DNA of 64,000 nucleotides, from positions 186,001 to 250,000 of the forward strand of contig JAHNUO010000034.1 of the NCBI GenBank assembly GCA_019787685.1, read 5' to 3'. The translations under genes and the position numbers were made by a program. Numbering within the stretch: the stretch's first letter is position 1; each line of letters starts with the position of its first letter. The DNA comes from Chiua virens. Its lineage: Eukaryota > Basidiomycota > Agaricomycetes > Boletales > Boletaceae. A model generated the notes under the pieces. That model did no database searches, had not been told where the DNA came from, and saw only the letters and a program-made list of their open reading frames with translations. Positions 1-64,000 of the stretch are shown piece after piece.

Positions 1-952
1 CAAACTCGGGCTGCAAAGAACGGTGAGTGACTCGTCGCCGTGCTCCGCGGCGCTAGATCGATTGAGAACATACCCAGCGCGCATGATGACAGCAACACCG
101 AAGAAACCCTTCAGTGGGCCCTCGAACACGTCGCGCGCAGCGACTGCCAACCGTACGCCGGGCGCGCTCCGAACGACGACGACGCGACCACCCCTCCCGA
201 AACCGTCCCCAGGTCCCAACAAGTCTAACAAACCACCGCCGTTTGTCGTTCGGACTGCATCACCAGTGAAACAACCCCATACTGCTGCTCATCAACGCAC
301 CCGTGCCCCCTCCAGCGCGACTTTTAACCCATCCATGGTACCAGCCAAAGCACCGACATACCCAACACTGCGTGCACCTCGACGCGACGAGAGCATGCTC
401 AGCGTCAACGGATCCCCACTTGCCAACCCATACACCCTCGGACTCGGCTGGTTCACAGGAGAGGACGTCGAAGAAGGTTCACATCTCCAAGCAAAAGGCA
501 AAGAGAAACAGACGGACGACCGAGCATCGAAAACCCTCCGGCGGGTCAACAGCATCGTCATCCGACGCGATCCCTCCGTCACCCTCACCTCGCCTTCCTC
601 ATCCCAATCGGACCCACAACCGAACAGGACAGTCTCTCGACCCAATACGCAAACGCAGAACGCTGCGCACGTCCGTTCCAACTCACGCACACAACCTCTC
701 CCATCGTCCGACGCCGCACCCCCACCCTCGAATATCGCACCGATCCCAATCCGAATCGCACCTTCGAGTTCCGCCTCCGCCCTCGTATCCATACCCACGA
801 AAGACGGCCATCTCCTCGAATTCGATCCCCTCATGACCTCCCCACGTACGCTCGACAAACTCGTCGGTATTACAGACACAGCAAAGAAGCAAGCCAAGGA
901 TGAAATGGCTAGACTCGTGAAAGAAGCCGTCCGAAAATGGGTGATCGAATAG
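1..952 (+). CDS. Borealin-like protein, C-terminal part (5' end outside window)
   Basis: The gene enters from the left edge. An exon at 1-22 reads in frame into a GT-AG intron at 23-77, and a long exon at 78-952 ends in TAG. The N-terminus is not in the window. The product is rich in Ser, Pro, Thr and basic residues and looks disordered until the last ~55 residues. There a compact block occurs (TKDGHLLEFDPL, then GITDTAKKQAKDEM) that resembles the C-terminus of fungal borealin/Nbl1, the chromosomal passenger subunit that helps place Aurora kinase and survivin at centromeres. The diagnostic N-terminal helix would lie upstream, so the family call rests on the tail alone. Confidence 0.55.
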   Translation, partial: KLGLQRTVSDSSPCSAALDRLRTYPARMMTATPKKPFSGPSNTSRAATANRTPGALRTTTTRPPLPKPSPGPNKSNKPPPFVVRTASPVKQPHTAAHQRTRAPSSATFNPSMVPAKAPTYPTLRAPRRDESMLSVNGSPLANPYTLGLGWFTGEDVEEGSHLQAKGKEKQTDDRASKTLRRVNSIVIRRDPSVTLTSPSSSQSDPQPNRTVSRPNTQTQNAAHVRSNSRTQPLPSSDAAPPPSNIAPIPIRIAPSSSASALVSIPTKDGHLLEFDPLMTSPRTLDKLVGITDTAKKQAKDEMARLVKEAVRKWVIE

Positions 953-1463
953 ATGACCAGTTTCTTAGAAACTGGGGCAGTAGACTGAGAGCTGTCCTTT
1001 TGACGTCGATGCGTCGATACTCCCTTACATGGACTCAATTTTCGCATACTGTACTTTTCAATTCTCTTGTTATTCATCCGACATCGATCCAGACCATATT
1101 TATTCAATCCCGCAACTCACTTTTTTTTTCTCTCCACACTACCATTGGTGTATAACTGCTCCGGTGTAGCATTCAGACAATCTATGTGTCTGGCGTGCTC
1201 AACTATCTTGGAGACGTACATGGCAAGAAAGGAACTCAGATGCAACTTGAAAATGAGATTATTGTATCGAAAACAGGTCTCGATTCGAAGGGTACAATGG
1301 AAAGAGAAAAGAACTACAACTAAACATGCATTGATCTACTACGATAACAACGATAACAACGGGTACACATATATAAAGAACTTGGGGACACCGAACGAAG
1401 ACGTGGGTGGCGTTTATCACCTTAGGTCGTACGCGAGCCAGAGCCGGACCCTTTGTCCATCGA
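953..1463. other. Intergenic region between convergent genes
   Basis: The 3' ends of the borealin-like gene (+) and the acidic repeat protein (-) face each other here. The stretch is T-rich after 1090 and holds no ORF that looks real. Confidence 0.5.
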
Positions 1464-3579
1464 TCACCTCGGATCGCACTTTGTCGAGCAAGCAACTCTC
1501 CGCCGCTTCGAGGCAGGTCCTGTTCCAAGCACTACGCGGCGACTGGCTGGCGTCGGTGTGACGAGTTCTTCCTCCGAGTCACGGCCGACATTGACCACGC
1601 GCCGGGTTCGCCGCCGGGGAAGCGGTATCGAATGTCTAGGTGCCTCCGCACGGTCTCGAGGCCGAGCCTGGGTTACAATGGTAGGCAAGACAACGGGTTT
1701 GTCTTCCTCTTCCTTCTTTTTTATCTCTCCATCCTCGGCGCGCTTCTTAGGTCGCATGCGAGAGACGATCGTTGAGCCCACATGGTTTGCTGGTCGAGGC
1801 GGGGGAACACTTGTCGAGGCGATGGTGGGTTTCTCCTCTTCCTTGACCTCCTCACCACGGCCACGCTTCCTACTTCGCGTGACGGGTGGCGTGACTGTAC
1901 GGTCTTCAGATTGAGGTTGGGCTTCGGTGGTCGAAACGACGGGGGGTTTCTCCTCCTCCTCCTCCTCCTCCTCCTTGACCGCCCTTTCATCCCGGAGTCG
2001 AGGTTGAGTTGGAGTGGTCGAAGTGGTCGAAGCGACAGCGGGTTTGACCTCCTCTTCCTCTTCGTCTTCCTGCTCCTCCTGCTCCTCGTCTTCGTCTTCG
2101 TCTTCCTCCTCGTTCTCATCGTCTTCATCGTCTTCCTCCTCCTTGACTGCCTCCTCATCCCGGGCATGCTTCCTACTCCTGCGACGTTCTTCATGCCGGG
2201 GCTGGGTTTCATCGGTCAAGGCGATGGCGGGTTTGACTTCGTCTTCCTCCTTGACCTCCCCTGCATCCGACCGGGCACGCTTCTTACCTCGCACGACAGG
2301 TGACGAGCTTGCACGATCGGGTTGAGGGCTCTGGGTTCCATTGGTCGACTCGGAGACGACAGCAGGTTTTTCCTCTTCCTCCTCTTCCTCCTCTTCCTCC
2401 TCCTCCTCCTCCTCCTTGACCACTTCCTCATCCAGAGCGCGCTTCTTACCTCGCATGACAGGTGATGTGGGCGCTGACTCGGAGGCACCGGCAATGTTGC
2501 GCTCGACTGTTGTGCCCGTCACCGAGTCCTGCGATACCCGCGCAGTTTCGTCATCAGCAGGAGCAGACTGTGAGGGAGAGGGTCTGTGTGAGCTTGACCG
2601 GCGGCCATGCACTTCATCCAAGTGTCTCTCGCCATCAAACGCGCCCTCGGGGCGCAATGGGTGTCGCACATCGGATCTTGGTGAGCTCGGGCGAAGACCA
2701 TACAATGCCCTCAAGTGCTCCTCGCCGTCAAACGCGCCCTGACGACGCAAGGGGCCTCGTCTCCTGTGCGCATCGGGTCTCGGTGGGCACACCCGGCGAC
2801 CATACAATACCTCCTGGAGGTGTTCCTCGCCATAAAACGCGCCTTCACGACGCAGTGGGTTTCGTTGCTCGTGCACATCGGGTCTCGATGGGTCCAGCTG
2901 GCGATCATTAACCGCTTCCTCGCCGTAAAACGCGCCCTCGCGGCGCAGTGGGTTTCGTTCTTCGAGCTCGTCCAAGGCAATGATCACATTGCCGTCAAAA
3001 TCCCGGATGAGAGTTTGGTACCCGGGGTGACCAGGTGGACAGATCATGATCGCGCGCGGGGTGCTGGGGAAATATACACGGGCACGCCTTATGTGAGGGT
3101 TGGCCGGATCTGGAGGAAGGCGGGCGGGCGGTACGGATGCTGGCAAAGGGACGAACGCCGTGGACATGCCTTCCGAGGTGGCAGCCTGCACCGACACATC
3201 CTGACGAACGATCACAGTGCCGTTGGCTTCTCGAGCGACTGCGGTGCTATTGGCGATGGCGTTTGGCTTGGATTTAGCCTGCTGCAACTTTGCCAGATGC
3301 GCGTTGCAGCTTTCGACTTTCTCGTTAATCGACTTCATTTCTAAGAGGATACTAGGGGGAGGTGGTCAGTTGGCACGGACGTTGTACGAGTCAAACGACG
3401 TACTCGAATAAGTTGTCGTCCGGAACGTTGGTAGGCTCCGAGGCCTCTTGGCGATCAAGAGACGAAAGTACATCTTCCAATGCGGTTTGAAGCGCTTTCA
3501 GGTCTTCAATATGCCCATTTTGGATCCCTTCCTTGATCTTCGTGATGAGAGGAATGGCCTGAAGATTTGTAACGGACAT
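1464..3579 (-). CDS. Acidic repeat protein, two exons, function unknown
   Basis: Exon 1 is 3579-3404 and exon 2 is 3351-1464, joined across a 52-nt intron (3352-3403, GTACGT...CTAG) that keeps the frame; the product is about 687 residues. The N-terminal ~100 residues are helical and coiled-coil-like. A region with four imperfect repeats of ~30 residues follows, each with the core PLRREGAFYGEE (later copies PLRRQGAFDGEE and PLRPEGAFDGER). The C-terminal half alternates long Glu/Asp runs with Lys/Arg clusters such as RGKKRA and SRKRGRG, which look like nuclear localisation signals. The long acidic tracts suggest a nuclear, chromatin- or histone-associated role, but no catalytic domain is visible. 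I do not recognise the family. Confidence 0.7.
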
Positions 3580-4710
3580 TGTCTCGAATCGATGATGATC
3601 GATAGAGTTGGTGGATTGATTAAGGTAATGCAGACAAGTAAAGAAATGGTGAGAATGGAGAACGTGGGGGATAAATCTGTGGTGACTTGTGGACCACGAT
3701 CATGACGGAGCCTTTTTAAACAGCATCACAATCCACAATGCTGAGACACACTCGAGTGGTCCAGGCATGAGGCCCGTGGGCCGTCAATAGCGCTTGGACC
3801 GGTTCCACAGTAATCAGCACTGTGCTTTGTCCTCCGTCCCACATCGGGAATCATTATGTCCTATATGGAAAGGGTTTGGGCGGGACATATTACAAGCGAG
3901 GTCCAAGTGAGTGGTTGCTACTAGCCCAGACCCATGAGATGGCAGCTGCCGAGTCGATTGTCTTGCTTTAACCTATGGATCAAAGTGGGCCCCAAAACTG
4001 TCAAATTCGATGGTTGAGATTACTGGCTGTGTGTCTCAGCAGGTCCAAGTGGAACGCTGCCAACCTACCTCGGGAACTGCCGTGACACCTGTCAATAATT
4101 CAATCCGGATGATCGATCGCTCAGAGAGCTCTCAGTTCAAGCCGCAGTAAAGTTAGATGGACTTGGATCGGTGCAGAGTAGGAAGTACGCTACCGTACCA
4201 TTGATACGTCCCGTTTTGAATCTCCACTGCGGTAAACACTCGGCGAGTGATACTGAACGTGACCGAGGCCGACTTACTATATTTCGTGCCTGTAGACACC
4301 CGAGGGGGGGATGATGGGAGGGGGATCACATTCAAATCAGCAAAACCCAACGAGGCTGTACAACTTGAACTGACTGCTCTTTATATCCTCAGAACCTCAG
4401 AACCCCCCAAGTGGTGGAGTCGCAAAACGTCACGAGCACTACTCCTATTATGATACACATACATAAAAATCAATTATTACGACTCGTTCGTAATGTCTCG
4501 CGGAAAGTCGAGTCATGCACAAGAACTCAGGGCTCTCGCTTCTATTCGATACACTGAGTCACGAGAAAAGAATCCCCTATTCATTATGCGTTGACTCACT
4601 GACAAATAGACAAGATTATCACACCCTTTCTCGTTACACAATCGTGACAATGCGGAATCCAGATTGCAATATAAAATGTGGAGAGTGCGCGTTCGATTTC
4701 TTTCCACATC
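3580..4710. other. Intergenic region, divergent promoters
   Basis: About 1.1 kb between the divergently transcribed acidic protein (-) and the oxygenase (+). Short ORFs on both strands look random. The region probably carries both promoters; no motif was assigned. Confidence 0.45.
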
Positions 4711-6166
4711 ATGCCATTCAAACAGCCTGCACATTACTCGGATCCCAAAGTGGTCACAGTCCAGTCTGCGATCAAGGCTCGCGACCCATTCTGCACCGGT
4801 ACATGCACCCTCGAGAATTTTCAGCGGTTCCTGTACTACACACACGGGGACCTCGTTCGGTAAGTCACTTTTCATTCAAAAGGAACGAAGCAATTTGGTT
4901 AACGAATGGGCAGTCGCATTGATCTTTCCAGCACCACTACGGACGAGCTCGACACGTTGTATCGTGCTTGCAAACCAGCTGAATTCGGTCGTGGTGGGGA
5001 GAACGTTCTCGACGAGTCCTACAGGAGGGCGGGCAAGATGGATCTCGAGTCGTTCTCAACGCTCTTTGATCCGCGCAGTCTGGGTATCCATGAACAGGTG
5101 TCGAAAGCATTGCTTACAGATGGGAATGGGATGATGGACTTGGAACCATACAAGCTAAATGTCTATGGTGAGCCACTTATTCCTTCGTGCACAAGTGATT
5201 TATAAATTGTGACACAATCTCGCCGTGACGTATAGGTAAAGGAGACTTCTTCAAGGCTCACAAGGACACACCGAGGGATAAGGATATGTTCGGGTCCTTG
5301 GTTGTCGTCTTCCCTACTCCGCACGAGGGTGGACAATTGGTACTCCGCCAGGATGGAAAAGAGTGGACAATCGACTTCACGGACAATTTGCGAATGCCAA
5401 AGTTCCCTCCGCTTGCTACGTCGCCTTCTACCGTGACATCGAGCACGAGGTGTTGCCCGTCACGTCGGGTTATCGTGTCACGTTCACGTACAATCTCTAC
5501 CGTCTCCCTTTCGAAATCACTGCATCGCCTATTCCCACTCCACAGCATCTGAACCTCAAACAAGCACTTGTCGATCTAATCAATGACAAGAATACACTTC
5601 CGAAAGGAGGGTACCTGGGATTTGGTCTTGTCCACGAGTATGTCCACACTGGCCGCAACGTCCTCGATCCTCTCTTGGATCAGTTGAAAGGATCTGACCG
5701 TGCACTTGCGGACGTATGCGACGCACTCAACCTCCCGTATACTCTTCGATTGCTTTATCGCGGTATGTTAAAGTGGTACGAGGGATTACACCTCATTACT
5801 ACTGAGGAACTTGATGCGCCGGAGGGCCATTCTATGTACGAGGACTCCTCTTCCATTCGGCAGTTCGAACAGACTCTTAAAGACTCGAAGCTAACCATTG
5901 AACAAGCCGAAGTAGTTGAACTCGTTGGCAGCGCCAATGCATTCGACCCTGTTATCTTGGACCCGGAAGAGGAAACGTCCTTGTCGCAATTTTGCAAGAA
6001 TCCCCCGACGCAGGTGATGGAGATCACCCGGATGAAATCGTCTGTGGACTATACGAGCGCGTTTATGGCGTATGGTAACGAGGCGGAATTTGGTCATTTT
6101 TATGGAACCGCGTGCATGTTGGTTGCTGTAGAACCTGCGACATCGCGAAAACCGCTAGCAGTGTAA
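4711..6166 (+). CDS. 2-oxoglutarate/Fe(II)-dependent oxygenase family protein, one frame break
   Basis: The ATG at 4711 opens an exon to 4859; introns are 4860-4913 and 5168-5235, and the last exon ends in TAA at 6166. Visible motifs fit a prolyl-hydroxylase-like fold: YGKGDFFKAHKDTPR holds the HxD iron ligands. DIEHEVLPVTSGYRVTFTYN holds the distal His and the Arg that binds 2-oxoglutarate. This is a common agaricomycete family of unknown substrate. The frame breaks once near 5385: the reading frame leaves after TIDF and resumes one base out at FANAKVPSACYVAF. A lost C in a CC pair (GACCAA to GACAA) would explain it. It may be a consensus error or a young pseudogene. Confidence 0.75.
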
Positions 6167-6443
6167 GACAAGAGTTTATAAGCGTGTGCTCCGTTTTACG
6201 ATAAGTGTCCTCTGTCTTACTGCGTCTTTGTAATGTTACACATCAACGTTCGACCTCTGACGAGTGGCTCAGGAAAGCATCGAGAGTGACCAAATACAAT
6301 GACCAACAGGCAACGTGGCCATCATTGATAGCTTGCATTTCCATAGATTTCAATGGCCGGACTACAGAGAGCATAATACAAGACATTGACTACTGTACAA
6401 CACCATTACAAAACAGTCGAGAGTTACCCAGCATTTCACAGAC

Positions 6444-7592
6444 TTAGGGAGCAGCAGGCGTTGTGGTCGGAACCGGTTCTTCTGGACCCTCCTACGCAAA
6501 TGATCAACAGTGTGGCAAGGACTGGGCGTGGCAACACGTACGTCTAGCTCGACACCATCATCGTCCAAGGGATACCATGGCGGGAACGTCATACACCAAC
6601 TAGGAGCGCAGTCAATATTGGCGTCCCTACGAATCGAGATGTATCACTCACTAAGATTCAGGCTTTGGGTCTGCGGGAAGGACGTCTCTCAACAGAGCCC
6701 GGATAAGAGGCAACTTTTGCCGGAGGGTGAAGACGGGGGCAAAGCACAGTTCCCCATTCTGGTTTACGTCCGTTTTGAGATAGCCTGGCTCGCAACCCTG
6801 GGTCCACCATTTGAGCTCGGAGCGTGTCTCACTCGACGCGCCTGATGTCGTCTTTTCTGACCCTATGAGTGAGAGCGTGATATGCTCGCTGTCTACGTAG
6901 AACCGACGTGGCCAGTCATATTGAGCAGTCTTCAGAACAAGCATGACGAAATGGACATACTTGTTCCAGAGAGGTATCGAGCATAAGCCGAGCAATGAAC
7001 GGCTTTCGTGATGAGGTGTTTGTGTTTGAGCAAAGGGATCTTGTAGAGCTCCTCGAGGACTGGACCCGGCAAGACCTGTTCGCGCGGCTCGTGCATGAAC
7101 ACGAGCGAACACGAATGACCTTTCTGGAACCACCACTGGCCTTTCGTCGATGCCGAATCGACACCCTCAGGACTAGGCGATCATGTTAGCGATTCACAAA
7201 CGGCTCGAGCACTGGTGACACTTACGTATCTGAAGGGACCTTAAACTCCTCCTTCTTGCGAACCCACATGGAGTTCAGGATGGGTTTGATCTCTGTGTTG
7301 GTGTATTCGAGAGGATAATCGGCGATCTTGATCCCATGGCCCTCATCGACGAGTTTCTGAAACTCAGGATCATAAACGTTTCCCTCAACGTCCAGCGAGC
7401 CTGTTTGGGCGTTGATAAGACCGTACGAGCCGACCTGTCGTGGATCGGGCCAATTGACGGCTGGCGCTCGCGCGAACTGGGCTGTAGGCGCACCTTTGGG
7501 GCTTGAGCGGGGTCCCAGACGCCCCATCGAGAGAAATTGACGTTGCAAAGATCGGCGTAGCGGCGCGGTGCGAGTTCGGGACTCACTGGCAT
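6444..7592 (-). CDS. Conserved basidiomycete protein of unknown function, two frame breaks
   Basis: Four exons: 7592-7226, 7172-6652, 6599-6542 and 6491-6444, joined by introns of 53, 52 and 50 nt with good borders. The product starts MPVSPELAPRRYADLCNVNF. It contains the stretch VGSYGLINAQTGSLDVEGNV, a QWWFQKGHSCSLVF segment and FYVDSEHITLSLIGSEK, and ends in a short acidic/proline tail. I associate this layout with a family widespread in agaricomycetes; its function is not known to me. Two apparent single-base losses break the frame, near 7497 (after DPAQAPK) and near 6948 (after SGTSMSIS). The sequence on each side is otherwise well preserved. Confidence 0.6.
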
Positions 7593-7775
7593 GATGGCGG
7601 GTGGAAAGGATGATAATGGGCAGAGGTGGTTGGAGCAGTGAACTTTTTATAGACGGCGTAGCGCTCATGATATCATACTGGGCCTCATGGCTTCCCAGGT
7701 TGCCATCAAGACTTGGGCTACTTAGGTGTCGTGGTGGCTTGACAAGTTGTTCGACGTGGTTGTTAGTTGTTGATC

Positions 7776-8693
7776 ATGTACCACCTCCTCAAGGGTCTCC
7801 ACGAATACCTAACTCGGTGAGTGCTCTCTTAGCGACCTCCATCTTATCACTGAACGCCGCAGGAAAGAAGAGTTCTCTATCATCATAATTGGTCTTGATG
7901 GTGCTGGGAAAACAGTGAGTCTGTTGCCGCCACGTCGCGTGCTCACCCGATAACCTGTACGGACATAGACGTTGCTGGAAAAGATCAAGACGCTCTACAA
8001 CGACACGCCTGGTCTCGAGCCATCAAAGATAGGACCGACGGTTGGACAGAACAGTGCGTCCGCCCGAGACCCATCGCGTTTTCTCACATCCACTCTGATC
8101 AGCGGGCAAGGTGTCACTACCGTCGACAGTTCTCAACTTTTTCGACCTCGGCGGTCAAAGGGGCATCAGGTCGATATGGCACCGTTACTATGAGGACTGT
8201 CACGCTGTCGTGTACGTGATTGATGCGCAGGACAGGGAACGACTCGGGGAAGGGTGGGATGTATTCGGTGCGTCCATGTCGTTGCAATGTCGTGTTCTGC
8301 GATTGACAGCCGTCCATATGTTTTCATACTGTACGTTCACTGACAGACACCGTCCTTTCTTCTCCATGCATCCTCAACGTCCCCCTCCTCCTTCTCGCAA
8401 ATAAACAAGACACGCCCACGAGCATGTCTGCGACTGAAATCCGACAAGACTATGAAGCATGGGATCACCATCGACGGGACAGCGCGCGGAGGCGGTACGC
8501 GGAGGAAGAAGGCGAAGAAGAAGAACGGAAGAAGACACGGATCGCGAGCTTGGAGGTGTTGGGTGTCTCGGCATTGGAAGGGTACGTGCCACTGCTTCAG
8601 TCTCCGTTCCATTGAGCACATGGTTCGTGCAGACAGGGTGTACGTGAGGCGGTCGACTGGTTGTTTTTGCGCGTCCAGAATAGTCGACAGTGA
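7776..8693 (+). CDS. ARL3: Arf-related GTPase Arl3/ARFRP1
   Basis: Six exons: 7776-7816, 7863-7914, 7969-8053, 8103-8267, 8347-8581 and 8633-8693, all with GT-AG introns of 46-79 nt and intact frame. GTPase motifs occur in order: P-loop GLDGAGKT, switch II DLGGQRGIRSIWHRYYED, ANKQD and VSALEG. The N-terminus MYHLLKGL matches the Arl3/ARFRP1 type, which in yeast is acetylated by NatC instead of being myristoylated and acts at the trans-Golgi upstream of Arl1 and GRIP golgins. An acidic/basic insert (about 30 residues, with EEEGEEEERKK) lies between the NKxD and SA motifs. The P-loop has Gly where Arf proteins usually have Asn (GLDNAGKT). Confidence 0.92.
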
Positions 8694-8942
8694 GTTTGAT
8701 TTCCCCTTGTTTCAGGAATACAGCAAACTCTCGTTGCAGAGACCTTGGTGACCGTGCGACGAGGGCAGGTTGGAGGACAGGATGACATATTAACGATTGT
8801 CTGCCTGAGGGTCTACTTACGGGGGACTATGACGATACTTTTGTATACTCGGGTTACTAGTTCAGGGGCTATTTTGTACAGCCACTTGTTGAGTGTCCAA
8901 ATAAACTAAGCGAAGAGACTTTGCTTGCTACCATCAATCGCA

Positions 8943-9959
8943 ATGGGGTACTACACGACGTACTACTCCATCGGCCTTCCCTCGTTCCTAGTTGTAGTCA
9001 TTGCTCTTTACCTCTTATTCACAGGTCGGTCTCAATCTAGCTCTACTTCCGACGTGTCACTGACTTCGTGACGCCGCAGGCTCGGGCGAAGCATTCAATG
9101 TCGGTCGCTTTCTCGAAGAAACCAGTCCCTTTCTCTGGGGCTCTCTCGGAATCGGTCTCTGTATTGGTCTCAGCGTTCTCGGAGCTGGATGGTATGTTGT
9201 TGCCGGTCAGGAATATTCCGCCACAGCACGGCTGCTGACGTGCTTCGTTTCGTGCAGGGGCATTTTCTTGACCGGATCTTCGATCATCGGTGGAGGTGTC
9301 CGGACGCCACGAATCAGCACCAAGAACTTGATTAGGTTCGTCAGGACCCTTTTCGTACCACTGTCGTATCCTCATCCCGTCTAGTATCATCTTTTGTGAA
9401 GTCGTGGCCATTTACGGGGTGGTACGTCAAGCAAACCGATTCGCCCTGGTCCTAAAATGAACCCACATGACTTGACAGATCCTCGGCATTGTCTATTCCT
9501 CGAAATTACAAGCTGTACCCGACGCAGAACTTTATACGCGCCAGAACTACTACACTGGTACTTTATCCCCCGCAGTTTTGAGATTCGGTGTGTTGATAAT
9601 CCATTGACTTGCAGGCTATGCCCTCTTCTTTGGTGGACTGACGGTCGGTATGTGCAACCTGTTTTGCGGTCTTTGTGTTGGCATTGCAGGTAGTACGGCC
9701 GCCCTCGCGGACGCTGCTGACCCCACGCTGTTCGTCAAAGTCCTCGTCGTGGAGGTATTTGGAAGCATATTGGGCTTATTTGGTTTGATCGGTGAGTTTC
9801 GTCCGCGTCACTGACGTACTATACTTCTTTATCAACGTGACTGACTGGGTTTTGTCGACAGTGGGCTTGCTGATGACGTCGAATGCACAAGAGTTTATGC
9901 CGGGTACGCCGGTGTGGAGTACGGCTGCTAACGCAGCCGGTTCCCGTGCTGTGTACTAG
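8943..9959 (+). CDS. VMA16: V-type ATPase V0 proteolipid subunit c''
   Basis: Seven exons: 8943-9024, 9080-9191, 9258-9335, 9385-9421, 9479-9557, 9615-9791 and 9862-9959, with six GT-AG introns and no frame problems. The product begins [19 protein letters not shown] and has five hydrophobic segments. The segment [11 protein letters not shown] carries the membrane Glu that corresponds to the essential proton-binding Glu of yeast Vma16. Other hallmarks are [21 protein letters not shown] and the late helix [17 protein letters not shown]. Subunit c'' is part of the rotating proteolipid ring that moves protons into vacuoles and Golgi. It lies 250 bp downstream of ARL3 on the same strand. Confidence 0.95.
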
Positions 9960-10275
9960 GTTGCATAGATGAATTCACTGCGTCATAATCATACATGCAT
10001 GTGCAGATGCCCCGACTATGTGAGCGTGTCAGAATCGTCGCTAAACACCATGATTTTATCTCAAACCCACCTAACTCTCCGTTCATTCCAAATATGACAT
10101 CTCCCGGAAGGGACTTGCATCATTCGTGATGATCATCTCACTCTGAATCACGCCTTTCAGTCTCTTGTAACTTGGATTATGAGTCGGAGTGATAATTGTA
10201 TCTCACGTTATAGTATAAGTATGGATGGTTCGAGATCTTGGCGGATCTGGCGACGGTTTCCAATATGAAAAAATT
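9960..10275. other. Short intergenic region between VMA16 and tRNA-Ala
   Basis: About 315 bp with no ORF of note. It contains the T-run (minus strand) that can terminate tRNA transcription. Confidence 0.5.
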
Positions 10276-10370
10276 TGGATGCGCAGGGGATTGAACCCTG
10301 GACCTTATACATATTCACTCAGCTAAGGAGTGGTTGCAAAGCATACGCGCTACCACTGCGCTACGCACCC
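10276..10370 (-). tRNA. tRNA-Ala(TGC) with 23-nt intron
   Basis: On the minus strand a full cloverleaf folds. The acceptor stem GGGTGCG pairs with CGCATCC, with one G-T pair and discriminator A. D-arm GCGCAGTGGTAGCGC, anticodon stem TATGC/GTATA and T-arm CAGGG-TTCAATC-CCCTG follow. The anticodon is TGC, with TTTGCA ahead of the intron. A 23-nt intron sits at the canonical place, one base 3' of the anticodon. A run of T on the minus strand just past 10276 can serve as Pol III terminator. Confidence 0.93.
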
Positions 10371-10613
10371 ATGGGAGTTAATCGGTCCTCGGTGTGTAGA
10401 TACCGTCGGACCTACACAAAGTGCTAACAGACCAGCTGCAAGAAAAGGACTCCAAGCATTATCTCTATCGCTCAGAGAGAAAACCATGTAGTGGTATGTA
10501 TGTACCAATGAATATAAGTCGCCCACATGGTGATGTCCACATAGTCTGGTCACCAAACTCATATCCACGCCTCCTGCGTCAACCAAGATGTAAAAGGGAG
10601 AAGACACGTCTCA

Positions 10614-12282
10614 TCACCTTTTCATGTCTGACAATTCTATAAAACTCGTCAGATTATCGTGAGTGAACTCGATGTGGTGCGAGGACGCTGGGTTATTGGT
10701 GCCGTGCCAACGCTGGTCTCTCCTAGACGGCACGGTGTTGGTGCGTCTCTCTGACGACCGGTGGACGATAAGCTCCGACTGTGGTTGCGATCGAAGGCTC
10801 CGAAGGTTCAGAACGACCCGTTGACCAGTGATAGTTAGCAATGGAAGACCGAGCCTGTATCGTGGTCAGGTAAAAGAGGTCATCACCGTGATCCTCACGT
10901 ACCCCATCGACATCTGGGCGCGCGGGTCCTGTGGGGGCATTTGGTGAGCGCTCCAACAACATGACCTGGCTGTCTCACGTCTACAAAAACGGTCCTGAGA
11001 GGATGTGAGACACCGTACAAAGATCGATCGATGGAACTCACTGGCATACGATGGTCAACATTCCAGTGACAATACTGATCTGTACGGGGTATAAGCGGGA
11101 TGATCCAGCATACTCACATAGCAACGTACAAAGAAAAATAGGAACGCTAAACGAGAGATCAGTTCGCGCCAGACTAAAAGATTGCGTGCGCTGACCGTCT
11201 CTAGACAGAACACGGTAAATCGGTGAATGTCGGAATCGGGTTGCTTTGAAACGTTTGGCGAGGGGATATGCTACCATGACAAACGTGAAGGCGTCGAGAG
11301 ACAATCTGCCGTGCTGGTTAGTGCTGCTAGACATTCTGATTTGAGTTCACCTACCCTGCTAATGGCACGATCCACTGCGGTCGAGTGGAAAGGAGTTTGA
11401 GTTGTGGGCTATAATCAAATAAAGTCGAAGAAAGGTAGCCTCACAGTTTTTGCTGCGGATCCCATTCAGATTACCAGTTGCGTTTAGCAGTTTTTGGAAA
11501 AAATGGGTGTGGAAAGTACTACTCACGAGCTCCCCGAGGAGTACAAACGCCTGTACCCTCCATGACTAACAATCCGAGTGCTATTCCAAATTCAGTTGCG
11601 CGTCTCCGATGAGATATATATATTACGCACGTTGTGTGAGAGTCATCACCATTGTAAGGAGCGCTAACCCAATGCATACTGCGAGGTACAGAACATAGAC
11701 GCAAGTTAATGCAACCACGACACGATAGGTGCAGCCCCAGATGGCCCATGCTCGTAGTATCACCAAGACTATGTTTTTGGTGTCATAAAACGCACGTTGA
11801 AGGAAGGAAAGAACCTTACTACGGATGGATTCCCCAGAAAGGATTCCAAAGAAAGCAACATACCACTGGAAATAAAGGCAGAACTGCAGTATGCTTGAGA
11901 GACCTTGAATATGCGGACACGGGCGAAGAAAGTACCTTTGGGGAGCTGGTACTGAAGAGATCGAGTTGCTGGAGCGTATAAAGGGACTGCCCGACCAAGG
12001 TGCCGTAGCGGTTGAAAAGAAATATGGCCTTCACCACAGTCCATCGTGCATCCCATATGTAGCTCAGCTTGAAGCCAACTCTCAGAAAAGGTGCCCTGTG
12101 AAAAAGCGAAGCACGTACTTCGTAATTAAAAGTGAGAAAGTAATCGTAAACTAGTAAACTCTGGCCCGCAACAGCAACAAGCCTGAGTGATTCAACAATA
12201 TTAATGTTGGGAAACCCAGGATGAAAGTGAATGGTACTCACTGGCGGATGAACAATCTAGTATCCAGTTGGAACGACTCCAT
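10614..12282 (-). CDS. DUF6533-type seven-helix membrane protein, copy A
   Basis: Start ATG at 12282 (MESFQLDTRLFIRQ), stop TGA at 10614. Exons can be joined as far as about 11500: LVAVAGQSLLVYDYFLTFNYE, an IWDARWTVVKAIFLFNRY block, WYVAFFGILSGE and ILRAWAIWGCTYRVVVALT. Later exons include a C-terminal cytosolic tail (GQRVVLNLRSLRSQPQSEL ... ELSDMKR). The order and the YDYFLTFNYE signature fit the DUF6533 family of basidiomycete serpentine membrane proteins, whose function is unknown. Several middle introns after 11540 are only tentatively placed. The gene is about 70% similar by eye to copy B directly upstream. Confidence 0.75.
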
Positions 12283-12863
12283 CCTGCAGGAGAATGGGTC
12301 ACAGTAAATGACTGCAAACACAACATTTCAGTCGTGCATAAATCACGCAAAGTTGAAACAGGTACTGAACTGCATCAGTCCCATCGCAGGGGGTGTCAAT
12401 GACCAATTACATACTTAGGCACGGCCCGGGTGATCTCTGAGGTGAGATGGGTGGATCCGTGACGTGGCATTTGGATGGTTTGACTCGGATGAATGACACG
12501 ACGCCCGTTGAATTCGACACTCTTACGACTGTAAGTTGCAAAGCAATGCAGAAAACGCGCTTCGAATTTTGTGTTATGTACCAAATCAAGCTAGTGTCAC
12601 TCAGGCTGTGACTCGACTGTGACAAGGATTTGCCTCCGTACCAGGAACAAAAAGGAATCCTCAGTACTCTATAGAAGCTTTACCTCTATCAATTGGTACA
12701 ACGATGCTTTTTTGTACTGTCGAATTGCTGGAGAGCAAACTATCTAGTAATATATGTATACGAATTCCCGCAAGCCATCAGATCTGCAATGCGATATCCC
12801 CCCTCATGTGTGTCAGCCAAAAACAAAGAGGCCGCCTGAGGGGTACTTCATGCCAGTGACATT
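12283..12863. promoter_or_regulatory. Upstream region of copy A, duplicated together with the gene
   Basis: The ~200 bp upstream of copy A (12330-12500) resemble the region upstream of copy B (14560-14730): both hold CATCGCAGGG, GACCAATTACATA/GACGAATTACATA and a CATGACGCC/GACACGACGCC box. The duplicated unit is therefore about 2.25 kb and includes the promoter. Confidence 0.5.
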
Positions 12864-14529
12864 TCATACCCTTTTTATGTCCGACAATTCTATACCGCTC
12901 GGAGACTCCTCATGTCTAAACTCGATGCAGTGTGAGGCCGTTTGGATATCACGGGTGTCCCAACGGCCGTCAGGCGGCATAGAGTCAAACCGTCTCTCTG
13001 TGGTCCGGTGGATGATGATCTCCGACCGAGATTGCAATCGAAGCCTTCGGAGGTTTAGGATGACTCGTTGACCACAGACAATCACAAATGGGAGGATCCT
13101 GTATCCTGCGGTCAGATATAGGATGTCATCACCGTAGTCATCACGTACCCCATGAAAATCTGGCTGCGCGGGTCCTGCAGTGATTTAAGCTGAATGCTCC
13201 AAATACGTGAACCGGCTATCTTACATTGATAAAAACGGTCCTGGGAGGACGAGTGTGAGCCACCTACAGCAACGACCTGCAGAGAGAACTCACTGAGTTA
13301 CGACGGTCAACATCCCGGTGGCAAGGATCGCCTGTATGGTGGCATCAATGGGACGATCGTCTAATATACACGCATAGTAACGTACAAAGAAAAATAAGAA
13401 CGCTGAAGGAGAGGTCAACTTGCGCTAGACTAAAAGACTGCATGTGCTGACCATCTCTATACAGAACACGATAAATCGGTGGTTGTCGGAGCTGTGTTCC
13501 TTTTTTTAAGCGCTTGGCGAGGGGATATGTGACCATGGCAAGCGCAACAGCATCGAGACACACTCTGCCGTGCTGGTCAGTGCGACTACATAATCCTGCT
13601 TAGAGTTCACCTACCCCGCCACAGGCACAACCCACTGCGATCAAGCAGACGAGGGTTTGAGTTGTTATCTCAAAGCGGTCAAATTAGGGGAAAGGTAAAC
13701 TCACAGTCTTTGCTGAGTGTCCCGTTAGCGATTACATAAGGAATAAGTAGAGCACAAAAAAGTACTCACGAGTTCCTTGGGGAGTACATATGCCTGTACC
13801 CTCCACAACAATCAATCCAAGTGCTGTTCAAAATTCAGTTGCACGTCCCCGCTGAGATCGTATTACACACGTTGTTTGAGAGTCATTACCATTGAAAGTA
13901 GCGTCAACCCAGCGCATGCTGAGATGTACAGAACATAAACGGAAATCAATGCAGTGGCGACGCGATGGGTGCAGCCCCAGATGGCCCATGCTCGTAGTAT
14001 AACCAAAACTATGTTTTTTGACGTCAATAAAGCGCATTTTGGAGTAAGGAAAGAACCTTACTACGGATTGATTCCCCAGACATGAGTCCAAAAAGAGCGA
14101 CAAACCACCTGAAATAAATGCAAAACTGGTATATCGCAGGGCTTAAGTGTCCTTGAACATCTGGGAACGGGCTGGGAAATCACCCTTGGGGAGCTGGTAC
14201 TGAAGAGGTCGAGTTGCTGGAGCGTATACAGGGATTGTCCGACCAAGTTGCCATAGCGGTTTAAAAGAAAGATGATCTTTACCGCGGTCCATCGTGAGTT
14301 CCAAATGTAGTTCAGCTTAAAGCCCGCTCTCAGAAAGGGCGCCCTATGAAGGAGCAAAGCACGTACTTCATAATTGAAAGTGAGAAAGTAATCGTAAACC
14401 AGTAAACTCTGGCCTCCAACAGCAACGAGTCTGGCTTGATTCAATCAACGGTGGGGAAACCAGGATGAAAGTGAAGGGTACTCACTGGCGGATGAACAAC
14501 CTACTCAGATTTTGTTTGGAAGATTCCAT
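12864..14529 (-). CDS. DUF6533-type seven-helix membrane protein, copy B
   Basis: Start ATG at 14529 (MESSKQNLSRLFIRQ), stop at 12864. It has the same exon order as copy A: LVAVGGQSLLVYDYFLTFNY, then IWNSRWTAVKIIFLLNRYG, later membrane segments, and a charged tail with GQRVILNLRRLRLQSRSE and ELSDIKRV. Sequence similarity runs through exons, introns and upstream DNA, so this is a tandem gene duplication in the same orientation. Some middle exon borders are inferred from copy A. The function of the family is unknown. Confidence 0.72.
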
Positions 14530-15774
14530 CTTGAAGGAGAAAGAGCCGAGGCGAATAGTTTTAGTCGTACATCGTACCCGGCGAGTTAAAATAGGTGCTG
14601 AGCTACCATCGCAGGGCTCAGTCTGTGACGAATTACATATGTAGGCAGCTTAATCTCCGACGTGAAATGAATCATGTGGCTCTCGTGGCATGCAGATATC
14701 GGATAATATGTCATGACGCCCCAAGTTGGCGTATATTTGAACGGTCGCTCAGTGACATTAATTAATGTTTTGGATGCGGATGCTGGTCGTGTCACCACTC
14801 ACCACTCAGTGGTAGAGTTACCACAACAACCCATGCCTAATGTAAGAACGAATCTGGAACGAAGGGTCTTGATCTTCGAGAGAGACGTACATTTGGAAAG
14901 GATTCAAAGGCGTCGTACCAGTACTTTGGAACATTGTAGTCTGATCAGGGCAGCAAGGTAACCTTGCATATTTATATTTTGCAACATTCAAGCTGAAACG
15001 TGGCGCTCAGCCGAGCGCCCTTGGCTAGTACTAAATAGGCTAATACTTAAACATTGTGACTTACTCGGTATCGTATTTAAAAGTTACTCCGATGGAAAAC
15101 ACGAGAACCATCCCTGTTCGCTCTCGACTCGGAGTCTCTAGTCGTAGTGTGATCAACTTGTTCACTGAGGCCAGACTCTGGGCTTGTCTGAGTCCGACCC
15201 CTGTCTCAGCTAAGTGTGCCCCTGACCTGTCCAGAAAACAGTCGTCATGGACAGTCGCGTCGCGTCGCAGCCTCGTGCGCGTCCAGCCCTACAGGGTCCT
15301 GTTGGCAATTTGAAATTGCTATGTCACCTTCGGAAAACACTACACAGGTGGTAAAAGAAGTTTGTAGGACGATGTTTCCGGACACTGACTGAGACAAGTC
15401 GGATAACCTCTCGGAGGGGGCGAGTTTGTCAGGAAGGTTGTGATAATTTGATAAATACTAGAGCGAAAGGTGGGATGGGTTCGTATACGAGTAATACTAG
15501 GGCCGTTCGGAATTGAAACATGTTGTTTTGGATTCGGGTATACTAGTAGCCAAAGTCGAGCCTTTTACGCCAGAACGATGTTGTCACTTTTGAACACACC
15601 TACGCTTATTTATTTATTTGGCGATACTTTGCCAGGAACAGCTTCAAATTCCGGCTGCAGCCGAATTAGCTCCTTGCATCATCAATCTTCTGCTTCCAGT
15701 CTTGTGAGTTAGGGTTAGGGTTTGTCGCAACTCACAGCGGCGGCTAAGTGATTCGCACCATAGTACTGGCAATC
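14530..15774. other. Intergenic region, no gene seen
   Basis: 1.25 kb without a convincing ORF. The first 200 bp are the upstream region of DUF6533 copy B. Two adjacent TTAGGG units occur at 15709-15720 and look incidental. Confidence 0.45.
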
Positions 15775-16487
15775 ATGACAGCAGCACGGCAAGTATTAAT
15801 CAATACAAACCTTCAAGTTGACCATGTCCACTCACATTCATACCTCTTTACAGATCTCTTACTAACTGCATATTTTGCAAGATCATCAAAGGATCGTCAC
15901 TGATTTGATCACGTATATCTGTCTATCCTGACCCATCTAACAGGTGATATACCTAGCTTTAAGCTTGTTGAAACAGGGCTTTCGTACGCATCATACTTTC
16001 TCTTCTTACCACAACACTCATCAATTCTAGATACGCCTTTCTCGACATCGGCCCGGTCTCTCGAGGTCACGCCCTCATCATCCCCAAAGGTAACCTCCTC
16101 CAGCGCTTGCAACTTGTTTGATCCTTTATCTACAACAGATCATGCTGTAAAAATGCACGAGCTCCCAGACGAGTACCTCGCCGACGCACTCCCGATCGCT
16201 AAGAAGATTGCTCTCGCACAAGGGCTTGAGAATTACAACCTTCTTCAGGTTAGCATGGCATCAGCATTTTGTCGCTTCATTCCTCTCACGCGTTGTGCAC
16301 AACGCAGAACAACGGACGTCTGGCACATCAGGAAGTGGACCATGTCCATTTCCACGTCATCCCCAAACCGAATGAGACCGAGGGCCTCGTTTTTAGTCCT
16401 GAAAGCTGGCCGGCGCAGAAGCCCTCCATGGACGATCTGAAAGCATACCATGACACATTGATTGAGAAGCTGGGAGGGAAACTGTGA
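15775..16487 (+). CDS. HIT-family (histidine triad) nucleotide hydrolase, copy 1
   Basis: Six exons: 15775-15788, 15854-15891, 15944-15983, 16031-16089, 16139-16248 and 16308-16487. The product runs MTAARSLTNCIFCKIIK, GDIPSFKLVETGLSYAFLD, PVSRGHALIIPK and finally VDHVHFHVIPKP, which carries the HxHxH triad. CxxC near the N-terminus and length (~145 aa) fit Hint/Hnt1-type purine nucleoside phosphoramidases. Intron 1 must be GC-AG (donor GCAAGT at 15789) to keep frame. Intron 2 (15892-15943) would need a GA donor (GATCGT), because no GT gives the right phase; copy 2 has a normal GT there. Confidence 0.88.
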
Positions 16488-17209
16488 ACCACGATTGGCG
16501 AGCAATCGTATTGATGTCCGTTAGCTCACGATCGCAACACTATATGTTTGGTTCCCGTTGTCAATATAGAGAGACGTCCTGTGCCATTTGCTACTAACGC
16601 GTTCAACACTGCGCTTGTACTTGTGATTAGTGCCCCTTCAAGTTGCTGTCATCGTCATAATGCAGAGGCGGTACGCGCAGTCGGAACATGGCTATGCGTT
16701 GCAGTGCAAATAGGGTGGGGAAGTCGGAGGTGGCTATGTATCTTTTAACTTAGGTCCTGCCTAGCAGCTCAGGCCTGACACGAAAATAAATTTACGGCGT
16801 TGGCCTGCAAACACCGTTGGCACTAGATCATCGGCGACAAACACTCATCGAATGGCCGCTACTAGAATAGGTGAGTTTCCTGCTTCTAGTACGTTCTCTA
16901 ATTCTAACACAATATTTTGGTCTAGTCATCAGTCATCGCCAGCAAACAACCTCCATATGTACTAGTAGTAGCATATGTCAATGAGTCGGACGAAAAAGTC
17001 GCCGAACGAATAGTTTTAAGTCAGCTATTCTGCTGTGTTTAAATTCGAAGGCAACCGCCTGCACGACCACTTTTGGTACGTCTGTAGGCGAATAACGACC
17101 CTTCTAGAAACGTGCATAGGCCCAACGTATTACACAGCCAAGATGCTTGTCGTATAAGTATCTGGCAAGTTGACGCGTCTCGTTCACTCAATCGCGAAGA
17201 ACGAGCACC
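16488..17209. other. Intergenic region between the two HIT genes
   Basis: About 720 bp; no ORF with coding character. It presumably holds the promoter of HIT copy 2. Confidence 0.45.
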
Positions 17210-17975
17210 ATGACTACCCCAAGGCAAGTAACAAAAGGCAACGCCGCGTCGACCTGCACCGCTGACCATCATGATCAACACATCATAGATCTCTCGATAA
17301 ATGCGCCTTTTGCAAGATCATCAAACGTAAATCGTCTTCCGAGTGACTCATCGTATCTTTATCTTGATGCGCCCATCGTTACAGGCGAGATACCCAGTTT
17401 CAAGATCGACGAAACAGAATTATCGTCCGTACCATGTCTTCATCCTTTGCTTGGTGACGCATCAATGTTCATCTACATTCTTTCTGCAGATATGCATTCC
17501 TGGCACTTCCACCGGTGACGGAGGGCCACTTGCATGCTCTCGTCGTTCCCAAAGGTACGCCACCTTGCACCCATCACACTCCTTCGCTCAGCGAATGCCT
17601 GTCGACACGCACAGATCACGCCGTGAAGATGCACGAAGTCCCAGATGACTACCTCGCGGATGTCATCCGCCTCGCCAAGAAGGTCGCCATCGATCACGGT
17701 CTCGTCGACTACAACATCATCCAGGTGCGTTCCCCATCACATCCCCCTTGGCCGCTTTCTCATCACGTTGCTCCTTGTGCCCCGAACAGAACAACGGGAG
17801 GATAGCGTACCAGTCTGTCGACCACGTTCATTTTCACGTTATCGATAAACCCGATGTGGACACTGGCCTCGTCGTCAAGTGGCCCCCGCAAAAGTCCCCA
17901 GAGGAACTCGAGGTATATCGTGCGGAGCTATTCAAGAAGACGGGCGCAGAGGGTAAGACCCTGTACGATGACTGA
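17210..17975 (+). CDS. HIT-family nucleotide hydrolase, copy 2
   Basis: The same six-exon plan as copy 1: MTTPRSLDKCAFCKIIK, REIPSFKIDETELSYAFL, EGHLHALVVPKDHAVKMHE, NNGRIAYQSVDHVHFHVI, with the triad His-x-His-x-His, ending KTLYDD and TGA. Intron 1 is again GC-AG (donor GCAAGT after MTTPR), so this uncommon splice border predates the duplication. Copy 1 and copy 2 are clearly paralogous but well diverged. Likely role: hydrolysis of AMP-lysine or aminoacyl-AMP type substrates, from family knowledge. Confidence 0.9.
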
Positions 17976-18438
17976 TACGCTGGTGGAAATCGAGAATACA
18001 TCTTGATGGAAGGAAATACATGTAGATTTATCGTTTATGGGGAATGTGGAAAGGATGGTAATGTGAGCGAGTTGGTTATGATAAGGAGCACCGTCGTCCG
18101 ATCTACTTATAGTAGACATCCTAGTAGGCAGGTTCCACAATGTCTCACTGTCTCGAAGACCTTTTGTGACCTGTCTTTCGTGGCCTGCCACGTCCGACAA
18201 TCACCAGGTCGAGGTCCCCAGGCCCCGACCTCTGATGACAATGGCTTGGTCGGAACTCAGTCAGTACTCATTACTCGTTGACACATCTCACAATTCGCTC
18301 GAGCTATTACGCCCATTCACGACGCCTAAAGATTGTTCAAGGTAAATAAGTGATTCTCCATTTTCGAGCACATGTTCGTACACCGATTAGATCACATCCC
18401 GTCTAAGATACTAGCCCCCTGATCCAGTACAAGCTTCA
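17976..18438. other. Intergenic region
   Basis: 460 bp between the convergent HIT copy 2 (+) and RPAP1 (-). No gene seen. Confidence 0.45.
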
Positions 18439-21400
18439 TCAACGCTTGAGCAACGTCCCCACTCGCTCCGCCACACTCTCCCCCATCGACCGTTGCACGA
18501 ACGCCACGCGTTCCTCCCGCCATCCACCGTCCCCCATGCCATCCTCCCCGCCCTGATAACACGTCGGCGGCAACACGAATGCACCCCACGCGCGCTGCCG
18601 GTACAATACCACGTCCTTCACCACATCCGCCCCGCCGTGTACGAGCACCACCCTCAACAGCCTCGCTCGCGTCGCCGCTATCTGTCCCTCCTCGATCCCC
18701 TCCCCGAGATCTGCCCACACCGTACATGCAACATGATGTACCGCCACGAGCCTCAGGAATCCATCCACCTGACCCCGATCGGTGGTCACCAGCGCCGCGA
18801 CGTACGCACCCAACACCCCTGCGTCCCGCTCGACTGGGTAGAGGTACTCCCGCACATCGCCTATGACCGTACATACGACCTCGTCGATCGAGATCCGCAC
18901 ACTCCGCACGACGTCTGCCAACGCGCCCCCGCCCTCGCTAGTGTCAGCGTTGCCCGGGCCGGCCTTGGATACGGCACCCGGGCCGTCCCCGCCGCACCAC
19001 AACGCCCGTCGGTAGTCCACCGGGTAGCGCATCGCCAGCGGGGTCACGACCAATGTCGCAAAAATCCGGTGTCCAAACGACACTGCGCCGTACAATGCCA
19101 CCAGGTCCGTGTAAAACTGGTAAAATGGGGTCCTGTCCAGGTAGGGTTTCGACGCGTCTTCGAGCGTGCGCGCGTCCGTCGAGGGTGGGTCACCCCCGCG
19201 CATAGTCAACGGCGCGAGCAGCAGAGACATGAGTCGCTCGACCCCGTCGTCCCGGTAAACCTCCATCGCCGTCCCGCCGAAACCGACCCCGTGCTCGAGC
19301 ATGCACACCCGCATGCACGCGAATACCACTTCGGCCGCGTCAGGCATGCACCCCTCTAGTCCATGTGCTGCCAACACCCTGCGCGCCGCCAGCGCCAACA
19401 TCAGTGTCGCACGCACCACATCCACTTCGCTCGCGGTCCACTTGGCTGGGAGGGCACGGAAGACCGGCGAGGCACCAGAACGCAAGAGGTGTGTCAGTGG
19501 GGCGAACAAAAAGTCGCGTGTGAGGGGGAGGCCGGCCGAGAACGTGCGCACTGTGTGCATGTCGGGATCGTCACCCTTGACAGATCCGGACGAAGAGGAA
19601 GGCGAGGGAAGACGGAGCGTCGAGGACCGCGAGATGCTCTCGGTACTCGGCCGAAGTGGCGCCACGTATACGTCCCCCTCGGGCCTCACCGTGTACTCGA
19701 GGAATGGTCGCAGGACGTCGACATCGACATCCTGAGGTAGCTCTGCGGGATTAGCTCCGACGAATTGCGGCGTGACGTGCGAAAAAGAGTCGAGCATGGC
19801 GAACCCGTGAGATTCGTCCCCTGGAAGAAGGCGAGGAAGGAATACGAGTGCCTGGGCGAACCATAGCTGAGGGTTCGTGCCAGGGATATACCGCGAGACG
19901 CGGTGAAAGTGGATGATGAAGCGCGTCAGAGGGCGTAGGTAGGTACGCAGATATGCTGCGCCAGGCGAGTCGGGAAGAGACCAGATCGAATGCTTGACAA
20001 GGGTCGCCGAGAGCGCCGAGAGCTCACTCAACGGGAGCGCGAAAGGGGGCGCGGACAGCAATGTACTGTTGTTGAGCGGGGGGAGGCAGGCTATGAATAG
20101 ACGGAGTGAAGAGGCAAGAACAGCAGCGCCACTCGCCAGTGACTTGAGAACACGCTCCCCAGTCGGACCCACTTGCCCAAGATCGTGCTGGATTGCCTCC
20201 AACGCACCCCGTACGACCCCTAATTCAGTCCCATCTCCTGAATTGAAGGACACCCTGAGCATCCGGAGTACCTCTTCTCTTTCTCCTTCACCGCCCTTGA
20301 CGCTATTTATCCGTGCCCCCTCGAGCCACGCAGCTTCAGCGTCCCATATTGCTGCATAGGCTGGCCAATGTGGTCTGTCAGTCCCCAGTCCCTCCTTGAG
20401 TTTCCGTATGTCTGTTGCCCAACCCCACGCAGACACCTGACTCCAAAGTATCTCGTGGGGGGGTCTCGTCGCGTGCGGATTTGTGGCGCATATAGTCCAT
20501 GCTTCCAAAAGGGACGCCCAGGATGCACGAAGCCGCGTAGATACAGAATCTGAGGCAGACTCGGACGCGCTCGTAGAGTCGACGAAGGCTGGGCTCAGGA
20601 TATACAGTGCAAGCGCACTAAACACTGGCGACGCTGTAGTGGCAATATGAGCATAGAGACCGTACGAAGCGAGGGTGGCGTAGAACCGAAGAGTGTACGT
20701 CAGGAGTGTCGCGGCGAGAGCCTGTGAATAGGGCGAAGAGGAGGGAAGGATGGCAATAAATCGAAGAAGTGCATCTGCAGGGTCGAGCAGCGCCGATGCG
20801 TTCGAACGTGATGCGGAAGCCAGAGTGATCAGCAACTGAAGTGCAACCGGATTAGGCGGCAACGAATCTTCCTTGGGTGGAATGGGTGTCAGTAGAAACG
20901 TGTTGAGGATGGCAGCGACGAGACGAGGTGTAGTGGTGATCATATCTGCAACTTTGTTGGACTGTTGAGAAAGCCAGTGGATGACGGCCAGTAGTTGCTC
21001 GAGTGATTCAGCAGGGAGGGCAGCATGTGAAAGGATAACTGTAACTTGGGGCAGAAAATAATCGAGCTGTAGCGAAGAGACGACATCGGGAGCGAGAGAG
21101 AGCTCTATATCGTCCAAATCCTTCGCTGTTCTATCCCACTCGACAAGACACGCCCAAACAATCTCGACGGCACGGGCGCCGAGGCTACCGATCTGGTCAA
21201 TGGCAGTCAAGCCTGCTGCCAGGATACGCTTTCGAAGTTCACCTTCTTGACCAGCGAACGCGAAAATTTTATCCGGGTTGTCAGGTTCTCGTACTTGCCG
21301 TCCCAAACGATAGGCAATTCTGGCTAGAATGCCGAGCATTGAGGCGCGTTGCGCTGGAACGGTGGAACGGGACAAGAGAAATATGTCGTCTATGGTGTAC

Positions 21401-22592
21401 CCTGCGTGACTACCTTCAGCATGATGATGTAGTCCAAGGTGGGAGGGTAGCGAAGAAGAAATAGATGCTGGAATCGGGGCACCGTGAAGGTCAAATCGAG
21501 GGCTAGATGGATTCGTCTCTCGGAAAGACATCTCCATCCAAGCGAGGTTCGGATCGTTTGCAGGCACATTTGGAAAGTATCGCCGACGTATATACTCGGG
21601 AGTACCTTCCTCCAGTTCATCATCGTCTTTGGAAGCAGGCGCGAGCTGATCTTCAGTGGGCCCCTCAATTGGGTGAGGTCGCTTGGATGGAACAGTATGG
21701 TTGTGAAATGTGCCCAGAGATACGATTGAGTCGTCCTTCGTGTCGGGTGGGGGCGGGAGTGCCAGAACGGTTCGTTTGGGCGACACAGGCGCTGATTCGT
21801 ATATGTGCACGTCATCCGGGGTGACCTCTGCAAAGCGCAATTTGCGACTTGTCCTGCTCGATGGACGCGTGCTGCTCGTCGCAGGTAACGGGGATGGTGC
21901 TGAAGGTCTGAGTTTTCAGTAGACAGAACATAGGAGTAGATCTTACCTGGTCGGGTTATATTGTCTAGACTTTTGACTCTTAGTACGCTCGGTCTGACAG
22001 CCAGCCCCTGTGACACACGACGAGGTGAAGGGGAAGCCATGATGGGTATGGAGTCGGAGTCGGGTCCGGCCGTCTGGTGAGCTTCATTGTTTCTGTCGCT
22101 CGACACATCCTCAGTTTCCCGTTGTACTGCTCGTATAGGCTGCTCTTTTACGACCGCCTCTTTTTCTTGCTGTTCCTTCCGCCACCGTGCCGCTTGGACG
22201 CGCTTCAATAGCTCCACAGTTCCATCACCCATCTGATCCAAGATCGACCGCCTTTCTTCTTCGATTTCTTTGTCGCTCATACGCTCGATCTTTCGCGCGT
22301 TCTCTTCCTGTATCTGGCGACGGAGGGCATCAGCATTGGTTGGGACTGGTTTCGGGTCATCAATGGATTGTGTGGATACGATAGAAGAGGCGCAATTCTG
22401 TCTTCCAACACCACCGTTGCCCTTCGAGATGGCTCCATCCCGTGCGCGAGCAAAAGCGCTCTTGAATCGATGCTGTGCTGTCGGAAAGCCTGTCCCTGGT
22501 ATCGGTGTGAACCTGGAGGACGACACGGAGGGTGGATGAAGCGTCGTGCGCTCGAACACGGAGCCTAACAGAGAACGATCATCGGTAGACAT
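18439..22592 (-). CDS. RPAP1: RNA polymerase II-associated protein 1 (RPAP1/Rba50)
   Basis: Exon 1 is 22592-21947 and exon 2 is 21899-18439, joined by a 47-nt intron (21900-21946) in frame; the product is about 1368 residues. RPAP1 N-terminal motif: EENARKIERMSDKEIEEERR followed by SILDQMGDGTVELLKRV (residues ~95-140). The RPAP1 C-like block contains RFDLHGAPI and YTIDDIFLLSRSTVPAQRA. The long remainder is helical and repeat-like. RPAP1/Rba50 acts in the cytoplasm in assembly and nuclear import of RNA polymerase II. The 3.46-kb exon is open without any break, which argues against a generally error-ridden assembly. Confidence 0.9.
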
Positions 22593-23165
22593 TCCCTGCG
22601 CCGACGAGGTCCAAGTGAGCGGTTGATTAGGGTCAAGATGCTACCGTTACGTAAGGTAATTCAAGTACCACATCTTGATCATTTCATTAGTACAAGTTGC
22701 TACTTGAGACTCGTCAATCGTGACCCATAAGCATTCGTTCATGCCAACATCGTATATCTGGTGCACACGTATCGAGATTCGACATGCAATGAGGCTTTGG
22801 GGAACGACAATCTGCTCTCTTCGAGCGGCTGTGACACGTACGGAAGCCAACGAATGACTCCAGATGCCTCGAAATCCCAGCCAGAATGTTCTTTGCAATG
22901 CCGATCGGCACCACATTGTTGACAGCGTTATTCGTCTGGGTTGTGCGTCTCTGCGCCTAACAAATGCGCCAGAATTTTGTCCATCGCTAGAGGATTCCGC
23001 ACGGCCCTTACCCTTGTCTGAGCTGGTCTGCTATGAACGCCTGAGAATCACATGTCAATCCCTCGTGAGGGGAGTTGCATCTTCATCTCGTCCTCGTCCT
23101 CGTCCAACCTAACCTCTGGCAAAATCGGTTTATATTCCACCATCATCTCGGATTAAGCGCGAGAC
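22593..23165. other. Intergenic region
   Basis: 570 bp, probably including the RPAP1 promoter. No convincing gene. Confidence 0.4.
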
Positions 23166-23171
23166 AACAAC

Positions 23172-24702
23172 TAGGATCCTAGCGTGATCGACTCATCATA
23201 TCGTGCTTCAGCAAATCCAAATCCGTCCCGTGATTGCTTACTCCGAATCATCATCGCTGGCGTGCAACTGGTTACATAACATACCTTGTCGACGGGCTTT
23301 CCAATCTCTAATGCTTCGCTTGGCATCCCCGGTTTTGCATCGGTTTCAGTGACCCCTTCTAGCACTTCTTCGCTGTCCTCCACATTTCTTCTCCTTGCCT
23401 TTTTATCCTTGCCTTTCGCCTCTCCTTCGCTTCTCATCCTGAGTCTCACACTCCTTCGTTGTCTTCATCTTCACTTCATCCTCGTCACTTCCTTCACCTT
23501 CCTCTTCATCATCGCTGCTCTCTGCCTCGATCGGGATAACGATCCCACTGGACTCGAGACACACGAACCGGTCAAATTCGTCCAATTGCAAGGTATGAAA
23601 ATCGTCCAGCGTATGCGCGCGCGCCCAACTCAAAGATGCCCCCATAGCTGTATAACACCAAAGAGTGAGGTTGCATATGAGTTGCGTGGTGAGGATCGAC
23701 GGTCATATTCCGGAGCACTGCGAGCATGGCGTTGTAGCGCGGCATCGATTTCGTCAAGTTTGGGTCGTCGGGATCAGCGTCGTCATCATGTTTAGGTTCC
23801 GGATTGGGTTGCATCGCCAGCGCAGAAGTAACTTAGAAAGCAGCATGCACGTTCTGAATGCAAGCGTGATATCGGACTTGCCTGCGTTTCATCGTCATCT
23901 TCCAGTTCCTCGCCATGGTCAAGCGCCGATTGCATCGCTCCCACCCTTGGCCTGTTACTTTTACCCCCACCTTTCTTTCCGGTCTTTTGACATGCATTGC
24001 AATACATCGACCGTTACTCCCAACTGGTATCCATACTTTTCATCCGTAAAAATACACATTGATCGTCATCGTCTCTGTCAATGAAATCGCAAACTCACAG
24101 ATCGTTCCAAAACACGTTTCTAACGCTTTCTCTCCCCGCTCCTCGTCCGTCACCCCTCCAAACATGACCCCGGTGCTCTTCGCCAACCAGAGTACCGTCG
24201 TACACCCCGCACGCGCAGTCGGCGTGTGGGTTGACGACACTGTCTTGCGTCTTTCCCATTTCAGCGTGAGTGGGGTTGGAGGGGGGGGATCGAGGGTCAT
24301 TCTGTGCGTCATCAGCACACGTGCGTACAGGACAGAAATGGAATCCATTGTACTTGAGGAGCCAGGTGTCATCAAGAATGACGCCAACGGGTCGTTTTCC
24401 TTTAATATATTCCTTGAAGTAGCTGCCTGAAGATAGAATGTGAATCATTCCAATTACGCACACTTGCCAGAGGATGTTACGACGAACCGTAAAGCACGAT
24501 GCTGTCTGGTCTCGGGGTCCGGATCAGAATATGCCTCCTCGAGGATGTCTTCAAGATTTTCATCGTTATGTCATCTTTGTCCCGTTGCCATTTTGTGGCT
24601 TTCTGCTTTTCTTCGCGTGTGGTCTTCTGAACAGCCTTGGCTTTCCTTTGCGCTTTCGTGGCCGCTTTTGTCTCATGCTGCGACGGATTTATCTTTCGGC
24701 AT
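23172..24702 (-). pseudogene. Kelch-repeat protein (KEL3/KLHDC4-like), internally deleted and frame-broken
   Basis: From the minus strand: a Lys-rich start (MPKDKS at 24702, then KAATKAQRKAKAVQKTTREE) and an ENLEDILEE stretch. It then jumps to DSIVLYG|SYFKEYIKGKRPVGVILDD and continues with PPPTPLTLKWERRKTV, GCTTVLWLAKSTGVMFGGV and acidic C-terminal segments. These match the first and last parts of Kel3/KLHDC4-type proteins. Several kelch repeats (roughly 200-300 residues) expected between ENLEDILEE and DSIVLYG are absent. At least five one-base frame changes are needed to read the rest, for example at ENVFWNDL near 24112 and just after 24050. Confidence 0.65.
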
Positions 24703-25179
24703 GAATCAAAAGTAGTCCGTGGCAATGATAAAATGGCAAGCTGGTCGTTCCAACGGCAAGACCACTTTTTGGATTAGATATATGAAAGTATTGGAGGGTT
24801 GAATCGTACGTTGGCGATCTCCTTGAAGAGCCAGAATCAATCAATCCAAAGGTATTGTAAATAGAGATAAACACCCTACATCAGCCTCGTCAGGAATTTC
24901 CTGCTGCCATTCGCCAACGATCCATGTACATTGCTTTTCTCAGTCCGGGAACCAGCACAAAACGTTTTCCGCTGAACCGGTAAAGTAGAAGGCGACAGGT
25001 CTTGAAGAAGTAACCGGTTTCGGGGTTTCGAATGCCTGACCTCCAGCGGAGAGGCAATGCTGTTTCAACTTGATGTTCGACCAAAGCTACTTGGAGGAAA
25101 AGATCAAGCTTGCGCTGGTTCAGGGCACGGTAGGGTCGTTGAGGTACGAGTCCAACGATTCAAGTCTACAGCTTCATGT
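24703..25179. other. Region between the KEL3 and ISWI remnants
   Basis: Possibly decayed ISWI C-terminus (SANT/SLIDE). I could not match any frame to it. Confidence 0.3.
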
Positions 25180-26140
25180 GCCCAAGAATGTCACTGATAG
25201 ACCAGCCAACCGGTCGGCTGACCTGTCTGTCGCAGAGTAAGTTTCCGGTTAGTACTGTTGAATTCCGGCACGAGGTCTTCCCGGATCTCCGGATTTCGCG
25301 CTGTATCTGTATCTCCTTTGGCGGAATAATTAATCCTTCCCTCGCTTCGATAACGAGAGCATATTGAGGTTGACAGTCTTCCGTGCGCCACCCGGGAAGT
25401 CTTCGCCTTCCCACTTATAATGCCATTTATGACCGTCAAAAGGTAAGTAGAGATACGGTGGAGAAGATGATGGGACTGACAGCTTGGTGATTCTTCGAAG
25501 ACGTAGGGCTGGTCATCACCTTCGGCGGCGAGTTCGCCACCTTCGAGGATTTCCTCGTCCTCTTTTTTCTCCGACTTCCTATGGCGAGCGCTTTAGTCCC
25601 TGCGGAGAGATGAATGAACATAGCACGGGATCGGCGACGGGAAATACGTACACAGATTTCTTGCGACCTCTTCCACGCCGTTTTGCTCGGGCGTCCAAGA
25701 GCGCGGCATATCGAGGTCACGGGCTTTCTACAGATATACGGGGATCAGGGGACACAGGACACAGGAACGTAACTGACCTTGATGTCGGCAAGATATTTGA
25801 AGAGATCTGTTTGACCCAACAGATAAGCGTAGCGCTTGACTGCATTGGCGACCTTCCAGAGTGAGAAAGAACAAGAATTCACAGTCAACGGACATACCTT
25901 TGCTTTGTTCGTTTCCTACTTCTTTGCGTGAAGCTGACCTTCGTCCGCTTTCCGTTTCTGCTTCTTCTGCTGTCTTTTTACAGACCGTCGCTTTGTAGGA
26001 GGAAGAACCGCTTGCGACGGGTACCTGAAGAGAGATGAGTCTAGCTGACAAGGATGGAAATACAAACTCGCTTTCACCGCCATCGACACCCTCACTGTGC
26101 TGTAGGGTGGGAGTTGACAAGCGATGAACACATGCACATG
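25180..26140 (-). pseudogene. ISWI-type chromatin remodeller remnant lacking the ATPase domain
   Basis: Minus-strand pieces match the region just before the helicase of fungal ISWI. A Lys/Gln-rich segment is interrupted by TAG near 25917. An exon at 25852-25778 (VANAVKRYAYLLGQTDLFKY) follows, then RYAALLDARAKRRGRGRKKS, then a segment reading [16 protein letters not shown] and [12 protein letters not shown]. Directly after it comes KWEGEDF ... [11 protein letters not shown], which resembles the post-helicase HAND region. The SNF2 helicase (about 450-500 residues) is missing. One frame slip (CCC to CC near 25713) and further slips follow. A functional ATPase cannot be encoded. Confidence 0.6.
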
Positions 26141-26599
26141 GGAGGATTAAATTTAAAGTACTTGTCTGCCCTGGACACAATGTTGCTTGGGATGAAGTCG
26201 TACAAGACGCCTTCGTCCATTGGCGCTAAAATGTCCTGGAATTCGTTGTTAGCGTTTGAAAAAGGGTTGATCGAGAAACGCACGGTTAAGGCCATGTCGT
26301 GGTCAAAGAGCAAGTCTCACCCTTTCAAAAGCCTGAGGACTCGTCCCATGGTTGCCTACCTGTAAACTCTGTCTCAATTCATCTACGTCTACCGTATTGT
26401 GTCGAGAACAGCCCTCATCAAAGAGTCATCATACTTGGCAAAGAAAGTCAAGCAACCGGCGCGCTCTCGAAAGTTTGTGAATCTTCGACGTTGAAGCGGA
26501 GGCGCATCCCACCATCGACGTCCCTCAGCCATGATCCCGCCGCGTTTGTGCCCTTGTCCACTTGGCGTCTTTATTTCTCTAACGACACTAACTTCAACA

Positions 26600-29480
26600 G
26601 GAAGTCCGTCGTGCCGCTCTTTTCAATATCCCACTCGCGAGCCATTCTCTTCCTGCTCTCCAGCCTCTCCTTGCCCGTTCACGCGACACCGACACTGCCA
26701 TGCATCGCCTCGTCCACTGCCATTTTTGAGAAAAACCCAGGACGGTTCAGCTATAGGGCCCTTCCAGCCACGCGTGCTTACCGTCGCCCAAAGGGAGTTC
26801 ATAGTCCGCAATGGACTCGAAGCTCATGAGCCTGAGAGGATCAACCAAGGCAGAGCGTGGTAGTGTGATGGATGACATACTAGTGTTGCTCGAGTCATTC
26901 GACCTGAGCGAGAACACAGTCGCCGAAGACGCACTTCTCATCGTATTGGCCACTCACGTCGATACATTCGACCACTCGAGTTCAAAGGTGTGCACTTGTC
27001 TACTTGAAATCATAACACAAACTCATCTGACTCCAAAACGCAGCTGATTTTTAGACCACATTGACCCCTAAAAGGGCACTTTTGGCGTGTGTATGTGTGG
27101 AGCTCGGTATCGCAACCAACGACTGAGTGAAGCTGGAGGTATCCCTCCTTATCTCGCATATCAATTCAAAACATATACTACAATTCCAAGATTTCGATGT
27201 GGTAGCCCAAGAACGAACTGTGAGGGTCTCCAATGGCACTAATAAACGCTCCGATCGTGATGCGGAAAAACGCCTGGACGATCTGCTCCTGGATATCGTG
27301 TTCGTCATTGTGGAGGTGCTCAAACTCGCAGTGAACCTCGACTACGCGGACGGGATCGGTCGGCGAAAGGTGTTTCAGCTTGTGCGAGACATGATTGGCC
27401 AAATGAAGTTGCCTGAAGGGTTGGTCTCACGTTGCCTGGACATGTTAAGGGTGTTGTCGTCGAGCGAGATAGACCTGATTCGTGTCGTCGTCGAAGTCGT
27501 ACATGCACTGAGAGATGAGGGAGAGGGAGAGGATGGAGAGAAGCACGGACGAAGGAGATGGGGATAGAGAAGACGGTAACGAAGACGATGCCAGTCCAAG
27601 TACCAGTGCCCTCAGGGCACGCCCTGAAGAACTGGCACGAGCAGGCACTTGATGTTCGGTGCTTGTCTCTTTACATCGGGGTGTTGGAGGGCGTGAATAG
27701 GGTAAGTCGAATTTTCCGCTCTGAGAGGATCAGTCATAGATGATGTTTTCAGACTTTCGAAGAGAACTCAGCGCTGCAAGGTATCTTGGGTGAACTGATC
27801 ATTCCGGCCGTCAGTCGCAAGGCGCTCGCATTCTGAAAAAGGCGTCGTGTGCCTTGGGTTGTGTCGTCTCATCCCACGCGTACGATCACACTTGCACTTA
27901 TCGAACGCCGCTGACGTGTACGTTGCTAGCGAATGGCCCTTACCTCCTTCCAGCTCTTCATCACGCAAGTCCAATCTTCCCCCGAAGTGCGTGCTTCAAG
28001 TTGTTTTCGACATCTTGATGGTACACGAAGTTCCTAGGCAGGGATGCAGTTGCGGTACGCTCTGTTTGATGCGTTTTACCCTTGTCGTCAGTGTACCGAC
28101 ACCTTTGTTGATGACTAGGATAACGGATCATCGAGTTCCTGCTACACATACTCAATGGGGAAGAATCTGAGAAGGTTCAGGCCTTGTTGTGCATTGGGCT
28201 CTCCAGCCTCGTCTTGGCGGGCATGGTTTCCGACCCCGGGTACGTGTCACCATTTGTTCTGGGATGTCCAGAACCCTGACAGTGACATGTGTGTGACTGA
28301 TGTTGAAGAGCCTGGTCGTAGCTTAACTCTTGCCCGATACTACTGAAAATCAGGAGTTGAGATAGTGTCTGGCATATTTCTTCCCTATGTATCATTATTT
28401 GTCAAGTGCCAACCAGCAATGGATGCACCAGGTAAGAGCAATGGTGTCTTTAATTGCTGAATTTTGGACACTGATACTTTTGATTTCTGGTTCCATGACT
28501 GTGGTCCCTCCACATAGATTGTGTTTACAATTTTCCAACATCTTGCAGCAGCAATGTGTGAATTGGATGATGATCAGGACATGGCATCACCTGCACAGAT
28601 CTGCAAAAAGCATTGTGAGTTCTTGTTTCCTGTGCTCTGCAGAGGATAGGTTGAATGGACAGCTGCAATGAGGTATCCAGTTGGGCCATCAATGATGGGG
28701 TCTATCTTGATTTCACAGAGGATATTCCCAGGGCAATGTTCAAGGATGATTTGAAGAGTGTCTTACATCTCATTGACATGTTGTTTAGTGTATGTTGAAT
28801 TAACTAATATTAATGTGATGCAGAGAAAAAAGGTCTTGTGTCACTGGCAGGTCTTGGGCTGCTATTGCACATTCATGAGAGGTAAACAATGACAACATTC
28901 AAATGGCAACATTGCTTGTCCATAATGGCTTTGTAGTAAGTTCTGGTCTGCACTGGTCTCTGAATTCCTTCTTGATACTTTATTGCCCCAGCACTAACCA
29001 ATCCACAATGTTTGTGCATGCAATGCACTCAGCAAATTTGATGCAATGATCAACAAGAAATACACAGAAACTGCCTGACTTTAGCAAGGAAGATTACAGA
29101 CAGCTCAAGCAGCTCAAGGGCCCAGGGTAGGTGATCAGAGTGTTATGATCAAGACAACAATCACCAGTGTGGCAAAGGATATGACATAAGATCTGGGATG
29201 TCAGAGACCAGAAGGAATGCCAAGGTAAAAAAAAATGGCAGGGCCAAGGAAAACAAGCATGTGCCTCCTTTTCATTTACTTTGAGAACTGGGTGACTGGT
29301 GTGGACTGTTAGACAATGGAGGGCAAATGGGTTAGATGAGGATGATGAATTGCCTAAGGGCCACATGATGCCTGCATTATCAAGGACACTTCTGAAGAGG
29401 GCTGTGCAAGTGTCTTTAGCTATGCATTTTTTTGTTGTGAGATGGATCAATGACAAAGATTCCTGTACAACACATTCCTG
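26600..29480 (+). pseudogene. Condensin subunit 3 (CND3/Ycg1, CAP-G) remnant spanning the CpG boundary
   Basis: Pieces in order on the plus strand: ALFNIPLASHSLPALQPLLA, RDTDTAMHRLV, IGPFQPRVLTVAQREFIVRN, VMDDILVLLESFDLSENTVA, LNLDYADGIGRRKVFQLVRD (27338 on), ENSALQGILGELIIPAVSRK, VLQVVFDILMVHE, YFFPMYHYLSSANQQWMHQ, IVFTIFQHLAAAMCELDDD, DGVYLDFTEDIPRAMFKDD and a tail LPKGHMMPALSRT. This is the order of the HEAT-repeat condensin subunit Cnd3. Reading it needs several frame changes, and a TAG interrupts it near 28362. The part after 28340 contains no CpG. Either a decayed copy or a badly called consensus. Confidence 0.6.
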
Positions 29481-30127
29481 AAGAGGATGAGGACAAGAAT
29501 GAAGAAGTGATACTTATGTCAGAATGGTGGGGCATGTGTGCATGGTATGTCTCCATTCATTCAATGTATTTTTTATTGTTTCAACACTTGGGATGAATGA
29601 CCAGGGCACCTGAGCTGGACCCATTGTCATCAGGGGTAAACACTATGTTTGATTCAACCATCATGATGGAAAAGGAGGTACTTTGCTCATGGTTTTTTTA
29701 ATTGTATATCTGGCTTTCATTTAGGTTGTTCCATCATTCTGGTGTTGTGTAGCAGCAATGAAGGATATCTTTGTTGTCAAAAGTGTGTACTTCAGGAAAT
29801 AGAAATTGGCAGAAACAGAGAAGATATAAAAGTCAAGTGCATGGAAAACAGTGAGATGAGGTGATTCAACAAGGATTGTGTAAGCAGGACTCTACAGCAA
29901 ACACAAATAAGCAAAACAAAAGGAAGGTCGCATGGTAAAAGAAATCCTAACACATACACATTCTAGACCTTGTAGCATTATGAAAATGGTTCATTTTCTA
30001 ATGTTTTTTGCTATAATTTTTTGGAAACATGATTGGAATGATGATCAAGAAGACTGATAACTTACAGATCAGAGTCTGAGATATGATATGCATGATACAC
30101 TGCTTCATTTTCTTCTGATCATTAAAG

Positions 30128-33100
30128 TCATATTTCAGGACTGAGCTCAGAGATTGCTTTCTTGACAGCATTGATTGTGCCAGATGATTTGTAAAGTTTG
30201 TCAGCCATTTTGACTGGATCCTTAACACCTTGTTGGTGTAGAAAGAAGGAATGTTCTAAAACAATAGCAAAACCTATAGATACCAATCATTGAGTGTAAT
30301 CACTGAAGTTATTAAAAGCTGACCAATGCCTGAATGAAGTACTTTGGCCAATGGAATGCTTTGCATTGAAAACTGGATATATCATACAATGTAAGGTATG
30401 AATAACAATGCAATCAATGTACTTACAATAGATGAGGATGATGTTGAGTGTGGTGTTATAGCTGAGAAATCTACAAGCTGATATAATTTGAACAAAATGA
30501 CAGGACAATTGAAAGAAAACATACTCTTGGAGATGCCAATATCTATAAATTTGACATCATCATTTTTATGGTGAAATATACAAATATCACAAACCTCCTA
30601 TTAAAGAAAAAGATCAATAAGATCAAAATAAAAAAATTGATTCATACCTCCTAAATGATTAAAATGGACAGAAAAGAAAATGTTAAAAATTTTCAGGTCC
30701 TTAAGGATGAATATGAAAGCTCACATCCTAAAAAGTGCAGAAATATCAGTATCCATAGGAATTAAAGTTGATCACATACAAGCTATAAATGAGAGGACAA
30801 GGGCAAGACAGAGGGGCATGGATCAGCATCCTTCTCAAAGCCCCTTCACAGTCAGAGCACTTACAAACTATGAATGGCAGGACAAGAGCAAGACAGAGGG
30901 GCATGGATCAGCATCCTCCTCAAAGCCACTTCACAATCAGAGCACTCACTCCCTATGAATGACAGGACAAGGGCAAGACAAAGGGGCACAGATCAGCATC
31001 CTTCTCAAACCCCCTTCACAATTAGAGCACTTACTCCCTATGAATGACAGGGCAAGGGCAAGACAGAGGGGCATGGATCAACATTCTTCTCAAACTCCTT
31101 TCACAATCAGAGCACTTACTTCCTATGAATGAGAGGACAAGGACAAGACAGAGGGGCATGGATCAGCATCCTGCTCAAACCCCCTTCACAATCAGAGTAC
31201 TTACATACTATGAATGACAGGACAAGGGCAAGACAGAGGAGAATGGATCAACATCCTTCTCAAACCCCCTTCACAATCAGAGCACTTACAAACTATAAAT
31301 AACAAGAGCAAGACAGAGGGGCATGGATCAGCATCCTTCTCAAAGCCCCTTCACAATCAGAGCACTTACATTCTATGAATGAGAGGACAAGGGCAACACA
31401 GAGGGGCATGGATCAGCACCCTTCTCAAACCCCCTTCACAATCAGAGCACTTACATTCTATGAATGAGGGGACAAGGGCAACACAGAGAGGCATGGATCA
31501 GCATCCTTCTCAAACCCCCTTCACAATCAGCACTTACAAACTATGAATGACAGGACAAGGGAAAGACAGAGGGGCATGGATCAGCACCCTTCTCAAATCC
31601 CCTTCACAATCAGAGCACTTACATCCTATGAATGACAGGACAAGAACAACACAGAGGGGCATGGATCAGCATTCTTCTCAAAGCCACTTCACAATTAGAG
31701 CACTTACAAACTATGAATGACAGGACAAGGACAAGACAGAGGGGTATAGATCAGCATCCTTCTCAAAGCCCCTTCACAATCAGCACTTACAAACTATGAA
31801 TGACAGGACAAGGGCAAGACAGAGGGGCATGGATCAGCATCCTTCTCAAACTCCCTTCACAATCAGCACTTACAACCTATGAATAAGAGGACAAGAACAA
31901 CACAGAGGGGCATGGATCAGCACCCTTCTCAAATCCCCTTCACAATCAGAGCACTTACAAACTATGAATGACAGGACAAGGACAAGACAGAGGGGTATAG
32001 ATCAGCATCCTTCTCAAAGCCCCTTCACAATCAGCACTTACAAACTATGAATGACAGGACAAGGGCAAGACAGAGGGGCATGGATCAGCATCCTTCTCAA
32101 ACTCCCTTCACAATCAGCACTTACAACCTATGAATAAGAGGACAAGAACAACACAGAGGGGCATGGATCAGCACCCTTCTCAAATCCCCTTCACAATCAG
32201 AGCACTTACAACCTATGAATGAGAGGACAAGGGCAACACAGAGGGGCATGGATCAGCATCCTTCTCAAAACCTCTTCACAATTAGAGCACTTACTTCCTA
32301 TAAATGAGAGGACAAGGGCAAGACAGAGGGGCATGAATCAGCATATTTCTCAAAGCCCCTTGACAATCAAAGCACTTACTTCCTATGAATGGCAGGACAA
32401 GGGCAACACAGAGGGGCATAGATCAGCATCCTTCTCAAACCCACTTCACAATCAGAGCACTTACACTCTATGAATGAGAGGACAAGGGCAACACAGAGGG
32501 AATAGATCAGCATCCTTCTCAAAACCCCATTCACAATCAAATGGCTTACTCTCTGTAAATCAGAAGCCATGATTTAGATCTTGTTACCATGACTATGGAT
32601 TTATACCATATACAAGCTTGCTTACCTCAATATGTGGAAACCATGATGCAATTGCTACCCTCATGGACTGCTGTTGAGCACTAGTAAGTGGCTTATTCAC
32701 CCTGTGTTTATGGTCTATGAGAGGTATCAGAATCCTATAAGATATTTAATAGGTATACTCAAAGATTTTACACTTCAACCAATTACCTTTCCATGGCAGA
32801 CTCAATGCAGAGCATAATATTTGTGTGTTGTGTAGTCACAAGGAGCATTTGTAACACTCCTTCATCTAAGGCCTTCACAGTCCTTTCAATGAGAAGTTTA
32901 CACCCCTCATCAGACTTGTCCAAGTCTTTATGCATGATATCAGTTTAAATATCATGTAAAAAGAAACTTATGAATACATACCCTTTAACTCCACCTTTGC
33001 TGTTGGTTTATACCTCATACTCTCCACCCTTCCCCATACAGGATTATTCTTTAGCATATTCTCAGCAATTTCCTGTCCCCTCATAAGTCTTTCCTTTCGA

Positions 33101-33950
33101 GGTAGCTTTTTCTCCTCCAGTGTTAAAGCTGCAAGGCCTTGTAGCAGAAGTGCATCACATTTTGTGAGTACAAGTACAACAGGAACTGCAAACAAACAAA
33201 AATGAGACAGTTGTTATATTTGAGGAATGCTTACCATTTCCTGTGTTACACTCATCAAAAAACTTTTCCTCGGCAGCCAAGACCGCCCGGTGGTATTGAT
33301 CCATAGGAATACAGTACCTATCAAATACCATGTCATTGTTGGTACATACATGCTGCTATCCCTGATTACCATATGGCATGGATACGCTTCTTCAAGAATG
33401 CTGTATTTGCGCAGTCAGAGACAAATTGCTTCATCTTCTCGAATTCTTCTATACTGCCAGCTTCGAAGCCCTGCGAGTCGTGAAAAATGAAACCCGGGTT
33501 GCTTCGAAAGACCAATTCATTCTCGATGTTATGAATTCCGCGCTGGAGATGTGTTAGTCGAATGTTGCGGATGACGAGGTCACAGTCACGGAAGTGTGCT
33601 TGTGGAACTCACACCCGTGGTTCCCTCGATCTCTGCTAGATCAACCTGATTGCAGACCATCAGTACCCCGCCTCGACGTCTCGTGAGGATTAACATACCT
33701 TGTTCCCACTTCCATCGTAGACCTCTGGATCTTCTGTAGAGTTACAGATCTGCTTGAGTATCGTGGTCTTCCCAGCGTTCGCACGGCCAATGATAAGGAT
33801 TCTGAAACGTCCGAATTTCTCTCTGATGTTGTCGATTTGCATGGTGGTAGATTCTGCGGGAACGTCACTGGGGGGTTCTCCAAGCACTTCTTCAGGGACG
33901 TCCGCGGGAGCTTTGGAGCGAAAAAACGGGAGGCGAGTGAACTTTTTCAT
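30128..33950 (-). CDS. Large GTPase-like (G-domain) protein with a single-codon exon array
   Basis: Exons from the start: 33950-33699, 33645-33613, 33542-33370, 33317-33235, 33185-32982, 32925-32787, 32734-32626; then the 24-triplet array; then 30597-30525, 30477-30427 and a last exon 30273-30128. Motifs: Walker A GRANAGKTT, Walker B-like FIFHDSQGFE, and TKCD as the NKxD equivalent. Long helical segments follow (VLQMLLVTTQHTNIMLCIE). A hydrophobic C-terminal tail holds FAIVLEHSFFLHQQGVKDPV and ends SELSPEI. The frame stays open through all upstream exons. It resembles a basidiomycete G-domain family of unknown role. The border between the last two exons is uncertain; a 6-nt exon (30329-30324) could fit there. 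Confidence 0.72.
30598..32625 (-). repeat. Intron/single-codon-exon array: 24 triplets in 25 introns
   Basis: Between exon ends 32626 and 30597 the sense strand reads [GT...AG][NNN] repeatedly. Triplets (sense, lowest coordinate): AGA 32550, AGT 32465, GAA 32380, GAA 32295, GTT 32210, GTT 32125, TTT 32042, TTT 31959, GTT 31874, TTT 31791, TTT 31708, GAT 31623, TTT 31538, AAT 31455, AAT 31370, TTT 31290, TAT 31205, GAA 31120, GGA 31035, GGA 30950, TTT 30865, CTT 30780, GAT 30725, GAG 30648. Intron lengths are 73, then mostly 82 or 80 (one 77), then 52, 74 and 50 nt. Both flanking exons are phase 0. Whether the triplets are spliced in is not proven by sequence. Confidence 0.8.
30783..32549. repeat. 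85-bp minisatellite, about 21 units
   Basis: Tandem units with period 85 (some 83 or 80). On the plus strand each reads CTATGAATGACAGGACAAGG ... CACAATCAGAGCACTTAC plus a variable triplet. A three-unit block of 251 bp occurs twice in a row (31711-31961 and 31962-32212), a higher-order duplication. The period is not a multiple of three and the units have stops, so they are not a coding repeat. Confidence 0.95.
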
Positions 33951-36061
33951 CGTTGCCCGTTCGGTGTCGATTGCCAGGAGTCAAGGTGTTGGTGTCAACC
34001 ACCCACAACAAGTTGAACAACGTCATTACATAATAATGCTAATTCTTTAGCGACTACTACAGAAAACATGACTGAAATTAGGGATACATGGCATCCTGTC
34101 ATCGAGGTCTCCGTCGTTCTCCAAACCTCTCCGGAAGGTGAACAGATCGGCACTGCAAGAGTTGCATTACCAAGCCATCAGTGAACTTGTGCAAGAGGGC
34201 GATGTCAATGAGCCACAGTCCGGACCTAACGCGCAGAGTCGCAGACAGCAGTTCGACAGAAGATCGTGTTGATGCACAATCGCCAACAGCCAAAGTGGAT
34301 GCTCAATCCTGCTCGTGGTCGAGAGGGTCAACATTGACCTCGTCAATGGCCGTGGCTTCAATATCTGATAGTCGAGATCACTGGCAGAGGCTCAAGACCT
34401 GAGATACTCGAGCCTTCGATTTCATCGATTCTTCATGTTCGAGTTGGCATTCGGTCTAGGTGAGACATAGTCAGCGCTCCCCCAGCCCAGATTAGAAAAG
34501 AGCAATGGTTGCGTTGAGGTGAACGGAAGGACAGACGAGGCAGCTTGCGTTGTCATCGATATTCATCACCGAGGAAAATCGCCATTTTTTCATCGGGCTG
34601 TTGTAGATTCACGTACCGCGTAGTCCAGGTGGGTTGCGCATACCAGTTTTGCCAGATGATCATTGATATAGATAATCCGAGTCTCTCCGACTTGTCGAAC
34701 TTGTCAGAATGTCTCAGACACGCGTCTTTTCTGGCGCACAAACGCACAACGTTTAACCTTACCACCCACCACCCTCATTCGGCACGTAAACATTGTCCTG
34801 AAGACGGGGTCCTAACATTGCCGTGAAACGTTATACGATTGGGAATGAAATTTAAAGGCAGCATACTTCGAGTGGCAGAATCTTAAGTCGTTCAAAGGTA
34901 TAGGTTCTTTGGCTTTCAGCGTGGTTGACGCCTGTGAAACACATGGGTCAAACAGGCGAGACCTTCACAGATAAAGGCAAGGCTCGCCAACCCTTCAATC
35001 TACAGAGGAGAATGTGGCAGACATGCGTATGCCGCATTGCATGTCCGTGTATCATCCGAGAGGTGAGTGCACGCTCCACGAGTGCTAGTGTGGTAATACC
35101 AGCTAATCTCGATTCGACTTCACTCGCCAAGATAAAGTTCCTCATGATGCAGGATTGATATTAACTGAACGAGGAGAGAGACGGTGGGGATAAGCGACTG
35201 ACTCAAAGGGGAGAGTTGAGACAGTATGAAAACGAAGCGAAATGAGGATTTCAACGTGTGATCTGACAGAACGTTAACTGTCAGACATAGCATTGTAGCA
35301 CCGCCCGATCACGATAACTCTTACGTTTGGTGGCAAGGAAATGAGTTATCACGAGTTTTTTACAATAAAGGCGGGAAACCAAACTGGTGGCACTTAACCA
35401 ACTTGAATTTCCTTACAATGTGCCTCAGGCTTCAAGTATATCAAAGGAGCGAGGTCACTAGGAGATGCTGGTGAGATCCGAAGAGTAAAAAGGAAATGAG
35501 GATGTGAGGATGCGGAAAGGCGTACAAGATGGAATAGAAAAGTTATGGCTTCGGGGTGAACGTCACTCCGCACGATAGCCTGAGACTGCGTGTCAAACGA
35601 GATTGATTGCCGATTCCGATCCGTACCAAGATTGTTAGTACAGGGTAGCATGAATGAGAAGAAGTAACGAGAGTTCAGCGTTCAATGAGCAACGGAAGAG
35701 GGTATGAACGAACGAGAAAACACATTCCGAGATGGAAATTCAGAGGAGAGTATGAGTGTGGGTGAGGGTGAGGGGACAAAGTGGGTGACAGGAGCGGATA
35801 CAAATGAGTGGTTGAGGTTGAATAGAGCAAAAAATAAATGGTGACTGCTATCACAATGGTGTATGCACATCTCGCTGCAGAGGACTAGAGAGACAAAGGG
35901 AAGAGATACATCGATAAGCATGGAAGGTTCGTGACGGGATAAAAAGGACGAACGAGGCGAGTACACGTCCATTCTGGCAAAACTCGCATATAGCTTTTCG
36001 TTGAAGGTTGGCGTGAGATGACGCCGTTGGAGAAGTGCACAGATAAATAGGATGAGGTGCG
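33951..36061. other. Intergenic region, no confident gene
   Basis: 2.1 kb upstream of the GTPase and downstream of the kinase. A segment at 34150-34280 (+) preceded by AACAG reads SALQELHYQAISELVQEG and could be an exon, but I could not build a gene around it. The stretch 35400-36050 looks like 3'-flanking DNA of the kinase. Confidence 0.35.
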
Positions 36062-38349
36062 TTACAACAAGTGCCGACGCGCAGCGTTGTCGGGTTCGTA
36101 TCCCACGCTGCGGCTCCGCGCGCCGTTCTTGCGGACCATCGGGATTGGTGTCGTGCTAGGTTCGCGAAGGAACCTACCAGCTCCAGAAGACTCTCCGCGC
36201 CTCGACGACGGGGAAGTTTCCCTGACACCGACTCGACGGGCAGGCCATGCAGACGACACCGGCGGTGTACTCTCAGCCCTTTTACTCCCGTTAGAATCGC
36301 CAGAATAGCGGGCACTTTGATTTTGTATCCTGCGCAAGTTCGCCATTGCAGGTTCAGACACACCGCTCAAGTGCGCAGTCACTTCTGCAATGGTGTTCAG
36401 GCCTAACGCGAAAGCCCAGCGGGCGGTGTTATCCAATACATCCGTACTGGAATACGTTTCCCGTCCACGACTAGGCTCAGACGGAACTGTGGAAGCCCCA
36501 AGAGAAGGGGCAAAACGGTCAGTTAGTCGTAAATCTGCCTTTCTCATGGTTCGGCCACGTTCAACTGAGAACGTAGGCGAGATGGGAGCCGAACCACCAA
36601 TATCGAGGGGTGGAGGTGAGGACACGGCTGATGAAGAGCTTAATAGAGAGTGCCCGACATCGACACACGCTGCCGGAAGGGGCAGATGTGTGGTGTGAGG
36701 TCTAGATACACTCTGGCTCGTACTTCGAGTCGACAGGGAACTTGAAGTTGTTACAGAAGTACGGGAAAGCGACCTGTGAGAACGAGAAGGCGGATCAAGG
36801 GTAGATTGATGGTCGGGAGAACGTGATCGTCTGAGAGAACGAGACCTTGATGGAGAAGGTCGACGGCAATCTATGAACTCAAATTCGTCCGGATGAGGTA
36901 CAGAAGACGGGTCCTCATCTTGTCCCCAACCAATGTCCCATGCCATCTCATCCACCATCGCGATGGTCCAGCGGCGCCGTACCTCACGTTCAAGACATCC
37001 CTTCAACACGCGCTCTGCTCCACGACCGATATCGCATGGCATATCATACACGCCTGGAAAGAATGCATAAGTGGGCGGGGGACGAAGATACCATATTACT
37101 CACCATGAAGAATTTTCATTGTTAGCCGAGGCTCGAACGGGTCAGAAAATGGAAGTCGACCCGTGAGCAATGCATATAACAGACACCCTAACGCCCACAT
37201 ATCCTGTGCGGGATTGGCGCCATGATGCCTGCCAGGTTTCTGAGGGGATAGCAGCTCTGGAGCAGCATACGGGAGGGAACCCGGTTGAAATGCATGAGCG
37301 GGATGGACGGGAGCTGGGGTATTATTGTCGCCAATGGGTGTGGATGTGCGATGGCGGCGAGGAATACGCAAGATGGATGCAGCGTGTGGGTGCAATGAGG
37401 CTTTTGGTTTGCGGATGGTGTGATGGATGGTGGAGCGATGGCGGTGAATGACAGAGCTGTCCTGGGGTGGATCCAAGCGGTCGTCGTCGTCACACTCGCC
37501 GATTTCGCGGGCGAGACCAAAGTCGCAAATGCGACATACGCCCATTTCGTCCACAAGGACGTTTTCAAGTTTGATGTCTCTGTGGACATAACCTGCGACT
37601 TCGTGTAGGTATCGCACGCCTCGGACGACTTGGCGGAACATCATGCCAGCATCGTCTGGAGGTAGAGCGGGAGTACCATCACGCTTGAGGATATCGTAAA
37701 GGGAGCCGGCCGGGCAGAAGAGAGTGACATAGTTATCGGCATAGGAAGTGTGCTCGACGGAAAAAAGGGGGAGGATATGTTCGTGGCTGAGAGAGGACCA
37801 TATTTCGGTCTCGTGGTTGAGACGTTTCCTGGCGAGAGAAGGATGGGATTGCTTTTCTACGTCTGCACGTCGCACGATCTTGATGGCAACGATACCACCT
37901 GATGGGGAGAAGGCACGTCTGATGGTGGAAAAGCCACCGCGGCCGATGACCGGGCCTAATACATAGCCGGCGACGGTCTGGCCTTCGTCATCTGGGAGAT
38001 GAGTGGGCTGTTGGGGAAGAGAGAAGGCGGAGAGAAAGAGTGCTGCGGGGGATAAGTGAGACTCGTCTGTGTGTGAAAGTGGATTGGATGGGGAAGTAGA
38101 AGCCAATTTTTGAGAGGCTTGCTGATCAAGATCTGGATGCGAAGGACCAGGTTGAGGTGAGATGTAGAAATCGGTAGAGGCTTGAGAAGCGCTGGATGCT
38201 CCCCAAGAGTGCGCGAGTCTGTCCATGTCGACGGGCGGTGATGTGTGGAGGTCGACGGGTATGTGAGGTGTGAATGTGAGCATCGCAGTACTCAGTGAGG
38301 GATGAGAGAAAGATGGGAGCTGCGGGGAAAGGAGCCACGAGAAGAACAC
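36062..38349 (-). CDS. Serine/threonine protein kinase with Ser/Arg-rich tail
   Basis: Exon 1 38349-37104, 50-nt intron 37054-37103, exon 2 37053-36062; frame intact. The start may instead be the Met at 38283. Kinase motifs: glycine loop VIGRGGFSTIRRAF, VAIKIVRR (ATP-anchoring Lys), YVHRDIKLENVLVDE, ICDFGLA, LPYAAPELL, DMWALGCLLYALLTGRLPF, and an Arg near REVRRRW. Between DFG and APE lies an unusually long activation segment of about 95 residues, rich in Asp, His, Arg and Pro. The C-terminal ~280 residues are low-complexity with many RS and SP motifs. Fungal kinases with such tails often act in stress or cell-polarity signalling; I cannot name the orthologue. Confidence 0.85.
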
Positions 38350-38622
38350 GACAATTAAAGCGTCATCAATTTATTTATCGTGGGAATCGTTTACCGTTTT
38401 GACTCCGTGGAAGACGCACGCCAAGTAACCAACACACCGCATGTCCGTAAATGGGACATCGTGACCTTCCCCGACTGTGTCCGAAAACAACATCATCAAT
38501 ACGAAGGGCTCAAGAAATGATCATGCTACAGTGACGACGGATGTGCAGTATTGACAATTAGCATCGATCTCGGCATGTTTTATTTTAGACCCGACGTGTT
38601 CGCTCTGCAAGCGAATAACGAG

Positions 38623-38976
38623 TCACGCCGGAGCTTCCAGAACTGGGCGGCAAACGTGTACATACGTCATATTTCCCTCCTGCGGAACGGCGTTCGAACT
38701 GTCCTCCGTCCCGAACTCAATCATACCCTCTTCTTTTGAGGCGGCTGACGGATGCTCGATGATATTACGCCAAGTTGCCGGCCCAAATACACCATACAGC
38801 CGCACATTCCCAGGTCTGGGTGCAACTTGAAACATACACTTCGTATTCTGCTCAAACGACGGCATCGGATAACGCTCCTTTTTCCAGATCCCAAGCACGA
38901 CGGCATCAAGTTCCATCTTCACACCAACACAATCGAAACCATAGTATCGACCCCCGACTGAAACCATACCAGTCAA
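38623..38976 (-). CDS. Possible small single-exon gene
   Basis: A 117-residue frame (MTGMVSVGGRYYGFDCVGVK ... RPVLEAPA) with protein-like composition and good third-position bias. A splice acceptor just upstream (GGTTTCAG) suggests that an earlier exon may exist. No family is recognised. It could be a real hypothetical gene or chance. Confidence 0.35.
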   Translation of the reverse strand: MTGMVSVGGRYYGFDCVGVKMELDAVVLGIWKKERYPMPSFEQNTKCMFQVAPRPGNVRLYGVFGPATWRNIIEHPSAASKEEGMIEFGTEDSSNAVPQEGNMTYVHVCRPVLEAPA

Positions 38977-41900
38977 AACCTTACACCGTCGTGCCGTGAT
39001 CGTGATCCATGAACTGTCACAGCGTGTGTTTGTCCTCTCCTTTGGACATATATGATATCAGGTTGTACGAGTCTAGGTCCCTCTATCGACTCCAAGGTCC
39101 GGCCGATCTTGATATCTACTCAAGCTTGCAAATCTCACACTAGTCTATAGCTTCCTTGGGTCATCACCTTGTCAAGAGATATATACTACCTCCGTCCGTT
39201 TGCGACCGACCTCCCAAGCTCGGCACCAGAACAAATACAAGCGTTCCCAACTCAATCCTGAGCAACGTCGAGCATCGACGCCATCCAGACAAGAAAACTT
39301 CGCGGAAACCTATGTAGGAACTTACCCAGATTTGCATTCAAGTTTCAGCTGTCATAACTAGATTCCGATCCTCAAGACTTCTCGTCCCACGGTTTACTAT
39401 TCGGATGCAGTCCCACGATTTGTAACTTGCTCTGCCATGATCCGCCTATTTTCGCAAACATGTCAGTGGCTTGAGTCTCATGACCATGATCTCGAACATC
39501 GATTCTGGGTGATTGTCGACCACCTGTTTGGATTATACGATCGTCACTCTACTTGCCGCTCGCACCTGATATGTACGTCTGACGCTCACGACTGGGTGGT
39601 AAATCGAGCAGTGACTTGGCATTTTCAGAGGAAAGGCTCGTTTGATGGAATGCCTACTCGCCGGGATGGCCCCTTCCGACCACGTCCGTAGCCCCTGTTT
39701 GACCCTGCAACCAATTTCCGATACGCGTACGCCCTCTTCCTAAACCTCACACCCATTGCGTCGACAACGAGGGACCCCGGTTCGTCCCTACATACCTTTC
39801 GGGGCGGGCGGGCGGGCGGGCTAATGCCTCAACCTGATTCCCGTCGCACGTTCTCCAGGTCACTCGATGTACGGCTATCCATTCCTCCTCGGACAAGCAT
39901 CCGACGCCCCCATTTCGTCGTGCCATTCATTCTTCTAAACCGATTTCCGACGGTATCTGACTTGCGCGAATCTCATGCCCAGGCCGTACCCACGTATTTC
40001 CAGCAGATGATCGCACCCATATTTATTGATCCAACGCAACCCAGACACGTTTCCGCCATACTCAAACACCCATCAGAAAGGGGTATAACTCTGCGCAACA
40101 CCTCTTCGCGCCAACATCCACCAACCATGCTGTATCAACGGCTCTGGATCTAATCGCAGCTTTTAATAAGCTATCGGTACCAGACGGCTAATCAAAAATG
40201 CCAGCGTCAGCGCAACTCTTCTTCACTCCAAAATTCGCCAACCGTATCATGTCAATCACGGCGTATAGTAGGATCAGACGGCTGGTTTGACACACCACAC
40301 CTGACAGACGTGATCAATTCAGTTATTTTAGGGTGACATGATATCTCACGCCTACATGCAGTTCTTCTGTCTTATTTTTCAAATCCTCTGTCGCATCGAC
40401 CGTGTCGTGCCACCAGGCTCTCCATCACGCAGGACTCGCTCAGAGTATGGCACGATTAGTCATCGGGACCAGACGGCCCCCGGCCTTGACAGCATCTGTT
40501 TGGCGTACCCTCGATGATCTCGCTTGGCCGACGACCGCACGCGTCGACTCCTTTGGGCCATCACTCGCTGCCATATCTTACCATCTGATGTGATCCTACC
40601 AGTTCTTCCGCAGAAAGCGCCTCCCCTTTTTCCAATCGAGACGATGAATGAAACGTTGCTCCCCCTCTCAAGCCCCGAGTGTCCATCATGACACGTCGCG
40701 TTTGACCAACGCTCGTTTACTTGGCGCAACAGGCGTTCGAGTTCATTCGTCTGCCCACATCGAGCCCGAGTTTGAGCCCGAGCATCTCGATCCTCCCCTC
40801 GACCAACGACCCACTCAACAAAAACCGATCGCAGTCACGCCACATCCTAATCAGAATCATCAACGTCGGCGGTCCCGCGGATCCTATCGCGACGACGCAG
40901 CGATCAAGGCGTCCAGAGCCTGGTATCTTGTCCGGTTTCTCAACACATGCCTTTCGGGCAACGGCCAAGTTCCGTCCGTACTATCACCGTGTGTGCTCCC
41001 CAAGCGTCTCGACTCGGCTTCGTCGGAGAGGCGTCCTCCTGCCCCGGTTCCCGAGGCATTTTCTTTAGGAAACGGGCCTTCCGTCCGTACCGTGAACGCC
41101 ACTTTTGGATATTCACGACCGGCACATCGGCCCGCGTACGCGCCGTTCTCGAAACCTGGGGCGCGTTCAGGGTGCCTCGGCCGGCCTTGAGACTATGTGA
41201 CGGTGGTCAGACGAACATCACGTTAACCCGGGGCTTTTATGGCAGCATCGACGGTCGTGTCGGCTAGCTCGTGTATGCGCGGATGGACCACGCAATCGGC
41301 GGAGCGCACTCGTCGAGCTGTGAAGCACCGTGCCACGTCGCTGGCACGTCCTCGACTCGGGGTAGCATATTTGTATCCTGACGTCAAGTGCCGGCAACCC
41401 ATCTTTGACGCGCACTCGTGGCAGCGTCTGTGGTCGCTTCGCCTGGATGGCGCACTCAAGTTGAACTGGATCCGATCGATCCAGGCTGACATCGGCTAAC
41501 CGGAGACTGTTCCAAGCGCTTCGTCGTGCCATCCTATCGCGTCTCCGGTTCGGACGTGGTATCGCACCGATCCCGCTGCGACGCGTCTCTCGGTGTTTTA
41601 TGTTCGCATTCCGCATGGTTCCAGAGACGAACCCTGAAAAGACACCAGGATGACGTGGATCCGAGACGGATATCCGACCCCAATAATACTGCCAAATCGT
41701 CAGCAGAAGACACAAGAGCCCAGCCCCACAGACGAGACACTCCAACGACTAATTCGATAACGCTTCAAGTGACGTGGCACGTTTGAAACACGGAGCACGG
41801 GAAAAAGGATATCAGTTTGTACGTCCTTGAACCTGGGCCTCTAACCACACCTCCAGTTTCTTACGACGATACCATGTCCATGTTGTCTGTATATATCGCA

Positions 41901-42280
41901 TTGATCCAGAGAAGAACAAAAATAAAAATGTTCTTCAGGGTATGCTTATTAGAACAGAATGAACAAAAAAAAAACGAACGTATGCTGTGCTCATTTCAAG
42001 AGGACAGGTCAGCAGGGGCATGTTGCGTGTCCATAACGTCCATCATCAACTCGGATCTTGAAACAAGGGGCAATCCAAAGTAAGAGGAGAAAAAAAGGTA
42101 GCAAAAAGCTATATCTGCAAAAGATAAGGGCAAACTAGTGGAGGGCGCATCTCGTGCGTGATAGGAGAGAAAAAAAGAATCTATTAGCGTGCTGGTATTC
42201 ATATACGCAAGCCGAGGCGAGCACAACTGATCATCGCGCGCGATGTGAGTCCATCCACCGTCTGCCAATCTCCCCCTCCA
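38977..42280. other. 3.3-kb region without confident genes
   Basis: CpG-rich DNA with short ORFs in all frames and none with recognisable motifs. It includes a G-run at 39801-39820 (five GGG blocks). A plus-strand stretch at 40721-40960 has slightly protein-like composition but no clear borders. Confidence 0.35.
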
Positions 42281-43134
42281 TCAAAGCAGCGACGAGAGCA
42301 ACCCGAGCCCGGCAACGAGTGAACACACGCCTGTCACCCTTGATATACCCCAACTGCGCTCACCGGCGTTCGCAAGGCGCACCTCTGAATTCTTGGTCGA
42401 CGACGATGACGACGCTGTCGACACGTTCCTCAACAGCTGGGTAGGCAACATTTCCGGGGATGCTGTGAGCTGCCACATGGGTGGCAACGGCGAGCCATCC
42501 CATTGATACATCTGTAGGGTATACCCCCGTGTGACATCGGTGTAGATATTCCAGAGTTGGTATAGTTCGGTATCGTTGTAGGATTCGATGAAATTCGATA
42601 CGGGGGCGCAGGGGTCTTGTATTTGCTGATAGCCGTCGCCAAAGGGGGTGAGGATGATGGAACCGTTGGAGACGAGGTCGTAGGTGCCGTGACACCAGTT
42701 CATGACGCCAGTGATGCAGTTGGGTAGGGTACCTGGCGAGGGATGAGCATGCAAGAGAGGCATGAGATAGGAAGGAGTGCGCTACCGTTCCCCGTCATCC
42801 GGTACCGTGCTACTTCGTAGTAACCATCCGAGGAACTGTAGAGCGACATTTTAGCCACACGACGAGGTCTGCGCATCCAACTTACAAGGAATAGGATATA
42901 CCGGTAGTTGGTGGGTATATGAAAGATTCGTTGGCGGGTTGTGCAAAGCCCTGTTTGGAATGAGGTGACGAAAAGGAGGAGAAGGGCAAGACTGACAGGG
43001 CCCGTGACGACGTTTTGGCTTCCTGAAGACCAAGTACCGATGATTGTGGTTACGTTGTGCTGAGAGTCGTATACGATGGTCTGACCAAGAGCAGGGATTG
43101 CGAGAAGGAGAGAAAGGAGAGAAAGGACGAACAT
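42281..43134 (-). CDS. ROT1: ROT1, ER membrane-associated chaperone
   Basis: Four exons: 43134-42997, 42950-42886, 42835-42786 and 42732-42281, with GT-AG introns of 46, 50 and 53 nt. The product starts with a signal peptide (MFVLSLLSLLLAIPALGQ), then VTTIIGTWSSGSQNVVTGP, GFAQPANESFIYPPTTGISY, SDGYYEVARYRM, ITGVMNWCHGTYDL and LTPFGDGYQQIQDPC, and ends in a hydrophobic anchor. All match Rot1, an essential ER protein of yeast that assists folding and beta-1,6-glucan synthesis. Several NxT/S sites are present. Confidence 0.93.
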
Positions 43135-43436
43135 CGAGGACGAGTTGGGGGTCAGGCCAGGCCAGGAAGAGGCGGACACTTGGCAACGACCAAGGTGATG
43201 AGAAGGACTGTGTTTGTATTTGTTTATAGTTCCCTTGTTTTTCAGTCTGTTGCATTTCTGTCCAGCCTGCGGATCCACTTTTTATTCACATCATCTCCAC
43301 GGTGATGAGACTCATCGTGGGGGATTTACTCGCCAACGTTGAGATCAACAACGGCGCTAATCAGTGTCGAGTAGGTTGCGCAGCTGCAGCCAGCGTAATG
43401 AAAAGCGGAGTCTATTCGGTGCATTGAATTACATGG

Positions 43437-44459
43437 TCAATCCTTCTTCAGATCTCTTTGCACGACAAACACGCGTTCCCCATCCTCCGTCACTGTGAGC
43501 TCTTGCAAACCTCGGATGCTCTCCAATCCTTGCACACCCCGGCCCTTGGCAAGCACGATATACATTTCGAGGCCATCACCGACCTATCATGATAAAATTA
43601 GCACTGGGGTAGGCCAAAAATCAGGGACAATGACCTCGATGTGGCGCTCCGTGGCGCTCGTGAATGAGTCAATGACAATCGCTAAAACCGTCGGGAGAGG
43701 CAAGTGTGCTGGATGCGACGTGCCCGGTGCGGGTTGCTGGTTCTTGAAGTAAATCTGTATCGTTTTGGCGTCAAAAATCAGGGTAATATGCATATCGGTG
43801 AAGAATCGGAGATGTGCATGGGATTGTACATGCCTGATTGTCCAAGAACGGTTGCAGTAGCGATTGTGCAGACCCAGCCGCACGGCATGCCTCACGCTCG
43901 TATGAACCAACCGGATCGAAGGAGTAGACCGCGCCAGTACCTATGTTTCATGCGATAAGAGGATATTCAAGAGAACATTTGTTGACGAACCGTCTTCTTC
44001 GATGCCACCTAGGATGTTGTACACGTAATAGGGAAAGAATCGTCGACCATAGAGCATTGTCTGAATCAGCCGTGCGATTGCACGGAGGGGCATATCTTTT
44101 GAGTGGGCATGGCGATACCACTAGAGAGCATAAGGTGAGGACACGCTGGCGGATCAGGGACGTGTACGGACCTCGAGACGCTGCTTTACTTTCTTGACAA
44201 ACATGTTTCCGTCTGCTGAAAAGCCATTCACGGCGAGGACAGCACGATCAGTCCTGTCGGGGGAGTGAATCGCGATAGACGATAGACAGTAAAGTGACGC
44301 GTACAATCGAAAGACCTTTGGTGCATATCGCGTCTGGATGCTAAAACCCTCGCTCTGCCTCGTGTCGCCTGCAATGACGGCAAAGTCAGCGCCAGCAATG
44401 GCGAGAATGGTACCGCCATTTTCAGTGTAGGGATTGAATTGTCGTTGGGTGGGGTCCAT
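43437..44459 (-). CDS. PRE7: 20S proteasome subunit beta-6
   Basis: Six exons: 44459-44305, 44253-44172, 44120-43991, 43940-43835, 43754-43635 and 43583-43437. The product reads [80 protein letters not shown] and [20 protein letters not shown], and ends VVQRDLKKD. This is beta-6 (Pre7/PSMB1), a non-catalytic subunit of the beta ring. The fourth intron (43755-43834) must use a GC donor (CAG|GCATGT) to join DNQ to IYFKNQQP. An upstream ORF ends only 5 nt before the ATG. Confidence 0.94.
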
Positions 44460-44464
44460 CGTGA

Positions 44465-44714
44465 TCACTTCAATTCCTAATGGGCCGCGTCATATCTCTA
44501 ACACACGTCGGAGTTTCAATCTCACAGTTACTCCGAGCATGTTGCCTTTTTCGGTATCTTCATTGCCGATGACTCTCCGCTGGTCTTTCCTCGGAAAATA
44601 AATAATCACACCTAGTGAGATCATCCCCATTCCACCCAGTGTAACAAATATTCTGCCGTGCTTGATTAGGTCTTCGAGCGTAGTGTCTCGTCTCGCATCA
44701 GGCGATTGTGCCAC
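44465..44714 (-). CDS. Small membrane ORF immediately upstream of PRE7 (possible uORF or cistron)
   Basis: From the ATG at 44714 the frame reads MAQSPDARRDTTLEDLIKHG, then a hydrophobic segment TLGGMGMISLGVIIYF and a charged tail. If the intron with donor GTGAGA and acceptor CATTAG is removed, translation ends at TGA 44467-44465. The PRE7 ATG begins at 44459. Without splicing the frame runs to 44490. Composition and the single membrane helix look like a real ~66-residue protein; the family is unknown to me. Confidence 0.5.
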
Positions 44715-45959
44715 AGGTCGGGTTCCCCCTCTGACGTGACCTTTCTCGTCTTGTAACCGTCGTCATCTTCCTGCCAAGGTTTCTCTCCTCTGACGTGAGA
44801 GCTCCGGAGTTTCTCCTGTGCTAGTCCGCAATCCTCTGTCAAGATCTAGCTCTGAAGGGCCATCGCCATCATAGTCACGGGCCCATCAATCAGTACGTTC
44901 GCACAAACAGACAATCTTCGTATCCCAACCTTTGGACCGTACACGTGTTTATTCTCTTTATCCTGCCAAATTGAAAAAACCCGGTGTCGGTTCGAAGCGT
45001 GTACACATGGCAGTCATGCGAGACGAAACGAGAGCTGACGAGAGGTGTGAGTAACTCCCTGATATTACCCACCCCGAAATGTCACTCCTAGCTCAATCGC
45101 TTGTCCGTATCATAGACCTGTGCTGCAACCCACCAGTCCGGCGTGAACAACGCCTTCACAGCCGAAAAAATGTGACTAGCACTCGTCGACAGCACCCCTA
45201 ATTGATGAATACAACGTGGATACGTTGCGCAAGGGTATTTTAATGCTTACGCAGGAATGCTCATACCGACTGTTTCCTCTGTCGGTAGAGGTGAACATCA
45301 AGTTGGCGCGTGTGAGGTACCTGCGGAAACAACGATGCCCAGAAACAGATCGAAGCACGCTATAATACCTCGCATTGTCTCACGTGTAACGCGTAATGGA
45401 CGAGATGTGCTAGAAACAATAAAACATTGGTCCATCACATCGATTCAACTCAGAGAGTTCTTGTGCGTCACAAGGTAGTGGTTTGCGGACATGTCTCTAT
45501 CTTCCCGCTCCGCTCCCCACGAGATCCGAGTGTGTTATTCAACCAAGAACGCAGGATGTATGTATACATACATACATATTGGCATACACTAAGTAATACG
45601 CATTGGGCACGCCCAGCTTGAGTAGTTCGGGCCGAACGTGCCGTGATCCGACGGCGTAACTGCAGAGATATAGCTTCATGTCCGCTCTTTGGACGGGCAG
45701 TAAAGGGTACGAGAGACACAACGGCTGCATTCATATTTACTAGTAGCACAGACTTAAATATCGATGCAGCCGTTCCGTTGTGAGACACGTTTGTCCAAAG
45801 ATCTAACGCTGTGGCTGTGGTCTTGCCCCAACGTGACGATCTGACTCGACTATCGTGACTCTCAGTTCATAACGCCGGCCAGGCTTCGAATCGGTGGAGT
45901 CTTGGTCCATAATATGAGTGAGTCTTTAAATTCTCAATGCCCTCAGAGTCGAGTTAACA
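44715..45959. other. Intergenic region
   Basis: 1.24 kb; divergent promoters for the PRE7 transcript (-) and HIS1 (+) are expected. A short TATG/CATA-rich repeat lies at 45558-45590. No gene seen. Confidence 0.4.
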
Positions 45960-47169
45960 ATGCCACTCCCAGACGTCGAAGCACTCAACGGTCGATTGCT
46001 TTTTGCAATTCCGAAAAAAGGCAACTTTTTGATCGCATGACTCGATACACGTTGATCACCGTGAACAGGTAGACTGCACGAACGCTGCTTGCAATTACTT
46101 TCCGGTACGCGATGCTCATCGTACAGGAACGCGATCGCTGATAAAATCCATTAGGTGCGGACATCCAGTTTCGCCGATCCAATCGTCTCGATGTGTGCCT
46201 CGTGATAAACCACCCGATTGCACTGTAAGCACACCCTGTGTTCGCTACCCCGCTCAGGCTGCTAAGCTACATGTCCTATTCCTATTTCTGAAGCGTGTTC
46301 CTTCCAGCTGGAGACATCCCCTCCTTCGTCGGCAATGGCAACGTCGATCTCGGCATTACTGGTCACGACGTCATCCTCGAAGCCAAAATGCAAGACAAGG
46401 TCACCGAAGTCCAGCGCCTCGCCTTTGGAAAATGTGCCTTGCAAGTCCAAGTGCCAGAACGCGGGCCGATCCATTCCGTACAGAATCTCGCCGGGAAACG
46501 CGTCGTCACGAGCTTCGAAGTGCTCGCGGGCGAGTATTTCTCAAACTTGGACGACCAGTTGGCGCTCGTCGGCGAGCAGCGGACCAAGATTCAGTACATT
46601 GGGGGGAGCGTGGAGGCGGCGTGTGCGTTGGGACTGGCAGATGGGATCGGTGAGTCAGGATCGGCGGAAAAGGGGATACCGATGGCTGATGGATGATTAT
46701 TTTACCTCTCAGTGGATCTCGTGGGTACGTATCAACGCCTCAAAGAATTCCCGATCTGGATTTGGATGACCTACACGCGAACACAGAGTCGGGTGATACC
46801 ATGCGTGCGGCGGGACTGCATGCCGTCGCGACGGTTCTCGAGACGGAAGCGGTTCTGATCAAGTCCAACACGCCCTCGCGCGCTGATCATACACCTCTGA
46901 TCAATCGCATCGCAAGCCGCATCGCAGGTGTGGTAGCCGCTGAGAAATACGTCGTGTGTTCGTACAATATTTCTCGAGATGCGTTGCCGGGTGCCGTTCA
47001 GATCACACCTGGACGAAGGGGACCGACGATTAGTCCATTGGACGAGACTGATTGGGTAGATGTGAGTGCGATGGTGGAAAAGAAGGAAAGCGCGAGAGTG
47101 ATGGACGAGTTGGTTGAGATCGGGGCAAAAGATATATTGATCTATAGTTTGAATAACTGCCGTGTGTGA
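45960..47169 (+). CDS. HIS1: ATP phosphoribosyltransferase
   Basis: Six exons: 45960-46020, 46069-46104, 46155-46224, 46294-46649, a 12-nt exon 46713-46724 and 46787-47169. The product runs LLFAIPKKGRLHERCLQLL, FRRSNRLDVCLV, GDIPSFVGNGNVDLGITGHD, GGSVEAACALGLADGIVDLV, ESGDTMRAAGL and a C-terminal ACT-like regulatory part ending YSLNNCRV. It catalyses the first step of histidine synthesis, joining PRPP to ATP. Intron 1 needs a GC donor (GCAACT). The 12-nt exon supplies VDLV of the conserved GIVDLVESG motif, so it must be included. Confidence 0.93.
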
Positions 47170-47370
47170 TCTATTCACCATGGCTTGTTTTACAATGGTC
47201 AGACCGTCCGCCGCTTGACCGTCACAATCAAAATGCTGTAATATCGATTACCACTCGGCATCCATATTATACTGATTATCCAGAATCAGGTAAGGCCGGC
47301 ATGCTTTCATGTTGACGCTACACTCAAATAGCGGAGAGCTTCAAAGATATAGATTCCACCACCGACGGCT

Positions 47371-48515
47371 ATGACAGAGTACGCGTCCGACAAGTTCAAA
47401 TTCCTGCTCGAAAAGCTCGTCAAGACACCCGAGCTCTTTACCCCAGACGATCTCCAACTCTCCCTCCAACACCTCTTTACACCTGATGCTGTCCCCCCAA
47501 CACAAATTGGTGCCTTCCTGGCTGCGATGCATATCCACAGGCTAGAGAGGCGTCCGGAAAACCTGGCAGCGGCTGCCGATCTACTCCATTCACGTGCACT
47601 CAAAACAGCCATCGAAGCTGAGGACAAGGACTTTGTGGTTGACATCGTCGGCACCGGTGGCGACGGACACAATACATTCAACGTCAGCACGACTGCCGCC
47701 ATCGTCGCAGCCGGCGCAGGCGCCCGAGTCGTCAAGGTAAGCCGTCCAACATCCCCCCTGAACCACCTCATCACCCACCCCAGCACGGCAGTCGCGCATC
47801 AACGTCCTCCTCAGGCTCCGCTGACCTCCTCCAAGCGCTCGACTGCGTCTTCGTCCCCCCAACATCCCCCCCTACTCCCATCCCGCGCATCCCGTTCACC
47901 TTCCTCCTCGCCCCACACTACCACACCTCCCTCGCCCTCATCGCGCCCCACCGCAAATCTCTCCCCTTCCGCACCCTCTTCAACGTCATCGGCCCCCTCG
48001 TCAATCCCGCCCGTCCTCGTGGCATGGTCCTCGGCGTCGCCGAACGTGAGCTCGGACGGCCGTTTATCCAATCGCTCAAAGCAGCCGGGGTGATACGCGC
48101 CATGGTCGTGTGTGGCGCCGAAGGCCTCGACGAGATCAGCTGTGCGGGGGAGACGTACGTGTGGACGCTCACCGCGGGCGAGATTGTCGAGGGCGTGTTG
48201 CACCCGGCACAATTTGGACTGGGCACGCACCCGCTCGCGGTGGTGGTCGGCGGGGATGCGCGGGCGAATGCGGCGACGTTCAGAGGGTTGTTGACTGAGG
48301 GGAAGGCGGTGTCGGAGGCGATGACGCCGATTCTCGAGTTTGTGTTGATGAACGCGTCGGCGTTGTTGGTGGTTGCTGGGGTGGCGGTGGATTTCAAGGA
48401 TGGGGTACGGTTGGCGAGGGAGAGTATTGTGTCGGGGGCGGCTTGGAAGGCGTTGGAGACGTTCCGGGAAGCTGGGCAGACAGCGATGGCGAGCGTCGCG
48501 AATCAAGGAAAGTGA
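47371..48515 (+). CDS. TRP4: Anthranilate phosphoribosyltransferase
   Basis: Exon 1 47371-47736 and exon 2 47784-48515, with a 47-nt intron. PRPP-binding loop VGTGGDGHNTFNVSTTAA; after the intron KHGSRASTSSSGSADLL (usually KHGNR..SS.SGSAD); then FNVIGPLVNPARPRGMVLGV, GAEGLDEISCAGETYVW and a Gly/Ala-rich C-terminus. It converts anthranilate and PRPP to phosphoribosyl anthranilate in tryptophan synthesis. It lies 200 bp downstream of HIS1 on the same strand; both enzymes consume PRPP. Confidence 0.94.
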
Positions 48516-49072
48516 TGCTCACGCTTGCTGCGCGTTATAAGAAGTGCTTTTCGGCGAACGCAACTCCGAATCAGTCTGAGACACTATGTATGTGATACTG
48601 TTGAATGTATCCGATAATCTAACAGAAGTCTACGGTTGTGTGTTTGGCTAATACATGAACTGCGACCGCTGGTTGAATCCCTCTCGAACAAGAGACACGA
48701 TTATATCGTAGGTGCATACAGCATTTCACAACTTGAAAGGCTAATAAACTTGTTGGTGAATACGACACGGACACTCTTTCGCCGGTTAAATCATGCCGAC
48801 TGTGCTGGATCATAGACCAGTGAGTTTCTGATCAGAGAAATGTTGGTCTGCGCATCCCCACGGCTGGAACGCGTGATGAGGACGTCAATACAATGGCAAT
48901 CCTGACTTCTCCAATATCTTAAATACATGAAAGTCGGCCAGCGTAATCGTACAGGAACACATACTAAGGAAACAAATAGAAGAAACATAGCACACCAAAA
49001 CATAAGTTGCAATAGCTAAAGGCGGAGCTCCATCTCATGATGACAAAACAGCATGGAGGTGGGAATCCTCTT

Positions 49073-50404
49073 TTAGCGGCGTCCCTTTGTGTCCTTGCGA
49101 GGGCGGGAATTAGGGGGACCGTTACCCCGAGGGTGGACGATTTGCCGCCGGAGGTGTAGGTGTTGTAACAACTTTCCTGCGTGCGCGTTCCCCCCAGGGA
49201 AGAACTTTCCTGTTGAAAGCGTATATGCACCGAGCTGACGCTCGGTCTCGAACAAGCCAACTTTCATGGGGCTGTTGTTCGCATCGACGAGGTCAACGAG
49301 GTTCACAAATTTCGCGCGCACTGCCTGGTAATGACCCAAGGTTTCCAGTCGTTGAGCACGAGTCATCAGGAAGAGAAATTTGGAATAACGACAACTTACC
49401 TTACGACAGGCTCTCATCTTTCCTGGAACAGGCTCTATATGCATGACGCGACATAATTTTTTCCAGCTTTTGAGATTTTTGGTCTTCGTCCCATAGATCG
49501 TGTTGAATTGTAACACGAGAGCGTCGTCGAACCTCTGGCGGACACTTTGCCTTTCCGGATGTCTTCTGTGCCAACCAAACTGGTCGCAGAGACGGTAAAA
49601 CTCCAATGACGAGGACGCGGTGGGATTGTATTGAAACAGAGGAGCGTAGCTAGCGAAAAAAGCCTGAATCGGCAATTTCGAGCCTTCTTTATTATTCTAG
49701 GATGTGTGTCCGTTGTTCAGAATGAAACTCGCATAAATAGTAATGGCTGACCTTTTTTCCTTTCATGGCGTCCGGTCCTCCAGAATTTTCCAGTTGGGCG
49801 CCAACGTCGTCGCATGGATGGTGAAATCCGGGCTCCGCGGGTTCAACAGGATCCCCTCCGTCCTCCGCATATTCTGAAGGGTCGATCTCGTCCTCCTCCG
49901 CATATTCTATAGGATCGCACCCGTCCTCAGCATCTTCTGTGGGGTCGTACTCATCCTCCGCATATTCTCCAGGATTGGGTTCAAACTCGCAGTAGTACTT
50001 GGAGTATTCGTCAAGTGGCGACTCATTGAACGATCCTAAGAGGTCACCGTTGTGCTCACCTGTTCACTAGTGGAGGTCATTTTAATGAATAACGAGGGGG
50101 TGGGAGTCGGGGTTGTGGGGGTTCAGAAGGAGGCGGCAAGAAGACTTCTGGGTGTGCCAGTGAGTGGGATCACCTTCCTCGAGGTGCTATATCTATGGTC
50201 ACGGCGTTGCTTACCCCACGCCTCGTGTATAGAAAATGACCACATCCAATGGAAGTGGTGCTGTGTGGAAATGAAAAAATGCCCGAAAGCACATGTTGCG
50301 CCCACTTGACCTGGTGACTGGTTCATCATGATGGTGATCCTTGAAGATATGACTCACTCACCTTCTTGAAGTTCGCCCAGTGACTCGAACAGTTTAGCCA
50401 TCAT
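49073..50404 (-). CDS. GKFFP-motif basidiomycete protein, copy 1
   Basis: Exon 1 begins ATGATG at 50404 (MMAKLFESLGELQE), then a 302-nt intron. Exon 2 begins at 50059 (EHNGDLLGSFNESPLDEYSK) with acidic repeats of the type EYAEDEYDP. Later exons: KGKK|NNKEGSKLPIQAFF, ASSSLEFYRLCDQFGW, FNTIYGTK, SWKKLCRVMHIEPVP, AVRAKFVNLVDLVDANN and STGKFFPGGNAHAGKLL. The block NLVDLVD ... GKFFP ... AGxLL is a hallmark I associate with a large family of unknown function in agaricomycetes. The frame is intact across the splices I could place. Confidence 0.7.
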
Positions 50405-50955
50405 ACTTGCGGCAGGTCAAGTGAATTGGTGCGTCTATAATAAGAGAAGAAGAGGCAGAAAGGCGTTCTGTCGGTCCGAGTGCTTCAAAGCAAGCAATTT
50501 AAACTCACGAACATCGTGATTGCAATAACTTTGTGAAAGTTGTCTGACTCCAAGGCAAACTAGCTGCCCATAGTGGGGGCAGTTCGGAAGTCGCCGAATA
50601 TGCTCTCTCTGAGTCTTCTCATTAGCATAGATCTGTGACTCGGATAGCCTGAGCCACAGCTGCATGCATAACTTTGATCAGTCGATCCGCAAAAATCGCG
50701 CCAACCTACAGCTTTGTGGTTCCTAGTTTTGCTTGTAACCCCGCGTACAATATCATGTACATATAGCAATCAACCTCAGTGTGTTATGAATCTGTCTCGC
50801 ACCGCTGTGATGAAGGTGACATCGTGTACTAGGGTACGGGGTGAAAGTATTCCGTTAATGACAGAGGGGGTTAGGATCGAGTGTGCGGAATCTGCGGATG
50901 GCGTTATTAACACCACGTGATGCGCCGATGTGCCCGCCTTCGTTCGAAGTTGTCG

Positions 50956-51860
50956 TTACAGCGGTTTTCATATCTTCATGGAAAAGTAAATTTGAAAAGT
51001 CGCGCCTCGGAGACAGCCGGGAAAGGACCCCGGGTGCAGCTGAGTCAGTTTGAGCGCGACGGTCGTGCTTGCCGCTTTACCACAACAATGTCAACGACGA
51101 CAACGACAACGACAACGACGACTCGGACAACACCCTGATCATCATGGACCCGATTCGATGGTGTGCGCAGTGAGTCCATTCTTTTTTTTTGCTGATTGTA
51201 TGTTGAATTTCGCTCAGAAGGCATCACACAGTACTCCATTGAACCAGAACTACTACGGGTTGGACCATGATCCATTGGAGGCCTATCCAGTATTATACTC
51301 GATCCTGTATATAGTATGATATGTTATGAACTTCATTGTAGTGTTCCTTCTGCTGCACAATGTGTCGCATGTGGTGTTGGCAACATAGAACTCATTTTTA
51401 CATGTCAATCACTACTAGGCAAGTAGAACAAAAATGAGTTTGGACGAACAAGAGTCAAAAGTTCACTATTCTACTGTAGTACACGACTAACTACCGACTC
51501 GGACAGCACCAGAAGTTAACCTGAAGTTTGTCCACTGGACTCCACCCTCCCGTGTGTCGTAGTTTTGGTGGATATTTTAGAACACTGTGTGATGCCTTCT
51601 GAGCGAAATTCAACATACAATCAGCAAAAAAAAAGAATGGACTCACTGCGCACACCATCGAATCGGGTCCATGATGATCAGGGTGTTGTCCGAGTCGTCG
51701 TTGTCGTTGTCGTTGTCGTCGTTGACATTGTTGTGGTAAAGCGGCAAGCACGACCGTCGCGCTCAAACTGACTCAGCTGCACCTGGGGTCCTTTCCCGGC
51801 TGTCTCCGAGGCGCGACTTTTCAAATTTACTTTTCCATGAAGATATGAAAACCGCTGTAA
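50956..51860. mobile_element. 905-bp foldback element with 277-bp inverted arms, present only in unit 1
   Basis: Left arm 50956-51232 and right arm 51584-51860 are inverted copies that differ at very few bases; both start TTACAGCGGTTTTCATATC at their outer ends. The spacer is 351 bp. Unit 2 has other DNA of about 70 bp at this site, so the element was inserted into unit 1 or the local DNA was replaced. The arms hold a CGA/GTC-rich microsatellite. No transposase is visible and no clear target duplication is seen. Confidence 0.85.
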
Positions 51861-52751
51861 GCAGGACTCTTCGAATGTATTACACTTTCCTTTCACTACA
51901 AATCCTGTACAGAATACAATGGTTGCCGGCCACACTCTTCAAAACATGGAAAATTTCAGCTTTAGGGGCCGCCCGGCCCGTCCTCTCCCTCCGAGTCAGT
52001 CATTATGCAAGCCTGACATCTTGCGTCCCCGAACCAAGCTTCCGGACCAATCAATGAGCATAACATGCAATGATGTTCCACCCTTAATCCCCATTGGCAA
52101 TCCGGGACCAGGTTTTCCCCTCTGATCAGCTTTTGCTTGCAAAATTCATCGCCTTCCCCCTGCCGTCATACGGCTCTGAGCCAGACAACAACCTCTCCCC
52201 ACCAATCACAGATGAATACATTTCTCCACAACCACCTGATGCCATTGAGACAACTGACCTCAACGTTGCACTTCAGACCCTCCCGTTTCACGTCATCCAT
52301 TTGCTTTTGAGTCAAACAAAAGATATGTGGACCAACGGGAGTTGCTCCCTCATATACGCGCACACTGAGGATGCTCACCAGTTCCCATTCTGGGCTCTGC
52401 ACTCACCGGCAGAGTCTCACATTGAACAACGATAGCGCAGTTCTTGCGGTAATACTCTATTTTGTGGTTGAAATGGCCCACTCACCAACCGCGATGGTCC
52501 TTAGTGCATTGACAAAAAACTGTTCTTGATCAAACCCAATTCCATGCCCAAGGAGCGGACCATGTCGGTCTTTACAAGGATGAATTCTACAGCTCACAGT
52601 CAACAGCTAGTGTAAACGCTGGTCAATATGACACAGATCCAGCAGTAGCACACATACGACTCGGAAGTGCGTTACAATATCTGACTACATTACTAGTACT
52701 GTCAGCTAATGCCCACAGTAGCGTCACCCTAACACACGGGAATATCCAACC

Positions 52752-53045
52752 ATGTCATTCTACAACCTTGATTCAGTTCTGGACCCAATGACAAAGGGGA
52801 GCCTCCCCATTGGGTCCAAGTCAGAACCGGCTGCAACCCGTCACAATACCCATGGCAGTTGCTTGATTGCTGAGGATATAGATGGGACTGAGGAGCTCAT
52901 AGAAGAGGACGTTGAGACGTGGTTGGATGAAAAGAACTGTGCTCCAGATCAGGAACACCGCGACAAAGCAAGCTTTGACATGGAGTATGACATTGATTTC
53001 CGAGCACATATCGTCATTCAAGTCCTTGAGGCCCGGGAAGGGTGA
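52752..53045 (+). CDS. Acidic hypothetical ORF of repeat unit 1
   Basis: A 97-residue frame rich in Glu and Asp (AEDIDGTEELIEEDVETWLD), repeated in unit 2. It may be an exon of a longer gene, since the plus-strand frame at 52094-52435 (TLPFHVIHLLLSQTKDMWT) upstream also looks protein-like. Function unknown. Confidence 0.35.
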   Translation: MSFYNLDSVLDPMTKGSLPIGSKSEPAATRHNTHGSCLIAEDIDGTEELIEEDVETWLDEKNCAPDQEHRDKASFDMEYDIDFRAHIVIQVLEAREG

Positions 53046-53717
53046 ATTGGTGACTCCAGAGGGGATGTGGGTGAAACGGATGAGTCCGATTGTGACGATG
53101 TGGTAGTGGATGAGTAGACACTGTATCATGTGTCGGTGAAAAACAGAATTACGTGCTTTTCAGGTCATGTGATATGGTGTTATTAATTGCTCGTTAATAA
53201 CCGGTAACCCTCCAGATCAGTGTGTGTTTTTTAATTAGTTATTAACACGGCATTGAGTTTCACCCCGTAGCCTATCGTGTACGTCCGATTCTTCATATCG
53301 ACGGCTGGACGTCTTTGCCTCTTTTAGAGTCTCGGACTGGTCACCAGACTGTTGGTTTGGCCAAAATTGATACATGATGCATGAACTGCGACCCCTGGAA
53401 TCCCTCACGAACTGGTGACACGATTATTTCGCCGGTTCAAATGGGAGAAATCATGCCAACTGTGCTGAATCATGGACAAGTGAGTTTCTTGGTCTGCGCA
53501 TCCCCACGGCTGGAACGCGTGATGAGGATTCAATACAATGGCAATCCTAAATTCTCCAATATCTTAAATACATGAAAGCCGGCCAGCGTAATCGTACAGG
53601 AACATATACTAAGGAAACAAATAGAAGAAACACAGCACACCAAAACATAAGTTGCAATAGCTAAAGGCGGAGCTCCATCTCATGATGACAAAACAGCATG
53701 GAGGTGGGAATCCTCTT

Positions 53718-55011
53718 TTAGCGGCGTCCCTTTGTGTCCTTGCGAGGGCGGGAATTAGGGGGACCGTTACCCCGAGGGTGGACGATTTGCCGTCGGAGGT
53801 GTAGGTGTTGTAACAACTTTCCCGCGTGGGCGTTCTCCCCAGGGAAGAACTTTCCTGTTGAGAGCGTGTATGCACCGAGCTGACGCTCGGTCTCGAACAA
53901 GCCAACTTTCATGGGGCTGTTGTTCGCATCGACGAGGTCAACGAGGTTCACAAATTTCGCGCGCACTGCCTGGTAATGACCCAAGGTTTCCAATCGTTGA
54001 GCACGAATCATCAGAAAAAGAAATTGGGAATAACGACAACTTACCTTACGACAGGCTTTCATATTTCCTGGAACAGGCTCTATATGCATGACGCGACATA
54101 ATTTTTTCCAGCTTTTGAGCTTGTAGGCCTTCATCCCATAGATCGTGTTGAATTGTAACACGAGAGCGTCTTCGAACCTCTGGCGGACACTTTGCCTTTC
54201 CGGATGTTTCCTGTGCCAACCGAACTGGTCGCAAAGACGGTAAAACTCCAATGACGAGGACGCGGTGGGATCATATTGAAACAGAGGAGCATAGCTAGCG
54301 AAAAAAACCTGAATCGGCAATTTCGAGGCTTTTTTATTTTTCTAGGATGTGTCCGTTGTTCAGAATGAAACTCGTATAAATAGTAATGGCTGACCTTTCT
54401 TCCCTTCGTGGCGTCCGGTCCTCCAGAATTTTCCAGTTGGGCACCAACGTCGTCGCATGGATGGTGAAATCCGGGCTCCGCGGGTTCAACAGGATCCCCA
54501 CCGTCCTCCGCATATTCTATAGGATCGCACCCGTCCTCAGCATCTTCTGTGGGGTCGTACTCATCCTCCGCATATTCTACGGGATCGGGTTCAAACTCGC
54601 AGTAGTACTTGGAGTATTCGTCAAGTGGCGACTCATTGAACGATCCTAAGGGGTCACCGCTGTGCTCACCTGTTCACTAGTGGAGGTCATTTTAATGAAT
54701 AGCGAGGGGGTGGGAGTCGGGGTTGTGGGGGTTCAGAAGGAGGCGGCAAGAAGACTTCTGGGTGTGCCAGTGAGTGGGATTACCTTCCTCGAGGTGCTAT
54801 ATCTATGGTCACGGCGTTGCTTACCCCACGCCTCGTGTATAGAAAATGACCACATCCAATGGAAGTGGTGCTGTGTGGAAATGAAAGAATGCCCGAAAGC
54901 ATATGTTGCGCCCATTTGACCTGGTGACTGGCTCATTATGATGGTGATCCTTGAAAATATGACTCACTCACCTTCTTGAAGTTCGCCCAGTGACTCGAAC
55001 AGTTTAGCCAT
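53718..55011 (-). CDS. GKFFP-motif basidiomycete protein, copy 2
   Basis: Second copy of the family gene, with the same exon order as copy 1. The first of the two initiator ATGs has become ACG, leaving MAKLFESLGELQE from 55011. The acidic repeat exon is shorter by one EEDEIDPSEYAEDG block. The 200-residue C-terminal frame (49073 equivalent) is well preserved, with a few substitutions (QAFF to QVFF, RACRK to KACRK). The frame appears open. Confidence 0.68.
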
Positions 55012-56266
55012 CGTGCTTGCGGCAGGCCAAGTGAATTGATGCATTGAACACGTTTGTCTATAATAAGAGAAGAAGATGTAGAAAGGCGTTCTGTCGGTTC
55101 GAGTGCTTCAAAGCAAGCAATTTAAACTCACGAACATCGTGATTGCAATAACTTTGTGAAAGTTGTCTGACTCCAAGGCAAACTAGCTGCCCATAGTGGG
55201 GGCAGTTCGGAAGTCGCCGAATATGCTCTCTCTGAGTCTTCTCATTAGCATAGATCTGTGACTCGGATAGCCTGAGCCACAGCTGCATGCATAACTTTGA
55301 TCAGTCGATCCGCAAAAATCGCGCCAACCTACAGCTTTGTGGTTCCTAGTTTTGCTTGTAACCCCGCGTACAATATCATGTACACATAGCAATCTGCCTC
55401 AGTGTGTTGTGAATCTGTCTCGCACCACTGTGATGAAGGTGACATCGTGTACTAGGGTATGGGGTGAAAGTATTCCGTTAATAACAGGGGGGGTTAGGAT
55501 CGAGTGTGCGGAATCTGCGGATGGTGTTATCAACATCACGTGATGGGACTGGTGAGAGCACCGGCCCGCCTTCGTTCCAAGTTATCGTTACACCCCGGGC
55601 ACACCTCAGTATGTTCCCAATATGTTCGTAGAGCATAGTTGCTCTTGCCTGTGGTGTTAGGCAAGACTCTTCGAATGTATTACGCTTTCCTTTCACTACA
55701 AATCCTGTACAGAATACAATGGTCGCCGGCCACACTCTCCAAAACATGGAAATTTTGAGCTTTCCTCTCCGTCCTTCACCGGTCACCGCCGTCGTTGCGC
55801 TTCAGACTCTCCCGCTTTCATTGCCACACGTCCTCCATTTACTTTCGAGTCAAACAAAAGACATGTGGACCAATGAGAGTTGCTCTCTCCTATACGCGCA
55901 CACTGAGGATGCTCACTGGCAGAGTCTCACATCGAACAGCGATAGCGCAGTTCTCACGGTAATACCTATTTTGTGTGGTCGAACTTGAAATGGCCCGTTC
56001 ACCAACTGCGATGGTCCTTAGTGCATTGGCGAAAAACTGTTCTCAATCAAACCCAATTCCATGCCCAAGGAGTGGACCATGTCGGTCTTTACAAGGATGA
56101 ATTCTATAGCCCAGTCAACAGCTAGTGCAAACACTGGTCAATATGACACAGATCCAGCAGTAGCACACATACGACTCAGAAGTGCATTACAATATCTGAC
56201 TACATCATCAGTGCTGTCAGCTAATGCCCACGATAGCGTCACCCTAACACACGGGAATGTCCAACC

Positions 56267-56560
56267 GTGTCATTTCACAACCTTGATTCAGGTCTGGACC
56301 CAATGACGAAGGGGAGCCTCCCCACTGGGTCCAAGTCAGAACCGGCTGCAACCCGTCACAATACCCATGGCAGTTGCTTGATTGCTGAGGATATATATGG
56401 GACTGAGGAGCTCATAGAAGAGGACGTTGAGACGTGGTTGGATGAAAAGAACTGTGCTCCAGATCAGAAACACCGTGACAAAGCAAGCTTTGACATGGAG
56501 TATGACATTGATTTCCGAGCACCTGTCATCACGCAAGTCCTTGAGGCCCGGGAAGGGTGA
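56267..56560 (+). CDS. Acidic hypothetical ORF of repeat unit 2
   Basis: Counterpart of the ORF at 52752-53045, about 95% identical by eye and still open over 97 codons. Retention of the frame in both copies is mild support for coding function. Confidence 0.35.
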   Translation: MSFHNLDSGLDPMTKGSLPTGSKSEPAATRHNTHGSCLIAEDIYGTEELIEEDVETWLDEKNCAPDQKHRDKASFDMEYDIDFRAPVITQVLEAREG

Positions 56561-57207
56561 ATTGGTGACTCCAGAGGGGATGTGGATGAAACAGATGAGT
56601 CCGATTGTGACGATGTGGTAGTGGATGAGTAGACGCTGTATCATGTGTCGGTGAAAAACAGAATCACGTGCTTTTTAGGTCGTGTGATATGGCGTTATTA
56701 ACTGCTCGTTAATAACCGGTAACCCCTGAGTTTCACCCCGCAGCCTATCGTGTACGTCCGATTCTCCATATCGACGGCTGGACGTCTTTGCCTCTTTTAG
56801 AATCTCGGGCTGGTCACCAGACTGTTGGTTTGGCCAACATTGATACATGATGCATGAACTGCGACCCCTGGAATCCCTCGCGAACTGGTGACACGATTAT
56901 TTCGCCGGTTCAAATGGGAGAAATCATGCCAACTGTGCTGAATCATGGACCAGTGAGTTTCTGATCAGAGAAATGTTGGTCTGCGCATCCCCACGGCTAG
57001 AACGCGTGATGAGGATTCAATACAATGGCAATACTGAGTTCTCCAATATCTTAAATACACGAAAGTCGGCCAGCGTAATCGTACAAGAACACATACTAAG
57101 GAGACAAATAGAAGAAACACAGCAAACCAAAACATAAGTTGCACTAGTAGCTAAAGGCGGAGCTCCATCTCATGATGACAAAACAGCATGGAGGTGGGAA
57201 TCCTCTT

Positions 57208-58524
57208 TTAGCGGCGTCCCTTTGTGCCCTTGCGAGGGTGGGAATGAGAGGGACCGTCATTCCGAGGGTGGACGATTTGCCGCCGGAGGTGTAGAAGTCG
57301 CAACAACTTTCCTGCGTGCGCATTCTCCCCAGGGAAGAACTTTCCTGTTGAGAGCGTGTATTCACTGAGCTGACGCTCGGTCTCGAACAAGCCAACTTTC
57401 ATGGGGCTGTTGTTCGCATCGACGAGGTCAACGAGGTTCACAAATTTCCCCTGCATCGCCTGGTCATGACCCAAGGTTTCCAGTCGTTGAGCGCGAGTCG
57501 TCAGGAAGAGAAATTGGGAATAACGACAATTTACTTACCTCACGACAGGCTTGTATGTTTCCTGGAAAGGGCTTTATGCGCGTGACGCGACACAATTTTT
57601 TCCAACTTTTGTAACTTTGGATCTTCGTTCCATAGATCTTGTTGAACTGTAGCACGAGAGCGTCGTCGAACTTCTGGCGGACACTTTGCCTTTCTGGATG
57701 TCTTCTGTGCCAACCAAACTGGTCACAGAGACGGTAAAACTCCAATGACGAGGACGCGGTGGGATTATATTGAAACAGAGGAGCATAGCTAGCGAAAAAA
57801 GCCTGAATCGGCAATTTCGGGCCTTTTTTATTTTTCTAGGATGTGTCCGTTGTTCAGAATGAAACTCGTATAAATAGTAATAGGACTGACCTTTTTCCGT
57901 TTCGTGCCAGTGGCGTCCGATCCTCTAGAATTTTCCAGTTGGGCGGGGGCGCCAACGTCGTCGCATGGATGGTGAAATCCGGGCTCCGTGGGTTCAACAG
58001 GATCCCCTCCGTCCTCCGCATATTCTGAAGGGTCGATCTCGTCCTCCTCCGCAGATTCTATAGGATCGCACCCGTCTTCAGCATGTTCTGTGGGGTCGTA
58101 CTCATCCTCCGCATATTCTACAGGATTGGGTTCAAATTCGCAGTAGTACTTGGAGTATTCGTCAAGTGGCGACTCATTGAACGATCCTAAGAGGTCACCG
58201 TTGTGCTCACCTGTTCACTAGTGGAGGTCATTTTAATGAATAGCGAGGGTGGGAGTTAGGGTTGTGGGGGTTCAGAAGGAGGCGGCAAGAAGACTTCTGG
58301 GTGTGCCAGTGAGTGAAATCACCTTCCTCGAGGTGCTATATCTATGGTCACGGTGTTGCTTATCGCACGCCTCGTGTATGGAAAATGACCACATCCAATG
58401 GAAGTGGAAATGAAAAAATGCCCGAAAGCACATGTTGCGCCCACTGACTGGCTCGTGGTGATCAAGATATGACTCATTCACCTTCTTGAAGTTCACCCAG
58501 AGACTCGAACAGTTTAGCCATCAT
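57208..58524 (-). CDS. GKFFP-motif basidiomycete protein, copy 3
   Basis: Third and most diverged copy; start ATGATG at 58524. Segments: LPIQAFFASYAPLFQYNPT, FDDALVLQFNKIYG, SWKKLCRVTRIKPFPGN, QGKFVNLVDLVDANN and STGKFFPGENAHAGKLLR. The family motif block is present. Splice borders in the middle (57470-57560) differ from the other copies (GTAAGT is shifted by a small insertion), so its correct splicing is less certain. Confidence 0.6.
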
Positions 58525-58799
58525 ACTTGCGGCGGGTCAAGTGAATTGATGCATTGAACACGTTTGTCTTTATATAATCAGAGAAGAAGAGGCAGAAAGG
58601 TGTTCTGTCAGTGTGAGTGCTTCAAAGCATGGTACTTTCGACTCGCAATTTTCGTGATTGCAATAAGTTTGTGAAAGCTACTTACTCTGACTCAAAGGCA
58701 AACTGAGTGGCCGCCCATATTGGGGCGGCTCGGAAGTCGCCGGATGTGCTCTGAGTCTCTGAGTCTCTCATAGATCTTGTACGTCCGATTCTCCACTGC

Positions 58800-59326
58800 A
58801 TATACATGCTACTAAGGGACCCGAATCATCCCCCAAAACACTTCATAACCTTCGTGGTCGTCATGTAAATGAAGATGAGAATACAGCGATAAACATGGAA
58901 TGTCACTCTCAGGCAAACCGGAGCAGGCATGGCACCAGAACCTGGTCACCGCGCCACACCCGGATCCCGCAAGATCCCATCAAGAGACAGGGCCTAAATG
59001 TCCAGCATAAGGCGCGCGCCTTACCGGACAATAAACGAGGATTCCAAAAAAAAGGCAAATCGGAAGTACCAAAATTAGCGCAAGTCTCCGGACTTGCCAG
59101 TTTTATTGTACGGGGTAACATAGAAAACCATCCAAGGACGACATGGTGTTACAATACGGTGAATACGTTAAATGGATCTGACAGTAGCAAGAAAAGTGGT
59201 AATCTTCGGCGACGTACGGGAGAAATGTTTGATAGTTCAATTTTTAGAAAGCAATCGATAAGCATGACATGTGCCGCTCACCAGACATGACGTACCTCAT
59301 ACGAGACGTACCCCATGCAAAGGAGG
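58800..59326. other. Intergenic region
   Basis: About 500 bp between the end of repeat unit 3 and the 3' end of the serpentine gene. No gene seen. Confidence 0.4.
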
Positions 59327-60654
59327 TCATACTGCGTTCCGATTGCCTCCACAACCGATAGCGGTAGTTAGACTTGTGGGTGAATGTGGAACGATGTCTA
59401 GCTTGGTCTCGTTCAGTATGGAGACGTGGTGCTGTGTCAATCTGCTCCTTCGATTGGTTTCATAGCTACCACTGATGGACGAATGATATCTATGTTGATG
59501 GATGCTATTGATGGACTGATTTACCCAATGAGACAAGCCGACGCGGATAATGACCATGTAAAACGTGATAGATATGATAGGCGTAATCTGGCGGTGTGTG
59601 ATCACGTCTCAACATGAGTGTTCTCGATAGCGCGCAAAGCATGACGTATAATTGACTGACCACGTTAAGAATCACGTATTGGCCGTTGGATTCATTGACA
59701 AAGCATATCAATGCCGCGAAGAGAGTGAGAGAGTAAATCACACCGGCGTCGACAATGATGTGCAACATGGGCATCAGCTGAGATGGCTGTTGACCACGCA
59801 TAATCGCAGTCTTCCGGTCGACATACCAGATTCGGTAAGCCAAGAGGCCTAGTACGAATCAAAACATTTAAAAATGTTCTTTAACCACTCAAAACGAGCA
59901 CATACATGTTGTCAAGAAATTGGTGGCCAATGTCAAAGTGAAAAAGGATATGATCCAATTTGAGAGGGTCCCACCAAAGACCCCCTCTTGTGTCGCAATT
60001 GATTCGACATACGGACACACGAATGCAGCAACTTTAAGAATGTCGTCAGTCATTTCCTCCCAAAAAATGCGGCACGCGCACCAGCAGCACCGCACCAGAG
60101 CAACACTGGTAAAACCATGACAAACATAGACTGCCACACTGCATGACAGCGGTAGAGCTGATACACAATTTGCGCATTATCTTCATCTGGACACAACGAA
60201 AACGCACAATGACAGCATCCCCTATTACCGTCTGTCCAGCATACACGTAGTTCTTGGTCACGAAAGTCCAGTGCGACACATTGAAAAAATATCCGGCAGG
60301 ATCTCGGGACAATGCGAAACCTTCCATGATCCTTATGATATCGATGACGAGATGCTGTATAATGGGATCTGTCTGATGATCATAAGGAAAAGCTAAAGAA
60401 AAGTACGCACCACCGTGCTCAGAAATAGCAGCATGCATGCCACTGCCAGCATCCTTGGGTTCACTGGGACAGTGGATCGTCGAGCCAACAATGCCCAGAT
60501 CGTTCCGCCAAACATCAGCAAGGAAAAGCCTTATGAAAGGAATGACTAGTACGCATGTCACTATTCCACATCAACGGATCTTACCGTACAAGACCGCTTC
60601 CAGGAAAGTTGACAGAAGCTCCGCTTTGTCCAGTGGGATATTAACGGTACCCAT
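59327..60654 (-). CDS. Basidiomycete serpentine membrane protein
   Basis: Exons join cleanly from ATG 60654 to TGA 59327: MGTVNIPLDKAELLSTFLEA, SLLMFGGTIWALLARR, HLVIDIIRIMEGFALSRDPA, NYVYAGQTVIGDAVI, LYRCHAVWQSMFVMVLPVLL, NFLTTCLLAYRIWYVDRKTA, LHIIVDAGVIYSLTLFAALI and a long cytosolic tail. About seven hydrophobic segments are seen. The layout fits a large agaricomycete family of unannotated 7-TM proteins. A 50-nt intron (donor GTGCGCGTGCC) explains what first looks like a frame break after LLWCGAA. Confidence 0.82.
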
Positions 60655-62125
60655 ACTTTGACTTGCAGTGCTGGTAAGACACTCGAATGAACGCGCGAGC
60701 CTGAGTCACGGGAGGGAAGATCAGGTAGGGAAGAAGATCAAGTAGGGAAAAGGCGGAAAGGGTGGAGAAACCATTTCTGTTCAGCCCTACCAACTTATAG
60801 ATGATCTCAAATGTCCCGCTGCATGTGATAGGTTATAAACCCGGCAACTTTATAATATTGGAGGGACGTTCACGTTCAAATGAAACACTCTTCAACATGC
60901 ATCCGGGTCCGAATTGCCCCCATGTTGTCCCGAAGATCGGTGTGCGGGGTAATGCTATACGGTCGCTGGCATAAGCGACGAGGGAAACTTGAATGTACAA
61001 AGAGAGACGTAGTTCGACGTACAAGATTACTAGCGTTGAAACATTGGCCATTCGATGGGATACAGAGAAATATATAACAACTTTGAGAAACGTTACTTTC
61101 CAATCGGAAGTCGAACATCAATTCGGATAGTTACCATATTTCGAACTCAGACCCCAGCAAAGTGGGCAGCAGGGTTAGGGTTTCATATGTACCAAAACTT
61201 CAACTTTAGTCCTGCATGCTACCTTTCCGATTCTGCCTTCCCTTCTTCGCGGCAAGCCGGGACTCCGCACCATATGGCCGGGTAAGCTTGGTTTGAGACC
61301 ACGCTCTGAGAGCAGACTACAGTATTGGATCAAGGATGTCAATGAGCCAAGAATCAAGTTGGAGATCATGTGTGCATTCATTGGACTACTTATTGGCCAA
61401 CGTAAGTCAGCTAATCCTGAGCGATTTTTTTTTCCAGTTCTAAGTCGGAATATGTACAGAAGCTTACAGAACCCAGTCGGTGGGCCCGATCGGCGAGGAA
61501 ATGCTGCTCCTCGTGTCAACGCGACATTATAAAATATCTCGTCATCGATATGCGGGGTGACTCAGCAATTTCGACACTCACTCCTGCATAGTACTTAAGT
61601 ACCAAAATTTTGCAGCGAGCTTCGAGTTGGAAGTGTTTAAGCACAGTCCAGGGACAGGGTTCTAAATCAATCGTCTACTTATACTATTACTAGTGTGTCA
61701 GCGGTGTGCCTTGCTCGATGATTCCTGTCCTAGGTCTGGTTATTATCAGCAGCCGTTGGTTTCCCTCCGTCGGCAAACCCGCATGTCCAACCAGTTAGGT
61801 ACGTTGCACACCGATGCTCTGTAATATGTGCATGATCCGGCTCATCGATGTACCTCTCTGAATCGGTACTTACTGCACATGCTGGTGTCAACAAAACATA
61901 AGTGTACATACAGAGATCTTAGAAGTCACTCGTTACGGTGTCTGCCGTACCTGTAAAAAACGACCCTGACATCCAAGAGACGGTCAAGTACTTATAACCT
62001 TCACCTAACAACGGCATGCCCTGGCCTTCCTTCGTCCTTCCTTCCAACTACAGTCTTTCGCTTTTACTCTCCTCTAACGGCTTTTCCTTGACTGGCAGGA
62101 TTCCAACAGGAGATTACAGAGCATC
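60655..62125. other. Intergenic region, divergent promoters
   Basis: 1.47 kb between the serpentine gene (-) and the MFS gene (+). No ORF with recognisable motifs. Confidence 0.4.
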
Positions 62126-64000
62126 ATGCTCGATGGATCGGGCAATCCTCAGCGTTGCTGGTCGTTGTCGGTGCCAACCTTAGTGGATCCAGAGCAGGCA
62201 TCAGCGAGCCCCACTTCAACAGCGCTGGAATCCGAGTCTGTTATTCGTTCTCACAAGGATTTTGGGGTTTTCACTGTGCCCGCATGGTTGCGACATGACC
62301 CTTGTCGCCATTCGGATCTTGGACGGCGCACCCAGATTGGTATGAGTCTTGGTTGTACATTTGGTGAGCATGCCGTCACTTCATACGATGCGCCTGTCGT
62401 CTTAACGCACGGCTTCAAGTGGTGGCCAATCTTTATTATTGCCAGCCTCTCCTAAGTAGGAAAGGTCTATCTGTGGTACTGGATATGTTGCTCATTTATT
62501 ATCCAGTCGAGATGGCCGATTCATTCCACGAGACGTATTCAGAGGTAGCATGGTATGTTCCGCCTGCCTTCATCATTGCACACTGCTGATCAAATTCCAG
62601 GATACCTACCATGTATCAAGTGGGGTGCGTCTCTAGTCCCGTCATAGCGCCACTACTTGTAACATTTCCATATGACAGATACTGCATCGGGTTGTTCTTC
62701 ATTTCTCCACTTGGTGACATGGTTCGACGTCGTCAGTTGATCTTGGCACTTGTTTGCATAACAACTTGCATTTCGGTGGCCTTAGCGCTGTCACGAAACA
62801 TCACTATCTTTCGTACACTCGCCATTCTTATGGGCGCGTTCAACGTCACTCCTCAAATTCTCATACCTATGGTGGCGGACCTCGTTGAACCGCGACATCG
62901 TGCCTGTGCCGTTTCCATGCTCCAATCCGGTATCATGCTCGGCATCCTCCTCGGGCGTGTCATCGCCGGCATTATCGGCTATTACACCACCTGGCGGGTA
63001 GTGTATTACATGGCCATAGGCATGCAGACAATCGTTTTGTGCGGGGCCTATTTTATTATCCCGGATCACCCGCCCAAGAATCCGGACCTCACATATGTGG
63101 ATATCTTACACACCATGGTTACGTATTCTGTCACCGAGCCGAGCCTCATGCAGGCAGTCTTGATTAATATTGCTTCGGTGGCTGGTTGGTCCAATTTTTG
63201 GGTAACGCTCACATTTTTGTTAGGCGACGAGCCGTATCATTTCTCAACGTGGGTGTCCTTCTCACAATGTTTGCACCGCGAACTCGGCCGGCATCGAAAT
63301 AAAACATGCTTCTAATGCCTTCTTCGACCATTTACTAGGTTGTACATTGGTTTGTTCGGATTAATCGGAATTTTGGGCATCTTCTCGGGTCCGCTGGCGG
63401 GCCGCTTCATTGACAGGCGCGGTGCATGGTATTCCGTGCTCGTAGCGACGCTTTGCTTATTGGTCCTACAAAGTATCGAAATGGCCGCTGGCGGACTCCA
63501 CATTGGTGTCGTCGTTGTCGTATGCTTCGGGATTGATGCATTTCGGCAGACACAAACGGTCTCGCTGCAAACAATCATATTCAGGTGAGCATTTTTATTC
63601 GCACCCTCTGCGAAATGACTGATGAACTTGTTCCACTGAATTTTAACTTGAATCTTCCGCAGTATTTCTGAAGAGGCACGATCGCGCTTGAATGCTGTCC
63701 TCGGAGCTTCGGTATGTGTATCTGCTTATCTCTCGGCCCTTATTCGCTTCCGTCTCCCTTGAGTCCCCTCATGCTCTCGCTAACATTACGCTTTATTGAT
63801 CAATTCACACGTTCATTTCATCATCGACAGCTCTTTGCTGGTCAAGTTATTGGGTCCTCCGCTGGATCCCACGTCTTTCTCCGCTATGGCTGGCGCGCCG
63901 CCGCGGCACTCTCCGTTGGTCTTTATGGGTGGCAGTTGCTCGTTTTGTTTATTCGTGGACCAAATTGTGGGCGACATGTTTGGTTCGGGTACGAAGGTGG
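62126..64000 (+). CDS. MFS transporter, 3' end outside window
   Basis: Exons: 62126-62363, 62420-62455, 62507-62552, 62601-62624, 62679-63248, 63339-63584, 63663-63711 and 63831 to the window end. After a polar N-terminus (~60 residues) come alternating membrane segments: VVANLYYCQPLL, CIGLFFISPLGDMVRRRQL (the MFS motif-A-like GDxxxRR loop), SGIMLGILLGRVIAGIIGYY, LYIGLFGLIGILGIFSGPLA and LFAGQVIGSSAGSHVFLRYG. Small exons of 36, 46 and 24 nt occur near the 5' end and are all needed to keep the frame. It is a major facilitator of the proton-antiport drug-export-like type; the substrate is unknown. Confidence 0.88.

Follow-up and report, generated by a model that had tools for sequence, protein, structure and literature searches.

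Candidate single-codon exons separated by a minisatellite of introns in a GTPase gene family of the bolete Chiua virens

The 64,000-nt window of Chiua virens DNA analysed here carries a GTPase gene on the minus strand, as are all features given below. The first GTPase exon (33699..33950), with its start ATG at 33950 and the P-loop GRANAGKT, belongs to NCBI model P0001 (JVU11DRAFT_11854, Chiua virens), against which a short second exon, VDLAEIEGTTG (33613..33645), was also read. Further GTPase exons separated by ordinary short introns were read from the sequence within 32786..33542 (up2, to 33372; up3, 33316-33236; up4, 33183-32983; up5, 32926-32786), followed by the last long exon before the array, RILIPLID...ASWFPHIE (32626..32736), which ends in phase 0. 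The joined exons matched Pfam MMR_HSR1 (E 1.6e-5). A PDB sequence search gave one weak match, to ARL3, and the top Foldseek match was a bacterial dynamin-like protein at TM 0.31, indicating that the G domain is the sole clear domain.

From 32625 to 30598 the minus strand, which is the sense strand of the array, forms an unbroken chain of GT...AG intron-like units 50-82 nt long, with a spacer of exactly three bases between each unit and the next GT. The original prediction of 24 triplets in this interval, none of them a stop, was borne out by the junction list; position 30597, which it took as the start of a long exon, reads better as the first base of a 25th triplet, a predicted single-codon exon GAG (30595..30597), with a likely 52-nt intron (30594-30543) next, whose donor is weak (GTTTGT, or GTTCGT in locus L021). 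A generic-pattern scan found 25 AG-NNN-GT junctions in 2.1 kb and no extras. The 25 triplets, in series and in phase 0 downstream of the GTPase exons, read AGA AGT GAA GAA GTT GTT TTT TTT GTT TTT TTT GAT and then TTT AAT AAT TTT TAT GAA GGA GGA TTT CTT GAT GAG GAG. The pattern had been described as holding in every unit, and this stands for the GT, the AG and the spacing of three (25/25 units), whereas the exact 16-mer donor is absent from some units, in which the donor is GTAAGC, GTGAGT, GTATGT, GTGAGC, GTATGA or an altered CTCTGATTG.

The chain opens with a non-repeat intron of 73 nt (32553..32625) and predicted single-codon exon 1, AGA (Arg; 32550..32552), both from the generic-pattern scan; the first junction of related arrays is mostly AGA, GGA, AAA or CAA. 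The repeat array proper (30783..32549) holds 21 intron-like units of 77-82 nt and 20 predicted single-codon exons, from AGT at 32467 down to TTT at 30867. A coding repeat was rejected as a reading of the array, as units 85-86 long are not divisible by three. As predicted, the chain runs into non-repeat DNA, with AGA, CTT, GAT and GAG ending at the expected bases. The predicted exon CTT (30780..30782) is CTT or TTT in the eight copies read, and it is followed by GAT (Asp; 30725..30727) and GAG (30648..30650; GAG, CAT or CAG in paralogs), each flanked by non-repeat introns. The GAT codon is identical in all eight window-type copies read, in L041 and in the distant paralog L038.

A long exon reading EVCDICIF..., which would begin at the 25th triplet, had entered the queries of the exon, Pfam and protein-homologue searches and was then rejected: its frame is open in six of eight copies read by eye and has a stop in the other two (L013 and L022), and its length misfits P0009. 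A 52-nt intron leading to an 18-nt exon fits better. This likely exon, ILASPR (30525..30542), would be in phase 0 on both sides, and it is followed by a likely exon LVDFSAITPHSTSSSSI (30427..30477), read from the window and paralog copies, a likely exon FSMQSIPLAKVLHSGI (30324..30372), read from the window, and a C-terminal exon GFAIVLEHSFFLHQQ... (30128..30273), located by tblastn of the P0009 and P0121 C-termini. The C-terminal exon is present downstream of the array in other loci too; the window copy goes out of frame near its end and closes early compared with its paralogs.

Genome-wide, the 16-mer donor occurs 972 times. Exact pairs of acceptor and donor were counted 836 times for one unit type and 247 times for a second; among the matches listed, with spacings of 0-12 allowed, the spacing was three in 100/100 of each type. 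GTPase-family exons lay on the array's strand in 22 of 24 loci taken around such pairs, and the remaining two (L018 and L033) contain the family's C-terminal exon. On contigs C1-C9 an array of this layout is present at 25 of the 28 places that clearly belong to the family. The same last long exon stands directly upstream of the array in all 23 genes examined and ends in phase 0 in each, the exon of L021 being read one codon past the BLAST end for this count. Among 25 loci picked by array matches (the window and L012-L035), 23 had family exons up to this last exon; similar introns at many unrelated gene positions, as expected of introner-like elements, were not seen in this sample. A search with an array-start pattern gave three matches, and one with an array-end pattern gave none.

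The spacing of three is nearly invariant across the family. Exactly AG-3-GT is found at 744 of the 757 unit donors from 28 loci (four of the 13 exceptions are GC donors), and AG is kept in 749/757. The pattern [CT]AG-N(k)-GT[AG]AG[TC] occurs 22 times at k=3 and never at any other k of 0-15 on the sense strand of the window array, and has no match on its antisense strand; elsewhere in the window, counting both strands, it occurs 0 times at k=3 and 0-5 times at other k. Because units within one array are mutual copies, comparison across loci is preferable, and in 27 loci the pattern occurs 723 times at k=3 versus 1-17 times at any other k, with two antisense matches at k=3. L041 was added once the donor and codon counts were complete; its 35 strict junctions at k=3 compare with zero at the other k of 0-12, and its 38 triplets include no stop. 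Tandem copies share motifs without selection, so an inert minisatellite in one large intron, its splice-like motifs a by-product of the founding unit, would also repeat the spacing; we regard this explanation as highly improbable, since L012 keeps AG-3-GT in 19/19 donors despite an intron-body heterozygosity of 0.37, two unit types of quite different sequence both hold the spacing, and the chain does not end with the repeats but extends across non-repeat introns, between which the codon GAT is conserved. The avoidance of stops and the pattern of variation in L025, both described below, also argue against it. Some loci do depart from the rule, with 5-nt and 2-nt spacers in neighbouring units of L014 and broken junctions in L038, L034 and L035; together with occasional stop triplets, these indicate that some genes are dead or some triplets skipped.

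The triplets avoid stops. Among 710 of them, TAA:TAT is 1:119 versus 144:52 for other NAA:NAT (p 8e-44), TGA makes up 5 of 26 TGN versus 163 of 172 for NGA (p 7e-17), and TGG makes up 17 of 26 TGN versus 2 of 172 for NGG (p 3e-16). Stops account for six of the 710, in five of 28 loci, and an exact-flank search for TAA and TGA triplets, leaving TAG aside, gave four matches, all TGA. Given this avoidance, the triplets are not free of coding constraint as those of an inert intronic minisatellite would be, with a splicing cause possible for part of it. TAA or TGA after AG would create the competing donors GTAAGT or GTGAGT, a non-coding reason for their avoidance; TAT, which yields GTATGT, is nevertheless the commonest triplet.

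Stop avoidance also bears on whether the triplets might serve purely as stepping stones, a short-intron machinery clearing the 2-kb intron piece by piece and discarding every triplet, so that no residues are added. Fungal introns are short, and in classical recursive splicing a 5' splice site immediately follows a 3' splice site, so that ratchet points leave nothing behind. L036-L038, L025-L029 and L032 have zero-length AG/GT candidates of that kind at the first junction only, on the 5' side of the array; the window has none. The array residues are absent from the C. virens gene models. Discarded triplets would not, however, be expected to avoid stops as strongly as they do or to stay three bases long, nor would they be expected to form the hypervariable part of the unit at a place where spliced-looking proteins of relatives have linkers. 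We therefore consider complete discard quite unlikely, and it fits the data badly, as does one big intron; the stepwise removal of short introns, which the original prediction offered in the same alternative, is kept in our model.

Comparison of units within arrays revealed variable codons between very similar introns. One array has 26 letter-identical 83-nt introns with seven codons and another has 17 identical introns with 11; one letter-identical 83-nt body occurs in 58 copies in three genes with nine different codons. Across 26 arrays, heterozygosity was 0.63, 0.59 and 0.47 at codon positions 1, 2 and 3, compared to 0-0.10 per array for the donor GT and a mean of 0.10 for intron bodies; AG heterozygosity was set aside because units there were filtered for AG at both ends, and AG constancy rests instead on the 749/757 count. 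In L025 variation is confined exactly to the stretch between the splice sites, with at least seven codon changes versus no body changes (p 6e-11), and L015 shows 10 codon changes versus nine body changes (p 2e-10). In this minimum-change test, which covered 20 of 28 arrays, codon changes exceeded their share in L014-L017, L024, L025, L027, L028 and L037 (p 5e-5 to 6e-11) and in L026, L029 and L030 (p 0.005-0.035). The excesses in L025 and L015 rule out neutral point mutation as the sole source of codon variety, a rejection that rests on the homogenised arrays because in the diverged ones (L012, L013, L021, L022, L031, L032 and L036) codons changed no more than bodies (p 0.4-1.0), a result that, taken alone, would suit an inert minisatellite. 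The window array gave p 0.075, which is not significant. Homogenisation of repeats except at a few variable codons, as in fungal NLR genes, is found in the homogenised arrays and is not significant in the seven diverged arrays or the window. Selection for amino-acid change is not claimed: one-step codon pairs comprised 14 synonymous, 156 nonsynonymous and 15 involving a stop, where 21-28% synonymous would be expected (about 2% for positions 1 and 2 alone), and this deficit is not taken as proof because base 3 adjoins the donor and may be held by splicing.

The same data bear on how the arrays arose. Linkage of codons to flanking intron variants was weak in 18 arrays (0.014 upstream and 0.029 downstream, compared to 0.051 within bodies), and identical bodies with little tie to the flanking exon bases, exemplified by the 58 copies with nine codons, are a feature of introner-like elements. 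Insertion of a mobile intron into an older, ordinary exon, once at each of its codon borders, could produce this and would be compatible with translated triplets. On the other hand, what separates the window copy from the L020 copy is a block of three units together with their codons, indicating tandem duplication or loss; codon blocks recur within arrays (e.g. TGG TAT GGA GGA in L016); and insertion solely at every codon border is not introner-like. Such an origin therefore seems unlikely to us. Insertion with duplication of the codon is ruled out, adjacent identical codons numbering 122 against 118.2 expected.

Proteins of other boletes provided a further view of the triplets. At the array's place, spliced-looking proteins have unusual linkers that vary in sequence and are similar in composition to the predicted one. 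The jgi/lgn proteins among them are probably cDNA-derived, judging from uninterrupted frames on contigs of 1.1-1.9 kb. In nine of these, chosen by eye for a long tail, 179 of 216 linker residues just after WFPH belonged to the 12 commonest array residues, compared to 172 of 312 in 13 NCBI gene models (p 2e-11); the 12-residue set came from Chiua codon counts and was fixed once the linkers were known. Ten jgi proteins were left out because they stop ahead of WFPH or soon beyond it, or because they seem truncated or unspliced at that point (P0014, P0016, P0017, P0021, P0028, P0034, P0048, P0072, P0092 and P0157), as were, by hand, NCBI models P0029, P0103 and P0113; P0064 and P0102 stop short of the C-terminal segment. 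A sliding-window composition scan placed its best window within the linker in three of 11 proteins and in none of 14 controls. The linker of P0121 reads EKELLWLLGGLEEELLLERKRDRERNQ...NNLDE, and array L021 would encode RLLERQQQLEELEEELLEFEEYELHLELLLELQQLK ahead of its single stop triplet; the Chiua single codons CTT/TTT-GAT resemble the LD that closes the linkers of P0009 and P0121. Searching for protein homologues with the predicted linker plus tail as query gave no match. All 13 NCBI C. virens models read lack the array, 11 ending before it and two (P0007 and P0013) entering its first intron. Eight models read from other boletes (P0019, P0020, P0023, P0026, P0032, P0040, P0041 and P0061) extend no more than about 25 residues beyond WFPH. 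If the run is translated, gene models of this GTPase family are cut short.

Based on stop avoidance, the hypervariability of the triplets and the linkers of relatives, the triplets are most likely retained and translated: very probably, as far as sequence can tell, the units are spliced out serially and each triplet is kept as a one-codon exon, giving a linker of about 25 residues between the GTPase domain and the conserved C-terminal segment. The proposal that a minisatellite of introns has given rise to candidate single-codon exons is well supported by the family layout, stop avoidance, the conserved non-repeat triplets and the relatives' linkers. Splicing would proceed in the 5'-to-3' direction and extend the exon by one codon at every reaction, so that an ordinary exon would always precede the next GTAAGT, in a ratchet resembling recursive splicing that leaves one codon per step. 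Tandem gain or loss of whole units would change linker length in frame, while frequent recombination would homogenise introns and selection would keep codons different; these three processes would probably make the linker a quickly evolving variable region like those of recognition proteins.

Each triplet might instead be kept or skipped, yielding many linker isoforms per gene, a variant compatible with serial splicing and translation. The 744/757 spacers of 3 nt would make skipping frame-neutral, the few arrays with a stop triplet would avoid it by skipping, and schistosome micro-exon genes are reported to act so (PMC4350168). Strong stop avoidance implies, against this, that most triplets are usually read. 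We hold optional use to be possible, with the odds against it; what the data suggest in the first place is that linkers differ from gene to gene, and the avoidance of stops makes inclusion look like the norm.

The closest known systems share parts of the predicted arrangement. Schistosome micro-exon genes (MEGs) have symmetrical exons reported to permit protein variation by alternative splicing (PMC4350168), and more than 100 microexons are reported in an aphid megacycle gene (PMC9168663). Like MEGs and the aphid bicycle/megacycle genes, the Chiua genes would, if the prediction holds, have long runs of very small exons in a fast-evolving family (25 predicted 3-nt exons in the window and 744/757 spacers of 3 nt in 28 loci); unlike MEGs and bicycle genes, the Chiua run consists entirely of predicted single codons between very similar tandem introns and expands as a minisatellite. 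Isolated 3-nt or 1-nt microexons, reported in mouse Ncam, Drosophila TnT and plant APC11 and VPS55 (PMC8042270; PMC8831610), place exons as short as 1-3 nt within reach of the spliceosome; they are reported as single exons, with no array or hypervariable run. A "3-bp exon" of Ganoderma gpd was rejected as a parallel, being part of a longer exon. Ratchet points of recursive splicing share with the Chiua arrays the stepwise removal proposed here and the AG/GT candidates at the start of several arrays, whereas a Chiua step would leave one codon. Fungal introner-like elements and sister stwintrons are highly similar intron families within one genome, described in PMC4457414 and PMC9024468 as scattered over genes; the Chiua units are arranged in tandem, and across the sampled loci they occupy a single position in a single gene family, one codon separating each copy from the next. 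Nor does an internal intron interrupt an outer splice element, as in stwintrons, the window units being in series with complete GT and AG. Near-identical repeats of fungal NLR genes are reported to evolve in concert and to be reshuffled to renew the recognition repertoire (PMC10197012); there the conserved repeat is itself coding, whereas in Chiua conservation falls on the intron, and each repeat would contribute a single codon to the coding sequence.

No described equivalent was found in the open-licence PMC literature: single one-codon exons were already known, whereas runs built by a minisatellite of introns were not described there. We give about even weight to the broader reading of a new gene architecture and a new means of protein diversification, in which the tandem repeat is one intron plus one codon and a codon-per-step ratchet, together with introns that copy or convert themselves with ends at the splice sites as codons stay different, would produce an immune-receptor-like repertoire of linkers in up to about 70 genes of one genome and, with other unit sequences, across the Boletales. 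If translated, these arrays would be an extreme test of exon definition by the spliceosome and a natural case of separate evolution of intron copies and their codon payloads within one repeat, and they would offer fungi a route to replace a variable stretch of protein one codon at a time. Were the broader reading true, the linker of a large fungal GTPase family would be lengthened, shortened and rewritten residue by residue.

The minus strand of the window carries a GTPase-family gene (Pfam MMR_HSR1, E 1.6e-5) with about seven ordinary exons, the last of which ends ...WFPHIE at 32626 in phase 0, as the original prediction had it; JVU11DRAFT_11854 of Chiua virens matched the gene at 100% identity over 80% of the query. 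The array starts at 32625 and comprises 25 intron-like GT...AG units of 50–82 nt, with exactly three bases between the AG of each unit and the next GT in all 25. This chain bears out the predicted spacing and its continuation into non-repeat DNA on both sides: 21 of the 25 units belong to an 85-bp minisatellite identified by TRF at 30773–32539, and four (the first and the final three) lie outside it. The count of 24 triplets had to be raised by one, and the exact 16-mer donor expected in every unit was missing from some. Beyond the 25th triplet, on the same strand, lie a probable 52-nt intron, then an 18-nt exon and finally the exons that encode the conserved C-terminal segment. At 30134–30128, close to the end of the C-terminal exon, the reading frame is lost relative to L020, a near-identical copy, and other paralogs; the gene product may have a shortened tail, or the gene may be decaying. 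Elsewhere in the window, two similar 63-bp/30-bp tandem repeats of the CGTCCTCCGCATATTCTGTAGGGTCGAACT type lie about 8 kb apart at 49842–49975 and 57993–58126, with a related copy at 54491–54586.

Comparison of arrays across the genome indicated that the constraint is on splice signals. AG-N3-GT was found at 744 of 757 unit donors in 28 loci, located without use of the upstream bases, and four of the 13 exceptions had GC for GT. In the sense direction of 27 loci, the strict pattern gave 723 matches at k = 3 compared to 1–17 at any other k, with two antisense matches at k = 3. Heterozygosity per array was 0–0.10 for the donor GT and averaged 0.10 for intron bodies, reaching 0.37 in L012; these units were pre-selected for AG at both ends, and the constancy of AG rests instead on the 757-donor count. 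Intron length took up to 14 values within one array, with spacers constant at 3. The non-repeat single codon GAT was common to all eight window-type copies read and to loci L038 and L041, and the introns around it in L038 look unrelated to the window-type ones. In L014, the spacers of two neighbouring units (donors 4168 and 4253 in sense coordinates) measure 5 nt and 2 nt, with apparently intact donors and acceptors. The first junction of L036–L038, L025–L029 and L032 looks like a zero-length AG/GT (e.g. GGCAG/GTAAGA) with no triplet, and that of L031 reads AAAG/GCAAGA.

Judged by its sequence, the triplet behaves as a codon. Mean heterozygosity at its three positions was 0.63, 0.59 and 0.47 across 26 arrays; L025 has seven codons among 26 letter-identical 83-nt introns, L015 has 11 among 17 identical introns, and one intron body present 58 times in three genes accompanies nine. 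Among 710 codons, TAA:TAT was 1:119 compared to 144:52 for other NAA:NAT (p 8e-44), TGG made up 17 of 26 TGN whereas NGG otherwise made up two of 172 (p 3e-16), and TGA made up five of 26 whereas NGA otherwise made up 163 of 172 (p 7e-17). A change after T from NAA to TAT and from NGA to TGG is the pattern expected of stop avoidance under phase-0 reading. It is conceivable that TAA and TGA are shunned for a splicing reason, as they would form competing donors, yet TAT, the most frequent triplet, likewise forms a good donor. Six stops occurred among the 710 codons (one each in L015, L021, L022 and L030 and two in L035), and L041, fetched after these counts, had none in 38 triplets.

Genome searches indicated that the array is the architecture of a gene family, beyond the window gene alone. 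The 48.3-Mb genome contained 972 copies of the donor 16-mer; with spacings of 0–12 permitted, acceptor-donor pairs of the window's unit type numbered 836 and those of a second, different type 247, and the spacing was 3 in 100 of 100 pairs among the matches listed for each. When 24 further loci, fetched around matches to the first unit type, were examined for family exons, 22 had GTPase exons of the same family on the array's strand, and in the remaining pair, L018 and L033, the C-terminal exon of the family was present. A protein search found 82 family places, eight of them weak; contigs C1–C9 contain 28 of the stronger places, and 25 of these have an array downstream. Beyond these contigs, arrays were sampled at C10, C11, C13 and the window. 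The last exon before the array ended in phase 0 in 23 of 23 examined, and distant paralogs (L036–L038) have the same layout with units of other sequence. The three exceptions on C1–C9 are L042, L040 and L039. L042, a partial family match, had no junctions within the 3 kb fetched. The family member L040 (C3:607700–611200) retains an array of roughly one unit (GGA) ahead of its C-terminal exons, a naturally occurring site that is almost empty. A near-identical duplicate of the gene at window 30000–34000 is split within its fourth long exon into L039 (C4:136100–138100) and L020 (C4:80000–89900), the array half; the 5′ part lies on the plus strand at C4:136 kb and the array and 3′ part on the minus strand at C4:84 kb, an arrangement that points to an inversion spanning roughly 50 kb.

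Several jgi/lgn proteins from other boletes showed a single open frame across the Chiua intron positions on contigs of 1.1–1.9 kb and thus most likely represent spliced RNA. In the nine proteins used (seven extend into the C-terminal segment; P0064 and P0102 stop short), the linker directly after WFPH is unlike the remainder of the protein, reading for example EKELLWLLGGLEEELLLERKRDRERNQ in P0121, VLDDLDYLYDLDLDVYLDDVRYEV in P0102, ARYYYDDVRDLDVLDLLRDLDVLLLL in P0131 and ERFEVFREFVFEFANLD in P0009, and resembles the arrays translated codon by codon, as in L021 (RLLERQQQLEELEEELLEF...), L037 (YLLFDDEYLLDDHDFYDLDLYEFE) and the window (RSEEVVFFVFFDFNNFYEGGF). A set of 12 residues covering 667 of the 710 array codons accounted for 179 of 216 linker residues in the nine proteins compared to 172 of 312 in 13 NCBI gene models (p 2e-11); tested singly, six of the nine gave p < 0.05, and P0009, P0025 and P0082 did not reach this level. 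A position-blind composition scan placed its best-scoring segment in the linker in three of 11 proteins and none of 14 controls. The linker ends in NLD in P0009 and P0121, and late single codons in Chiua are CTT/TTT-GAT. Elsewhere in the family, the Imleria model P0004 has half of the GTPase domain duplicated, and the jgi protein P0034 has a tail with repeated VEGFEGS-like sequence.

The window and L020 are 98.1% identical over the longest BLAST piece, and the L020 array is three units shorter; this block (codons GTT TTT TTT) indicates that whole units come and go without shifting the frame. Linkage of codons to flanking intron variants was weak in 18 arrays (0.014 upstream and 0.029 downstream). 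Within bodies the value was 0.051 over at most 25 columns; across the codon it was 0.003, and for codon positions 1 and 2 it was 0.26. The most homogenised arrays vary in too few columns to be included. The weak linkage indicates that introns are homogenised largely independently of codons, a result that short conversion events, if frequent and combined with selection for varied codons, would produce; RNA-level intron replacement with ends exactly at splice sites would be a simpler, speculative route. More diverged arrays showed no excess of codon changes over body changes, as expected if bodies had time to change, and a neutral array would look alike.

An exon of 3 nt probably leaves too little room for both flanking introns to be recognised simultaneously. 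We infer that splicing proceeds 5′ to 3′, in which case the problem of exon size vanishes: the first reaction would link WFPHIE to the first codon, a normal exon would then stand before the next GTAAGC, and the step would be repeated unit by unit. Such recursive splicing would carry a one-codon payload per step, and the candidate zero-payload AG/GT starts fit a route of this type.

In the open-licence literature searched, micro-exon genes, aphid bicycle genes, single 3-nt and 1-nt exons, recursive splicing, introners and stwintrons each have one aspect in common with the array, and its combination of closely similar introns in tandem, each with a single variable codon, is absent from all of them. 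No description was found in open-licence literature under single-codon exons, intron arrays, microexon arrays, introners, minisatellite introns or bolete GTPases.

The sequence and a structure model of P0009 (mean pLDDT 78.8) indicate a G domain and a helical C-terminal part with a partly helical linker, and the model's first Foldseek match was a bacterial dynamin-like protein (TM 0.31). Fungal NLR repeats are reported to show a shuffling type of evolution (PMC10197012), to which that of the bolete arrays may be compared by analogy. By the same kind of analogy, a family that is large, diversifies fast and has a hypervariable linker would resemble recognition proteins.
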